A stretch of DNA of 44,372 bases. It comes from a virus. Made by a program: the position numbers and the translations under genes. The notes beneath the pieces were generated by a model, which was not told where the DNA came from, searched no databases, and saw only the letters and a program-made list of their open reading frames with translations. This document shows positions 1-44,372 of this stretch, one piece after another (position 1 is the stretch's first letter; every line of letters begins with the position of its first letter). The stretch is taken from positions 1 to 44,372 of IMG/VR virus record IMGVR_UViG_3300021378_000047, one strand, 5' to 3'.

Positions 1-1875
1 TTCCTTCCAATCATTTATGTTAGAAATAATACCAATACCTTTTCCAGCTATATCTTCAAAAGCTCTCATTGCATTACTATTATACCCTCTCTTTAAAGCT
101 CCAAATACACCACCAGTATCAACATCTACAGAACCAAAATCCACTTTATCAAATAATGAATCAGCATCTAATTCTGCATCTGCAAGTAATTGCTGGCTAT
201 TAACCTGTGTTTCTGACTCTAATGGTGTGGGTCCTAAATCAGGAAACCTTTGCTGCAGTTGAGAATCAGCTACGGCTTGTGTATCTGCCATATAATCTGT
301 TTGGTTTTGAAAAACATTGGCTAAATCAAACTCATTAGAAGTAGATTCACCATTTCCAAATTGTTTTTTTGGATTTACACCAGATATTTTATTTTTAAGG
401 GCATCATACACCCCTTGAGCCGAAGAACCTAAATTACCAATATTATCACTAAGCCATTTTTTTCCTTCTTCAACTACATTATTTATTTCTGATTTATTAG
501 TTTCTACATTTGGTGTAGGTAAATTAGATATAGCATCTTTTAAAGTAGGGTTTTCCTTTTGGTATTGAGTCATCCAATTTTGAAAATTGGTTACATTTTC
601 ATCACTTAAATCTAAATTTACTGTATAATCAGCATCAGCATATTTTTTTGCTTTGTTAGCAATTGTTTTATTCTTCAGGTCTCTTAATGATCCATCTTTA
701 AGTCCGTCATTATCTTTATCTTGTCCACCAAATAAAGTTGTACCAAAATCTACTACAGAATTTACTAATGATGCAGGACTAAATCTTTTACCCGTATGAA
801 ATGCAGAAGGTGAAATATAAAAAGGATTATTAATTATACCATCATCATTATCATTTACAACATCTTGACCACCATATAAAATATTATCGTTTGAATCTTT
901 TACAGTAATATTGTTTTTATTAGCAAACCGATATGCTGAATCAATCATTTCATTGCCTGTTTGTGCTTTAGGTACGTCATGAGTATAACCAGCTTCTTTA
1001 AGCCTAAGATGCGTTTCCATATCTTTAGCTCTAATTTTTCTATCACCCTTATACATAAAGTGTGGTTTAAATTCACCACCTTCTTTTTGTTCATTTAACA
1101 ACGCCTTTTTAGCATTATGCTGCGCTTGTGCTTTTGCAATTGCAGCTTGTTGTTGAAGTAGTTTTATTTGAGTTTCAATATCTTGCAATTGTGATTTAGC
1201 ATCTTGATTGTCCCATGGATTATCAGTTAAAATTCTCATTCCATTTTTTTCAGTAATGATATTTCTACCATCTGGTGACAACTTTTGAATTTCAACACCA
1301 TCTTGTGCTTTATTCCATCCAGCAGCATTCTTTGCAAAGTTAGCCATCTTTACTATTCTAGTAGGATATCTATCTTTATTAGCCATAACCTTCTTAGCTG
1401 CTTCCTGAACGCTCATACCACGTGCCTTAGCCCATGCTGTAAACTTACCTTCATTTTCTGGTTTAATCTCTATTCCAGATTTAGCTATTTCAACAGGATC
1501 TATGTTTACATTTAATCCTTCTTGGTCTTCCTGTATTTCTTGTTGTCTTGCTAACTGCTGAGGGTTTTGATTTATTTGTTGGGGAGTAGGATCCGCCACT
1601 TGTTGTTGTTCTTGAATATTTTGAAACAAAACTTGCAGGTCATTTTCTTGATAACCTAAAGACATAAGTGCTTGTACAATAGTATTTTGATCTACTTCTT
1701 GTTGCATTAAACCCATCACAACTTCTTCAGGTTTCCCACCTTGTTCAATAGACTCTTTAAAAAATACACTAACTTGTTGAATGGCTGGATCAACCTGTGG
1801 TTGCTGTTGCATGCCAGGTTCATTAGGAATCATCTGCCCTCCTTGTTGTTTTACACTTATTTTGTTTAAACTCAT
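1..1875 (-). CDS. Q/N-rich virion-associated protein, 3' end cut by window edge
   Basis: An open frame runs from an ATG at 1875 to the left edge (625 codons, no stop), so the C-terminus is missing. The first 120 residues are rich in Q, N and E. Residues 230-265 are a Q/K/A-rich helical, probably coiled-coil stretch. Two short motifs, KAQDG (189-193) and KAQTG (303-307), match motifs in the preceding 409-aa protein. The second half is low-complexity and Asp/Asn-rich. It is the most distal gene of the tail block, after the 2115-aa protein. In crAss-like phages this position is occupied by large cargo proteins ejected with the DNA, so a cargo or internal virion role is possible but inferred. A promoter-like element lies about 20-30 bases upstream of the start. 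Confidence 0.85.
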   Translation of the reverse strand, partial: MSLNKISVKQQGGQMIPNEPGMQQQPQVDPAIQQVSVFFKESIEQGGKPEEVVMGLMQQEVDQNTIVQALMSLGYQENDLQVLFQNIQEQQQVADPTPQQINQNPQQLARQQEIQEDQEGLNVNIDPVEIAKSGIEIKPENEGKFTAWAKARGMSVQEAAKKVMANKDRYPTRIVKMANFAKNAAGWNKAQDGVEIQKLSPDGRNIITEKNGMRILTDNPWDNQDAKSQLQDIETQIKLLQQQAAIAKAQAQHNAKKALLNEQKEGGEFKPHFMYKGDRKIRAKDMETHLRLKEAGYTHDVPKAQTGNEMIDSAYRFANKNNITVKDSNDNILYGGQDVVNDNDDGIINNPFYISPSAFHTGKRFSPASLVNSVVDFGTTLFGGQDKDNDGLKDGSLRDLKNKTIANKAKKYADADYTVNLDLSDENVTNFQNWMTQYQKENPTLKDAISNLPTPNVETNKSEINNVVEEGKKWLSDNIGNLGSSAQGVYDALKNKISGVNPKKQFGNGESTSNEFDLANVFQNQTDYMADTQAVADSQLQQRFPDLGPTPLESETQVNSQQLLADAELDADSLFDKVDFGSVDVDTGGVFGALKRGYNSNAMRAFEDIAGKGIGIISNINDWKE

Positions 1876-1892
1876 TTCAACTATATTATATT

Positions 1893-1905
1893 ATTAATAT
1901 ACAAA
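1893..1905 (-). promoter_or_regulatory. putative late promoter element (TTTGTATATTAAT)
   Basis: On the minus strand this reads TTTGTATATTAAT. It lies in the 61-base gap upstream of the start at 1875. It is one of seven similar elements found in intergenic gaps of this window. Confidence 0.4.
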
Positions 1906-1936
1906 TTATATAAGAGATTTGCTAATCTTTAAAGGT

Positions 1937-3166
1937 TTAAGAAGCAGAAATAACATTGGTAGCAATGTAATTGGCAACACCCATTCCTTGTTCTTTTGCA
2001 TCTTTATAATGCATTCTATTTAGTTTATCAAATATATTTTTTGCAGTTTCACTATCATCAAGACCATTAATATAATTTATATAAATAGTATATGGGTTTG
2101 TGGTTGAACCACCTTGTTGTTTGAATCTTGGATCAAGTATATACTCTCTACCTTTATTATAGGATCCTTCTCTTTGTCTCATGGATTCTGTACATGAAGC
2201 ACACCCACCATCTTGAGCTTTTGGTAATGAACCTCCGTATTCAGCATATCTAATATTATTTTCTTGAGGTGTATCTATTGTTGCTACCTCATTCATTAAT
2301 CTTAAAATTTCTTCATCTTCATATATATCATCTAATTTAAATAAACCATACTCACTTTCTTCTTTAAGTTTTTTTCTTAATTCAAGTAAATCATCTTTAG
2401 TAAAAATCTTGTTAGGATCTATATTATTCTTTTTTCTGAATTTCATTAATTCAGCATAAATCTCTGCAGGAGGCAAATATTCTTCTGTTTTATATCCGCC
2501 TTTTACAGGTATGTTTTTTATAGCTTTATGTATATTAGTTTCTGGAATTGATTCTTTCATATCTTTTCCAGGTAAACCACTTGTTCCAATATCAAACACA
2601 TGGCTTTGTTCATGAATATCAGTATCTTCTTCTTTATTACCTGAGAAGAATCCTGGATCAGAAAAATAAATATTATCAGAAGGAACATACATTCCATTAG
2701 GGGCACCTATTTGCCAATAGCTGGCATCATCATTCCCTGTCTCAACCATTTCTTCTCTAGAAACTTTCTTAACATCATCAAGGCTTTTAAAACCTTTTTC
2801 CATTTGTCCATTACCTAACTGATCTTCAAATTGACCAGTAGCATTACGTGTTCCTATCCAATTTTTAATCCATTCTTTATTTCCATTCTGTGCCATGGGT
2901 ACTTCCATTACTATATCACCTGGAAACTGATATTCATTCTCAGGCATCATCATTTGTGAATTACCTAAATTATCTGTACCCATAATAGGAAAATCCACAT
3001 CTTTCATGCTTATGTTTCCTGACGGAATAAAATTAACTGGATTGGTTTTATCCGGGCTATCATTTCTATAACCCTCTACAGAAAAAACTCCTGTAACGTA
3101 TGTTATTTCTTGATTTGGCCCTCCAGGTAATCCACGGCTTGTTATGTAATTAAAATCTTCTCTCAT
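1937..3166 (-). CDS. putative zincin-like metallopeptidase, virion-associated
   Basis: The 409-aa protein has an HExxH zinc-protease motif, HEQSH, at residues 185-189. A segment about 45 residues downstream (YLPPAEIYAEL, 230-240) contains Glu235, a good candidate for the third zinc ligand of a gluzincin-type site. The N-terminal 180 residues are polar with no recognised domain. The C-terminal part has a helical K/E-rich region (250-290) and a KAQDG motif (316-320) followed by a CxxC pair. A related MAQNG lies at 91-95. It directly follows the 2115-aa tail gene; the ATG shares one base with that gene's stop region, implying translational coupling. Such proteins in Bacteroidota phages sit in the tail or ejected cargo. 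A role in degrading host or receptor protein, or in virion maturation, is inferred. Activity is not shown. Confidence 0.8.
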   Translation of the reverse strand: MREDFNYITSRGLPGGPNQEITYVTGVFSVEGYRNDSPDKTNPVNFIPSGNISMKDVDFPIMGTDNLGNSQMMMPENEYQFPGDIVMEVPMAQNGNKEWIKNWIGTRNATGQFEDQLGNGQMEKGFKSLDDVKKVSREEMVETGNDDASYWQIGAPNGMYVPSDNIYFSDPGFFSGNKEEDTDIHEQSHVFDIGTSGLPGKDMKESIPETNIHKAIKNIPVKGGYKTEEYLPPAEIYAELMKFRKKNNIDPNKIFTKDDLLELRKKLKEESEYGLFKLDDIYEDEEILRLMNEVATIDTPQENNIRYAEYGGSLPKAQDGGCASCTESMRQREGSYNKGREYILDPRFKQQGGSTTNPYTIYINYINGLDDSETAKNIFDKLNRMHYKDAKEQGMGVANYIATNVISAS

Positions 3167-6100
3167 TACCTCATTGATAATTGTAGTTTAGTATTGTTAA
3201 GCCTCAATAGCATTTTTCTATTTGTTGATACATTTTTTCTAAGTATAATGTGATTAGAGTAATGTCTAAACTTTTTACGTTGTGTAGGAGGTTTTTGATA
3301 ATTTAAATTAATTGGATTTAAAGGTCTTATGTAACCATTACAATCTGTATTAAAAATAGATTGTTCAGCATTAGTAAACTCCCCTCTATCATTTGTAATA
3401 TCCCAAAACTGATTAAATCTAAATTTATGTTCTACTTTTGAAACTTCTATATCAATGCTATTACTTCCTATAGTAGGATATTGTAAATTACCCCAAGGAT
3501 TATTAAATGCAGCAATATTCAAATTTAAAGATCCCGATGTTTGATCATTATTATATATAATAGCTGAATCAAAATTAAAATCTAAGTCTTCCCATTTATC
3601 TCCACCACACATATTATATTGTGGATCTCCTTTATAAACATATGTTTCTAGTTGATATTCAAAACTCTTTACAGTATTAACTGATTGGCCTGTATTAGAT
3701 ATTAAATCTATTTCCCATGGATAATCAATATTATAAAAGTTAACAAAAGAATCACACCTAACATTATGTCTCCAAAATCCTCCCACTTCAAAATTTGCTG
3801 GAGTAGATTCATAAGAAAAATAATTACATAATCTAGGATCTGCTTGAGGTGCATCTGCATCAACCATTTGATAAATTAACGGTGCAGTATCTGGACATGT
3901 TCCTGTCTCAGTAACAACAGAACCAGGTAATGTACTTGGTGGACACTGACATGAAACTCTTCTACAAATTGGAGGTGTAATGTCATCACATGTGCCTGTA
4001 CTTTCAGTATAAGCTGTTGTTGTAGGATTTTGAAATACTTTAGTATATCCAGCAGGACAATCACAAACAAATGGGGTACCGCACACATTTGCTGTTAATT
4101 CAGATGCAACAACACTCCAATTGGTAATTGGATATGTTGAAGAAATTTGTGATTGAATTCCATACATATATTGACTTGTAGATATTCCCGCTGTGCCTGC
4201 TTGAATTGTTATATTATTAAGAAGTTCATTAGTTTGACAAGCAATTTGATTCATCACAGGACTATCTGAATCACCATTAGGATATGGTGAATTTATACCA
4301 CAAAATACTGCATACATATACTGAAAACTTGGCCCTGCGCCATCTACAGATGCGTTTGGTGATTGGAATGAACATTGATTTCCTGGTGTACCTCCTGTAT
4401 CTGTAACTGTAATAACTACTCTTCTATATGTTGAATCATTAGATCTGGCAGGATATTGTGATGCATATTCTGATTGGTTAACATCTGATGCTAATGTAAC
4501 ACCAGTTTGCATTCCTAAAGGTATATTTGTACCACCACTTATCCAGTTAGCTAAATAATAACTCTCAACATGATTTACACCATTTTGACCTAATAAACTT
4601 GTACCTTCCATACTAAAAGAAGAAGTATACCCCGGATTACTTGGATCGTTCCATACACGTGCTGTACCACTCCATGATGCAAATCCTATCTGCATAGTAC
4701 CATTAGCTAATGCTGCTTGAATATCTGCATTGCCCACAAAAGATTTAACCCATTCTAGCTGAGCATAAGCTCTATCATTAGTATCTGTTGGATCACCCGT
4801 ACTTCCTGATACATCAACTGTAATTACCATATCAATTAAACATGCTGACGCACCACCTGTTGTAGTTGATGCTATATTTTCTACTGTAACTGTAGATGGT
4901 ACTGTTTGATTAATTCCTCTTTCACATAAACCATTTGCAGCGTTATAATTATACCCAGGAGGACATTGTGGATCTGTTACTGTAGTTTTATTAGTAGTAA
5001 AAAAATGATTAATACTAGGTAAAGCTAATTGTGGATGCCAATCATGAAATGATATCCAAGCTTTAGATTTAGGGTCATAACTTATAGTCCATGAACAATC
5101 ATCAAAGTATAATGGATCTCCTATATCTACAGGAATTCGTATTTTTTGATTTGTTAAAATTTCTACTGGTTTTGTATTTCTATCTATAAATGTAGCACTT
5201 GCTATAAATTCAGGCTTAAGTTGATAATCCTTTTTCATAAAATAAACAATATCATCAACTGAATCATACATAACTTGACAACCAACGCCATGTACGGGAT
5301 TATCTGTCCAAACAGAAGTTTCTGAATTTGGAAATTGTTTTATAAATCTGGATGGTAAATATTTAGCAAACCACCATTTCATTCCATTATTAGATATAGG
5401 GTCTAAACCTTTACCACCATATTGAAATATTTTTCCTTGTTGTTGAGATATAAAAAACAACCCTAGAGGCGTATTTATAACTCCTCTTAAACTCTCACAA
5501 GATCCATACTCATTTGAAATATCAGCATTTGCAATATTTTGAAATGGTTGACTAAATAATTTACCATCTCCAATAGTTACATTTAGATCAGAACCTAACT
5601 TTAAAGTATCTAAGCCTTGAAACATTTGTGGAGATAAATGTGGAAAAAATACTATTGCACCACTTTTACTAATAGGTTTAATTACACTTACATCATTTTT
5701 AAAATCTTTATAGTTAAAGTTTAAAAAGACTCTCCAAAAATCTTTTTTGTTTTCATATTGTGCTTGTAATGAATATATTAATCTTTTTGGATATGAAGTA
5801 TAACATGTTTCAGAAATTAAAGGATCATAATATAATGGTTGTACTTCACCAAATGAACCCAATTGCGTTGGAAATTTACCTGGACTTAATGATTCATCAT
5901 ATTTATAAAAGTTATCTTTCTTTTCTATTTGAGCATGAAATAATTCATCTATATCATTATAATCATTTACACTATAAAATCTTTTTGAAGGTTCATCTTC
6001 ATAATCTCTTTGTGATAAGTTTATTTCTGACTCAACAAAAAAGTCAGTAATCCCATTAACATGAGTATACATATATGCAAATTCCATTGCAAATGCAGGA

Positions 6101-9100
6101 TTAGGATCACTTGAACTACCAAATATTTGAGATAAAGCAGAGCTGCATGAATCATTCCCTCTATCTAAATAATATAAATCACCAGGATATTTATTGTCTA
6201 CCGCATTTTCGCTTGCAAAACCAAAGGTTGCTATTTCCGATGCTAAAACACTCATATCAAATTTTTGAGAGTTAAGCCAATATCTTGGGTATGGTATATT
6301 TACGTATAAAGAATAATCATATGTAAAGCTATTTGGTTGACCCATTAAATAATCTGTAAATATTGGCATAATACATTTTTCTGTATATCTACCTATAAAT
6401 GTATCACCTGCAAAAATAGGTTTGCTTTTATACAAAAATTGATCAGGTTTTGTAGGATCCAACAATTCTACACAACCCCTCATTTGTACTTGCTTTATAC
6501 CTGCAAGTTGACCATATTGATTATCAAAATTAAACTTAAGAGCACCATAATGAGCTGATATAGAAGTTTTTCTATTTGTCCTTGGATCTAATAAATATTC
6601 ATCGGAAAAAGTATTTGCTGATGTATTTGAATACTCACCTTGCGCATTCAAAAATAAATTCATATCTCCGCCTATTACATATCTTGATGTATCTTGTACA
6701 ATAGGATCCTGTATTGGTTTATCTAAACTAACAGCAACTGTTGTAGGTCTAAATAAATTATTTATTTTAAATTTACCTTCATCAAATGTTTGAAATGACT
6801 GACCTATATAATTTGATGAGTTGTTTTTAATTCTCCACAATCCGTTTGTTTGATTGTTAAAATCTGTAAATTGCCCATATGAATTAAACTTCCAAGAAAA
6901 TGACGAATAATTAACAAAGTTATAAAATAAGTCAATTATTTCATTTCCTCCTATTGCTATATTAGTTTGTGCTGTCACAAGTCCAACGACTGCTTTAGCA
7001 AATATAGGTAAATTAGAAAGAGATGTATCCTTACTTTGTTCAATATCAAGCGTACCAGCAATTACACCCGGAGCTATTGCTGTATTAGTAGCTGCAATTG
7101 TTTGTATCTTTTCTAAAACATATTTAGCCGTACCACCCGTATATATGTCATCTACAGCTCCTAATGTTTCATAAAGCACATCTATAGCAATTTGAGCTCC
7201 TGTTGTTAAATTAGTTGCAATTTGACCTGCAGTTATATATCCAGCCAAAAGTGCGGGTGCTGTTGTAACTCCAGTAGCAACACCGGCAATTGCACCAACA
7301 GCACCAGCACTATCATAATGTCCACCTGGAGAAGATTGTGTTTTAGACTCAGTTCCTCTAATTTGATGTAGTGCATAACCAAGCCCCATTATAGAAGCTA
7401 TTAACCCAGCACTACCTCTTAATAATTTAAACTGAGGATGATCTTCTGAAGGTTTAAAATAACCAGATGAGTTACCACTTAACTGCCCGTAAATTTTAGT
7501 TTCAGAAGCATTTAAAAATGGTTGAGTAAACATTAAATCTGGTGAATGAAATGTAAATACTTTTCTTGAAAATCCACTTGGCTCACCGTTAACATCAGGC
7601 CTATCACCTAATGCACGAAATGTACCAACTGATTGACCAAAATCATCACAACCATCTGTTCTTTTTAATGAACCAGCGTTTAAACCATCATGAAAATATA
7701 CATCCGGTCTTAAATCATTATAAGGATAATTAGGGTATAATCCTTGTACGCTACCCCCTATTAAATTTTCTGAATTAGGGACAGTATATTTACGCATATT
7801 TTTAAATATGCCTTTACCCAATATTGATTTAGCACCTAATCTAGAACCTCTTAGTATTTCATATCCTACTACATTTTGAATATAAGTTCCATCATTATAT
7901 TTAGGACGACCAATGTTTTCAAACTCAACACCAAGTACATTAATTTCATCACCTGCTGTACTTGTTAAATGTAATGGGGATGACGCACCTCCAATAGATT
8001 CATCTGGCATTTTGTGATGTCTTATTGGTTTACCACATAAATTTCCCCAAATATCGGGTTTGTTACTGGGATATAATTCTGTAGATTCCCAGTACCCCAT
8101 TTCTCCTCTTGCAATAATTCTAGTGCCATCTTCTAAATATTCTGCAATACCTTGTTGTGTAATACCTGCTGTATTATAAACTTTATATAACGGATCACCA
8201 TCAACATCTAATACATTATCTCCAAAAATAATTTCGTTTTCTAAATATGTATTACCATTATCTGTAGTATAGTTACGTGGAGCTCTACCAGGTATATGAT
8301 ATGATGATGACCTTTCACCTGTATTATATATCCATCTTATAAAAAAAGCATATTGCTCATCGCGCAAAAAATTAAATCTATTACCACCTTTTGAATAATA
8401 ACTTGAAGGTACAGAATTAATAACCCAATTAACTTTAATTTCATTTGCTATTGGTTGATAATTAAAATCAAACTGTTCTGTTGGTCCTTGTCTAAGCAAC
8501 CAATCATTAACAACAAACATAGACTCTGATTTTTCATAAGCAGGACTACGTAAAGGTATTTTTTCTAAATCTATAGCCATCAATGATGGATCAATATAAT
8601 CAACATTTATACTTTTTTGTTGCGTGCTGTAATAACCTATTTTTTTTGCAGATGTTTGACCTTGGTTTCTTCTTAATAATACTAATTCAAAATATTCATA
8701 ATCTTCATCTAAATTAGATAAACTTATATCTAGTGAACCATTTCCACCATCATGGCTCCATAATGTTTGTATATTTGATACACCTATATAATCAGTTACA
8801 GTTTGTTCATTTTCTACATATGCAATAAATGCTTGATAAGATCCATTAGCAAGTAAACCACCGTCAATAGATTTATCTAATTTAACACACGGTGTATCCA
8901 ATAAAGGAGCCAACCTAATTTGTTCACAATCTAATTCTTTTGGTTCTATATCTTCGTATCTTACACATGAATCACCGTTTATATCTGGTCCAGATACTTG
9001 AATTTGCTTATAAGGAATATTATCTATATTTAATGATCTTGATGGATTATTACCATCATCCCAATATACCTCCCAGCTACAATCAAAATTTTCTTTTGCA

Positions 9101-9513
9101 GCTCCTGTAATTAAATATTTTCTATTAAAGTTTAAACACGGATCATTAACTAATGTAGTATATTTACATTCACTGTCATCAAATGTACCTATTTCACTAT
9201 TTATATCATCTGTAGAGTATACCACCCATTCATCACCATATCTATGTATAGCACCAATAACTGTATACGGTATAACTCCACATAATAAATTTGATGGTTC
9301 ATTACCTATTACACCCAAATCACCATCCTCTGAATTATTTACAACATTACGAGCATGCCACCAAGATTGATCATTTTCCAGTGATGGTGTAATATCTTTA
9401 TTCATCCCTTTAATAAAGGAATTTGTTTCTATAGATAAACTGTTTTGTGATCTAGTCTGTGCACCAGATGCTCTACGGTTACTATTAGAAGAAGATGTTT
9501 TCTTTTTTGCCAT
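3166..9513 (-). CDS. giant tail protein (muzzle/tail-stabilisation type) with inserted VWA domain
   Basis: At 2115 aa this is the largest gene in the window. After a basic Ser-rich start (1-25), the segment around 30-90 (FIKGMNKDITPSL, then WWHARNVVNNSEDGDLGVIGNE) resembles the start of P22 gp10-like and T7 gp12-like beta-propeller tail proteins and the muzzle proteins of crAss-like phages. Residues about 700-850 are hydrophobic and Ala/Gly/Thr-rich, as if membrane-active or buried. Near the C-terminus, between two CP(P/A)GY cysteine motifs, lies a von Willebrand A domain (about 1555-1810) with the MIDAS motif DVSGS (Asp1567, Ser1569, Ser1571). It follows two ring/tube-like genes, as expected for a distal tail component. 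Host-surface contact by the VWA part is inference. Confidence 0.85.
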   Translation of the reverse strand: MAKKKTSSSNSNRRASGAQTRSQNSLSIETNSFIKGMNKDITPSLENDQSWWHARNVVNNSEDGDLGVIGNEPSNLLCGVIPYTVIGAIHRYGDEWVVYSTDDINSEIGTFDDSECKYTTLVNDPCLNFNRKYLITGAAKENFDCSWEVYWDDGNNPSRSLNIDNIPYKQIQVSGPDINGDSCVRYEDIEPKELDCEQIRLAPLLDTPCVKLDKSIDGGLLANGSYQAFIAYVENEQTVTDYIGVSNIQTLWSHDGGNGSLDISLSNLDEDYEYFELVLLRRNQGQTSAKKIGYYSTQQKSINVDYIDPSLMAIDLEKIPLRSPAYEKSESMFVVNDWLLRQGPTEQFDFNYQPIANEIKVNWVINSVPSSYYSKGGNRFNFLRDEQYAFFIRWIYNTGERSSSYHIPGRAPRNYTTDNGNTYLENEIIFGDNVLDVDGDPLYKVYNTAGITQQGIAEYLEDGTRIIARGEMGYWESTELYPSNKPDIWGNLCGKPIRHHKMPDESIGGASSPLHLTSTAGDEINVLGVEFENIGRPKYNDGTYIQNVVGYEILRGSRLGAKSILGKGIFKNMRKYTVPNSENLIGGSVQGLYPNYPYNDLRPDVYFHDGLNAGSLKRTDGCDDFGQSVGTFRALGDRPDVNGEPSGFSRKVFTFHSPDLMFTQPFLNASETKIYGQLSGNSSGYFKPSEDHPQFKLLRGSAGLIASIMGLGYALHQIRGTESKTQSSPGGHYDSAGAVGAIAGVATGVTTAPALLAGYITAGQIATNLTTGAQIAIDVLYETLGAVDDIYTGGTAKYVLEKIQTIAATNTAIAPGVIAGTLDIEQSKDTSLSNLPIFAKAVVGLVTAQTNIAIGGNEIIDLFYNFVNYSSFSWKFNSYGQFTDFNNQTNGLWRIKNNSSNYIGQSFQTFDEGKFKINNLFRPTTVAVSLDKPIQDPIVQDTSRYVIGGDMNLFLNAQGEYSNTSANTFSDEYLLDPRTNRKTSISAHYGALKFNFDNQYGQLAGIKQVQMRGCVELLDPTKPDQFLYKSKPIFAGDTFIGRYTEKCIMPIFTDYLMGQPNSFTYDYSLYVNIPYPRYWLNSQKFDMSVLASEIATFGFASENAVDNKYPGDLYYLDRGNDSCSSALSQIFGSSSDPNPAFAMEFAYMYTHVNGITDFFVESEINLSQRDYEDEPSKRFYSVNDYNDIDELFHAQIEKKDNFYKYDESLSPGKFPTQLGSFGEVQPLYYDPLISETCYTSYPKRLIYSLQAQYENKKDFWRVFLNFNYKDFKNDVSVIKPISKSGAIVFFPHLSPQMFQGLDTLKLGSDLNVTIGDGKLFSQPFQNIANADISNEYGSCESLRGVINTPLGLFFISQQQGKIFQYGGKGLDPISNNGMKWWFAKYLPSRFIKQFPNSETSVWTDNPVHGVGCQVMYDSVDDIVYFMKKDYQLKPEFIASATFIDRNTKPVEILTNQKIRIPVDIGDPLYFDDCSWTISYDPKSKAWISFHDWHPQLALPSINHFFTTNKTTVTDPQCPPGYNYNAANGLCERGINQTVPSTVTVENIASTTTGGASACLIDMVITVDVSGSTGDPTDTNDRAYAQLEWVKSFVGNADIQAALANGTMQIGFASWSGTARVWNDPSNPGYTSSFSMEGTSLLGQNGVNHVESYYLANWISGGTNIPLGMQTGVTLASDVNQSEYASQYPARSNDSTYRRVVITVTDTGGTPGNQCSFQSPNASVDGAGPSFQYMYAVFCGINSPYPNGDSDSPVMNQIACQTNELLNNITIQAGTAGISTSQYMYGIQSQISSTYPITNWSVVASELTANVCGTPFVCDCPAGYTKVFQNPTTTAYTESTGTCDDITPPICRRVSCQCPPSTLPGSVVTETGTCPDTAPLIYQMVDADAPQADPRLCNYFSYESTPANFEVGGFWRHNVRCDSFVNFYNIDYPWEIDLISNTGQSVNTVKSFEYQLETYVYKGDPQYNMCGGDKWEDLDFNFDSAIIYNNDQTSGSLNLNIAAFNNPWGNLQYPTIGSNSIDIEVSKVEHKFRFNQFWDITNDRGEFTNAEQSIFNTDCNGYIRPLNPINLNYQKPPTQRKKFRHYSNHIILRKNVSTNRKMLLRLNNTKLQLSMR

Positions 9514-9527
9514 AATAGATTACGTAT

Positions 9528-10481
9528 TTAACAAGTTGGACATGAAGCTGATGCTGATGTGCTAGCAACTGCATTTGGAGCTGATACTATTTTTGGTTGT
9601 ACAGGTGCATAACTCAAAAACATATTATAATAATTATGATATTGAGCTCTTCTATTCATAGTCCATACTTTCCTCATTTCTTTAAAATCCGGTGTATTAA
9701 CAAAAGTAAGTGCGTTATTTCTTGCCCCTCTCAATCTTCCCTCAATTAAATTCAATTGTTGAGAAACGTTCTCTCCTTGCCAAACCATGTTTTCTAATAT
9801 TCTTTGTTTAACAGCATATTCATAATACTCATTACAATACGGATGATCTAGAACTAATAAGTCACCCGTACTATCTTCCATTGCTCCTTGATAACTTAAA
9901 TATACTTTTCCCGTTTTAAATGTTGTAATTAAATATCCATCTCTAACTTCTGCAATGTCTAATGCTTGAGCACCTAAACTAGGACAATAACATACAGCAT
10001 CATTAACATCTTGTATTCTTAATTGAGTCCAATGATCAAAGCACCTATATTGATCAGGACCTATTTTTTGAACTAACTGATAGTTTTTATTATCATTGCA
10101 TGTTTTAATCACACATACATCTTTACATGTATCATCTGTACTGCAAGGAGACTTTTCTCCTGGTGCTGGTACATAAGGCACATCATTAAACGTTTCTACA
10201 TGAGTTCCGGAAGGCATTGATGCATTTATTTTATAACTACCGCATCTAAATGCATAATTAACATATTTAAAATCTGATGGTAATTGACCACGCCCATGTT
10301 CAATATCTACAATAACTTGTTTTGTTCTATGTATTTTCAGACCTAAATCATAATTAACCCTTTGTGCAACTTTAATTAATTGCTGAGGTTCAATCATACC
10401 TTCAAGTGCATATGTTGAAAAGTCAATAGATATATCATCCATTAACTGACTAAAAGTTCTGTATTTCTGTGATACTCCCAT
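9528..10481 (-). CDS. tail tube/ring protein, probable tail-tubular type
   Basis: The 317-aa protein sits directly upstream of the 2115-aa tail gene and 2 bases after the 222-aa gene. Its N-terminus (about 25-90) has a helical segment ending in VAQRVNYDLGLKI, then a beta-rich part. The C-terminal third has a helical pattern (EYYEYAVKQRILENMVW). The Cys-rich middle (about 115-170, at least seven Cys) is unusual. Order and overall shape fit the ring/tail-tube proteins that join portal and nozzle in podoviruses (T7 gp11/P22 gp4 or crAss ring-protein analogues). That function is inferred from position; I see no catalytic motif. It ends in a Ser/Ala/Cys-rich tail. Confidence 0.8.
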   Translation of the reverse strand: MGVSQKYRTFSQLMDDISIDFSTYALEGMIEPQQLIKVAQRVNYDLGLKIHRTKQVIVDIEHGRGQLPSDFKYVNYAFRCGSYKINASMPSGTHVETFNDVPYVPAPGEKSPCSTDDTCKDVCVIKTCNDNKNYQLVQKIGPDQYRCFDHWTQLRIQDVNDAVCYCPSLGAQALDIAEVRDGYLITTFKTGKVYLSYQGAMEDSTGDLLVLDHPYCNEYYEYAVKQRILENMVWQGENVSQQLNLIEGRLRGARNNALTFVNTPDFKEMRKVWTMNRRAQYHNYYNMFLSYAPVQPKIVSAPNAVASTSASASCPTC

Positions 10482-10483
10482 TA

Positions 10484-11152
10484 TTATCTATTTATATTTT
10501 GTTTGTTATCAGAATCTTCTGATGGAACTTGCATCGTATTAGCCATTGTTGCAACAACTTGACTTTCTATTTCTGCAAATAACGCTTCTGGAATAAATAT
10601 TTGTTGTTCATATCTAGGTGTACAATCATTTTTTGTATCACAATCCCATTTTGTTATATCTGAATCAAACACACCTTCCACTTTAATAGCATCCCATTCT
10701 ATATTTGGACAATATATATAACCATCTAACCACCAAAAATATAATGTTTTATTATATTTAAAAGTTGTTGTTTTTGTCATTGATGTGTAAGTACCAGGTT
10801 GAGTTGCTTGTAGTTCTTGAGAACCATCTATTGAACTAATAGTCCGAATAAGTGGACCCCAATAACCTTCAAACATAGAGGGAAGTTTAAGTTTTGTGCG
10901 TTTGATAGTGCAACCACTTTTAATACCTGCACAATGAGCTTCTACTTTATCTACCTCAATTAATTCTACATATGGCAATGTTTTCCATACTGAATTAAAT
11001 TTTGTAAGTTTATTTGCATAGTCTTGCCTTCTCATTAAGAATTGAGCATACTTTTCAATTAAACTGTATATATATCTATCAGTAACAAAAGCATCTTGAA
11101 CTTCAGCTTTAACTTGACCTCTAATTCTAGATATTGATTCTGCTATTGTCAT
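10484..11152 (-). CDS. probable tail-tubular/connector protein
   Basis: The 222-aa protein begins with MTIAESISRIRGQVKAE, then a segment (25-50) with TDRYIYSLIEKYAQFLMRR, a helical start seen in short-tail connector proteins of Bacteroidota phages. The centre (75-150) is beta-rich with TIKRTKLKLP, a stretch ending in SSIDGSQEL and FKYNKTLYFWW, and then a PNIEWDAIKVEG strand. The C-terminal helix is IPEALFAEIESQVV. It precedes the 317-aa tube-like protein and the giant tail protein, so the three probably form a portal-distal assembly. The assignment rests on context and pattern memory of related phages; exact fold is not proven. Confidence 0.8.
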   Translation of the reverse strand: MTIAESISRIRGQVKAEVQDAFVTDRYIYSLIEKYAQFLMRRQDYANKLTKFNSVWKTLPYVELIEVDKVEAHCAGIKSGCTIKRTKLKLPSMFEGYWGPLIRTISSIDGSQELQATQPGTYTSMTKTTTFKYNKTLYFWWLDGYIYCPNIEWDAIKVEGVFDSDITKWDCDTKNDCTPRYEQQIFIPEALFAEIESQVVATMANTMQVPSEDSDNKQNINR

Positions 11153-11157
11153 TTTTT

Positions 11158-11724
11158 TTATTTTTCAAATTCGTTATAATACTTTAATGCTTTGGCTGTC
11201 TCTGTAAAATTTTCATCATATAAATGAGCAACTCTATATTTATTTTTCATTACTACATATTTTGTCCAATTGCTAGGATACTGTTTAGCAACTGATCTTT
11301 TAAAATTTCTACATGCAACAAAACGCCATAACTCTCTATTTTTAAATCTATATTTTGTAGAATAATTTGTATAAAATATTTTTCCTAAATTACCATCTGT
11401 TTCCCAATTTTTATTTTGTAATACTTTACCATACTCTTTTGACAAAGCATAATTTGTATTAACCGTTTTTGAAGGCTTACATGTTCCTATAAATAAAAAC
11501 CCCAATGAATCAGGCAACTCTACACCATCTCTATTCTGTATAACTGTATTCCAAATTTTAACATTATATAGTTTAATTATTTTTTTTAATTTAGTATTAT
11601 CAATATCGGAATATATAGGTTTTTTATCTTTAAACTCCTTTATTGTTTCTCCATTTAATAAACCTAATCTTTTTTCTCTATACCTTGGAGCATTAAGATC
11701 AGGCTTTTTAAAATTATTAATCAT
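11158..11724 (-). CDS. conserved phage protein of unknown function
   Basis: The 188-aa protein is basic and rich in Asn, Lys and Tyr. It contains a compact core with RDGVELPDSLGFLFIGTC (about 85-105) and KIFYTNYSTKYRFKNRELW (about 135-155). I recognise it as a type found beside tail-connector genes in marine Bacteroidota phages but know no function. No transmembrane segment, signal peptide or catalytic motif is visible. It sits between the phosphoesterase and the 222-aa connector-like gene, five bases before the latter, and is probably co-expressed with it. A head-tail joining or assembly role is only a guess. Confidence 0.75.
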   Translation of the reverse strand: MINNFKKPDLNAPRYREKRLGLLNGETIKEFKDKKPIYSDIDNTKLKKIIKLYNVKIWNTVIQNRDGVELPDSLGFLFIGTCKPSKTVNTNYALSKEYGKVLQNKNWETDGNLGKIFYTNYSTKYRFKNRELWRFVACRNFKRSVAKQYPSNWTKYVVMKNKYRVAHLYDENFTETAKALKYYNEFEK

Positions 11725-11782
11725 ATGTCTACATTTATAATTTACAAAAAAAACCCCACTAAATGAAATTTAACAGGTGTCT

Positions 11783-13003
11783 TTATAATACTTGATGTGC
11801 AAATTCAGCTATATTTCCCAAAGTTGGGTGTTGTAATTCTAATTTACCTGTTCGTCTGTTACCCACGTACTTATTTGAGTAATGATAATAATCTGTTTTA
11901 CCAAGACTTGGTAATGTCTTTTCTATAAAACCAGCTGTTTCATTAGATGTCATATATTCTACTTTTCTATCTGTATGAATATGTCCTTTGAATAAAGTTC
12001 TATTTACTGTTTCACCCCATTGCTTTGGATATTCACTAGCATAAATCAAAGGATTGTTTTTACTTCTTTTATCCCCATGCTCAAATGCATTAAAGTTATT
12101 ATGCCACACATGAACTTTTCTTTCCTCATATTTAATATCCCAAGTAATTTCACTACTACGTATAGATTGTGATAATGCATGAACTAAATGAAAAGATGAA
12201 AGTCTGTCATGATTACCAGGCACATAAACTACTACTAACTCTTTACAAAAAGCTTTTATATAACCAATAGCCCAATGCATAGCATCAAAAGCTTGTATAT
12301 AAGCATCTGTAGCCGTCATACAATTATCTAAACCTGTTCCGCTGGTAGTTGTACCCTCAAACGTATCCATGTTTATTAGATCACCTCCTACAACAAAATA
12401 CATTTTTTCAATACTATGTGCTGGTGTAGCTCTTTCTAATAAATTAATAATAGTTTCTTCAAAATCTTTGTCTATAGTTTCATTACCTTGTTTCCCAAAA
12501 TGTATATCTTGCAATGACATAATAGCACAAACTTTTTCACCTTTTTTATTTAATTTAGTTTTTGGTAATTTATATTGTTGAGGCTTCCAATTTTTAAGAA
12601 GTTCTTCAAAATGTTTTTCATCTGAATTTTTTATCTGACTAATTAATGCAGAAACTCTCCAGTGATCTCCCATTTGTTTATTCCAATACTGAGATAATCT
12701 CCATTTATTTTTATCTATCTTAAGCAACTGAATAATTTCTTCAGCACTTTTAGGTTCATGGTCAAAAGTTCCTGATATTTTACCTTCACCTTTTTCTAAA
12801 TCTATTGACTCTACTAGTTGTGCATTATCAGCAGCTTTACTAAAAAATTTATTTTTCTTTTTATCTTTGTTTTTTTCTTGTAATATTTGTTTCTTTAATT
12901 TAACATATTGTGATTCTGTAATGTTTAATTTTTCTGCACAATAGAAAGTACTTTTTTTCCATTTAAGGCTTTCAATAATTCGTTGTTTTAAATAACTTGA
13001 CAT
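11783..13003 (-). CDS. calcineurin-like metallophosphoesterase with N-terminal helix-turn-helix-like region
   Basis: The 406-aa protein shows the full metallophosphoesterase signature: DIH (Asp166, His168), GGD (Asp208), GNHD (264-266), HGD (His309) and GHIH (His341, His343). These build a two-metal site that hydrolyses phosphodiesters or phosphomonoesters. The N-terminal 45 residues look like a short helix-turn-helix (LKWKKSTFYCAEKLNITES), followed by a Lys-rich linker. The catalytic domain covers about 155-400. A nucleic-acid substrate (phage nuclease/phosphatase) is suggested by the N-terminal region but not shown. It is the only clear enzyme inside the tail block, and follows a strong terminator at 13064-13094, so it likely begins its own unit. 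Confidence 0.9.
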   Translation of the reverse strand: MSSYLKQRIIESLKWKKSTFYCAEKLNITESQYVKLKKQILQEKNKDKKKNKFFSKAADNAQLVESIDLEKGEGKISGTFDHEPKSAEEIIQLLKIDKNKWRLSQYWNKQMGDHWRVSALISQIKNSDEKHFEELLKNWKPQQYKLPKTKLNKKGEKVCAIMSLQDIHFGKQGNETIDKDFEETIINLLERATPAHSIEKMYFVVGGDLINMDTFEGTTTSGTGLDNCMTATDAYIQAFDAMHWAIGYIKAFCKELVVVYVPGNHDRLSSFHLVHALSQSIRSSEITWDIKYEERKVHVWHNNFNAFEHGDKRSKNNPLIYASEYPKQWGETVNRTLFKGHIHTDRKVEYMTSNETAGFIEKTLPSLGKTDYYHYSNKYVGNRRTGKLELQHPTLGNIAEFAHQVL

Positions 13004-13063
13004 AAAAAAATTTTTGTGGTTGTTGTAAAAATACGTATAATTAATTTAAAATAAAAAATTTAA

Positions 13064-13094
13064 TAAAAAAAGAGACTGAGTTACCCCAGTCTCT
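13064..13094 (-). terminator. Rho-independent terminator after the 187-aa tail gene
   Basis: On the minus strand an 8-bp perfect stem (AGAGACTG / CAGTCTCT, 13071-13094) with an 8-base loop is followed by a run of seven T. It lies downstream of the stop at 13144 and upstream of the start at 13003. Confidence 0.85.
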
Positions 13095-13143
13095 CCCAAC
13101 GTTTGCAGTAGAAAACCAACAAACCACCACTTGTTGTTTTTTT

Positions 13144-13707
13144 TTAACTAGCAGCTAATGTAGAAAATAATATCTCTATTGGTTTACAATTAGCACTATT
13201 ACCATTATCAACTACTTTAACTTTATACGCAGTTGATGCTGTTAAATTTGTCAATTTATAATTATATATAGATGTTGCTATAGGTGTTGAGTTAGCTAGT
13301 GTCCACCCGCTTGGAGCAATTTGTGTATCAAAATAAACATTTATTCCTGTACTAGAACTCCAAACGCCATTCCATAATATTTCAGCAGTTGAACTTGTTA
13401 CAGTATTTGCATATACATTATATGGATCGTGCTGTAAATCATTTGAAGTACATGCTCCTAATCCATTAGATAGTATCATAGCATATTTTTGTATAATTGA
13501 ATCTAGACGTTCCCCAGAAGTTATAACTATTTGATTACCGGGATCACCAATTTGAAAAGATGTTCCAGTATAACTAACACATGATGCACTTTGTATATCA
13601 TCACATCTCTCACTACCTACACTACAATCAGTGTAAGTACATGGATTAGTTAATGCTGTATCAGCACAGCTACATTTTTGACTACATTTTGTACAATTAC
13701 ATGCCAT
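13144..13707 (-). CDS. Cys-rich tail protein with fibronectin III-like C-terminus
   Basis: The 187-aa protein begins with a dense Cys cluster: about 10 Cys in the first 45 residues, with CNCTKCSQKCSC at 3-14. A segment (about 50-85) with QIGDPGNQIVITSGERLDSI follows. The C-terminal 90 residues form a beta-rich fibronectin III-like domain (TSSTAEILW ... YNYKLTNLTASTAYKVKVVD). It follows the 741-aa VWA gene by 13 bases and ends at a strong terminator, so the two are probably co-expressed. A role as a tail or receptor-contact accessory is inferred. The Cys cluster could bind metal or form disulfides once outside the cell. Confidence 0.85.
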   Translation of the reverse strand: MACNCTKCSQKCSCADTALTNPCTYTDCSVGSERCDDIQSASCVSYTGTSFQIGDPGNQIVITSGERLDSIIQKYAMILSNGLGACTSNDLQHDPYNVYANTVTSSTAEILWNGVWSSSTGINVYFDTQIAPSGWTLANSTPIATSIYNYKLTNLTASTAYKVKVVDNGNSANCKPIEILFSTLAAS

Positions 13708-13720
13708 TTTTTTTTAAGTT

Positions 13721-15946
13721 TTAAGGTGTTAAACAAGAGGCTGTTATCTGAGTATTTATAACTGCAGTATCAAATGTGTTATTAAAATCACCACCTGTTT
13801 GAGTAGCTAAATATCTCCATGGGAATACTGGAGATTGACCTGGAGGTGTGTAAGTAACGTCAACACCAGGACCTAAAATAAATATTTGTACTCCTTGAGT
13901 TAAAGCTTGTGTTGCTAATGTTTGAATAAATGTCCAATCATTTGCATCAAATGCTCCGTCATCACCACCTGGCAGTACATCTGTACCAACAATAATATAT
14001 TTAGCAACATTAGATCTCCATGCATTAGTAAAGCTGTTATTTAATACTCTATTGATAGCTTGATCTGTACATTCCGGACCTGTATTTCCACCACTACCCA
14101 TTTGTACACAAGTAGCTCCTAGAGCAGGTTGACCCAACTGATTTAATGCTGTTGTTGCAGTTGTTGCATTATTATCTTGGAACATTTCCCAAGCAGTAAT
14201 AAATAATTGATGATTATCATTACCTGGGTAATTTAATCTTTGTGTTGCTGGTAAACTTGTATATTCTGTACAACTACCATACCTTGGTGTTGTACTAGTA
14301 TTGTCTTCATCTGCTGTAACAATAGACAGTCTATAATTATTTGCTCCAGATGAAGTAGATATAGTAGTAATTAATGCTGCAAAACCACTTTGTAATGCCG
14401 CTATACTAGCTGCCATTGAACCTGAATAATCCATAATAAAAGCTACATCCATACCATCGCTACAACTTGCTGCTGCAGATTCTGTAGTAAATGTTTGTTG
14501 AGTAGAATTACAAACTTGTGTTGCTCCGTTAAATTGTACAGTTAATCTTACAGTATATGCTGTGTTAGGAGTTAATCCGGTTAATGTTCTTGCTACAGTA
14601 GTACCTGGATTAGTTACCTGATCTGTTGCCACTATTACACTTGCTCCGTCTATAACATCAATTGTGTAAACAGCTGTTGTACCCAATAAGTTACTGAAAC
14701 TTACTGTCACATCTGTTTCTGTTATTGCTGATGTAACTGGTATTTGACAAGGCACTAATCCTGTAATTACACTACTTTGATTATTTGAACATGTGTCAGT
14801 ACCATCTATAAAACTATAATTAACGGTTACATTTATATCTTGTGCAGTATTTAATGCACCAGTACTAAATAAATATCCCGATGCATTATTTTGTAAAGAT
14901 GATACACTTACTGTAGTAGATAATGAAGTCCCTGTTACATCTGTTAAAGTTAATAAAGTATATCCAGATGCATCTGAAAAAGTTGATGGAATACTTGAAC
15001 CTATAAAATTAAATAAAACACCATTGATTAAGCCATTAGATGCAAAAGAATTACTTGTTGTGTAATTATATACTATTGCATCACAACCACCAGGGCAACA
15101 ATTTGTTTGAATAGCTGCAACAGCAGAATATAAATCATCAATAACCACCCATGCATTTTGTACAGATTGTGCAAGCGTTGATGCACTATTGTTCCATCCA
15201 CTAATACTACCGTATGATACACTTGAATTTGTTAGACTATTACTAGTACCTGTAATTACACTTTGATTAATTGCTAAATTAATTGCAGATGGTAAACCCA
15301 CTGCAGTTTGTAATGAGCAAAATGCGGTTTCCAATGCAAGTACAACTACCGATACATTGGTTAAATTACCAACATTAGATACACAAGTTGGTATAATTTG
15401 AGCTTCTACAACTCCTCCACTACAAGGTAACACACAAGCTTCTAATACATCTATTCTAGTGTTAAAACTAGTAAGTGTAGTATTAATAGTATTTATACTT
15501 GCTAAATTTGTACATACTTGGTTTGCTATAAGTGTGGCAAAAGCATCCAAACGTAATTCAGTTACTGGATTACCGCTTGCATCATTATATTGCAAACAAG
15601 CCGGTAATACCATCATAGGTAATGGGGTAGTACCACCACCACCACCACTTGATGATGCATTTAAACAAATTTGAGTAACCATAGCCTGAAGAACAGGAAC
15701 TAAAGTTGTAGGTGTTGTACCTTGAATATTTAAACATGATAAATCTAATCCTGTTAAATTTGGATTAGCTGTTACACCATCTGTAATTATTTGGCATACT
15801 TTATCACCTATCTTTTTGGTTACTTCACTAATTGTGTCTCCATTGCATAAATCAATACATGCAATATCCGGACCTTGCCATATTACACAATTAGAAGATA
15901 TGTTATCACACCCATTAGTTGTGGCGCTTGAGCTTGTTGAAATCAT
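13721..15946 (-). CDS. tail/adhesion protein with fibronectin-like and C-terminal VWA domain
   Basis: The 741-aa protein has three visible parts. Residues 1-290 are Cys-rich with repeated helical/Thr-rich blocks (five or more CxxxC-type pairs, and a GGGGG linker at 101-105). Residues about 290-490 are beta-rich, including a fibronectin III-like unit (401-488, ending LTPNTAYTVRLTV). Residues about 495-741 are a von Willebrand A domain with a MIDAS motif DYSGS (Asp506, Ser508, Ser510). No signal peptide or membrane helix is seen, so export is by incorporation in the virion. VWA domains mediate metal-dependent protein binding; a host-receptor or inter-subunit contact role is inferred. It starts about 50 bases downstream of a promoter-like element and a terminator. 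Confidence 0.9.
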   Translation of the reverse strand: MISTSSSATTNGCDNISSNCVIWQGPDIACIDLCNGDTISEVTKKIGDKVCQIITDGVTANPNLTGLDLSCLNIQGTTPTTLVPVLQAMVTQICLNASSSGGGGGTTPLPMMVLPACLQYNDASGNPVTELRLDAFATLIANQVCTNLASINTINTTLTSFNTRIDVLEACVLPCSGGVVEAQIIPTCVSNVGNLTNVSVVVLALETAFCSLQTAVGLPSAINLAINQSVITGTSNSLTNSSVSYGSISGWNNSASTLAQSVQNAWVVIDDLYSAVAAIQTNCCPGGCDAIVYNYTTSNSFASNGLINGVLFNFIGSSIPSTFSDASGYTLLTLTDVTGTSLSTTVSVSSLQNNASGYLFSTGALNTAQDINVTVNYSFIDGTDTCSNNQSSVITGLVPCQIPVTSAITETDVTVSFSNLLGTTAVYTIDVIDGASVIVATDQVTNPGTTVARTLTGLTPNTAYTVRLTVQFNGATQVCNSTQQTFTTESAAASCSDGMDVAFIMDYSGSMAASIAALQSGFAALITTISTSSGANNYRLSIVTADEDNTSTTPRYGSCTEYTSLPATQRLNYPGNDNHQLFITAWEMFQDNNATTATTALNQLGQPALGATCVQMGSGGNTGPECTDQAINRVLNNSFTNAWRSNVAKYIIVGTDVLPGGDDGAFDANDWTFIQTLATQALTQGVQIFILGPGVDVTYTPPGQSPVFPWRYLATQTGGDFNNTFDTAVINTQITASCLTP

Positions 15947-15995
15947 AAATGCTTATTTTGCTATAATGCATGGTTTTCCATTAAACTATACATTT

Positions 15996-16007
15996 ATAAT
16001 ATACAAA
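15996..16007 (-). promoter_or_regulatory. putative late promoter element (TTTGTATATTAT)
   Basis: Minus-strand TTTGTATATTAT lies 50 bases upstream of the start at 15946 and inside the spacer after the terminator at 16005-16052. It matches the element upstream of the genes starting at 22954 and 24556 exactly or nearly so. Confidence 0.45.
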
Positions 16008-16052
16008 AAATTTTAAAACCAAACAAGAAATGCTTGGCTTTAAAATTTTTTA
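16005..16052. terminator. long AT-rich hairpin, probable bidirectional terminator
   Basis: The sequence AAAATTTTAAAACCAAACAAG pairs with CTTGGCTTTAAAATTTT across a short loop, giving a near-perfect stem with A-rich and T-rich flanks on both sides. It lies after the stop of the 91-aa gene (16084) and before the 741-aa gene, so it separates these units. Confidence 0.75.
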
Positions 16053-16083
16053 ATAAAATAAGTATTATGGAGATAAAACTCTA

Positions 16084-16359
16084 CTATGCTAGAGCTGTTT
16101 CTTCTTCTTTTTCTTCAACTTCAGTAATACTTCCATCTTCTAAACTAATATTTACAGAACCATATTTTTCCTCTAAAGAAATAGTCATGTCTTTCCACTC
16201 AGCTTGAAGTTCAGTATATCTACTTGCTAACTGGTTTTTAATTAATTCTTGGTTACCAATGTTTAATACTACAGTATTAATTTGATTTTTAAGATTATTA
16301 ACTTCTTCCAGCTCTTTGGCTGTAAGTTTTTTAGCCTTTGTAGTTTTACTTTTTGCCAT
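16084..16359 (-). CDS. small coiled-coil protein
   Basis: The 91-aa protein has a Lys-rich start, then a heptad-like helical stretch (about 12-65, LTAKELEEVNNLKNQINTVV and onward), then KYGSVNISLEDGSI (65-78) and an acidic tail. Similar short proteins (coiled coil plus YGDVSI-like hairpin) are common in marine phages, but I know no established role. It is flanked by a promoter-like box 33 bases upstream and a terminator just downstream, so it may be transcribed alone and abundantly. A structural or chaperone role is a guess. Confidence 0.8.
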   Translation of the reverse strand: MAKSKTTKAKKLTAKELEEVNNLKNQINTVVLNIGNQELIKNQLASRYTELQAEWKDMTISLEEKYGSVNISLEDGSITEVEEKEEETALA

Positions 16360-16385
16360 TGTATTTGGTTTTTAAATTATAATTT

Positions 16386-16399
16386 ATAATACAAATATA
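16386..16399 (-). promoter_or_regulatory. putative promoter: TATATTTG box plus TATTAT
   Basis: The minus strand reads TATATTTGTATTAT. TATATTTG fits the Bacteroidota -7 consensus TAnnTTTG exactly. It is 27-40 bases upstream of the start at 16359. Confidence 0.5.
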
Positions 16400-16425
16400 T
16401 AATCTTTTCTTTAATTTTCAAAATT

Positions 16426-16764
16426 TTACCAAGGTACATTTTTAGTTACGCTAGTTGGAGTAATTAAATTTTGAATTCTATTATCAAGACCAGCTTTAAT
16501 TTCTTCAATATCCATATCACTAGATTCTAACCAAGATACTACATCATCTTGTGTTAAACTATCAAAATCAACAAATTGATCTGAAGTTGGCGAATGAACA
16601 GTTTGAGTTCCAATTGTATTTGTTGTATAAGGATTACCTTCTGAATCAGTTTGATCTGATGTAGCTGTCATTCCCCAATGCACATTATATACTACATCAG
16701 TTAAAGTATCTTCTATTGGGTGTATATCCAATGCCTTAATTGCCCATGTGTATGTATTTGCCAT
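16426..16764 (-). CDS. small fibre-partner protein, paralogue of the 103- and 106-aa proteins
   Basis: The 112-aa protein starts with a beta-rich TYTWAIKALDIHP / VVYNVHWGMTAT region, then has an FDSLTQDDVVSWLE motif (about 68-81), and ends in a Pro/Trp terminus (NVPW). The same plan, motif and Pro-Trp ending occur in the 106-aa protein after the other repeat fibre. The 103-aa gene just upstream is a third copy. The family is probably one of the short phage DUFs placed after tail fibres (possibly DUF7936; not checked). A role in fibre folding, capping or attachment is inferred from the repeated pairing. Confidence 0.8.
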   Translation of the reverse strand: MANTYTWAIKALDIHPIEDTLTDVVYNVHWGMTATSDQTDSEGNPYTTNTIGTQTVHSPTSDQFVDFDSLTQDDVVSWLESSDMDIEEIKAGLDNRIQNLITPTSVTKNVPW

Positions 16765-16766
16765 TT

Positions 16767-17078
16767 TTATGTATTTAATTGTTTAGATTGAATATCTGAA
16801 TTATTAATATAGTTATTTCTTTCTGTAGCTTCATATACTACTTTTGTTTCTATTCTGTTTACTTCATCTGGCCCTAAATCCTCTTTAACCCAATCTAAAA
16901 CTTGTTCTTTCGTTAATTGTTCAAAAGGTATAAAATTTTCATCAGCCTCACCTTCAAAAGTTGATGAGTGAACAACAACAGATGCACCTTGACCTTCTTT
17001 ATGTTTACACGAGGCCATTACTTCAGCAACATAATTATTTTCTGTTTTAACTTTTATATCTATTATATTCCATTCCAT
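16767..17078 (-). CDS. small fibre-partner protein (second paralogue)
   Basis: The 103-aa protein has a beta-rich N-terminal half (WNIIDIKVKTENN, VAEVMASCKHK) and a conserved FEQLTKEQVLDWVKEDLG motif (about 52-70). It shares this with the 112-aa gene three bases downstream and the 106-aa gene at 39904. It lacks the PW ending of the other two. It lies one base after the S74 fibre, so it is translationally linked to it. Function is unknown; a fibre-associated role is inferred. Confidence 0.8.
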   Translation of the reverse strand: MEWNIIDIKVKTENNYVAEVMASCKHKEGQGASVVVHSSTFEGEADENFIPFEQLTKEQVLDWVKEDLGPDEVNRIETKVVYEATERNNYINNSDIQSKQLNT

Positions 17079-17079
17079 A

Positions 17080-19458
17080 TTAGTTTCCTTCTAAGGTTTG
17101 TATTCTGGCCTCTAAAGCCTCTACTTTTGCATTTAATTCTTTAACCGCGTTTATTAAAGCGTATGTAACAGGACTTATATCAACCGCATATAGTTCAGTT
17201 TCCTGCTCATCTTCAGGATTTAATTTTTTAGCTACTGTTCCAACAGTTTCTGGAAAAACCTCTTTAATTTCTTGCGCTAACACACCTATAGACTCAACAC
17301 CCTCAACAGTGTTTGCTTTTCCATTAAATGTGTATGATTTAGGTTGAACCTGAATTATTTCAGCTAATCCTTTACTGTAATTTACTATATTCTTTTTAAC
17401 TCTTTCATCTGAAACGAATGTAAAAGAGGAACTATACGAACTAGTTGCTCTTCCATTAACATGAAATACAGAATATGGGACTGATGAGTATGCAAAACCA
17501 TCTGCATCGTTTATGCTCACCTGTCCGTTTGTATAAGTTCCACCTCCTATTACACAGAAAGGAGTGTCTCTTGAAGCATCATTAGCTCCATTACCAACAG
17601 CAAACCTATGCGGCACAGAGCTTGCATTTGTATATTCGTTAAACTTACCAACTACAAACTGGTCTGCTCCGTATGCAGCTGAAGGAAATGTTGGTGTAGT
17701 TACACCTGAACCAAAAGCATATTGATTATTCCCTGTACTTGCTGTAGCGCCAGCGCCTATTGCTACACTACCAAATTGACCAAAGTTATTTGAATCATAC
17801 CCACCTGTTAAACTATACACAGCACCAAAAGCTCTACACTGTTTTCCAAACACCAACGCATTGCTAGATGTTACTTCATGTTCAGAACCACTTATGAGTG
17901 TATTTGCATTATTAATTGAAGAAGTGCCAAGGTCATTTAGCTGCCCAAAAACAGCATTTGCATGGCTATAGAAACCAAAAATATTATTATTTAGACCAGC
18001 TATAAAATTACCTCCTAAATTTAACCATGGTTCATTTGTACATTCTATAGTATTACCAATTCCAATAATACCATTAGCTTCACCCCCTAATACATTTAAT
18101 GCTCCTACTGCTAAACTATTTGTAGCTGGATACGTACAAGATTTTAAAGTATTTCCAAAACCAACATATATGTTATTACTGATTGAGGTATTGCCTTCCA
18201 CTACTAGCTTTTCACCAGGGTTAGTTGTCCCTATACCTACGTTGCCGTTATTAGCAATACGCATTTTTTCTGAATAATTAATGCCTAATCTTAAAACAAC
18301 GGTAGACCCATTAGAACTACCTGGATTAGAATATATACTAGAGCCAGTTGAAGCGTGTGATAACTGTAACAAGCCATTGTTACTTACAGCAGGATCTTGA
18401 ACATCTAAAGTTGAATTAAATGCACCATCACCAGCTACTTGTAGTTTATAAGTAGGACTAGTCGTTCCGATCCCAACGTTACCTGAAGACGGCTGAAGTA
18501 ATAAATGACTACCTCTTACAGCTCTTAAGAATTCGTAATTTACCGTCTCTGAGTTAGTAAACATTGAAAAATAATTACTAGCGCCATTGTACTCCATATA
18601 TGACCCCGATACAGTACTGTTCCCGTATTCATTAAACCTTATTCGTCCGCTTGGGTTTTGATTAGTACTTGATTGTGTAAAAACTAATTCCCCGTCTCTA
18701 ATATCTAGCTTTTGAGTTGGACTAGTTGTTCCGATACCAACCTCTCCAGAAGAACTTAAAAACATCCTACTTGTTGTAGCAGGTGTATTTGTTAATTGAT
18801 TATTAACTCTAAAATCAAGACCGTAACCACCGTCTAAATTAACTTGCGCTATAACAGCTGTTCCGTGATTGGTACCAGTTCCGGTCCATCTTCTCCAATC
18901 TAACAAACCACTAACACCATTAGTACCCATTCTCAAACCAAGAGTATTAGCTCCTCCCCAAGGGTAGCTGGTTTGTTCTACAGCAATATATTGGTCTGTC
19001 CCTTTTACAGTTAGTTTCTCACCAGGACTAGACGTTCCAATTCCGACATTACCACCATAAAGTTGCAAGGCTAAATCTTCTGCATTTGAAGTACCTCCAC
19101 TACTTTGTGCTTGTATATATGAATGAGTATTGCCTGATCCTGATGTTTCTAATAACAACCTTGAACCAGTTGATCCTGGAACGTAATCAGAAGTGGTAGT
19201 TGAAATAGCGCCATCAACTTCTAAAGCAGTACTAGGACTAAACGTCCCAATCCCAACGTTGCCATTAGGTATGAATAAATTTCCATTGCCTACATAAACA
19301 TTATTGTTAACATTTCCTGGCCCTCCACCTAATGTTATAGCTTGACCAGACCCTGCTACTATACACAAAGTTGATGCATAATTAAATAGTACATTGTTGG
19401 TAGTGCCTATTGCTACACTACCATTAACGTCTATTGAAGATTCAAATTGAATTGCCAT
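17080..19458 (-). CDS. tail fibre with VGIGT repeats and C-terminal S74 self-cleaving chaperone
   Basis: The 792-aa protein begins MAIQF, like the 697-aa fibre, which suggests a shared virion anchor. Five VGIGT(S/T/N)P-type units occur at residues 68, 138, 240, 328 and 407, marking beta-helical shaft segments. Residues about 430-670 resemble YadA-head-like repeats (for example AVFGQ and VAIGAGATAS). The last 110 residues form a peptidase S74 intramolecular chaperone, recognised by SDERVKKNI (Ser683, Asp684) and the IGVLAQEIKEVFPE segment. The chaperone trimerises the fibre and cuts itself off before Ser683. A C-terminal coiled coil (VKELNAKVEALEARIQ) ends the protein. It is a likely receptor-binding fibre. 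Confidence 0.92.
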   Translation of the reverse strand: MAIQFESSIDVNGSVAIGTTNNVLFNYASTLCIVAGSGQAITLGGGPGNVNNNVYVGNGNLFIPNGNVGIGTFSPSTALEVDGAISTTTSDYVPGSTGSRLLLETSGSGNTHSYIQAQSSGGTSNAEDLALQLYGGNVGIGTSSPGEKLTVKGTDQYIAVEQTSYPWGGANTLGLRMGTNGVSGLLDWRRWTGTGTNHGTAVIAQVNLDGGYGLDFRVNNQLTNTPATTSRMFLSSSGEVGIGTTSPTQKLDIRDGELVFTQSSTNQNPSGRIRFNEYGNSTVSGSYMEYNGASNYFSMFTNSETVNYEFLRAVRGSHLLLQPSSGNVGIGTTSPTYKLQVAGDGAFNSTLDVQDPAVSNNGLLQLSHASTGSSIYSNPGSSNGSTVVLRLGINYSEKMRIANNGNVGIGTTNPGEKLVVEGNTSISNNIYVGFGNTLKSCTYPATNSLAVGALNVLGGEANGIIGIGNTIECTNEPWLNLGGNFIAGLNNNIFGFYSHANAVFGQLNDLGTSSINNANTLISGSEHEVTSSNALVFGKQCRAFGAVYSLTGGYDSNNFGQFGSVAIGAGATASTGNNQYAFGSGVTTPTFPSAAYGADQFVVGKFNEYTNASSVPHRFAVGNGANDASRDTPFCVIGGGTYTNGQVSINDADGFAYSSVPYSVFHVNGRATSSYSSSFTFVSDERVKKNIVNYSKGLAEIIQVQPKSYTFNGKANTVEGVESIGVLAQEIKEVFPETVGTVAKKLNPEDEQETELYAVDISPVTYALINAVKELNAKVEALEARIQTLEGN

Positions 19459-19470
19459 ATCTTAAATATA

Positions 19471-19516
19471 AAATTTTACGGAGAAATCTATCTACAATAA
19501 ACCTCTCCGTAAATTT
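19471..19516 (-). terminator. hairpin, weak terminator between two fibre genes
   Basis: TACGGAGA pairs with TCTCCGTA, extended by A/T pairs (arms 19471-19484 and 19504-19516). On the minus strand it is followed by TTTTATATTT. It lies between the 697-aa and 792-aa fibre genes and may reduce rather than stop transcription. Confidence 0.6.
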
Positions 19517-19523
19517 ACAAAAT

Positions 19524-21617
19524 TTAATTTACTTTTAGAATATTTACTCTATAACTATTTGCAGCCACAGTTGTTGTCCATGCCAATGAAATAGCACCTG
19601 TAGATGGATTTGCTGTATTATCTAAATAAAGTTGTACACCTGTTGTTGCATCATAAATCTGTACAATAAATGGCCCAGTACCTAGTCCGTGTGTTGCAGC
19701 AGAAACAGAATGAGTATTAGATGTTATACTTGGAAAAGTTTCACTATAACCTTGTTTATTAAGTGAAGCAGCTAATGTTGCAGGTGTAACGTATCTAAAT
19801 GTATCTGTTCCGGCATCTACTTCAGCTTGTGTTGCAATCTCTGTAACACCAACTGCAGTCGTTGTTGCATTAGGAAGTGTTCTTTTACTCATTGATGTAA
19901 TAACACCATCAGTAACATTAATCTGATCAACTACATCAACTCCGTCTGTATCCAAGTTTGTGTCAGTACCAATAATTTTATTAAATGTACTTGCTAGTTG
20001 TGTATCACTAATTCCACCCGCTTTAATTGTAATAAATCCACTTGCTGTTCCTGCAAAAGAAGCACTGCTAAATCCAGCAACACCTTTTTCAGTTGCCCCA
20101 TCTGTTGCACCTACTCCTGCAATATTTTGATCTTGAATAACAATAGTGTAATCTGTAGATGCAGGGTCAGAGTTTGCAGAAATATTTGAATTTGCAAATA
20201 TTAAATCACCCACTTCTACAGTAACTGTTGTATCACTAAATGTAATATCTCCATCTGCAGTTACAACGTAAAAGTCACCTGTAGTTAAAGCAACGTTACT
20301 TGCTCCACTAATATTTGGTGATCCAGGATCATTTGTTGCATCATATCCACCTTGAAATACCCCTACTCCAGCAACAAGTGATTGTACTTGACCTAAGTTA
20401 ACACCATCTGTATTAGCAGTACCTGTTGCTACATTTAATATCTTGTTTGCACCAAAGTCCACATCTGCTTCTGCACTACCCCATTGGTCTAAGTGTACAT
20501 TTTGGTATAATATTTTTTCATTTGCAGTTCCATCTACACCTACTAAAAAGTCTGCAGCAGGATCAATAGATGTAACTGTAGGTAATTCAGATAAATCAAG
20601 TGTAATACCAATGTCACCACTACTTGTAACAGGTGAATTACTTACATCTAATCCTGTTCCTGGAGTTATACCTATACTTGTTACACCATCCACAGGTAAT
20701 GTGCCAAGACTACCATCGCCTAATACAACTTGAGAAGTAGTACCAGCCCCTGTTACTGTTAAATTACCAGTGCTTGTTACTGGAGAATTTGTTACAGTAA
20801 AAGCTGCCGGCATTGATAAACCAACACTTGTTACACCATCTACAGGTAAAGTAGCTAATGTTAAGTCACCTAATATTACTTGTGAGGAAGTACCTGCACC
20901 TGCAATATTAATATCACCATTGGCTGTAAGAGGTGTATTAGTAATTGTAAGAGCATTACCTGTTTCTGTAATACCAACACTTGTAAGACCAGTATTTGTA
21001 TCCGCAGCCCAACTTGGGATTCCTCCTGCTACTTTTAATACTTGTCCTGTTGAACCTATAGCTAATTTAGCTAATGTATTACTTGCTGATGCATATAAAA
21101 TATCTCCAGTAGTATAAGTAGATTGTCCAGTACCTCCACTAACTTCATTAAGTGTACCAGCAAGTGTAATTGTACCACTAGATGTAACTGGACCACCGCT
21201 TGCTGTTAAGCCTGTAGTTCCACCACTTACATCAACAGAGGTTACTGTACCTACATTATTTGTTGCTGTAGTACCAATTGTTAATTCTGTAGCACTTGTT
21301 CTAGTAACAGAAATTAAACCACTACCCGTAATAGCCACATCTTGTTGTGAGCTGTCAGTACCTGCTAATCTAATTGTTGTTGTTGCTGCAGGAACATTAA
21401 ATGTATAAGTTGTGTTATCATCTGCTCCAGTGCTCAGATCTACCCATGCACTACCATCATATAATCTCAGAACATTATTAGCTGAGTTATAATAAACTCT
21501 ACCCGCAATACCAGTTGGATTTGCAGCTAAAGGATGCACTATAAAATTTTGAAGTTGACTTTCATTTAAATTTACATTGCCTTGTATATTTAAACCTGTT
21601 AAAAACTGTATTGCCAT
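19524..21617 (-). CDS. tail fibre with tandem ~50-residue repeats
   Basis: The 697-aa protein begins MAIQF, then has a YYNSANNVLRLYDGSAWVDL motif typical of phage fibre anchors. From residue 211, three units of about 50 residues start with (L/V)TS(V/I)G at 211, 262 and 312. Two of them carry the block GAGTxSQVxLGD...LPVDG. A diverged unit starts near 125. The rest is Thr/Ser/Gly-rich beta-structure, ending in TTTVAANSYRVNILKVN. No S74 chaperone is present. It lies between the 181-aa gene and the S74 fibre and is probably a fibre or a fibre-proximal part. Confidence 0.88.
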   Translation of the reverse strand: MAIQFLTGLNIQGNVNLNESQLQNFIVHPLAANPTGIAGRVYYNSANNVLRLYDGSAWVDLSTGADDNTTYTFNVPAATTTIRLAGTDSSQQDVAITGSGLISVTRTSATELTIGTTATNNVGTVTSVDVSGGTTGLTASGGPVTSSGTITLAGTLNEVSGGTGQSTYTTGDILYASASNTLAKLAIGSTGQVLKVAGGIPSWAADTNTGLTSVGITETGNALTITNTPLTANGDINIAGAGTSSQVILGDLTLATLPVDGVTSVGLSMPAAFTVTNSPVTSTGNLTVTGAGTTSQVVLGDGSLGTLPVDGVTSIGITPGTGLDVSNSPVTSSGDIGITLDLSELPTVTSIDPAADFLVGVDGTANEKILYQNVHLDQWGSAEADVDFGANKILNVATGTANTDGVNLGQVQSLVAGVGVFQGGYDATNDPGSPNISGASNVALTTGDFYVVTADGDITFSDTTVTVEVGDLIFANSNISANSDPASTDYTIVIQDQNIAGVGATDGATEKGVAGFSSASFAGTASGFITIKAGGISDTQLASTFNKIIGTDTNLDTDGVDVVDQINVTDGVITSMSKRTLPNATTTAVGVTEIATQAEVDAGTDTFRYVTPATLAASLNKQGYSETFPSITSNTHSVSAATHGLGTGPFIVQIYDATTGVQLYLDNTANPSTGAISLAWTTTVAANSYRVNILKVN
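20575..20990 (-). repeat. tandem ~150-bp coding repeat in the 697-aa fibre
   Basis: The region encodes two full units and one partial, each of about 50 codons, starting at residues 211, 262 and 312 of the fibre. Units share PVT(S/A)xGxI/L and GAGT(S/T)SQV blocks. Similar DNA in the copies suggests recent duplication or recombination. Confidence 0.75.
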
Positions 21618-21634
21618 TTTATTTTATTTTATTT

Positions 21635-22180
21635 TTAATTTAAGAATACACACCCTGAAAAAGCAGCGTTAAAAGTTATTACTAATGAATTGCTATTTGT
21701 ATAATCCACGTTACCTACCACAACCGTATTGGCACTATCTACTACAGTAACTGAAGGAAAGCTTCCTAAATTATGTGTTATAGTCCAAACATCTGAAGCC
21801 GTTTCAAAACATTGTGTATACGTACTATCTGCTATTAATATAGATTCCAGATCAACTACCGTACAAACATTTGTTGGAGTTTCTGGACAAGACATACTTG
21901 CCTTTAAATTTAATTTCATTAATGGCTCTACAAATATACCTGCGATTTCTGTTGCAACTACAACTCTATTACTTGCTGAATTTTGCCAATCACATAATTG
22001 TTTTTCAATTATAGATGTTGCAAAATCTGTATAACAACAAGAAGCAATACCAAACTTAACTGATTTAAAGTTTGCATATGCTTGTTTAGAAAAATTCTGC
22101 TCAATCTTAATTTGCTTTAACAATTTAAGTTCTTTTTCTTGAACTGCATTTGATGATGCTAGCACAGTTGATGTTGCCAT
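21635..22180 (-). CDS. tail/baseplate protein with fibre-type C-terminal domain
   Basis: The 181-aa protein has a helical N-terminal 50 residues and a Cys-containing middle (IASCCYTDFATSII). The C-terminal 55 residues (about 125-181) carry TWTITHNLGS-like text (WTITHNLGSFPSVTVVDS) and end in NAAFSGCVFLN. This C-terminal pattern is common at the ends of tail-fibre and baseplate proteins. It follows the 59-aa zinc-knuckle gene and precedes the 697-aa fibre. The likely role is an attachment or adaptor component for the fibres; the exact position in the tail is unknown. Confidence 0.82.
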   Translation of the reverse strand: MATSTVLASSNAVQEKELKLLKQIKIEQNFSKQAYANFKSVKFGIASCCYTDFATSIIEKQLCDWQNSASNRVVVATEIAGIFVEPLMKLNLKASMSCPETPTNVCTVVDLESILIADSTYTQCFETASDVWTITHNLGSFPSVTVVDSANTVVVGNVDYTNSNSLVITFNAAFSGCVFLN

Positions 22181-22187
22181 ATTTTAT

Positions 22188-22367
22188 TTATCTATTTTTT
22201 AAATCTTGTATCTGTTGTCTTGCTAATTCTAGATTTAAGTCTCTTGATGTTGATACATTTGCTTCAGCTTTTGCTTTACACTGCTTACATACTATCACTC
22301 CATTTCCTAAACTAGCTTTTTGACATCCACAAGTAAATACTTTATTACAGTGAGCACAATTTGCCAT
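22188..22367 (-). CDS. 59-aa zinc-knuckle protein
   Basis: This short ORF between the 191-aa and 181-aa genes encodes MANCAHCNKVFTCGCQKAS and continues to DLKNR. Cysteines occur as CxxC (4, 7), CxC (13, 15) and CxxC (27, 30), enough for one or two zinc sites. The C-terminal half is a charged helix. It starts at an ATG 12 bases after the stop of the 191-aa gene, and its stop lies eight bases before the next start. The size, spacing and Cys spacing argue it is real. Function unknown; a structural zinc protein or assembly factor is possible. Confidence 0.7.
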   Translation of the reverse strand: MANCAHCNKVFTCGCQKASLGNGVIVCKQCKAKAEANVSTSRDLNLELARQQIQDLKNR

Positions 22368-22378
22368 ATCTTATTGGT

Positions 22379-22954
22379 TTAAATTAAATATTTTGAACTT
22401 GATCCACAGTTTCCTGTTGGACATGAAATTTTATTCAATCTTTCTTTTGCATATCTATATAACTGCATTCCCTGTGCCGATGATTGACAGTATTCTACAT
22501 TAGCTACTGCTGCATCAATCATAGTTTTTATATAATACATCTCAGATAATAATTCTTGTTTATCTGAATTAGGTTGACATGCTTGCACATTTAAATCACA
22601 TAAAACTTCATAATAAGTTGTAAGTAATTTAGTTACTCTTAAATGATTATATTCTACATACACTTTAGAGTTTGGAGATACACTATATCTAATAATATAT
22701 ATTCCATCAGGAATTTGTGATTGTTTTGTCCCACAATCTTCAGTTTGCAAAGCAAGAGTGCAAGCAGTTAAACACATATCAAAGTCTTTATCTACTTTAA
22801 TTAATACCGGAACAGAATATCCAGGTAATGTTATTAACAATTCTTCGCAATCTACTGACAAATCTTTAGAATATTGACTTGTATCTTTAATACATAATAA
22901 ATCACAGTTGGATACTGTAGGAATTTCTAAACTTAATATATGTCTGCTTGCCAT
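22379..22954 (-). CDS. conserved Cys-rich phage structural-region protein
   Basis: The 191-aa protein is beta-rich in its first half (for example IPDGIYIIRYSVSP, about 81-94, and YVEYNHLRVTKLL) and helical in its second half. It has 14 or so Cys. I recognise the IPDG-Y-I-YSVSP pattern as a conserved marine-phage protein in the head-tail region but know no function. It starts at a promoter-like element about 30 bases upstream, right after a strong terminator, so it begins the transcript that carries the fibre genes. Role in tail or adaptor assembly is inferred. Confidence 0.82.
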   Translation of the reverse strand: MASRHILSLEIPTVSNCDLLCIKDTSQYSKDLSVDCEELLITLPGYSVPVLIKVDKDFDMCLTACTLALQTEDCGTKQSQIPDGIYIIRYSVSPNSKVYVEYNHLRVTKLLTTYYEVLCDLNVQACQPNSDKQELLSEMYYIKTMIDAAVANVEYCQSSAQGMQLYRYAKERLNKISCPTGNCGSSSKYLI

Positions 22955-22983
22955 TTTTTTATTTGCTTTAATACACTATATAG

Positions 22984-22995
22984 ATAATATACAAA
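22984..22995 (-). promoter_or_regulatory. putative late promoter element (TTTGTATATTAT)
   Basis: Minus-strand TTTGTATATTAT, about 30 bases upstream of the start at 22954 and just downstream of the terminator at 23014-23047. The sequence is identical to the element at 15996-16007. Confidence 0.5.
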
Positions 22996-23013
22996 AAAAA
23001 CAAGAATATATAA

Positions 23014-23047
23014 AATAAAAAGAGCAGGAGTTTGATACCCCTGCTCT
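23014..23047 (-). terminator. strong Rho-independent terminator after the 492-aa gene
   Basis: AGAGCAGG pairs with CCTGCTCT (23021-23028 with 23040-23047) around an 11-base loop, followed on the minus strand by TTTTATTTTA. It ends the transcript of the gene ending at 23078. Confidence 0.88.
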
Positions 23048-23077
23048 AATTAATTATTTAAGATGTTTTATACTGTC

Positions 23078-24556
23078 TTACCAGTAAGCATTTGTATCTT
23101 CAAATACAATTTTATTGCCGTTATCCCCAGCCCAAGCTTCTAAATCTTCAAATAGATTATCTAGTTGAGCTTGTGCAGCTGTATCTGAACATTTCACGTA
23201 CACTTTGTATACATATTGATCATTATCAAATACACCAGTTGGATTATTAAAACGTGGTACAGAATGTTGAATATAATAAGCTCTGTATGTTGCAGTTCTA
23301 TCTACAGAAGCAAGAAGCTCATCTGACATTTCAATTTCTCTGATTCTACTACTATCAGCATTCCCTTGGTTGTAAGGGCTCTGACGATATCTTTCAGACA
23401 TTAATAAATCTCTAATTACTTCTTCACCTTGTGTTTGTTGCTCTGATCCAGGAGTTTTTGTTGCCACACCACAATCATTGCAAGGATTACCTGTTTCATC
23501 TAATTGAGAAACAATAATTTCAACAGGCTCAGCATTATAATGATCTCTTGTATCAAAAGAACAATTTCCAAATACTGTATCAACATATGCACCAACCAAA
23601 TCTAATTTTGCGGAAACTTTAGCTCCTGCTGCATTAGGTGTTGTAGAAGGAGTATATGTTCCATCTTGTGTTTCTTCAATAGTATAAATAGACTGTACAA
23701 CTTCACCAGCTGCATCTGTTACAGAAACAATAACACCACCAGCACTTACTGTGTCAACAATAAATGTTGCATCAGCACCACCACCAGAAATTGTCAGTAC
23801 ATCAGCAGCAGTATAACCACTACCTACATTAGCAATTGAAAAAGTAGCAACTGCATCACCTGCAATTGTATCAATATTAACTTGTGCGCCAGTTCCAGTA
23901 CCACCGGTTGTAGCAACACCAGATGCTATAGCATATCCTGAACCACCTGCAGATAAAGTTGCTGTTGCAATACCATTGGTTGATGCTTCAGCTACAAAAG
24001 GTTTAATTAAAGGATCAGCAAGAGCCATTTTACCCATAGCACCAAGTACTACAGTAGGATCAATATATTCTTGACCATCTATGCAACATACGTTTGCTGA
24101 ATCAGCAATTGCATATGCATTGTGATTTAAAAATCTAAGTGCAGGTGAACCTTTCACATCAACTCTCATAAATTGTGTTTTTCCACAAGGAGCACAATCA
24201 GAAGCTAATGATAAGCTTGCTGTTGCTTGTGTTGCGGTAAGACAATTTGTTCTCCACAATCTAGTAATATATCTAGGATTGATACCTTTAGATTTTACTG
24301 ATTCTTTATAACCACCATGACCGGGGTTATTTCCAATAGTATCTTTTGAATAAAAAGATCCTTGTACAACATAAGCCAATGCTCCTGCTGTAATTGCTGG
24401 TACCGCACCACCTCCAGCTAAAGCAACAGATTCAAAATCAGATCCGTCAACTAAAGCCAATTGTCCTGCGGTAAGAGCGCTAGTTGCAGTTCCAGCCGTT
24501 TGAAGCGTGCTGTCTGCAATAAACGTTTTGTTAAACGCATTATTAAAATAAGCCAT
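23078..24556 (-). CDS. major structural protein, candidate tail tube or head-associated, with inserted GSGY beta domain
   Basis: The 492-aa protein has N- and C-terminal parts of unclear fold. Between them lies an inserted beta domain (about 195-285) made of GGSGYAIASGVATT, GTGAQVNID, VGSGYTAADVLTISGGG units, as in repeat domains of many phage tail and baseplate proteins. The C-terminal part (RDLLMSERYRQSPYNQG; PRFNNPTGVFDNDQYVYKVYVKC) resembles subunits of tail tubes, but this is not certain. It has its own promoter-like element, a structured leader with a terminator-like hairpin, and a strong terminator behind it, as expected for a gene made in high amounts. Its role as an abundant virion protein is inferred. 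Confidence 0.8.
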   Translation of the reverse strand: MAYFNNAFNKTFIADSTLQTAGTATSALTAGQLALVDGSDFESVALAGGGAVPAITAGALAYVVQGSFYSKDTIGNNPGHGGYKESVKSKGINPRYITRLWRTNCLTATQATASLSLASDCAPCGKTQFMRVDVKGSPALRFLNHNAYAIADSANVCCIDGQEYIDPTVVLGAMGKMALADPLIKPFVAEASTNGIATATLSAGGSGYAIASGVATTGGTGTGAQVNIDTIAGDAVATFSIANVGSGYTAADVLTISGGGADATFIVDTVSAGGVIVSVTDAAGEVVQSIYTIEETQDGTYTPSTTPNAAGAKVSAKLDLVGAYVDTVFGNCSFDTRDHYNAEPVEIIVSQLDETGNPCNDCGVATKTPGSEQQTQGEEVIRDLLMSERYRQSPYNQGNADSSRIREIEMSDELLASVDRTATYRAYYIQHSVPRFNNPTGVFDNDQYVYKVYVKCSDTAAQAQLDNLFEDLEAWAGDNGNKIVFEDTNAYW

Positions 24557-24561
24557 AATAA

Positions 24562-24592
24562 AAAAATTTGCGTGAGGACTATTACCCCACTA
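24562..24592 (-). terminator. terminator-like hairpin inside the leader of the 492-aa gene
   Basis: GTGGGG pairs with CCTCAC across 7 bases, followed on the minus strand by CAAATTTTTTT and then the ATG at 24556. The element has terminator form but sits between a likely promoter (24649-24660) and the start codon. It could be the terminator of the upstream gene, or an attenuator. Confidence 0.65.
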
Positions 24593-24648
24593 GTTATATA
24601 TAAATGATTTTAACAGTTTACTCTGTTCGTAACATCATTGTTACTATA

Positions 24649-24660
24649 ATAATATACAAT
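24649..24660 (-). promoter_or_regulatory. putative late promoter element (ATTGTATATTAT)
   Basis: Minus-strand ATTGTATATTAT lies about 93 bases upstream of the start at 24556 and just after the stop of the 233-aa gene. Unlike the other copies it leaves a long leader, holding three small hairpins. Confidence 0.4.
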
Positions 24661-24682
24661 AATTTTTTAAATTATCTTTATA

Positions 24683-25384
24683 TTAGTTATTTCTTTCTGC
24701 AGCTTGTGTTCCTCTTTGTTGTTGATATGTATTTTCTATATCACCTGCAATTAATGCAGCTGTATCATCAAGTATAACTTCAACTAGATCATCTTTAAAT
24801 TCACTATTAACATTTGTTGTACTAACTTGACCAGTATATGGGTTTACACATCCTTCTATTTGTATTAATGTAGGTTTTCTATAATAAGTTAATACCGGAT
24901 TAACAATATCAAAATCTTTTCTATAAATTCTTATTGTGTTGTTTAACATTGTACAGAATGTTTCACCCCAATCAAAACTAGGGTTCTTTAAAGGATCTCT
25001 TAATAGTAAAGGAACGTTTGCTTCTTCAGATAAATAAACTGTCATAGATCTAGGATTACAACAATCATCTTTAGCCTGAGTACTTACTCTTTTAAATTCT
25101 AAATATTGATCTAATGGAAAATTATTAGTTTCAAAATATGTATCTGTTTGATTACCAGTTAATGATAATTCAATAAGTAAAGGTTGGAGATCATCTATTC
25201 TTTTTTTAGATAGTTCGTCTCCTTCCTTATACATATTACCACCGTGTAAATTACGTCTACACCACTCTATCTGTGCTTTATTAAAAGCTTCAATGAATTG
25301 CCAACACTCAATGTTGTCATAATCATTACTATCAAGCTTGTTTAATCTTTGCTTAAGCTTTATTAAGAGTGTATTATTTTCCAT
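24683..25384 (-). CDS. head-tail connector/ring-like protein
   Basis: The 233-aa protein has a helical N-terminus (FIEAFNKAQIEWCRRNLHGG, about 29-48), a beta-rich middle with FPLDQYLEFKRVSTQAK and NTIRIYRKDFDIVNPVLTYYRKP, and a C-terminal helical stretch (FKDDLVEVILDDTAALIAGD). This alternation of helix, beta-sandwich strands and terminal helix, and the I-x-x-YYRKP strand, fits P22 gp4/gp11-type ring or adaptor proteins. Its position between the head genes and the 492-aa structural gene supports a head-tail joining role, which is inferred. A single base change from a canonical motif cannot be judged here. Confidence 0.75.
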   Translation of the reverse strand: MENNTLLIKLKQRLNKLDSNDYDNIECWQFIEAFNKAQIEWCRRNLHGGNMYKEGDELSKKRIDDLQPLLIELSLTGNQTDTYFETNNFPLDQYLEFKRVSTQAKDDCCNPRSMTVYLSEEANVPLLLRDPLKNPSFDWGETFCTMLNNTIRIYRKDFDIVNPVLTYYRKPTLIQIEGCVNPYTGQVSTTNVNSEFKDDLVEVILDDTAALIAGDIENTYQQQRGTQAAERNN

Positions 25385-25393
25385 TTTTGTATA

Positions 25394-26413
25394 TTATGAA
25401 TTCCAATATGGTTCTACTTTATCTAATAAAGATAAAAGAACTTCTTCATTAGCTGGGTCTTTTAAAAAGTCCAAGCATTCGTTAGGTCTTTTACCCAATC
25501 TAACTCCACTATCCATAGGTTCAATCCAACCACCGGCTTTAGTTAATAAAAATCTATAATATAAAGAATCTTTAACTAATGCTCTAATTTTTAATTCTTC
25601 CATATCTAATTGAGCAACTTCTAAAAAGTTTGATGCAGCACGTTTCTTATTGCTTTCTGCACCTTCTCCTAAAATGTAAGCATCCATGTTTTCATACATA
25701 ACATCATTTGGAGTATTTTTAGTATATTGAACACTATCAACATCTACAACTTTAGCAACATACATTAATTTTGTTGTATTGGTGTCAAACAACTTCTGTA
25801 ATAATGAAATTGATTTATTCCTTAATTTTGTTGATTCAGTTCTCGTAATTAATGTTTCTTCTACTGTGTCTAAATAAAATTTAGGTTCATTTTGTGATTT
25901 TTTTGCGTCTGCCAATGATTTAGCAACTATAGAAAATCCACCAGCTCTAATAGCATGCAATTTAATTCTGTCATATGGATCTACATCACCATCTAAAAAA
26001 ACTGGATCATTACCACACCTCAAAGTTATCTTATCCCAAAATTTAGAATTGTCAGGCTTCATAACAGTTAGCTTGTTCCAGAAGTCTTTATCTTCTACAT
26101 CAACTTGATTAGCAGCTAGTTCAGCTTCTAATTCAGAAACTACTTTTCTGATTTCTGCAATTTTAGCCTTCTTCTCTTTTGGAGGAAGCATCTTTACTTT
26201 AGGATCAAATTCATTTAATCCAGTAATGTATCTTTTAACTCCATTCATTTCTAAACATGCTAAAGACTCTTCATGAAATACTCCATCATGTAAAGACAAT
26301 CCATATTGTTCTAATCCCATATTTTCTTTGCCTGGATTAAAATAAGGGCGTATAGCTATTGAGCTAGTTTTTTTTGCGTGTTGATACTTTTCAACAATAG
26401 TGTAATCTTCCAT
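25394..26413 (-). CDS. conserved phage protein, probable structural or assembly role
   Basis: The 339-aa protein has charged helical stretches (LPPKEKKAKIAEIRKVVSELEAEL, about 76-99) and a conserved-looking C-terminal part (DSLYYRFLLTKAGGWIEP, about 281-298). No enzyme motif is visible. It follows the MCP and the 65-aa gene, and lies ahead of the 233-aa connector-like gene, so a head-tail assembly role is plausible but not shown. An 18-bp palindrome and nested dyads lie in the gap just upstream of its start. Confidence 0.75.
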   Translation of the reverse strand: MEDYTIVEKYQHAKKTSSIAIRPYFNPGKENMGLEQYGLSLHDGVFHEESLACLEMNGVKRYITGLNEFDPKVKMLPPKEKKAKIAEIRKVVSELEAELAANQVDVEDKDFWNKLTVMKPDNSKFWDKITLRCGNDPVFLDGDVDPYDRIKLHAIRAGGFSIVAKSLADAKKSQNEPKFYLDTVEETLITRTESTKLRNKSISLLQKLFDTNTTKLMYVAKVVDVDSVQYTKNTPNDVMYENMDAYILGEGAESNKKRAASNFLEVAQLDMEELKIRALVKDSLYYRFLLTKAGGWIEPMDSGVRLGKRPNECLDFLKDPANEEVLLSLLDKVEPYWNS

Positions 26414-26456
26414 TTTGTTTGGTTTTAAAATTTAATAATGTTTATCCTTAGTCAAA

Positions 26457-26474
26457 TGTACATAATTATGTACA
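26457..26474. promoter_or_regulatory. 18-bp perfect palindrome, possible operator
   Basis: TGTACATAATTATGTACA reads the same on both strands. It is 44 bases upstream of the start at 26413, in a gap of 116 bases also holding a hairpin (26495-26515) and an inverted pair AGTCAAATG/CATTTGACT (26450-26458, 26520-26528). Confidence 0.5.
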
Positions 26475-26494
26475 ATTTATTATTAATATTTCTA

Positions 26495-26515
26495 AAGTCA
26501 GGATTAACCTGACTT
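26495..26515 (-). terminator. hairpin downstream of the 65-aa gene
   Basis: AAGTCAGG pairs with CCTGACTT around a 5-base loop, followed on the minus strand by only a short T run (TTTAG). It is a weak terminator or an RNA-stability element. Confidence 0.45.
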
Positions 26516-26529
26516 AAGTCATTTGACTT

Positions 26530-26727
26530 TTAATTTACTACTACTTTCAAATCTCCAGCATTATGATATAAATCACCTTTTGATAATCCTGCTGCTACTG
26601 CCGCTGCATTATCTAAATAATCTCTATCTATAATATCTAATGCAATTGCTTTAGAAGCAATAATTTTAGAAACACTTGAATTTGAAAACTCGTATGTTTT
26701 ATTTTGTTTTTTAATATCTAGTGCCAT
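26530..26727 (-). CDS. small conserved protein with GDLYHNAGDLKVV motif
   Basis: The 65-aa protein ends in GLSKGDLYHNAGDLKVVVN, a motif I recognise from short proteins near the capsid gene of marine phages. The middle (KIIASKAIALDIIDRDYLDN) is helical. It lies just after the MCP terminator and before a structured gap. It may be a capsid-stabilising or small virion protein; its function is unknown. The short length and matching codon usage support a real gene. Confidence 0.7.
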   Translation of the reverse strand: MALDIKKQNKTYEFSNSSVSKIIASKAIALDIIDRDYLDNAAAVAAGLSKGDLYHNAGDLKVVVN

Positions 26728-26746
26728 TTTTTTTGTATTTAAAGAT

Positions 26747-26782
26747 TAAAAAAAAAGGGAGGAGGTTTAATCCCTCCCTTTT
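26747..26782 (-). terminator. strong Rho-independent terminator after the major capsid gene
   Basis: AAAAGGGAGG pairs with CCTCCCTTTT (26753-26762 with 26773-26782) followed on the minus strand by a T-run. It lies 12 bases beyond the MCP stop, as expected for a very highly expressed gene. Confidence 0.9.
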
Positions 26783-26793
26783 AATTATTAGTT

Positions 26794-28413
26794 CTAGAAT
26801 GATCCTCCTGTTACAGGGTTTCTCATTACAATTTTAAGAACTTTAGTTGGATCTTTAACCCATATAGCTGGCATAGTTTGAGTCATATAAACTCTATATC
26901 CATTAAACTGTCCGGTAGAAGCAAATCCTTGAGTTCTTCCCATGTAGTCCATAGTACCATTTTGGTAGAACCACTTAAGTTGATTATCCCAAGAAAGTTT
27001 TAACAAGTGAATGTTATCATTTCCTTCATCAGTTACATCAAAAATAATAAAACTAAATGAACTTAAAGGTCTTCCATCAATTAATGGATTCTCAATGTCA
27101 TTAGTATTTAAGTTATCAAATGCAGGATTCAATACAAACTTAACATTAGCTAAGAAAGGAATAGTAAAGCTTGTGTAAGCAAAACCATAATCTAAATCCA
27201 TACCAGAACCTTTAACAGCTCCTATATCAGATGCATTTTGAACTAAACCAGAACCATACACTTCATCAGCAATTGCTTTGTTGATTAATTGCATACCACC
27301 AATACCTGTTTGTACAACAAGTGATCTTTGTGGATCCGGCCCTTTAAATTCAACTTTACCTTGATAAAAGTTGTAAAGCTCAGACTTAAACATGTCAAGA
27401 GTAAATGAAGACTTGTTATATACTCTTTTGAAAGAGTTATCTAACTGTGCCCATAAACCTACAGATAATCTAATATCATCTGGCCCATCTTGCTTAATTC
27501 TACCACCTTTACCCCACATTAGGTAAGTTTCAATATCCGTTGCAATTTTAGATAAGTGTGCTGCTTCCATATTTGTAATGAAAGTACGTGTAAGAGTTCC
27601 ATTTTCAAATGCTTCTCTTGCACCAGCTTTACCCATATTTGCTACTAAACCTTCAATGCTTGGTACGGATGGATTATTTGGATCATTATCAAAGTTTCTC
27701 CAAATTTCAGTTACTGGTACTGTACCATCAGCATTCAAACCACCTTTGATCATAAGATCAGCACGGCTAGAAATTGAATAATGTACGTGTGCTTCTGCTC
27801 CCCCTACGAAATTGTAGAATTCGCGGAATCCAGATCCTGTTTCAATATCAGAAAACCTTTCACCATATTCACCTCTTGCAGAACCTTTTCTAAAGAACTT
27901 AGTTCCTTTTGCAAGATATTTATTATCTAATATTGCACTGTTGTTATTGTTAACTAACTGTACAGTATATACAAAACCATCACCTGCAGGAATAATATCA
28001 TCTGCTGTAATGTATAATTCAAGACCATTATACTTGTCATATGTGATAATATCACCATGACCAAATGTTCTTTTGTTGACCTTAATTTTAAAGTAGGTTC
28101 CATCAATACCTTTATTAGTATTAGCTGGTTCAATGTCTGCTACAATGTAAGGAAGATCTTGTGCAATGGGAGTTTGCCACTTGTACTCACCTCTAGCATT
28201 GTCCACCATGATAGTATTTTTACCACCGAAAGAAGCCATTTGATATAAAGGCATTTCTACCTTTTGGGTCATTGCCCATAAATCAATTGGTCCCATATCC
28301 ATAGGCTCAGGATTACCAAGCATCTGGGTAAGGTGATAAGAATCAACATGTGAACTAGCTTTATAGCTTGTATCACGCAGGAAAATTCCATTATTTAAAA
28401 CTGGAGTTGCCAT
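26794..28413 (-). CDS. major capsid protein (HK97-fold likely)
   Basis: The 539-aa protein directly follows the scaffold gene and is followed by a strong terminator. Visible text fits phage capsids: an N-arm (about 1-50), then a long beta/alpha body with KGSARGEYGERFSDIETGSGFREF and a region near the C-terminus with DLDYGFAYTSFTIPFLANVKFVLNPAFDN. Sequence identity to a named family cannot be checked here, so the HK97 fold is inferred from gene order and length. It has no sign of an N-terminal protease domain or delta domain, and the separate scaffold upstream replaces that function. Confidence 0.85.
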   Translation of the reverse strand: MATPVLNNGIFLRDTSYKASSHVDSYHLTQMLGNPEPMDMGPIDLWAMTQKVEMPLYQMASFGGKNTIMVDNARGEYKWQTPIAQDLPYIVADIEPANTNKGIDGTYFKIKVNKRTFGHGDIITYDKYNGLELYITADDIIPAGDGFVYTVQLVNNNNSAILDNKYLAKGTKFFRKGSARGEYGERFSDIETGSGFREFYNFVGGAEAHVHYSISSRADLMIKGGLNADGTVPVTEIWRNFDNDPNNPSVPSIEGLVANMGKAGAREAFENGTLTRTFITNMEAAHLSKIATDIETYLMWGKGGRIKQDGPDDIRLSVGLWAQLDNSFKRVYNKSSFTLDMFKSELYNFYQGKVEFKGPDPQRSLVVQTGIGGMQLINKAIADEVYGSGLVQNASDIGAVKGSGMDLDYGFAYTSFTIPFLANVKFVLNPAFDNLNTNDIENPLIDGRPLSSFSFIIFDVTDEGNDNIHLLKLSWDNQLKWFYQNGTMDYMGRTQGFASTGQFNGYRVYMTQTMPAIWVKDPTKVLKIVMRNPVTGGSF

Positions 28414-28474
28414 AATTTTGATTGTTTTTAATTATTAATGTTTATTTTACTTTGTTTATATTTAATTTATTTAA

Positions 28475-29767
28475 TTAAATTCTTTTAAAAATATTTGTTG
28501 GTCTGCTTAATTTTTTTCTTGAACTTGTTTTTTGTTCTTCAACTTTACTCACACCTAAAGAAGATCCACCTGTGTTTGCCTGTTCTGTTTTAAGTTTTCT
28601 AACTGTTTGTTCAACACTTTTTTGTGCGCCTTTATCCATAATTTTAGCTTTATAACTTACAGGATCTTGTAATAACCATAAAGCTTCAGATATAAGTGCA
28701 TAATTTGGTTCAACAAATTGATACTTTTCTAATAAATGACCTAATAAATTTGTATTACGCCCACTTACTGAAGGATAATTAGGTTGAACTAAACCATTAT
28801 ATAACATAGCTTGCGTTTTTCTATCAACTTTAAGATCACCTAACTTACCATCTTTTAATGTATCATATACATTTTTCATATATGCTTTTGATGCTTGCTC
28901 TTGTTGTCTCTTTTTTAACTCCTGTTCTTGAAGTTTTTGTGCAACAACTTTCTCTTGCATCTTATCTAATTTAGGTTTAAATTTATTTGCTTGTTGTTCA
29001 AGTTTACCTAAATCTTTCCATATTTCAATTTCTTCTTGAATTTCCTCTTGAGTTCCATATCCAGTTGCACTTAAATATTGAGTAATAATTTGCTCCTGGT
29101 CATTACTCTTTTTAACATCAAGACTTTTACTTTCTTCAACTTGTGACAATGTAGAAAATAGTGCTTTTAAATCTTTACCACCATCTGCAACATATTTTGC
29201 AGCTATTTGTAATTCTTCAGGTAAAGATTGAAAAAATTGTTTTGGTGTTTCACGTCTTACTTGATTTGCTTTTTCTTCTAAATTAGCTTGAATAAGCTCT
29301 TCCCAATCTTTTGCACTATATTCAGATAAATCTTTATCATCATCAAATGGTACTATTTTATCTTCGTTAATTAATTTTGAAAAAACATCAGATATATCTT
29401 TAATAGATTTTCTACCTTTCTTTGGTGCCTCTTCTTCTTCTTCTGATTCTTCATTGCCATCTAATGCATCTAATATACTATCTGCATTTTCTACAACCTC
29501 TTCATTTTTAGAAGCTTCTTCAGTATCAGGTTCTTCAGCATCTTCTTTTTTTTCTAGTTTTGCATTTAAATCATCTTTACCATCCTTGTCTGGATCTGCA
29601 AATGACATGTCTGCTTTCTCATTTAAACCGCTAAATATATTTTTAGTTTTATTTGATTCACCTGAAATAATATCATCACCGCTAGGTGCAGCATTAAAAA
29701 TTTCATCTAAATTAACGTCAACTTGTTCTACGCTACTTTTCACCGGTTCCTTTTGTGTTGTATTCAT
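28475..29767 (-). CDS. scaffolding protein (probable)
   Basis: The 430-aa protein is strongly acidic in its first 150 residues (runs of E and D, for example around 75-115), then helical and Q/K-rich (about 230-330), and basic at the end (KKLSRPTNIFKRI). This acidic, helical, basic-ended profile, plus its place between portal and capsid genes, is typical of scaffolds whose basic C-terminus binds the capsid protein. It has no catalytic motif, and no prohead protease is visible nearby. It has its own promoter-like element 40-50 bases upstream. Confidence 0.82.
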   Translation of the reverse strand: MNTTQKEPVKSSVEQVDVNLDEIFNAAPSGDDIISGESNKTKNIFSGLNEKADMSFADPDKDGKDDLNAKLEKKEDAEEPDTEEASKNEEVVENADSILDALDGNEESEEEEEAPKKGRKSIKDISDVFSKLINEDKIVPFDDDKDLSEYSAKDWEELIQANLEEKANQVRRETPKQFFQSLPEELQIAAKYVADGGKDLKALFSTLSQVEESKSLDVKKSNDQEQIITQYLSATGYGTQEEIQEEIEIWKDLGKLEQQANKFKPKLDKMQEKVVAQKLQEQELKKRQQEQASKAYMKNVYDTLKDGKLGDLKVDRKTQAMLYNGLVQPNYPSVSGRNTNLLGHLLEKYQFVEPNYALISEALWLLQDPVSYKAKIMDKGAQKSVEQTVRKLKTEQANTGGSSLGVSKVEEQKTSSRKKLSRPTNIFKRI

Positions 29768-29805
29768 AATTATGTTGGTTTTAATAATTAATATTCATTA
29801 CATAT

Positions 29806-29820
29806 ATAATATACGCAAAG
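29806..29820 (-). promoter_or_regulatory. putative late promoter element (CTTTGCGTATATTAT)
   Basis: Minus-strand CTTTGCGTATATTAT, about 40 bases upstream of the scaffold start, directly after the hairpin at the end of the portal gene. Confidence 0.45.
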
Positions 29821-29850
29821 TTTATATTATAAACTTATAATATTTGTATA

Positions 29851-29892
29851 AAAATAAAAATAATCAGCAGTATATAGCTAACGCTAATTATT
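29851..29892 (-). terminator. hairpin overlapping the portal stop codon
   Basis: AATAATTAGC (minus strand) pairs with GCTGATTATT with one G-U pair and a 14-base loop, followed by TTTATTTTTAT. The stem includes the portal stop codon, so it terminates the portal unit before the scaffold promoter. Confidence 0.7.
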
Positions 29893-32635
29893 TTTTATCT
29901 GATTCTTTTGAATCATACTTATTTTTGTTTTCTTTAGCTATTTGAAGTTTGGTATTAGCTATTTCTTTTGATGCATTTATTTTTTCTCTTTCAACTTGAA
30001 GTCTGGTATTTTCCATCATAGATTTAGAACTATTCTCTTCACGTTTAAGATTCATTTGTTCACGATATTGAGTTGTTTCTCTAATATCTTTTATTGCATC
30101 TTGAAAATCAGATTGTTGATTTTGGTTTATGTCTGCCATAGAACCAAAACCAGCAGACCTAATCTCAGCAATTGTAATATCATTTTGTCTATCCTTAGCA
30201 TTCTCTTCAATCTCAACTTGTAACTTTTGCTGCTCTTCTTGTGCTTTAGCTTGCAATTGTTGTTCTTGCATTTGACGTTGTTGTTGCATTTCTTGCTGAC
30301 GTTGCTGTTGCATTCTTGTTTCAGAATCTTTTAGTATATCTGTTACTTCAGCAATTGAATCAGCTTTTACAATATTACCAAGTTCATATATACTTGCTCC
30401 TGTAGTATTATTTGTAAGAGCCATTTGTTTAAGATTTTCTAGTATAGCTCTATGATTTGTTTTTGTAGTTGCAAATACGTTAAAATCTCTAAGTAATAAT
30501 TCAGTACCATTAATAGAAAAGTTAACCTTTTCTGCTTCAGAAGATATATAAGATAATCTAACGCTTGGATTAGTACTATAATAATATTGTGCTAAATCAG
30601 TTCTCATTTGATGAACTCTAGGCATCAAATGGTCAGAATGCTGAACAAAATACATTTCTGTTTGAGCATATGACTGTTGCATAGCCTGTACAACACCTGT
30701 AGCTGTTTGTGCTGATACAGGTCCACCAAGACGTTGAGGATTAATACCAATAGCATCAAAGCATTGCTGTTTAAAATAATTAGCAAGTTGAATCCTAGAC
30801 ATTAACCTATTAGTCTGCTCCATATTTAGAGTTTGATAATGGTTAAAGTTAGTAGCATTCTCAGTATTTGTAATAGATGTATCAAGAGGTAACATCTGAA
30901 AATCTTTCATAGCTACAAATGCTTTTGCATAATTATTTTTACCCCAATCCTCTCCCATTGAGTGACGTGGTAAAGCATTTTGATCAAACATTATTACTGT
31001 TCCTAATTCATCTATAAGAATGTCTGCAATTTGGTTATTAACCATATTATATCCAACTTGATATGCTTTCATTAAATCAACCAATGATGTAGATCTAGTA
31101 TTTCTATCTGAAAATACTCTACCCTCAACAGGAAGTTTACAACCATAAAGTGTATTATTTCCTTTAAATTGAAATGGAAGCCTGCCAGGTTTAGTTCTAT
31201 TGATACCAATGTAAATAGGATTTATGTTATCACCCATAGTAGATCTCCACATAGCAGGTAAATTTGGACCAATTTTTACACCACCCCATGTTTCATTTAT
31301 CCATATCCATTCAATATGTTCACCTTCTAATAGATTTTCTTTATTTTTTTGTTTAAAAATAGAAGTATCATAAACAGCCTTTTTAGTAATTTTAAATGTT
31401 TCATCTACTATTTCTTGCGTTACTTCACCGTCTATTTCTATTTTAGTTAAATGACCTATTTTACGTTGAGTTTTCCAATATATTGTTGAAACTCGCAATA
31501 AATCACCCTCGCCCCACATGGATACATCTTCATTTTCATTTAGTATTTCACTAAGTATGTCACCACCTCTTGAACGATCATCCCAATTATTAGATGTAAA
31601 TTGTCTATATGCCAACCCCGGCATTTGTGTATTCCATTCATGAGATCTTGTGGCATCATAATATGCTCCATCATTTTGATAACCATTAACTTGATACTGT
31701 GCTGATCTTGCAGGATAAACTTTTTCTAATGATCTTAATTGTTTTTCATCCATCAAATATCCGTATTTATCTACTGCATCGGATACTGTCATTAAATCTA
31801 TTTTTCCACAATAATTTGAATCTGCAATGTATCTTTGATCAGGAGACTTTTGATAAAAAGTTAAAATAGGATTCCATAACTCTACATCATAATCATCTTC
31901 AAGCATACGGAAATGCCAAAATTCTCTATCTGAAATAAGCATATCCCGGAAACCTCTTTCCTCAAGCTCTTGCATTTTAAATCTTTCTTCATCTACTGAA
32001 AGTTGATGGGATGCCCACTCTTCAACCATGCTTCTATAAGACTTGCTAAAAAAATCTTCTATTTCTGGTAATGATTTTAATCCTTCTGGAGATAATTGTT
32101 GCTTTGCTTCTTCTGATGCGGGATCCATACCCATTTCAACCATCTTAAGAATTAAATTAGCTTCTGCATCTGCTAATAATGCTTCTTCTATTTGTATTCT
32201 TTTTTGTTCAAGCATTTCATTATAAGATGTATCATCCACTGCTCTAAACTGAACTTTAGAATATCTTTTAGCAAATTCGCCTGTCAATACATTTATAACA
32301 TTTGGGATTATTGGATAAAATTTTAATTCTAAAGCTGAATCATTTTCAGCTGTTAGTGTATCCATTAAATCTTTATATTCATTATCGGGCTCAACAATAT
32401 AATCTGTTTTGTCAATTATTCCTTTTGCAAGTTTATAATTCTTAAGAAGTCTTCTTGAATTTACACGTAAAAACTCAATACCTTGAAGCTCTAACCAATC
32501 TAAATTCCAAGCTGCCCAATCATCTGTCTTTTTTGAATATGGTAAAAATTGTATTGGTTGGGTTAAGCTAGAAAATGTAGGTCCACTTTCTGCAGTGGCA
32601 CCGTTTTTCATTTGCATGGCATTTAATACTCTCAT
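29888..32635 (-). CDS. portal protein with long C-terminal Q-rich coiled coil
   Basis: The 915-aa protein follows the terminase gene by 11 bases and precedes the scaffold, the standard portal position. It has a long mixed N-terminal/central body including WNLDWLELQGIEFLRVNSRRLLKNY and a clip/stem-like stretch with AYQVGYNMVNNQIADILIDELG (about 520-545). From about 760 to the end it is a Q/E/K-rich coiled coil (MQQQRQQEMQQQRQ and onward). That length exceeds most portals (500-700 aa) and is like large podovirus portals whose C-terminal barrel helices extend into the capsid. The identification rests on order, length and profile. Confidence 0.85.
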   Translation of the reverse strand: MRVLNAMQMKNGATAESGPTFSSLTQPIQFLPYSKKTDDWAAWNLDWLELQGIEFLRVNSRRLLKNYKLAKGIIDKTDYIVEPDNEYKDLMDTLTAENDSALELKFYPIIPNVINVLTGEFAKRYSKVQFRAVDDTSYNEMLEQKRIQIEEALLADAEANLILKMVEMGMDPASEEAKQQLSPEGLKSLPEIEDFFSKSYRSMVEEWASHQLSVDEERFKMQELEERGFRDMLISDREFWHFRMLEDDYDVELWNPILTFYQKSPDQRYIADSNYCGKIDLMTVSDAVDKYGYLMDEKQLRSLEKVYPARSAQYQVNGYQNDGAYYDATRSHEWNTQMPGLAYRQFTSNNWDDRSRGGDILSEILNENEDVSMWGEGDLLRVSTIYWKTQRKIGHLTKIEIDGEVTQEIVDETFKITKKAVYDTSIFKQKNKENLLEGEHIEWIWINETWGGVKIGPNLPAMWRSTMGDNINPIYIGINRTKPGRLPFQFKGNNTLYGCKLPVEGRVFSDRNTRSTSLVDLMKAYQVGYNMVNNQIADILIDELGTVIMFDQNALPRHSMGEDWGKNNYAKAFVAMKDFQMLPLDTSITNTENATNFNHYQTLNMEQTNRLMSRIQLANYFKQQCFDAIGINPQRLGGPVSAQTATGVVQAMQQSYAQTEMYFVQHSDHLMPRVHQMRTDLAQYYYSTNPSVRLSYISSEAEKVNFSINGTELLLRDFNVFATTKTNHRAILENLKQMALTNNTTGASIYELGNIVKADSIAEVTDILKDSETRMQQQRQQEMQQQRQMQEQQLQAKAQEEQQKLQVEIEENAKDRQNDITIAEIRSAGFGSMADINQNQQSDFQDAIKDIRETTQYREQMNLKREENSSKSMMENTRLQVEREKINASKEIANTKLQIAKENKNKYDSKESDKK

Positions 32636-32646
32636 ATTGATTTATT

Positions 32647-34836
32647 CTATTTAATATTTTTAAATCCAGATCTTTTTATTTTAGATCCACCCAAACCTCT
32701 TTTACGCCCAATATTTTTAAACGGACTACTATACTTTAATTTACTTATTTTTTCTGAATTTACCAAGGAATTATCTTCTGATTCACGCCTTTTGGAATAT
32801 CCTCTATTAGATTGCTGTATTTTAGCAAAAGCTATTAATGCACCAAATGTAACTAATCTATCTACATTTAATCCCGGATAGTAAGCTAACATTTCTTTTA
32901 TAAGCATGGGATCTGGTATTCTTTCCACTCCTAATGTCTGTGACATAACTGATCCATGCTCATCTGTTTCTTCATGAATGCTTTCTCTTAAAAATTCAAT
33001 TGCATAAGAAATTAAATGACTTTTAAATAATGTTCCTGTGTTTTTCCAACCATACTCTTGATAAACTGTTCTATTAGATCCTAAATCTTTTAAAAAAAGT
33101 ATTTGCTGTTTGGGAACTAAATACCTTTGTTTTTTTCTAGCAATCATATGTTGAATAAATAATGAAATATTATTTTCAACAATTGTCCATGCATTATACC
33201 ATTCAATTAACAATTCTAATCTCTCATGTGTTTTATTAATATCATCAAATCTACCACACCAAGCTGCAACAATTTTATCACCCTCAATAAATTGTTCTAC
33301 ATCACCACCGCCAATATCTCTAGTTACTTCAGTAGCATTTTTATAAATATATATACTACACAATGAATCTGATGTTGTTGTCTTACCTTCTGATACCGGG
33401 TCAATAGAACCATAATATGCACCAAAACCTGGATTATCAATAGGCCTTTCCCACACAACTATACTCCCAGTTTTATCTTGTTGTTTTTTGTTCACAGGAA
33501 ATTCACTTATAGGTAATTTATTTGTGCGTTTTACAGTAATGCCCTTTTGGTCTCTATCTAATTCAATAAGTTCATAAGGATATTCTTTTTCCTCAATCTT
33601 TTTTAATTGTTTACTTAATATTCCCTGTGGAAAAACAGACTCTTTTCTATAAGCAAATGCTTCAGCTATATTAAGCGGTTTTTGAGATATTCTTAATTGG
33701 TATTGTTCACCGCTTAATTCATTTTTCCACCTTAACCTTTCATTTTTAATTGCAATAACAGCTTTATCTATTTCAGAATTGCCGTATTTATCTATATAAG
33801 GGGGCATAGACCACTGTTCAGGAATAAATAAACCTGCCATCCCAATTGCACCATCTGCATCCATAAGATTAGTTTCTACAGCATAGATATCATTTGCTGA
33901 AGGATTTAATATCATATCCTTTAATGGATTACACTGTTCTAAATCACCCACAGATCCTGCAGCAATAAATTGACCGGTGGTCATCATACCAGAAGACATT
34001 GCAGGACGTAAATATTCATATGTCTGCATCATGTTTTTAGCAATACCTGCTTCTTCATGAAAAAAATATGTACAGGGTCCCCCAACTCCGGTAGTAGCAT
34101 TTTTTTCAAAAGATGCACCCTGTATTTTAGATTTAAGTCCTCTAGATGTTTTTCTATTATTTATTTTAACCTCAATTTGCTGTTGCCATAATAAAACCTT
34201 TTCCGGATTACTAGGTCTATACCATGCTGTATGTTCATTCAAGAATGTTTTATATTCTTCTAAAAACTTCCAAGACCCTTTATCATTTATGTAATCTTTA
34301 AGTGATGCACCAATCTTACATATAGACCCTTCTTCAAACCAATACTGATTAATAATTTTTCCCATGTGAAAATAAGAAGATGCTATCTGCCTTTTTTTAA
34401 GAATTGCAGCATGTTGATTATTTAATTCTGCAATAATTTCATATAAAGCCATATGATATTGTGCATCTCTTACTTTTGCAAATCCATATTTTTTTTCTTC
34501 TTTATCAAAAATAGGTAAAAAGTTAAGCCACATATAATAATCTCTGGTAAGATACCATTCATTATCACCACTTTTATATATAACCCCTGATCTACATTTG
34601 TTTTTTTGATCTTCCCAATAAGCAGTAAAATCTTTTGATCTAAAAGGTTTATTACAATAAGCCCCGATTGAATTAAACCTTTTAGCTTCTTCATTAAACA
34701 GCCATGAAGTATTATCAAAATTATACTGACCCGGCTCTTTAAAAATAGATTCTAAAAATTCTTTAAAATCATTATCTGAATCAAACTTTCTTGTTGACCA
34801 TTTATGATTTTCAAATATGGGTATAATCTTACTCAT
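32647..34836 (-). CDS. terL: terminase large subunit
   Basis: The 729-aa DNA-packaging motor has an N-terminal ATPase and C-terminal RNase H-like nuclease. A Walker B-like segment, YFFHEEAG, is at 257-264 (acidic pair Glu261-Glu262). The Walker A position holds KKRQIASSY (147-155), which lacks the usual GK[ST]. The nuclease acidic residues are likely Asp479 (SIDPVSEG), Glu554 (IVENN) and Asp659 (NVDRLVTFGAL). It overlaps the GroES gene by 8 bases and is followed at 11 bases by the portal, so terL and portal form one unit. The C-terminus is basic (KKRSGFKN-like), consistent with DNA contact. Confidence 0.93.
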   Translation of the reverse strand: MSKIIPIFENHKWSTRKFDSDNDFKEFLESIFKEPGQYNFDNTSWLFNEEAKRFNSIGAYCNKPFRSKDFTAYWEDQKNKCRSGVIYKSGDNEWYLTRDYYMWLNFLPIFDKEEKKYGFAKVRDAQYHMALYEIIAELNNQHAAILKKRQIASSYFHMGKIINQYWFEEGSICKIGASLKDYINDKGSWKFLEEYKTFLNEHTAWYRPSNPEKVLLWQQQIEVKINNRKTSRGLKSKIQGASFEKNATTGVGGPCTYFFHEEAGIAKNMMQTYEYLRPAMSSGMMTTGQFIAAGSVGDLEQCNPLKDMILNPSANDIYAVETNLMDADGAIGMAGLFIPEQWSMPPYIDKYGNSEIDKAVIAIKNERLRWKNELSGEQYQLRISQKPLNIAEAFAYRKESVFPQGILSKQLKKIEEKEYPYELIELDRDQKGITVKRTNKLPISEFPVNKKQQDKTGSIVVWERPIDNPGFGAYYGSIDPVSEGKTTTSDSLCSIYIYKNATEVTRDIGGGDVEQFIEGDKIVAAWCGRFDDINKTHERLELLIEWYNAWTIVENNISLFIQHMIARKKQRYLVPKQQILFLKDLGSNRTVYQEYGWKNTGTLFKSHLISYAIEFLRESIHEETDEHGSVMSQTLGVERIPDPMLIKEMLAYYPGLNVDRLVTFGALIAFAKIQQSNRGYSKRRESEDNSLVNSEKISKLKYSSPFKNIGRKRGLGGSKIKRSGFKNIK

Positions 34837-35104
34837 CTCTTATAATGGCATAAACATCCCCCGCTTGCAATAATAAATGTTCATGACCATCATGTTTCAT
34901 TGGAGTAGGCATAGCATGTTCAGCGTATTGAACTATGTCACCTATTTTTATTTCTTTAACTGAATCTCCTACCCCAATAACCTCACCTCTAAAAGTTATT
35001 TTTTGGGCTATTTCAGGAATAATAAGTCCCGATGCAGTTTTAGAAGCTGCTTTTATTTCTTTAATCAATAATTTTTGTCCTACAGGAATAATTTTTTCTG
35101 CCAT
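34829..35104 (-). CDS. groES: GroES-like co-chaperonin
   Basis: The 91-aa protein matches the GroES fold along its length: IPVGQKLLIKEI near the start, the mobile loop region (KTASGLIIPE, about 21-31), and the G(D/E)xVxY-type strand (GDIVQYAEHA, about 54-63), ending in VYAIIRDE. GroES caps GroEL to fold capsid and tail proteins; phages may carry their own, as T4 gp31 does. It overlaps terL, so it is made with packaging proteins. Its partner would be host GroEL, since no large subunit gene is here. The assignment is firm; the reason this phage needs it (large MCP or fibre folding) is inferred. Confidence 0.9.
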   Translation of the reverse strand: MAEKIIPVGQKLLIKEIKAASKTASGLIIPEIAQKITFRGEVIGVGDSVKEIKIGDIVQYAEHAMPTPMKHDGHEHLLLQAGDVYAIIRDE

Positions 35105-35115
35105 AATTGTTGTTT

Positions 35116-35634
35116 TTATAATTGGTCATAAGCTAAACCTGCACCACCACGTACAGAGCTGTCTTGTTCTTGTCTCATATCTGTAAATGCACCTTTATAT
35201 GATTGTCTAATTGACTCAAATTTTGCAGCAGCATTTACCATTGAATTTATATTTCCATCTCTACCATGTTCAATAGCTGTAACTTCCATATATTTTGCTA
35301 ATCTATCTAACATAGATTTTATACCCACATAAGCTCTGTATGTTGGAGTTTGATAAAGCTTTTCACACATTGCTTTAGCATATCTTATTGTTGGATCTTC
35401 TGTTGATTCTTCAAGTTCAATTTCTTCTATAATAATATCTTCCTTTTCATGTTCTGGTAAATTAAAAAAAGGATTTAAATCTGGATTTGGACATGTCATA
35501 TAAAATAAATATTTATAAATAGATAAATTTGTATCAGGATACTCGTCCATTATTTTTTTCAAAAAAGGTAAAGCATAACAGTGTTCTGTCAATATCAAAC
35601 TATTATTTTGTATGTCAAATAATTTTACTATCAT
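35116..35634 (-). CDS. conserved protein upstream of terminase, possible small terminase
   Basis: The 172-aa protein is acidic in the middle (IIIEEIELEESTED) and helical at the C-terminus: YQTPTYRAYVGIKSMLDRLAKYM, IEHGRDGNINSM, ESIRQSYKGAFTDM. It lies between the nuclease and GroES-terL genes. A small terminase is usually near terL, and this protein's helical C-terminal part could act so, but no DNA-binding motif is clear. The conserved look of TPTYRAYVGIK and RDGN suggests a real conserved family. Function otherwise unknown. Confidence 0.75.
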   Translation of the reverse strand: MIVKLFDIQNNSLILTEHCYALPFLKKIMDEYPDTNLSIYKYLFYMTCPNPDLNPFFNLPEHEKEDIIIEEIELEESTEDPTIRYAKAMCEKLYQTPTYRAYVGIKSMLDRLAKYMEVTAIEHGRDGNINSMVNAAAKFESIRQSYKGAFTDMRQEQDSSVRGGAGLAYDQL

Positions 35635-35637
35635 ATT

Positions 35638-36450
35638 TTATTGGTTATCTTTAATCCACATTATTAAAGATGTTACTTCATCTTTTAAATATGGTAGTTC
35701 ATAAATTTTTATTTCTTCTATTACTGGTTCACCATTTACATGTTCATTTATTGGATATCCATTAGAATCTTCACCAACTTGTTTAAATTTTACATGTTGA
35801 ATAGTTAATTTTCCTATCTTAAGTTTAGGGTTGTGTTTTTTAATAATATATGCATAAATACTCAACTGCAAGTTGTAATGATTAAGATTGCAATCATCTA
35901 AATGACTTATAGGTTTATACATTTTATTAGTAATGCCTTCCCAATTAGTAAAACCTTTACTTTTTATTTCTTTATTAGTTTTATAATCATTAATATTAAT
36001 ATATCCATTAACCACTTCCACCACATCTGCTTGACCACAAAGACCAGCAGATTTTAAATAAACCAAATGCTCAGGATAAACACCTTCTTCTAATTTCTGA
36101 TTTGGTGCAATTTTTATACCTTTTTCATTAATAATTGGTTTAATAATGGGAACTTCCACACCGTACTTACCAATTGTATCTAAATCTAGCATATCCGCCT
36201 CTCTCTGATTATGATAAAAATTACCAAGGTTAATTGCTCTTTCAGTTTCATTATCCCATGCTTCTAAAATTTCCTTTGGCGTCATACCATACCATTTGGA
36301 TCTTTTATTTTTAGAAGATTTTTTAGCTTGTCCTTCTCTATCAAACTTGGGTTTAAATTTACCAACCAATGAGGTTACACTAGTCCATTTAATATCATCA
36401 TTATCATTGCTTTCATAAACATGTCCTTCTTCTTTAAATATAATTGCCAT
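35638..36450 (-). CDS. PD-(D/E)XK family exonuclease (RecB/Cas4-like)
   Basis: The 270-aa protein carries the PD-(D/E)XK pattern: an early helix with NLGNFYHNQRE (75-84), then GQADVVEV (139-146, Asp142) and NINDYKTNK (152-160, Asp155 and Lys157). The glutamate preceding (Glu127) fits the E of motif I-like position. This core cuts DNA with a metal ion and appears in RecB, Cas4 and lambda exonuclease types. It has no obvious Fe-S cysteine set (only one or two Cys), so it is not Cas4 in the strict sense. It sits in the gene group ahead of terL. A recombination or genome-processing role is inferred. Confidence 0.88.
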   Translation of the reverse strand: MAIIFKEEGHVYESNDNDDIKWTSVTSLVGKFKPKFDREGQAKKSSKNKRSKWYGMTPKEILEAWDNETERAINLGNFYHNQREADMLDLDTIGKYGVEVPIIKPIINEKGIKIAPNQKLEEGVYPEHLVYLKSAGLCGQADVVEVVNGYININDYKTNKEIKSKGFTNWEGITNKMYKPISHLDDCNLNHYNLQLSIYAYIIKKHNPKLKIGKLTIQHVKFKQVGEDSNGYPINEHVNGEPVIEEIKIYELPYLKDEVTSLIMWIKDNQ

Positions 36451-36692
36451 TATTCTTCTGTTTCAATGTTTGATGAGGTATTTGTTGTTGATGTATACCA
36501 ATAAGGTTGGCCAGGTCTGTATGGATCGTATGTCCAATCTGGTTTGGTGGTGATAGTTCCTGTACTATATGGAACTGTAACTATTTCAGGAGATTTATTA
36601 ATTGCCTCTAGTAAAATTTTAGCATCCTCTTTAGAAATACTACTATTAGATACCCCTTCTAAAACTATATCTATTGCTGTTTTTTTCATCAT
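36450..36692 (-). CDS. small protein of unknown function
   Basis: The 80-aa protein has a helical N-terminal half (KEDAKILLEAINKS) and a Tyr/Pro/Thr-rich C-terminal half (YDPYRPGQPYWYTS). Its stop and start each overlap its neighbours by one base, so it is translated as part of the nuclease operon. The disordered-looking C-terminus suggests a virion or adaptor peptide, but nothing identifies it. Confidence 0.65.
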   Translation of the reverse strand: MMKKTAIDIVLEGVSNSSISKEDAKILLEAINKSPEIVTVPYSTGTITTKPDWTYDPYRPGQPYWYTSTTNTSSNIETEE

Positions 36693-37012
36693 TATAAATT
36701 TATTTGTTTATTTATTACATCTTCCTGCTCTTCAGTTGTAAGAGCATCCCAATATCCTTTTGGGCATTCAGATGATAATGATCTAACTTTAAATCCTAAA
36801 CTACAACCACAGTCTGAACAACATGGTTGAGTACCAGGTGCTAAACAATCATCACCTTTTGCATCAAACAATGAACATTTAATACATATCTGAAATCTAT
36901 CAGTAGCAACAGCTTCAATATGTTCTTTTTTAAAAATATTGTTTTTTATACCTTCTGTAATTTTGTCAATATTCTTAAATGCATCTACATATTTTTTCAA
37001 TCTATTTGCCAT
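36692..37012 (-). CDS. Cys-cluster (zinc ribbon-like) protein
   Basis: The 106-aa protein has a Cys-rich centre: CIKC, then C in DDCLAPG, CCSDCGC and SSEC (about 43-83). Together they give at least eight Cys in 40 residues, enough for two zinc sites, flanked by helices. It overlaps the IHF-like gene by 11 bases and the 80-aa gene by one. A DNA- or RNA-binding or regulatory role is possible from context with the IHF-like and winged-helix-like genes, but no fold is certain. Confidence 0.75.
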   Translation of the reverse strand: MANRLKKYVDAFKNIDKITEGIKNNIFKKEHIEAVATDRFQICIKCSLFDAKGDDCLAPGTQPCCSDCGCSLGFKVRSLSSECPKGYWDALTTEEQEDVINKQINL

Positions 37013-37358
37013 TGTTAAATTCTTTTTTATTTAGTATATCTTTTTCCATTTGTTTTAATGCTGATTCCATTTGTTCAAGGTTAGTATTGATTTCTTGACT
37101 TTTTGCAAATCCTACATAAGTTCTTTTAGCTAAATTACCTAATATACTTTTATTTTTTTTAATTGCATTTTCAAGTTTATTTTTTCTCAAATAAAAAGTT
37201 CCTAATCCATCTACATGTATTCTTGGATAATCTAAATTAGATAATTTTTTTCTAAGTTTACTATAATAAAAAGTTATAAATTCATCTACAACTGAACTAT
37301 GAACACCAACCTCATCAGCAATACCTTCTTTAATATCTTTATGACTTTTTGGATTCAT
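37002..37358 (-). CDS. IHF/HU-like DNA-binding protein
   Basis: The 118-aa protein fits the HU/IHF family: N-terminal helices (HKDIKEGIADEVGVHSSVVD and FITFYYSKLRKKL) then the beta-arm entry VDGLGTFYLRKNKL (about 49-62). The C-terminal helix is EQMESALKQMEKDI. HU/IHF proteins bend DNA. IHF-like subunits are part of the conserved gene set of crAss-like phages, which supports the phage-group inference. It overlaps both neighbours by 11-20 bases. The exact role (packaging, late gene control) is unknown. Confidence 0.82.
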   Translation of the reverse strand: MNPKSHKDIKEGIADEVGVHSSVVDEFITFYYSKLRKKLSNLDYPRIHVDGLGTFYLRKNKLENAIKKNKSILGNLAKRTYVGFAKSQEINTNLEQMESALKQMEKDILNKKEFNNGK

Positions 37359-37710
37359 AACCTAATATTTTATAATCAAGTAAAACCAACCCCTCTATCT
37401 GTACATTTATATTTTTTTCAAGAGATATTGTTTTTTTATTATTACCTTTTTTAACAACTAGTTTTTTTCTTTCAGCTTTTGAAATTGCATTTCTTGCAGA
37501 TTGAGGACTTTTAAATATTTTATCCTCCACTAACTTTAAACAAAATTTAGTTAATTCTATATTTTTATTTTTTGATAACTCTGCTAAAAATTTTAAGTCT
37601 GAATTACCAATAGATATATCATTAAAAAAACAATATGTTATTATTTGATATTGTATACTTAAATCAATATCAACTTTCATTTTTAAATCAACTTTATTTA
37701 CTATTGCCAT
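37339..37710 (-). CDS. winged-helix-like protein
   Basis: The 123-aa protein has helical segments and a motif SPQSARNAISKAERKKLVVKKGNNKKTISL (roughly 68-97) that looks like a recognition helix followed by a beta wing, as in MarR- or replication-initiator-type winged helices. The N-terminal part is mixed. It overlaps the IHF-like gene by 20 bases and starts one base after the amidase gene. Together with the IHF-like protein it suggests a small DNA-binding pair; regulatory role is inferred. Confidence 0.7.
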   Translation of the reverse strand: MAIVNKVDLKMKVDIDLSIQYQIITYCFFNDISIGNSDLKFLAELSKNKNIELTKFCLKLVEDKIFKSPQSARNAISKAERKKLVVKKGNNKKTISLEKNINVQIEGLVLLDYKILGYESKKS

Positions 37711-37711
37711 A

Positions 37712-38632
37712 TTATAAACTCATTATCATATCAACTAAATCAGGATGAGGATAGCAATCAGTTTTATCTCTCCTAACATTTGTATGTGTTAATAACCCTT
37801 TAACATTACCTAAATAAGCATCCTTCTGAAATCCAAATCCTTTGGTAACCCCATGTTTTTGAATAAATTGTTTCAAACCTAACCTAATATCAACTTCGTC
37901 TCTCTCACCAATATATTTTAACCATTTTTCTATTTCTTTAATCTGCATATCTGAATAACTATGCCAAGTATTTTTTCCATTAAATGGCTCTGATAATATA
38001 GTTACTTGATCTTCTTGACATATCGAATTAACATATGTTTTATTATTATGATCTAAATATCCCATTGAACATATCTCTAATCCAACAGAGTGACGGTTCA
38101 TCCATCCTGATCCTGTTTTACCTAAATGCCAACCTTGAGCACCTTCTGGGAATGCTTGAACCATTATACCATCATACTCATTATTACCATTTCTATGATC
38201 AATACCCCCTAATACAAATTCAGTAGCTATACGACCACGTGTGTCTCTACCCCACATGTCAACACAAGCAAAAGGATTTGCATGTCCAGATGTATGATGT
38301 AAAAATACATATTCATTATTTATAGGACCTTCAATATACTCTCCTTTTGGTAAAAAATGTCTGTGTATTGTTTGATCAAAATTAGTTTTATAAATTTGGT
38401 TTTGTAAATCCGTATCTTCATCAATTTCTTCAGGTCTTGTTGATTGTAAATTCATTAACAAAGACCAGACATCATTATCTACTATACCAGAAACATCTAA
38501 ATTATGAGTAAGTTGAAATCTTTCAACATATTTTTCAGTATTGGGACCAAAGATACCATCAGCTTTGATCCCCAACTTGTTTTGAAGTACAACTACATTA
38601 GGACCAGATGATCCTATTTTTAACATCTTCAT
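37712..38632 (-). CDS. N-acetylmuramoyl-L-alanine amidase with peptidoglycan-binding domain (endolysin or virion lysin)
   Basis: The 306-aa enzyme has an N-terminal peptidoglycan-binding-1-like domain (1-65, SSGPNVVVLQNKLGIKADGIFGPNTE) and a C-terminal amidase_2/PGRP-type zinc amidase (about 100-305). Likely zinc ligands are His112 or His113 (FLHHT), His283 (LLTHTNV) and Cys293 (TDCYPH), with GWHLGKTG (167-174) and GLEICSMG (184-191) conserved. It cleaves the amide between MurNAc and L-alanine of peptidoglycan. No signal peptide or membrane anchor is seen, so release probably needs a holin. It is in the late block, so either endolysin or tail lysin is possible; endolysin is more likely. Confidence 0.92.
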   Translation of the reverse strand: MKMLKIGSSGPNVVVLQNKLGIKADGIFGPNTEKYVERFQLTHNLDVSGIVDNDVWSLLMNLQSTRPEEIDEDTDLQNQIYKTNFDQTIHRHFLPKGEYIEGPINNEYVFLHHTSGHANPFACVDMWGRDTRGRIATEFVLGGIDHRNGNNEYDGIMVQAFPEGAQGWHLGKTGSGWMNRHSVGLEICSMGYLDHNNKTYVNSICQEDQVTILSEPFNGKNTWHSYSDMQIKEIEKWLKYIGERDEVDIRLGLKQFIQKHGVTKGFGFQKDAYLGNVKGLLTHTNVRRDKTDCYPHPDLVDMIMSL

Positions 38633-38633
38633 T

Positions 38634-38933
38634 TTATGAAGGATTCATTGCATTATCCATAGCAGCTTTAAACTCTTCTGCTTCCGGTGTTGATGGTTGA
38701 TCACCTTCTTTTTGTGCAGCATACTGTTGTGCCATGTACATTTGAGCTTGCATACGCTCTGCTCTAGCCTTTTCAATTGCTGCTAGCAACATTTCATAAT
38801 CAGCTTGTACTTCTAAATGTGGAATATTATCTTTGTAGAATGCAGTTATTTCTTCTCTACGTTTTGCAAGATCTTCTTTACTTAATTTAGGATCTTTTTC
38901 AGATAACTCAGTGTTGGTTTTTGAATTTTTCAT
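38634..38933 (-). CDS. small charged helical protein
   Basis: The 99-aa protein is Lys/Glu-rich with a helical pattern (LSKEDLAKRREEITAFYKDNI; YEMLLAAIEKARAERMQAQMYMAQQYAAQ). It ends right before the amidase start. No motif identifies it. A coiled-coil or assembly-type role, or a spanin/holin helper for the amidase, is not supported; no membrane segment is seen. Confidence 0.7.
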   Translation of the reverse strand: MKNSKTNTELSEKDPKLSKEDLAKRREEITAFYKDNIPHLEVQADYEMLLAAIEKARAERMQAQMYMAQQYAAQKEGDQPSTPEAEEFKAAMDNAMNPS

Positions 38934-38958
38934 TTTTATATATTTAAATTAATTTCAA

Positions 38959-38966
38959 CAAATATA
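38959..38966 (-). promoter_or_regulatory. putative promoter -7 box TATATTTG
   Basis: Minus-strand TATATTTG fits the Bacteroidota TAnnTTTG consensus, 26 bases upstream of the start at 38933 and in the gap after the gene ending at 38995. Confidence 0.4.
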
Positions 38967-38994
38967 TAAAAAATGTTTAAATAAAAAAAGTTTA

Positions 38995-39237
38995 TTATAA
39001 TTTATTACGCTCAAGTATTTTAATAACAGTTTTAAGTTCATTAATATCATGAAACTGTATATCTCCTTCTAAAATTTCAACAATCCATTTACCATCTTGG
39101 ATATTATCATTACTATTAGATATTAAATCAATATGACCTATCTTATACACATAATAATAAAAAGCATCAATACCCGACTCTTCTGCAGTAACATCTATTT
39201 TATCAAAGCCTAATTTTTTAATACTTAACTCTGTCAT
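38995..39237 (-). CDS. small acidic protein of unknown function
   Basis: The 80-aa protein is acidic and beta/alpha mixed (DKIDVTAEESGIDAFYYYVYKIG; KWIVEILEGDIQFHDINELKTVIKIL). No known motif is visible. It lies between the basic 96-aa protein gene (15-base gap) and the promoter box ahead of the 99-aa gene. Confidence 0.65.
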   Translation of the reverse strand: MTELSIKKLGFDKIDVTAEESGIDAFYYYVYKIGHIDLISNSNDNIQDGKWIVEILEGDIQFHDINELKTVIKILERNKL

Positions 39238-39252
39238 ATTTTAATAATTTAT

Positions 39253-39543
39253 TTACCATTTTACCTTATCAGCCCAATATGCAGCAGACATTTTACCCTT
39301 TTTAATGTTTTTACCGTGTCTTGCCTTAAAAGATTTACGTTTTGCTTTCATTCTGGCTGATTCTCCTGCTTTGGGTTTACCTGCAGTACTAGCTCCTTGT
39401 TCTCCAAAACGTATGGTTTTTACTTTATCACCTTCTTTAGCTACAACCACATGAGACTTTTTTGGATGTGATGGAGTGCGCTTAGGCTTATTATAACCGG
39501 ATACCCCTGCTCTTGCTAATCTGCTGTCTTTTTTATTTGCCAT
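39253..39543 (-). CDS. small basic protein, possible DNA-condensing virion protein
   Basis: The 96-aa protein is strongly basic (more than 20 Lys/Arg) with a conserved-looking end, KSFKARHGKNIKKGKMSAAYWADKVKW (66-96). Similar Lys-rich short proteins recur in phages and large DNA viruses; I recall the YWADKVKW ending but cannot name the family. It is one of three basic small proteins in this region. A role in binding packaged DNA is inferred from charge only. Confidence 0.75.
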   Translation of the reverse strand: MANKKDSRLARAGVSGYNKPKRTPSHPKKSHVVVAKEGDKVKTIRFGEQGASTAGKPKAGESARMKAKRKSFKARHGKNIKKGKMSAAYWADKVKW

Positions 39544-39554
39544 CTTTTTTTATT

Positions 39555-39881
39555 TTATACATCTGTACATAAATCATCACAATCTATATTATCTAATATT
39601 GTTTTTATGTTAGCATATGATTCAGTAACAATAATTGGTAAAAGACCAACACCAACATATATATATCTTAAATCTAAATATTTCTTTGTAGGTATATCAT
39701 AATACTCTGTAACACCAGCAATTTCTGTAGAATTTATATATAATGGTTGTGTTGTTATCTTTGGATCAATAGGGTTACCATATATATCTGTTTGTACGAG
39801 ACCATTTAATCCAACAGCTGGTTGTAGTGTTGCCTGCGTCAAAGTTATAAATTGTCTTTGATATATTGGTATTCTTGCCAT
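39555..39881 (-). CDS. unknown protein after the fibre-partner gene
   Basis: The 108-aa protein is beta-rich (IYQRQFITLTQATLQP; LYINSTEIAGVTEYYDIPTKKYLDLRYIYVGVG) and ends in an acidic Cys-containing tail (NIDCDDLCTDV). No known domain is recognised. It follows the 106-aa fibre-partner gene by 22 bases; a fibre or tail accessory role is possible from context. Confidence 0.7.
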   Translation of the reverse strand: MARIPIYQRQFITLTQATLQPAVGLNGLVQTDIYGNPIDPKITTQPLYINSTEIAGVTEYYDIPTKKYLDLRYIYVGVGLLPIIVTESYANIKTILDNIDCDDLCTDV

Positions 39882-39903
39882 AATTATTTTGCATTATAGG
39901 TTT

Positions 39904-40224
39904 TTAACTCCAAGGAAGGCCCACGTTTGTCGGTAGGTCTTCTATTTGTTCTTTTTTAATTGTAGCTTGTGCATCTACGTAAGCTTCAGCGTTTGCTACA
40001 ACAGTTGGCCCTAGATCCGCTTGTACTAAACCTATAACTTGAGATTCTGTTAGTTGATCATAAGGTGTAAGAGGGGCTGGTCCTACTACGCCAGATAAAG
40101 TATTAGTAAATACTTTTCTAGCATAGCCAACACCGTCTTGCCCTTGAGCTGCAGATATTACCACCAGCTTATCCTCGCCAGCGTTGTTTTCATACTCCAT
40201 TGTTAAAATTGTCCAAGTTGCCAT
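39904..40224 (-). CDS. small fibre-partner protein (third paralogue)
   Basis: The 106-aa protein shares the plan of the 112- and 103-aa proteins at 16426-17078: a beta-rich TWTILTMEYEN N-terminus, the motif YDQLTESQVIGLVQADLG (about 54-71), and a Pro-Trp end (GLPWS). It lies 11 bases after the 727-aa fibre, just as the 103-aa copy follows the S74 fibre. The same arrangement in two places suggests a functional unit: fibre shaft plus a small cap, clamp or folding helper. Function is inferred. Confidence 0.8.
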   Translation of the reverse strand: MATWTILTMEYENNAGEDKLVVISAAQGQDGVGYARKVFTNTLSGVVGPAPLTPYDQLTESQVIGLVQADLGPTVVANAEAYVDAQATIKKEQIEDLPTNVGLPWS

Positions 40225-40235
40225 ATTTATTTTTT

Positions 40236-42419
40236 TTAATTATAAGTTCTTATTTCTACTGAAGCTTTAGTAAGCTTACCATCGCTGTTGTGTGTTCTTA
40301 TTGCTAAGTTGTCTGTATCAATTACTTCCCAAGCAATATCATGATTATTTTCCGCTGATCCCCCGTTTATAAACACAATTGTTTTTAACAAGCTAAATTT
40401 ACCAGGTGCGTTTAAATTATATTCTCCGCTACCTACTCTTGTCCAATTAAAAGGCGTTGGTATACCAAGACTATTTTCTAAAAGATTAGCATTAACAGGA
40501 GCGGATGCGCCTGATTGGTTTAATAAAAACACTGCACTTGAATAATTTGTACCAGCGGGGGTATTGGTTTCAATTATTACACCGTTAGCATCAACAGACA
40601 AATTATAAGTTGCAGTTCCAGTTACTGTACCTGATCCATATGTAGGTATTTTAATATTACCAGCACCGTTTATACTTAAAGCATTTGATCTATTAATATC
40701 GCTAGATCCACTACCTATTTGGAATTGCTGAAAGCCATCATTCAAGTCATTATATTTACCCAAACAAACACTATCTTGATTCCCGCCTTCAAGGCCCGTG
40801 CCTATTAGTTTTTGGCGTCCAGTGCTAGTAGTTCGGTTGTTGGTTCCAGCCACAAAAGATTCAAAAGCGTTGATGGCTATAGTGTTTTGTGCTCCAAAAA
40901 CAGCACATGACCCTGACGATACGGAGTTGCCAATTCCATAGACAATAGACTCAGATCCTGTTACGGTACTGTTCTTACCACCTACAAATGAATTATTTCC
41001 TGAAACAACATTATTATCACCAGTAGCTACAGACTGTAAACCACTAGCTGTTGTGCCATCTCCTATTGCAAAAGAATTGTTGCCAGAGGCTATAGACTCA
41101 AATCCAAACTTAACAGCATTGTTTCCATCAGCGCTTCCAGCGTAACCGAGTTTAACAGCGTTGTTTCCTGCTGCTGTACCACCAAATCCTTGTACAAAAG
41201 AATTTTTTCCGTTTGCTTCTCCTTTTTCACCAATAGCTACAGATGATTGACCTGACGCAACTGAATCTTGACCTGAAGCAATACTGTAAACACCCGAAGC
41301 AATTGACTTGTTACCAAAAACTGCAGACGCTAGCCCTGATGCTTCAGTTAATAAACCAAAAGCAGAAGACCCTCCTCCTGATGCTAGTGTTATAAAGTTA
41401 GCCGCAAAAGAACCATTACCAAAGGCCGTAGTAGACGCTCCTACCGATAGTGCGTTTTCACCATTAGCTAAAGCATTGCCACCTAGATTAAAAGAAGGCC
41501 CTGGATTTGTGGTTCCACCACTATTTGGAAGAACAACACCACCGCCGCCGTCTTGAGTTATAGAAAACTTTTTGTTTCCTCCAGAGTTCAAATCTAATAA
41601 CTTTGTATTAATAGCTGGAGTGTAGGTTGTGGTTGTTACTGCATTTAAATCAAATATAACACCTCCGTCTATTTTGGTTTGTGTTACTTGAGAATCACCC
41701 AATTCACTGTTTGGGCCATCAGTCCATATAGGTAAAACATTTGTTGTACCGCTTCCTGTTACTGTTCCTGTAACTGTATTATCAACCCATTCAATCCCTG
41801 TTCCGGTTGAACCCAACACTTGACCTGCTGTACCTGGTAAAGCATTAACATCTAATATAGCACCTTCAAACTCATGATCTGTATGAGATATAATTTTAGG
41901 TGTTGCTGTGTCTAATTCAAACTGTGGGTTTTGACCAGCTGCTCCTAATCTTAAACCATTTCCAGCCCAATTGTATATATAGCCAAAACCATCACCGTCA
42001 TCATCCCAACCAAAACTTACTTTAAAGTTTCCATCTTGCTGAATTAAATACTCAGGGTCACCAGTTGTTACAGAGCTAGGTTTATTTATAATAAATCTAT
42101 CTGCATTATTAAATCTTATTTGATACAAACCGTTACTGAGTTGAGGTGATTGTTGTAGTTGAGAATCACCCAATGTAGTCCCATCAGGTGTAAATACTGG
42201 AATTGTATTTAATGTACCTCCTCCTGAGATTTCTCCTTCATCAAAGTGTGCCTTTAAATCTTTAATAGTTATAAGCTGATTGTTCATTTTTGGAGTAACA
42301 AACATACTATCTTCCGGATTAGGTGTTCTACCTAATATAATTAAATCAGTTGGTTCAACTTCTTTTACCACTTTTTTACGGGATAATAATCCCATCATAT
42401 CTTGTAATATATTTCCCAT
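40236..42419 (-). CDS. tail fibre with YadA-like left-handed repeat head
   Basis: The 727-aa protein starts with an anchor-like N-terminus (LLSRKKVVKEVEPTDLIILGRTP). It then has beta-rich blocks such as GTLNTIPVFTPDGTTLGDSQLQQSP and a related one (about 215-240). Residues about 305-530 form many repeats of the SxASGxxSxAxG type (for example IASGQDSVASGQSSVAIG), the pattern of YadA-type trimeric adhesin heads. The C-terminal part is beta-rich and has no S74 chaperone. It is a likely fibre or receptor-binding protein. Neighbour copies of the 106-aa partner follow it. Unlike the S74 fibre it sits far from the main tail cluster, next to small basic genes. Confidence 0.9.
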   Translation of the reverse strand: MGNILQDMMGLLSRKKVVKEVEPTDLIILGRTPNPEDSMFVTPKMNNQLITIKDLKAHFDEGEISGGGTLNTIPVFTPDGTTLGDSQLQQSPQLSNGLYQIRFNNADRFIINKPSSVTTGDPEYLIQQDGNFKVSFGWDDDGDGFGYIYNWAGNGLRLGAAGQNPQFELDTATPKIISHTDHEFEGAILDVNALPGTAGQVLGSTGTGIEWVDNTVTGTVTGSGTTNVLPIWTDGPNSELGDSQVTQTKIDGGVIFDLNAVTTTTYTPAINTKLLDLNSGGNKKFSITQDGGGGVVLPNSGGTTNPGPSFNLGGNALANGENALSVGASTTAFGNGSFAANFITLASGGGSSAFGLLTEASGLASAVFGNKSIASGVYSIASGQDSVASGQSSVAIGEKGEANGKNSFVQGFGGTAAGNNAVKLGYAGSADGNNAVKFGFESIASGNNSFAIGDGTTASGLQSVATGDNNVVSGNNSFVGGKNSTVTGSESIVYGIGNSVSSGSCAVFGAQNTIAINAFESFVAGTNNRTTSTGRQKLIGTGLEGGNQDSVCLGKYNDLNDGFQQFQIGSGSSDINRSNALSINGAGNIKIPTYGSGTVTGTATYNLSVDANGVIIETNTPAGTNYSSAVFLLNQSGASAPVNANLLENSLGIPTPFNWTRVGSGEYNLNAPGKFSLLKTIVFINGGSAENNHDIAWEVIDTDNLAIRTHNSDGKLTKASVEIRTYN
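40860..41510 (-). repeat. YadA-like repeat-coding segment
   Basis: This part of the fibre gene codes repeated 14-16-residue units with SxASG or NNS patterns; the DNA is itself repetitive with cognate TCTGG/CCAGA-type tracts on the minus strand. Confidence 0.65.
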
Positions 42420-42661
42420 TATCTTTTTTTTCCTTTATGCAATCCGTGTTTTGCGTGTTGTTTACCTTTTTTTGTTGCAGCTCTTTTCTTTTTATTAGCT
42501 GCTGCTAACTTTTTTTTACCTGCGGCAGTACTTTTAAGTTTAGATATTGTACGAGATGGAGCATATACTTCACCAGTATCTTTACTTTTTTTACCAGATG
42601 GTGTTCTCCACTTTTGCTTTGTCCATCTATCTAGACTTTTTTGCTGCTTAGTTTTAGCCAT
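42419..42661 (-). CDS. small basic protein, DUF5872-like (tentative)
   Basis: The 80-aa protein is Lys/Arg-rich and starts with SLDRWTKQKWRTPSGKKSKDTGEVYAPS-type text, a pattern I associate with a short phage and giant-virus family (possibly DUF5872; not checked). The C-terminal half is a poly-basic tail (KKKRAATKKGKQHAKHGLHKGKKR). It overlaps neighbours at one base each side. Binding of nucleic acid or of the capsid interior is inferred from charge. Confidence 0.8.
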   Translation of the reverse strand: MAKTKQQKSLDRWTKQKWRTPSGKKSKDTGEVYAPSRTISKLKSTAAGKKKLAAANKKKRAATKKGKQHAKHGLHKGKKR

Positions 42662-42912
42662 TACTCATTTACTTTTACTATTTCTTTACCAACATGCTGA
42701 TGAGCGTGTTTAATTGTTGGCGCTAGTAAAGGATGTTCTGCAATACTACTATGCGCAGCATGTACACAATAAGGACAGTTGTCCGCATATACCTTTTCTA
42801 TTTTTTCTTTAATAATTTGTGTATCCACTTGAATACTGTAAACAGATGTAACTAACCAACCTGCTACTCCTAATAATAACGTTCCCGCTAATCCTACTAT
42901 TTTTTTATCCAT
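42661..42912 (-). CDS. small one-pass membrane protein with CPYC motif
   Basis: The 83-aa protein has one hydrophobic segment (about 4-22, IVGLAGTLLLGVAGWLVTS) followed by a polar domain with CPYC (52-55) and a His-rich tail (HAAHSS, HAHQHVG). CPYC is the glutaredoxin active-site sequence, but the 83 residues are too short for a full glutaredoxin fold. It may be a holin-like, spanin-like or Zn-binding membrane protein. No neighbouring holin is otherwise seen, so it is a candidate for the holin partner of the amidase; this is weak. Confidence 0.7.
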   Translation of the reverse strand: MDKKIVGLAGTLLLGVAGWLVTSVYSIQVDTQIIKEKIEKVYADNCPYCVHAAHSSIAEHPLLAPTIKHAHQHVGKEIVKVNE

Positions 42913-43115
42913 TATTTCTTAGTTTTATAACCTCCACCAGCAGCTTTGTATTTTTTAGCTAACATCTGTGCTTTACGTGCTGACCATTGACCTGGGTTTC
43001 CACCTTTGCTTCCTGCTTTGATTTGATTAAATAATCTTTTACGCATTGTGGGTTTAGTATAATTACCAGATTTATTTACAGTACTTTTTTTATTACTTGA
43101 TTTTTTAAGAGCCAT
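42912..43115 (-). CDS. small basic protein with GQWSARKAQ motif
   Basis: The 67-aa protein is Lys-rich and contains GSKGGNPGQWSARKAQMLAKKYKAAGGGY (35-63), a motif seen at the ends of short proteins in phages and large DNA viruses. It overlaps the 83-aa membrane gene by one base. It probably binds nucleic acid or protein in the virion, inferred from charge; the family is not confirmed. Confidence 0.78.
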   Translation of the reverse strand: MALKKSSNKKSTVNKSGNYTKPTMRKRLFNQIKAGSKGGNPGQWSARKAQMLAKKYKAAGGGYKTKK

Positions 43116-43122
43116 CGTTTAA

Positions 43123-43422
43123 CTATTTTGGATAAATCTTATTTAATATTGCTTGAATCTTACTACACTTTTCATATTCTTCACAATCTATATAATACGA
43201 TATCATATTTTCTAATTCTTTTTTTTTCGGTCCTTCATCAGGATCAAAAGACATTATAACTTCTTTTCCCGATTTTAAATCTTGCTCTAATAATTCTTCA
43301 AAGCTGATTTGTCCGGAAAGTATCAACCATGAGTTGTTGTATGCTTGATCCAATAATATATCATCCAACTGCTGTTGTTGTATTTTACTCATTATATCAT
43401 CTGACTCATTAGGTTCTGCCAT
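43123..43422 (-). CDS. small acidic helical protein, UVR-motif-like
   Basis: The 99-aa protein is acidic in its middle and ends in ELENMISYYIDCEEYEKCSKIQAILNK (about 69-95), a helical hairpin resembling UvrB/UvrC-type UVR motifs. These act as protein-protein contact helices. It is the first minus-strand gene of the window block and has a promoter-like element about 35 bases upstream. Function unknown. Confidence 0.78.
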   Translation of the reverse strand: MAEPNESDDIMSKIQQQQLDDILLDQAYNNSWLILSGQISFEELLEQDLKSGKEVIMSFDPDEGPKKKELENMISYYIDCEEYEKCSKIQAILNKIYPK

Positions 43423-43656
43423 AACATTTATTTAAGTTTGTAACTCTTCTATATGAACAATATACTAAATTTCTAAATTCTATAAAAATTTTTATGTCAT
43501 AACATGCCCCCCACCTCATATGATATTTGCTCACGCCCCCCTAAAAATTATGTGTTTGGCATGCTTAAGAGGTTCTTGCAATCTGATCCCCAGCTAAAAA
43601 TTGGCGCGGGGATACCCCCCGTTGCTTAAACAAGTATTAATTTAAATAGAATAATT
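43423..43656. other. divergent intergenic region with C6 tracts and alternative hairpins
   Basis: The gap between the minus-strand late block and the plus-strand 109-aa gene is 234 bases. It holds three CCCCCC tracts on the plus strand (43507-43512, 43536-43541, 43615-43620) in an otherwise AT-rich genome. Two competing stems share GGGG at 43608-43611: ATCCCC/GGGGAT (43586-43591 with 43608-43613) and CGGGG/CCCCG (43607-43611 with 43617-43621). It likely holds promoters for both directions and a leader for the plus-strand gene. A 41-codon open frame (43504-43629) also crosses it, but is weakly supported. Confidence 0.55.
43456..43469 (-). promoter_or_regulatory. putative late promoter element (TTTAGTATATTGTT)
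   Basis: The minus strand reads TTTAGTATATTGTT, about 35 bases upstream of the first late gene start at 43422. It is a weaker match to the recurring TTTGTATATTAT element. Confidence 0.35.
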
Positions 43657-43986
43657 ATGTCAGTATTTTTTAGAAAATTAAGAGTAAATGAGAGTACAGG
43701 AACAGCTACTATCATTGTAACAGACAAGCCTATCTCAAGCAAGGTAGGAGAATTAGCAGGAATGAAAGTAGGAACAAGGACTCAAGGTAACATAACCTTT
43801 GGCGTTCTATCTCTTATAGACCCTGAAACTAATCAAGTGATGAAAGCTAATCATCCAACAATTAAAGCTCTACAAGGAAAGCTTAATGCAGGAGATGAAA
43901 TGAAAGGCTTTCAATTAAGTGAGAACCCTGTGATTGATATTAAAACAGGAGAAGAAACTAACTTGCGTTGGGTTGAACAAGCCTAA
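43657..43986 (+). CDS. unknown 109-aa protein, only plus-strand gene
   Basis: The 109-aa protein is beta-rich (TGTATIIVTDKP; GELAGMKVGTRTQGNITFGVLSLIDPETNQ) and ends in TNLRWVEQA. I do not recognise it. It is the sole gene on the opposite strand, preceded by a structured C-rich leader and followed by a strong terminator 11 bases after its stop, so it is a one-gene unit. Its start ATG follows an AT-rich segment (AATAGAATAATT) without Shine-Dalgarno, as elsewhere. It probably belongs to the early or middle region on the right. A DNA-binding role is possible but not supported. Confidence 0.8.
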   Translation: MSVFFRKLRVNESTGTATIIVTDKPISSKVGELAGMKVGTRTQGNITFGVLSLIDPETNQVMKANHPTIKALQGKLNAGDEMKGFQLSENPVIDIKTGEETNLRWVEQA

Positions 43987-43996
43987 TCCAAGAACA

Positions 43997-44028
43997 GGGG
44001 TGTGTGTAACAGCACACCTCTTTTTTTT
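43997..44028 (+). terminator. strong Rho-independent terminator after the plus-strand gene
   Basis: GGGGTGTG pairs with CACACCTC (one G-U) around the 8-base loop TGTAACAG, followed by TTTTTTTT. It lies 11 bases past the stop of the 109-aa gene. Confidence 0.92.
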
Positions 44029-44052
44029 ATCTAAGAACAGAGCATAGCATTG

Positions 44053-44085
44053 CAGTTACTAACTAATATATACAGTTACTAACTA
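44053..44085. repeat. 13-bp direct repeat, 20-base period
   Basis: CAGTTACTAACTA occurs twice (44053-44065, 44073-44085) with 7 bases between them. It could be a tandem protein-binding site. Confidence 0.75.
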
Positions 44086-44278
44086 CTATCTGCTCTTATT
44101 CTTTATTTCTTCTGCTCCCCAGCCATATATTGCATTATTGTTACCAATTATTGTGGTAAAAAAATAAAATATGTGTGTGTCACTGTAAAGGTGAGGTCTT
44201 ATAACCCACAAAAACCCACTTATTACCACCACTAAAAAAGTCAAAGTACGTATAATTATATATATAGCTAACACAAGT

Positions 44279-44356
44279 ATAACTAGAGAGATGAGTCAAG
44301 CAATACCACTTACTATTCTGAAATAGTGTAAGCCCTAGGATAAGCACTCTAGTTAT
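44279..44356. other. 78-base inverted-repeat element, possible structured RNA
   Basis: A 10-bp outer stem closes a region with an inner 9-bp stem and a CCTAGG palindrome. It is not a canonical tRNA. It may be a small RNA, leader element or protein-binding structure. Confidence 0.45.
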
Positions 44357-44372
44357 TAGTGTTGGTTTGTCT

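Follow-up and report, generated by a model that had tools for sequence, protein, structure and literature searches.

Phage tail fibres can have helper proteins of more than one kind. In T4, three different fibre proteins require gp57A, whereas gp38 acts on a single one (PMC3004832). Intermolecular chaperones encoded behind the fibres they serve have been shown by experiment for Pam3 gp25 (PMC9608196) and V22 gp27 (PMC7289586); the latter, a DUF4376 protein of an Alteromonas phage, is needed for the function of the receptor-binding fibre and is absent from the final complex, and Mu Tfa remains on the virion (PMC9608196). Here we describe a family of small proteins, Pfam DUF7936, encoded at two fibre sites of the window, by which we mean the whole 44,372-base virus record that was analysed. 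In many water-living phages the DUF7936 gene stays constant through exchanges of the fibre, a pattern suggestive of a general helper in building or finishing fibres.

Three DUF7936 copies at two fibre sites

The first site holds an S74 tail fibre of 792 amino acids (17080-19458; minus strand, as are all the fibre and small-protein genes of the window given below), with a C-terminal Peptidase_S74 domain (PF13884, E 3.1e-12) and a match to the tail fiber family phrog_9942 (E 2.2e-33). Peptidase_S74 is an intramolecular chaperone. One base beyond the fibre stop lies DUF7936 copy B (103 aa, 16767-17078), and two bases beyond that copy A (112 aa, 16426-16764). A further fibre-like gene (697 aa, 19524-21617), which matches the tail collar fiber family phrog_910 (E 2.2e-11) and YadA_stalk below the cut-off, stands upstream of the S74 fibre, so that this site reads fibre-fibre-DUF-DUF. 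At the second site, about 20 kb away, a 727-aa fibre with YadA_head repeats (40236-42419; PF05658, E 1.2e-10) and no S74 domain is followed after 11 bases by copy C (106 aa, 39904-40224). The open reading frames confirm the genes, coordinates and order of the original prediction, which placed two small proteins behind the S74 fibre and a third behind the YadA-like one. Directly downstream of copy A is a 91-aa protein (16084-16359), and 12 of 13 of its relatives, including that of Flavobacterium phage immuto, are likewise encoded directly behind a DUF7936 gene. Near the same site, a 741-aa protein (13721-15946) shows faint similarity to fibronectin type III and to von Willebrand A domains.

All three small proteins score above the curated PF25590 cut-off of 27 bits (copy A, 76 bits, E 4.4e-21; copy B, 57.2 bits, E 3e-15; copy C, 35.5 bits, E 1.8e-8) and match phrog_7802 (E 2.1e-10, 1.2e-14 and 5.8e-8, respectively), with both matches covering most of the length of each. 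By these profiles they are one family, Pfam DUF7936 / PHROG 7802, of unassigned function, and the kinship predicted for them is borne out. Direct BLASTP likeness is found only between copies B and C (E 3e-10), copy A being joined to them through the profiles. The sequence features on which the kinship had been based fared less evenly: the DLG ending of the proposed LTxxxVxxxV(K/Q)xDLG motif is present in two of the three (LTKEQVLDWVKEDLG, LTESQVIGLVQADLG) and missing from the 112-aa copy (LTQDDVVSWLESSDMD), and of the two Pro-Trp ends that were claimed, that of copy A (...NVPW) stands, copy C has a serine after the pair (...LPWS) and copy B has no Pro-Trp. A search of the window found these copies to be the whole DUF7936 complement of the record. 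The PF25590 and phrog_7802 models record no function or link to fibres, an NCBIfam search of the window proteins added nothing on the three copies, and none of them matched another Pfam family, including those for tail-fibre assembly and chaperones, at E up to 1. The name DUF7936 did not occur in the literature searched.

AlphaFold2 predicts, with high confidence, three strands followed by two helices (pLDDT 93.3 for copy A and 91.7 for copy C), and across 82 DUF7936 sequences W7 and P103 are nearly invariant. A sequence search of the PDB gave a best E of 0.06, partial and at chance level, and a fold search of the PDB gave no match at E up to 0.001. The best VIA-align scores, Z 6.1 and 4.7, were to LptE-type proteins, a range in which the likeness may be one of general layout only; the Foldseek and VIA-align matches listed do not include Mu Tfa or Pam3 gp25, and the significant BFVD matches are DUF7936 proteins and unnamed entries. 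The predicted fold is thus one without a clear PDB match, which does not in itself prove a new fold.

Position behind fibres and independence from the tip

Relatives of DUF7936 are found in cyanophages, pelagiphages, roseophages, Flavobacterium phages and uncultured phages, and one scan recovered at least 500 IMG/VR stretches. In most of the annotated records examined, among podo-, sipho- and myovirus relatives, the gene stands behind a fibre or a long gene. IMG/VR loci (L numbers below) were gathered by the DUF7936 protein alone, genes were called by a simple script, and the neighbour on each side was taken as the closest gene on the same strand that encodes 200 aa or more. The upstream neighbour belongs to the tail-fibre family phrog_9942 in at least 82 of 106 dereplicated clusters, against 3 of 52 for the downstream control; these counts come from a similarity search with few seeds and are therefore valid for the sampled branches, and the fibre class rests on PHROG models, some of which contain repetitive sequence. 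The original prediction linked the small protein to fibres, and in these loci its homologues do lie mostly behind fibre genes. Peptidase_S74 is present on the upstream gene in 50 of the 106 clusters, and no gene intervenes between the large upstream gene and DUF7936 in 124 of 176 loci. The downstream neighbours vary (endolysins, lysozyme, terminases, baseplate, chaperonin and more) and the upstream class remains fibre. Among 225 matches there was no in-frame fusion of DUF7936 to a fibre. A composition proxy for fibres was dropped as uninformative, 38% of downstream genes having passed it.

Exceptions to this arrangement include the P-SSM2 copy, which has a series of small genes around it and no fibre nearby, the 11 of 176 loci in which the large gene next upstream is an integrase, most of them with a fibre immediately behind it if the contig is long enough to show it, and some loci with HNH endonucleases between fibre and DUF7936. 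A set of cyanophage-type loci (L099, 2784-3731; L069, L112, L060, L072, L082, L083 and phage S-LBS1, L220) has a tyrosine recombinase (integrase) gene between the two or, in two loci, downstream of DUF7936; its place at the junction is perhaps linked to fibre exchange. In S-LBS1 a perfect 126-base tandem repeat (L220, 4223-4475) spans the 3' end of DUF7936 and leaves a partial second copy. Phage GroEL-like (PF00118) and GroES-like (PF00166) genes, called by Pfam in L036 and by similarity elsewhere, follow shortly downstream of fibre and DUF7936 in L036 (5721-7518), L043 (5730-7534), L039, L041, L042 and L045. The start of the upstream protein in L067 (2717-3763; MKRYGNLYSQICDIGNLRVAYENAR) recalls a reverse transcriptase, which we take to be a possible sign of a diversity-generating element near the fibre.

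How alike two DUF7936 proteins are says almost nothing about how alike the C-termini of their fibres are (Spearman 0.046 for 28 cyanophage-type and 0.049 for 44 pelagiphage-type loci), and many pairs combine near-identical DUF7936 proteins with unrelated tips. On the DUF7936 tree, which is a rough guide with few columns and many open forks, the presence or absence of S74 changes 20 times in the cyanophage type (21.1 when shuffled) and 20 times in the pelagiphage type (21.7 when shuffled), while the lineage label changes only three times. In L039, L041 and L043 the DUF7936 proteins are 95-99% identical and the second fibre gene, which carries the tip, is alike in its first 11 residues only; the S74 tip stands alone, without APC, and the two other tips are accompanied by a Phage_tail_APC gene. 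Relatives with copy C at 90-94% identity have unlike downstream genes, and their fibres include both the YadA type and one with an S74 tip. DUF7936 keeps to no single shaft or tip type, which supports the proposal that it is not specific to one shaft; a general fibre cap, clamp or folding helper, as also proposed there, is a candidate role.

Fibre and DUF7936 are separated by an extra gene in 8 of 50 S74 clusters versus 29 of 55 non-S74 clusters (Fisher p 9e-5). At non-S74 fibres the genes in between include APC (3), XkdW (4), phrog_6228 (13) and endonucleases. Tip folding thus appears to be covered otherwise, by S74 within the fibre or by a separate APC or XkdW gene. The phrog_6228 protein (85 aa, function unassigned; L175, 4741-4995; also L137, L154, L182, L193, L205, L207 and others) is a candidate new fibre chaperone; all 13 scanned genes are at non-S74 fibres, and it is absent from the S74 loci listed.

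The fibre and DUF7936 unit occurs at different genome sites. Beside the terminase genes, L020 has the S74 fibre followed by copies B and A, and in L040 the equivalent site holds a YadA-like fibre accompanied by copy C and one more copy. Copies B and C and the further copy of L040 form one supported group on the tree; copy A falls elsewhere, so that the pair did not arise by recent duplication.

Candidate roles of DUF7936

We give a probability of about 0.5 to the reading that DUF7936 is a general tail-fibre accessory, the product of which acts during the making of the fibre, at a step that every fibre shares. Such a step could be the prevention of clumping of fibre chains, help in the joining of three chains, or the finishing or attachment of the fibre, and the folding of the variable tip would be left to a dedicated chaperone, be it S74 at the fibre's own end or an APC or XkdW protein whose gene separates fibre from DUF7936. 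On this reading the protein would make contact with the fibre, probably as a passing helper and not as a permanent component of the virion. More tentatively, DUF7936 may be a general fibre-assembly factor widespread in aquatic phages, forming a second layer beside the tip-specific chaperones (S74, APC, XkdW) and leaving the tips freely exchangeable. Against a general factor counts the expectation that one copy of it should serve two fibres, where the window keeps three copies. A rule of one fibre per DUF7936 copy fits the window, with its three fibres and three copies, and fails in pelagiphages and in S-CRES1.

The same genomic evidence would fit a permanent virion part, a cap, clamp, decoration or connector shared by fibres with differing tips, for which Mu Tfa, kept on the virion, is a precedent (PMC9608196). 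We consider this less likely. No virion proteome covering DUF7936 was found in the literature searched, the structure of the related podovirus P-SCSP1u does not resolve the distal parts of the fibre (PMC10575957), and S-CREM2, for which a virion proteome is published, has no DUF7936 match and so provides no test. Mass spectrometry of S-CREM2 did detect a small protein encoded behind the short tail fibre, which is not a DUF7936 protein. It is less probable still that DUF7936 is a positional passenger, standing beside the fibre locus by chance as a backbone gene conserved for some other role, and perhaps offering recombining fibres a place to land. The gene does track phage lineage while the fibre changes, and integrases and HNH endonucleases are found at the very same junction; because DUF7936 stays while fibres change, part of its linkage to fibres could be genome order. 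A passenger would not readily account for the two fibre sites in one genome with DUF7936 at each, for the presence of the unit at different sites, or for downstream neighbours that vary widely while the upstream class stays fibre.

In its size, its place behind the fibre and its order of strands before helices, the protein resembles Pam3 gp25 and Mu Tfa (PMC9608196), as would suit a tip-specific chaperone of the Tfa type matched to one fibre end. This is very improbable, and as the main reading it is rejected on the rank correlations, the L039, L041 and L043 trio and the changes on the tree: DUF7936 tracks neither the fibre C-terminus nor the tip class and is nearly constant while tips are replaced. 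Moreover, the tips have chaperones of their own (S74, APC or XkdW) beside DUF7936, which makes tip-specific folding by DUF7936 less likely.

Fibre tips, which determine the hosts open to a phage, are frequently exchanged. If the general accessory reading is true, a constant partner for unrelated tips would explain how such exchange does not disturb assembly, and it would assign a function to a large family currently labelled hypothetical or, without support here, lysozyme, as in the public records of S-EIVl (AHV82128), immuto (QQO92145), DSL-LC07 and CRP-901. DUF7936 is also a practical marker for fibre genes of unknown type, and the split between general and tip-specific fibre chaperones becomes directly testable outside T4.

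Comparison with known fibre chaperones

Like DUF7936, V22 gp27 is encoded directly behind a receptor-binding fibre; it is about twice the size, and its DUF4376 model is unmatched by DUF7936 proteins. The Tfa family (Mu Tfa and Pam3 gp25; PMC9608196) shares with DUF7936 a small gene behind the fibre and a beta N-terminal and helical C-terminal part; Tfa has a variable fibre-binding part, whereas DUF7936 does not follow the fibre. Phage_tail_APC (PF16778) and XkdW (PF09636) are likewise small, lie behind fibres and occur in the same gene clusters, but only with some tips, and are unrelated to DUF7936 (hhalign probability 0.4%; no hmmscan match); profile comparison of DUF7936 with XkdW, APC and phrog_6228 found no relation. 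By the tests made, DUF7936 falls outside the Tfa and V22 gp27 families.

The best reading is that the role of DUF7936 is comparable to that of T4 gp57A. The T4 protein has no aromatic residues and no prolines (PMC3004832), while DUF7936 has a nearly invariant tryptophan and proline, and the beta-sheet and two helices predicted for DUF7936 are unlike gp57A. The likeness lies in small size, in generality across fibre kinds, which for DUF7936 is suggested by the position of its genes with S74, YadA and other fibres, and in the company of a more specialised partner, gp38 standing alongside gp57A as S74, APC and XkdW stand beside DUF7936.
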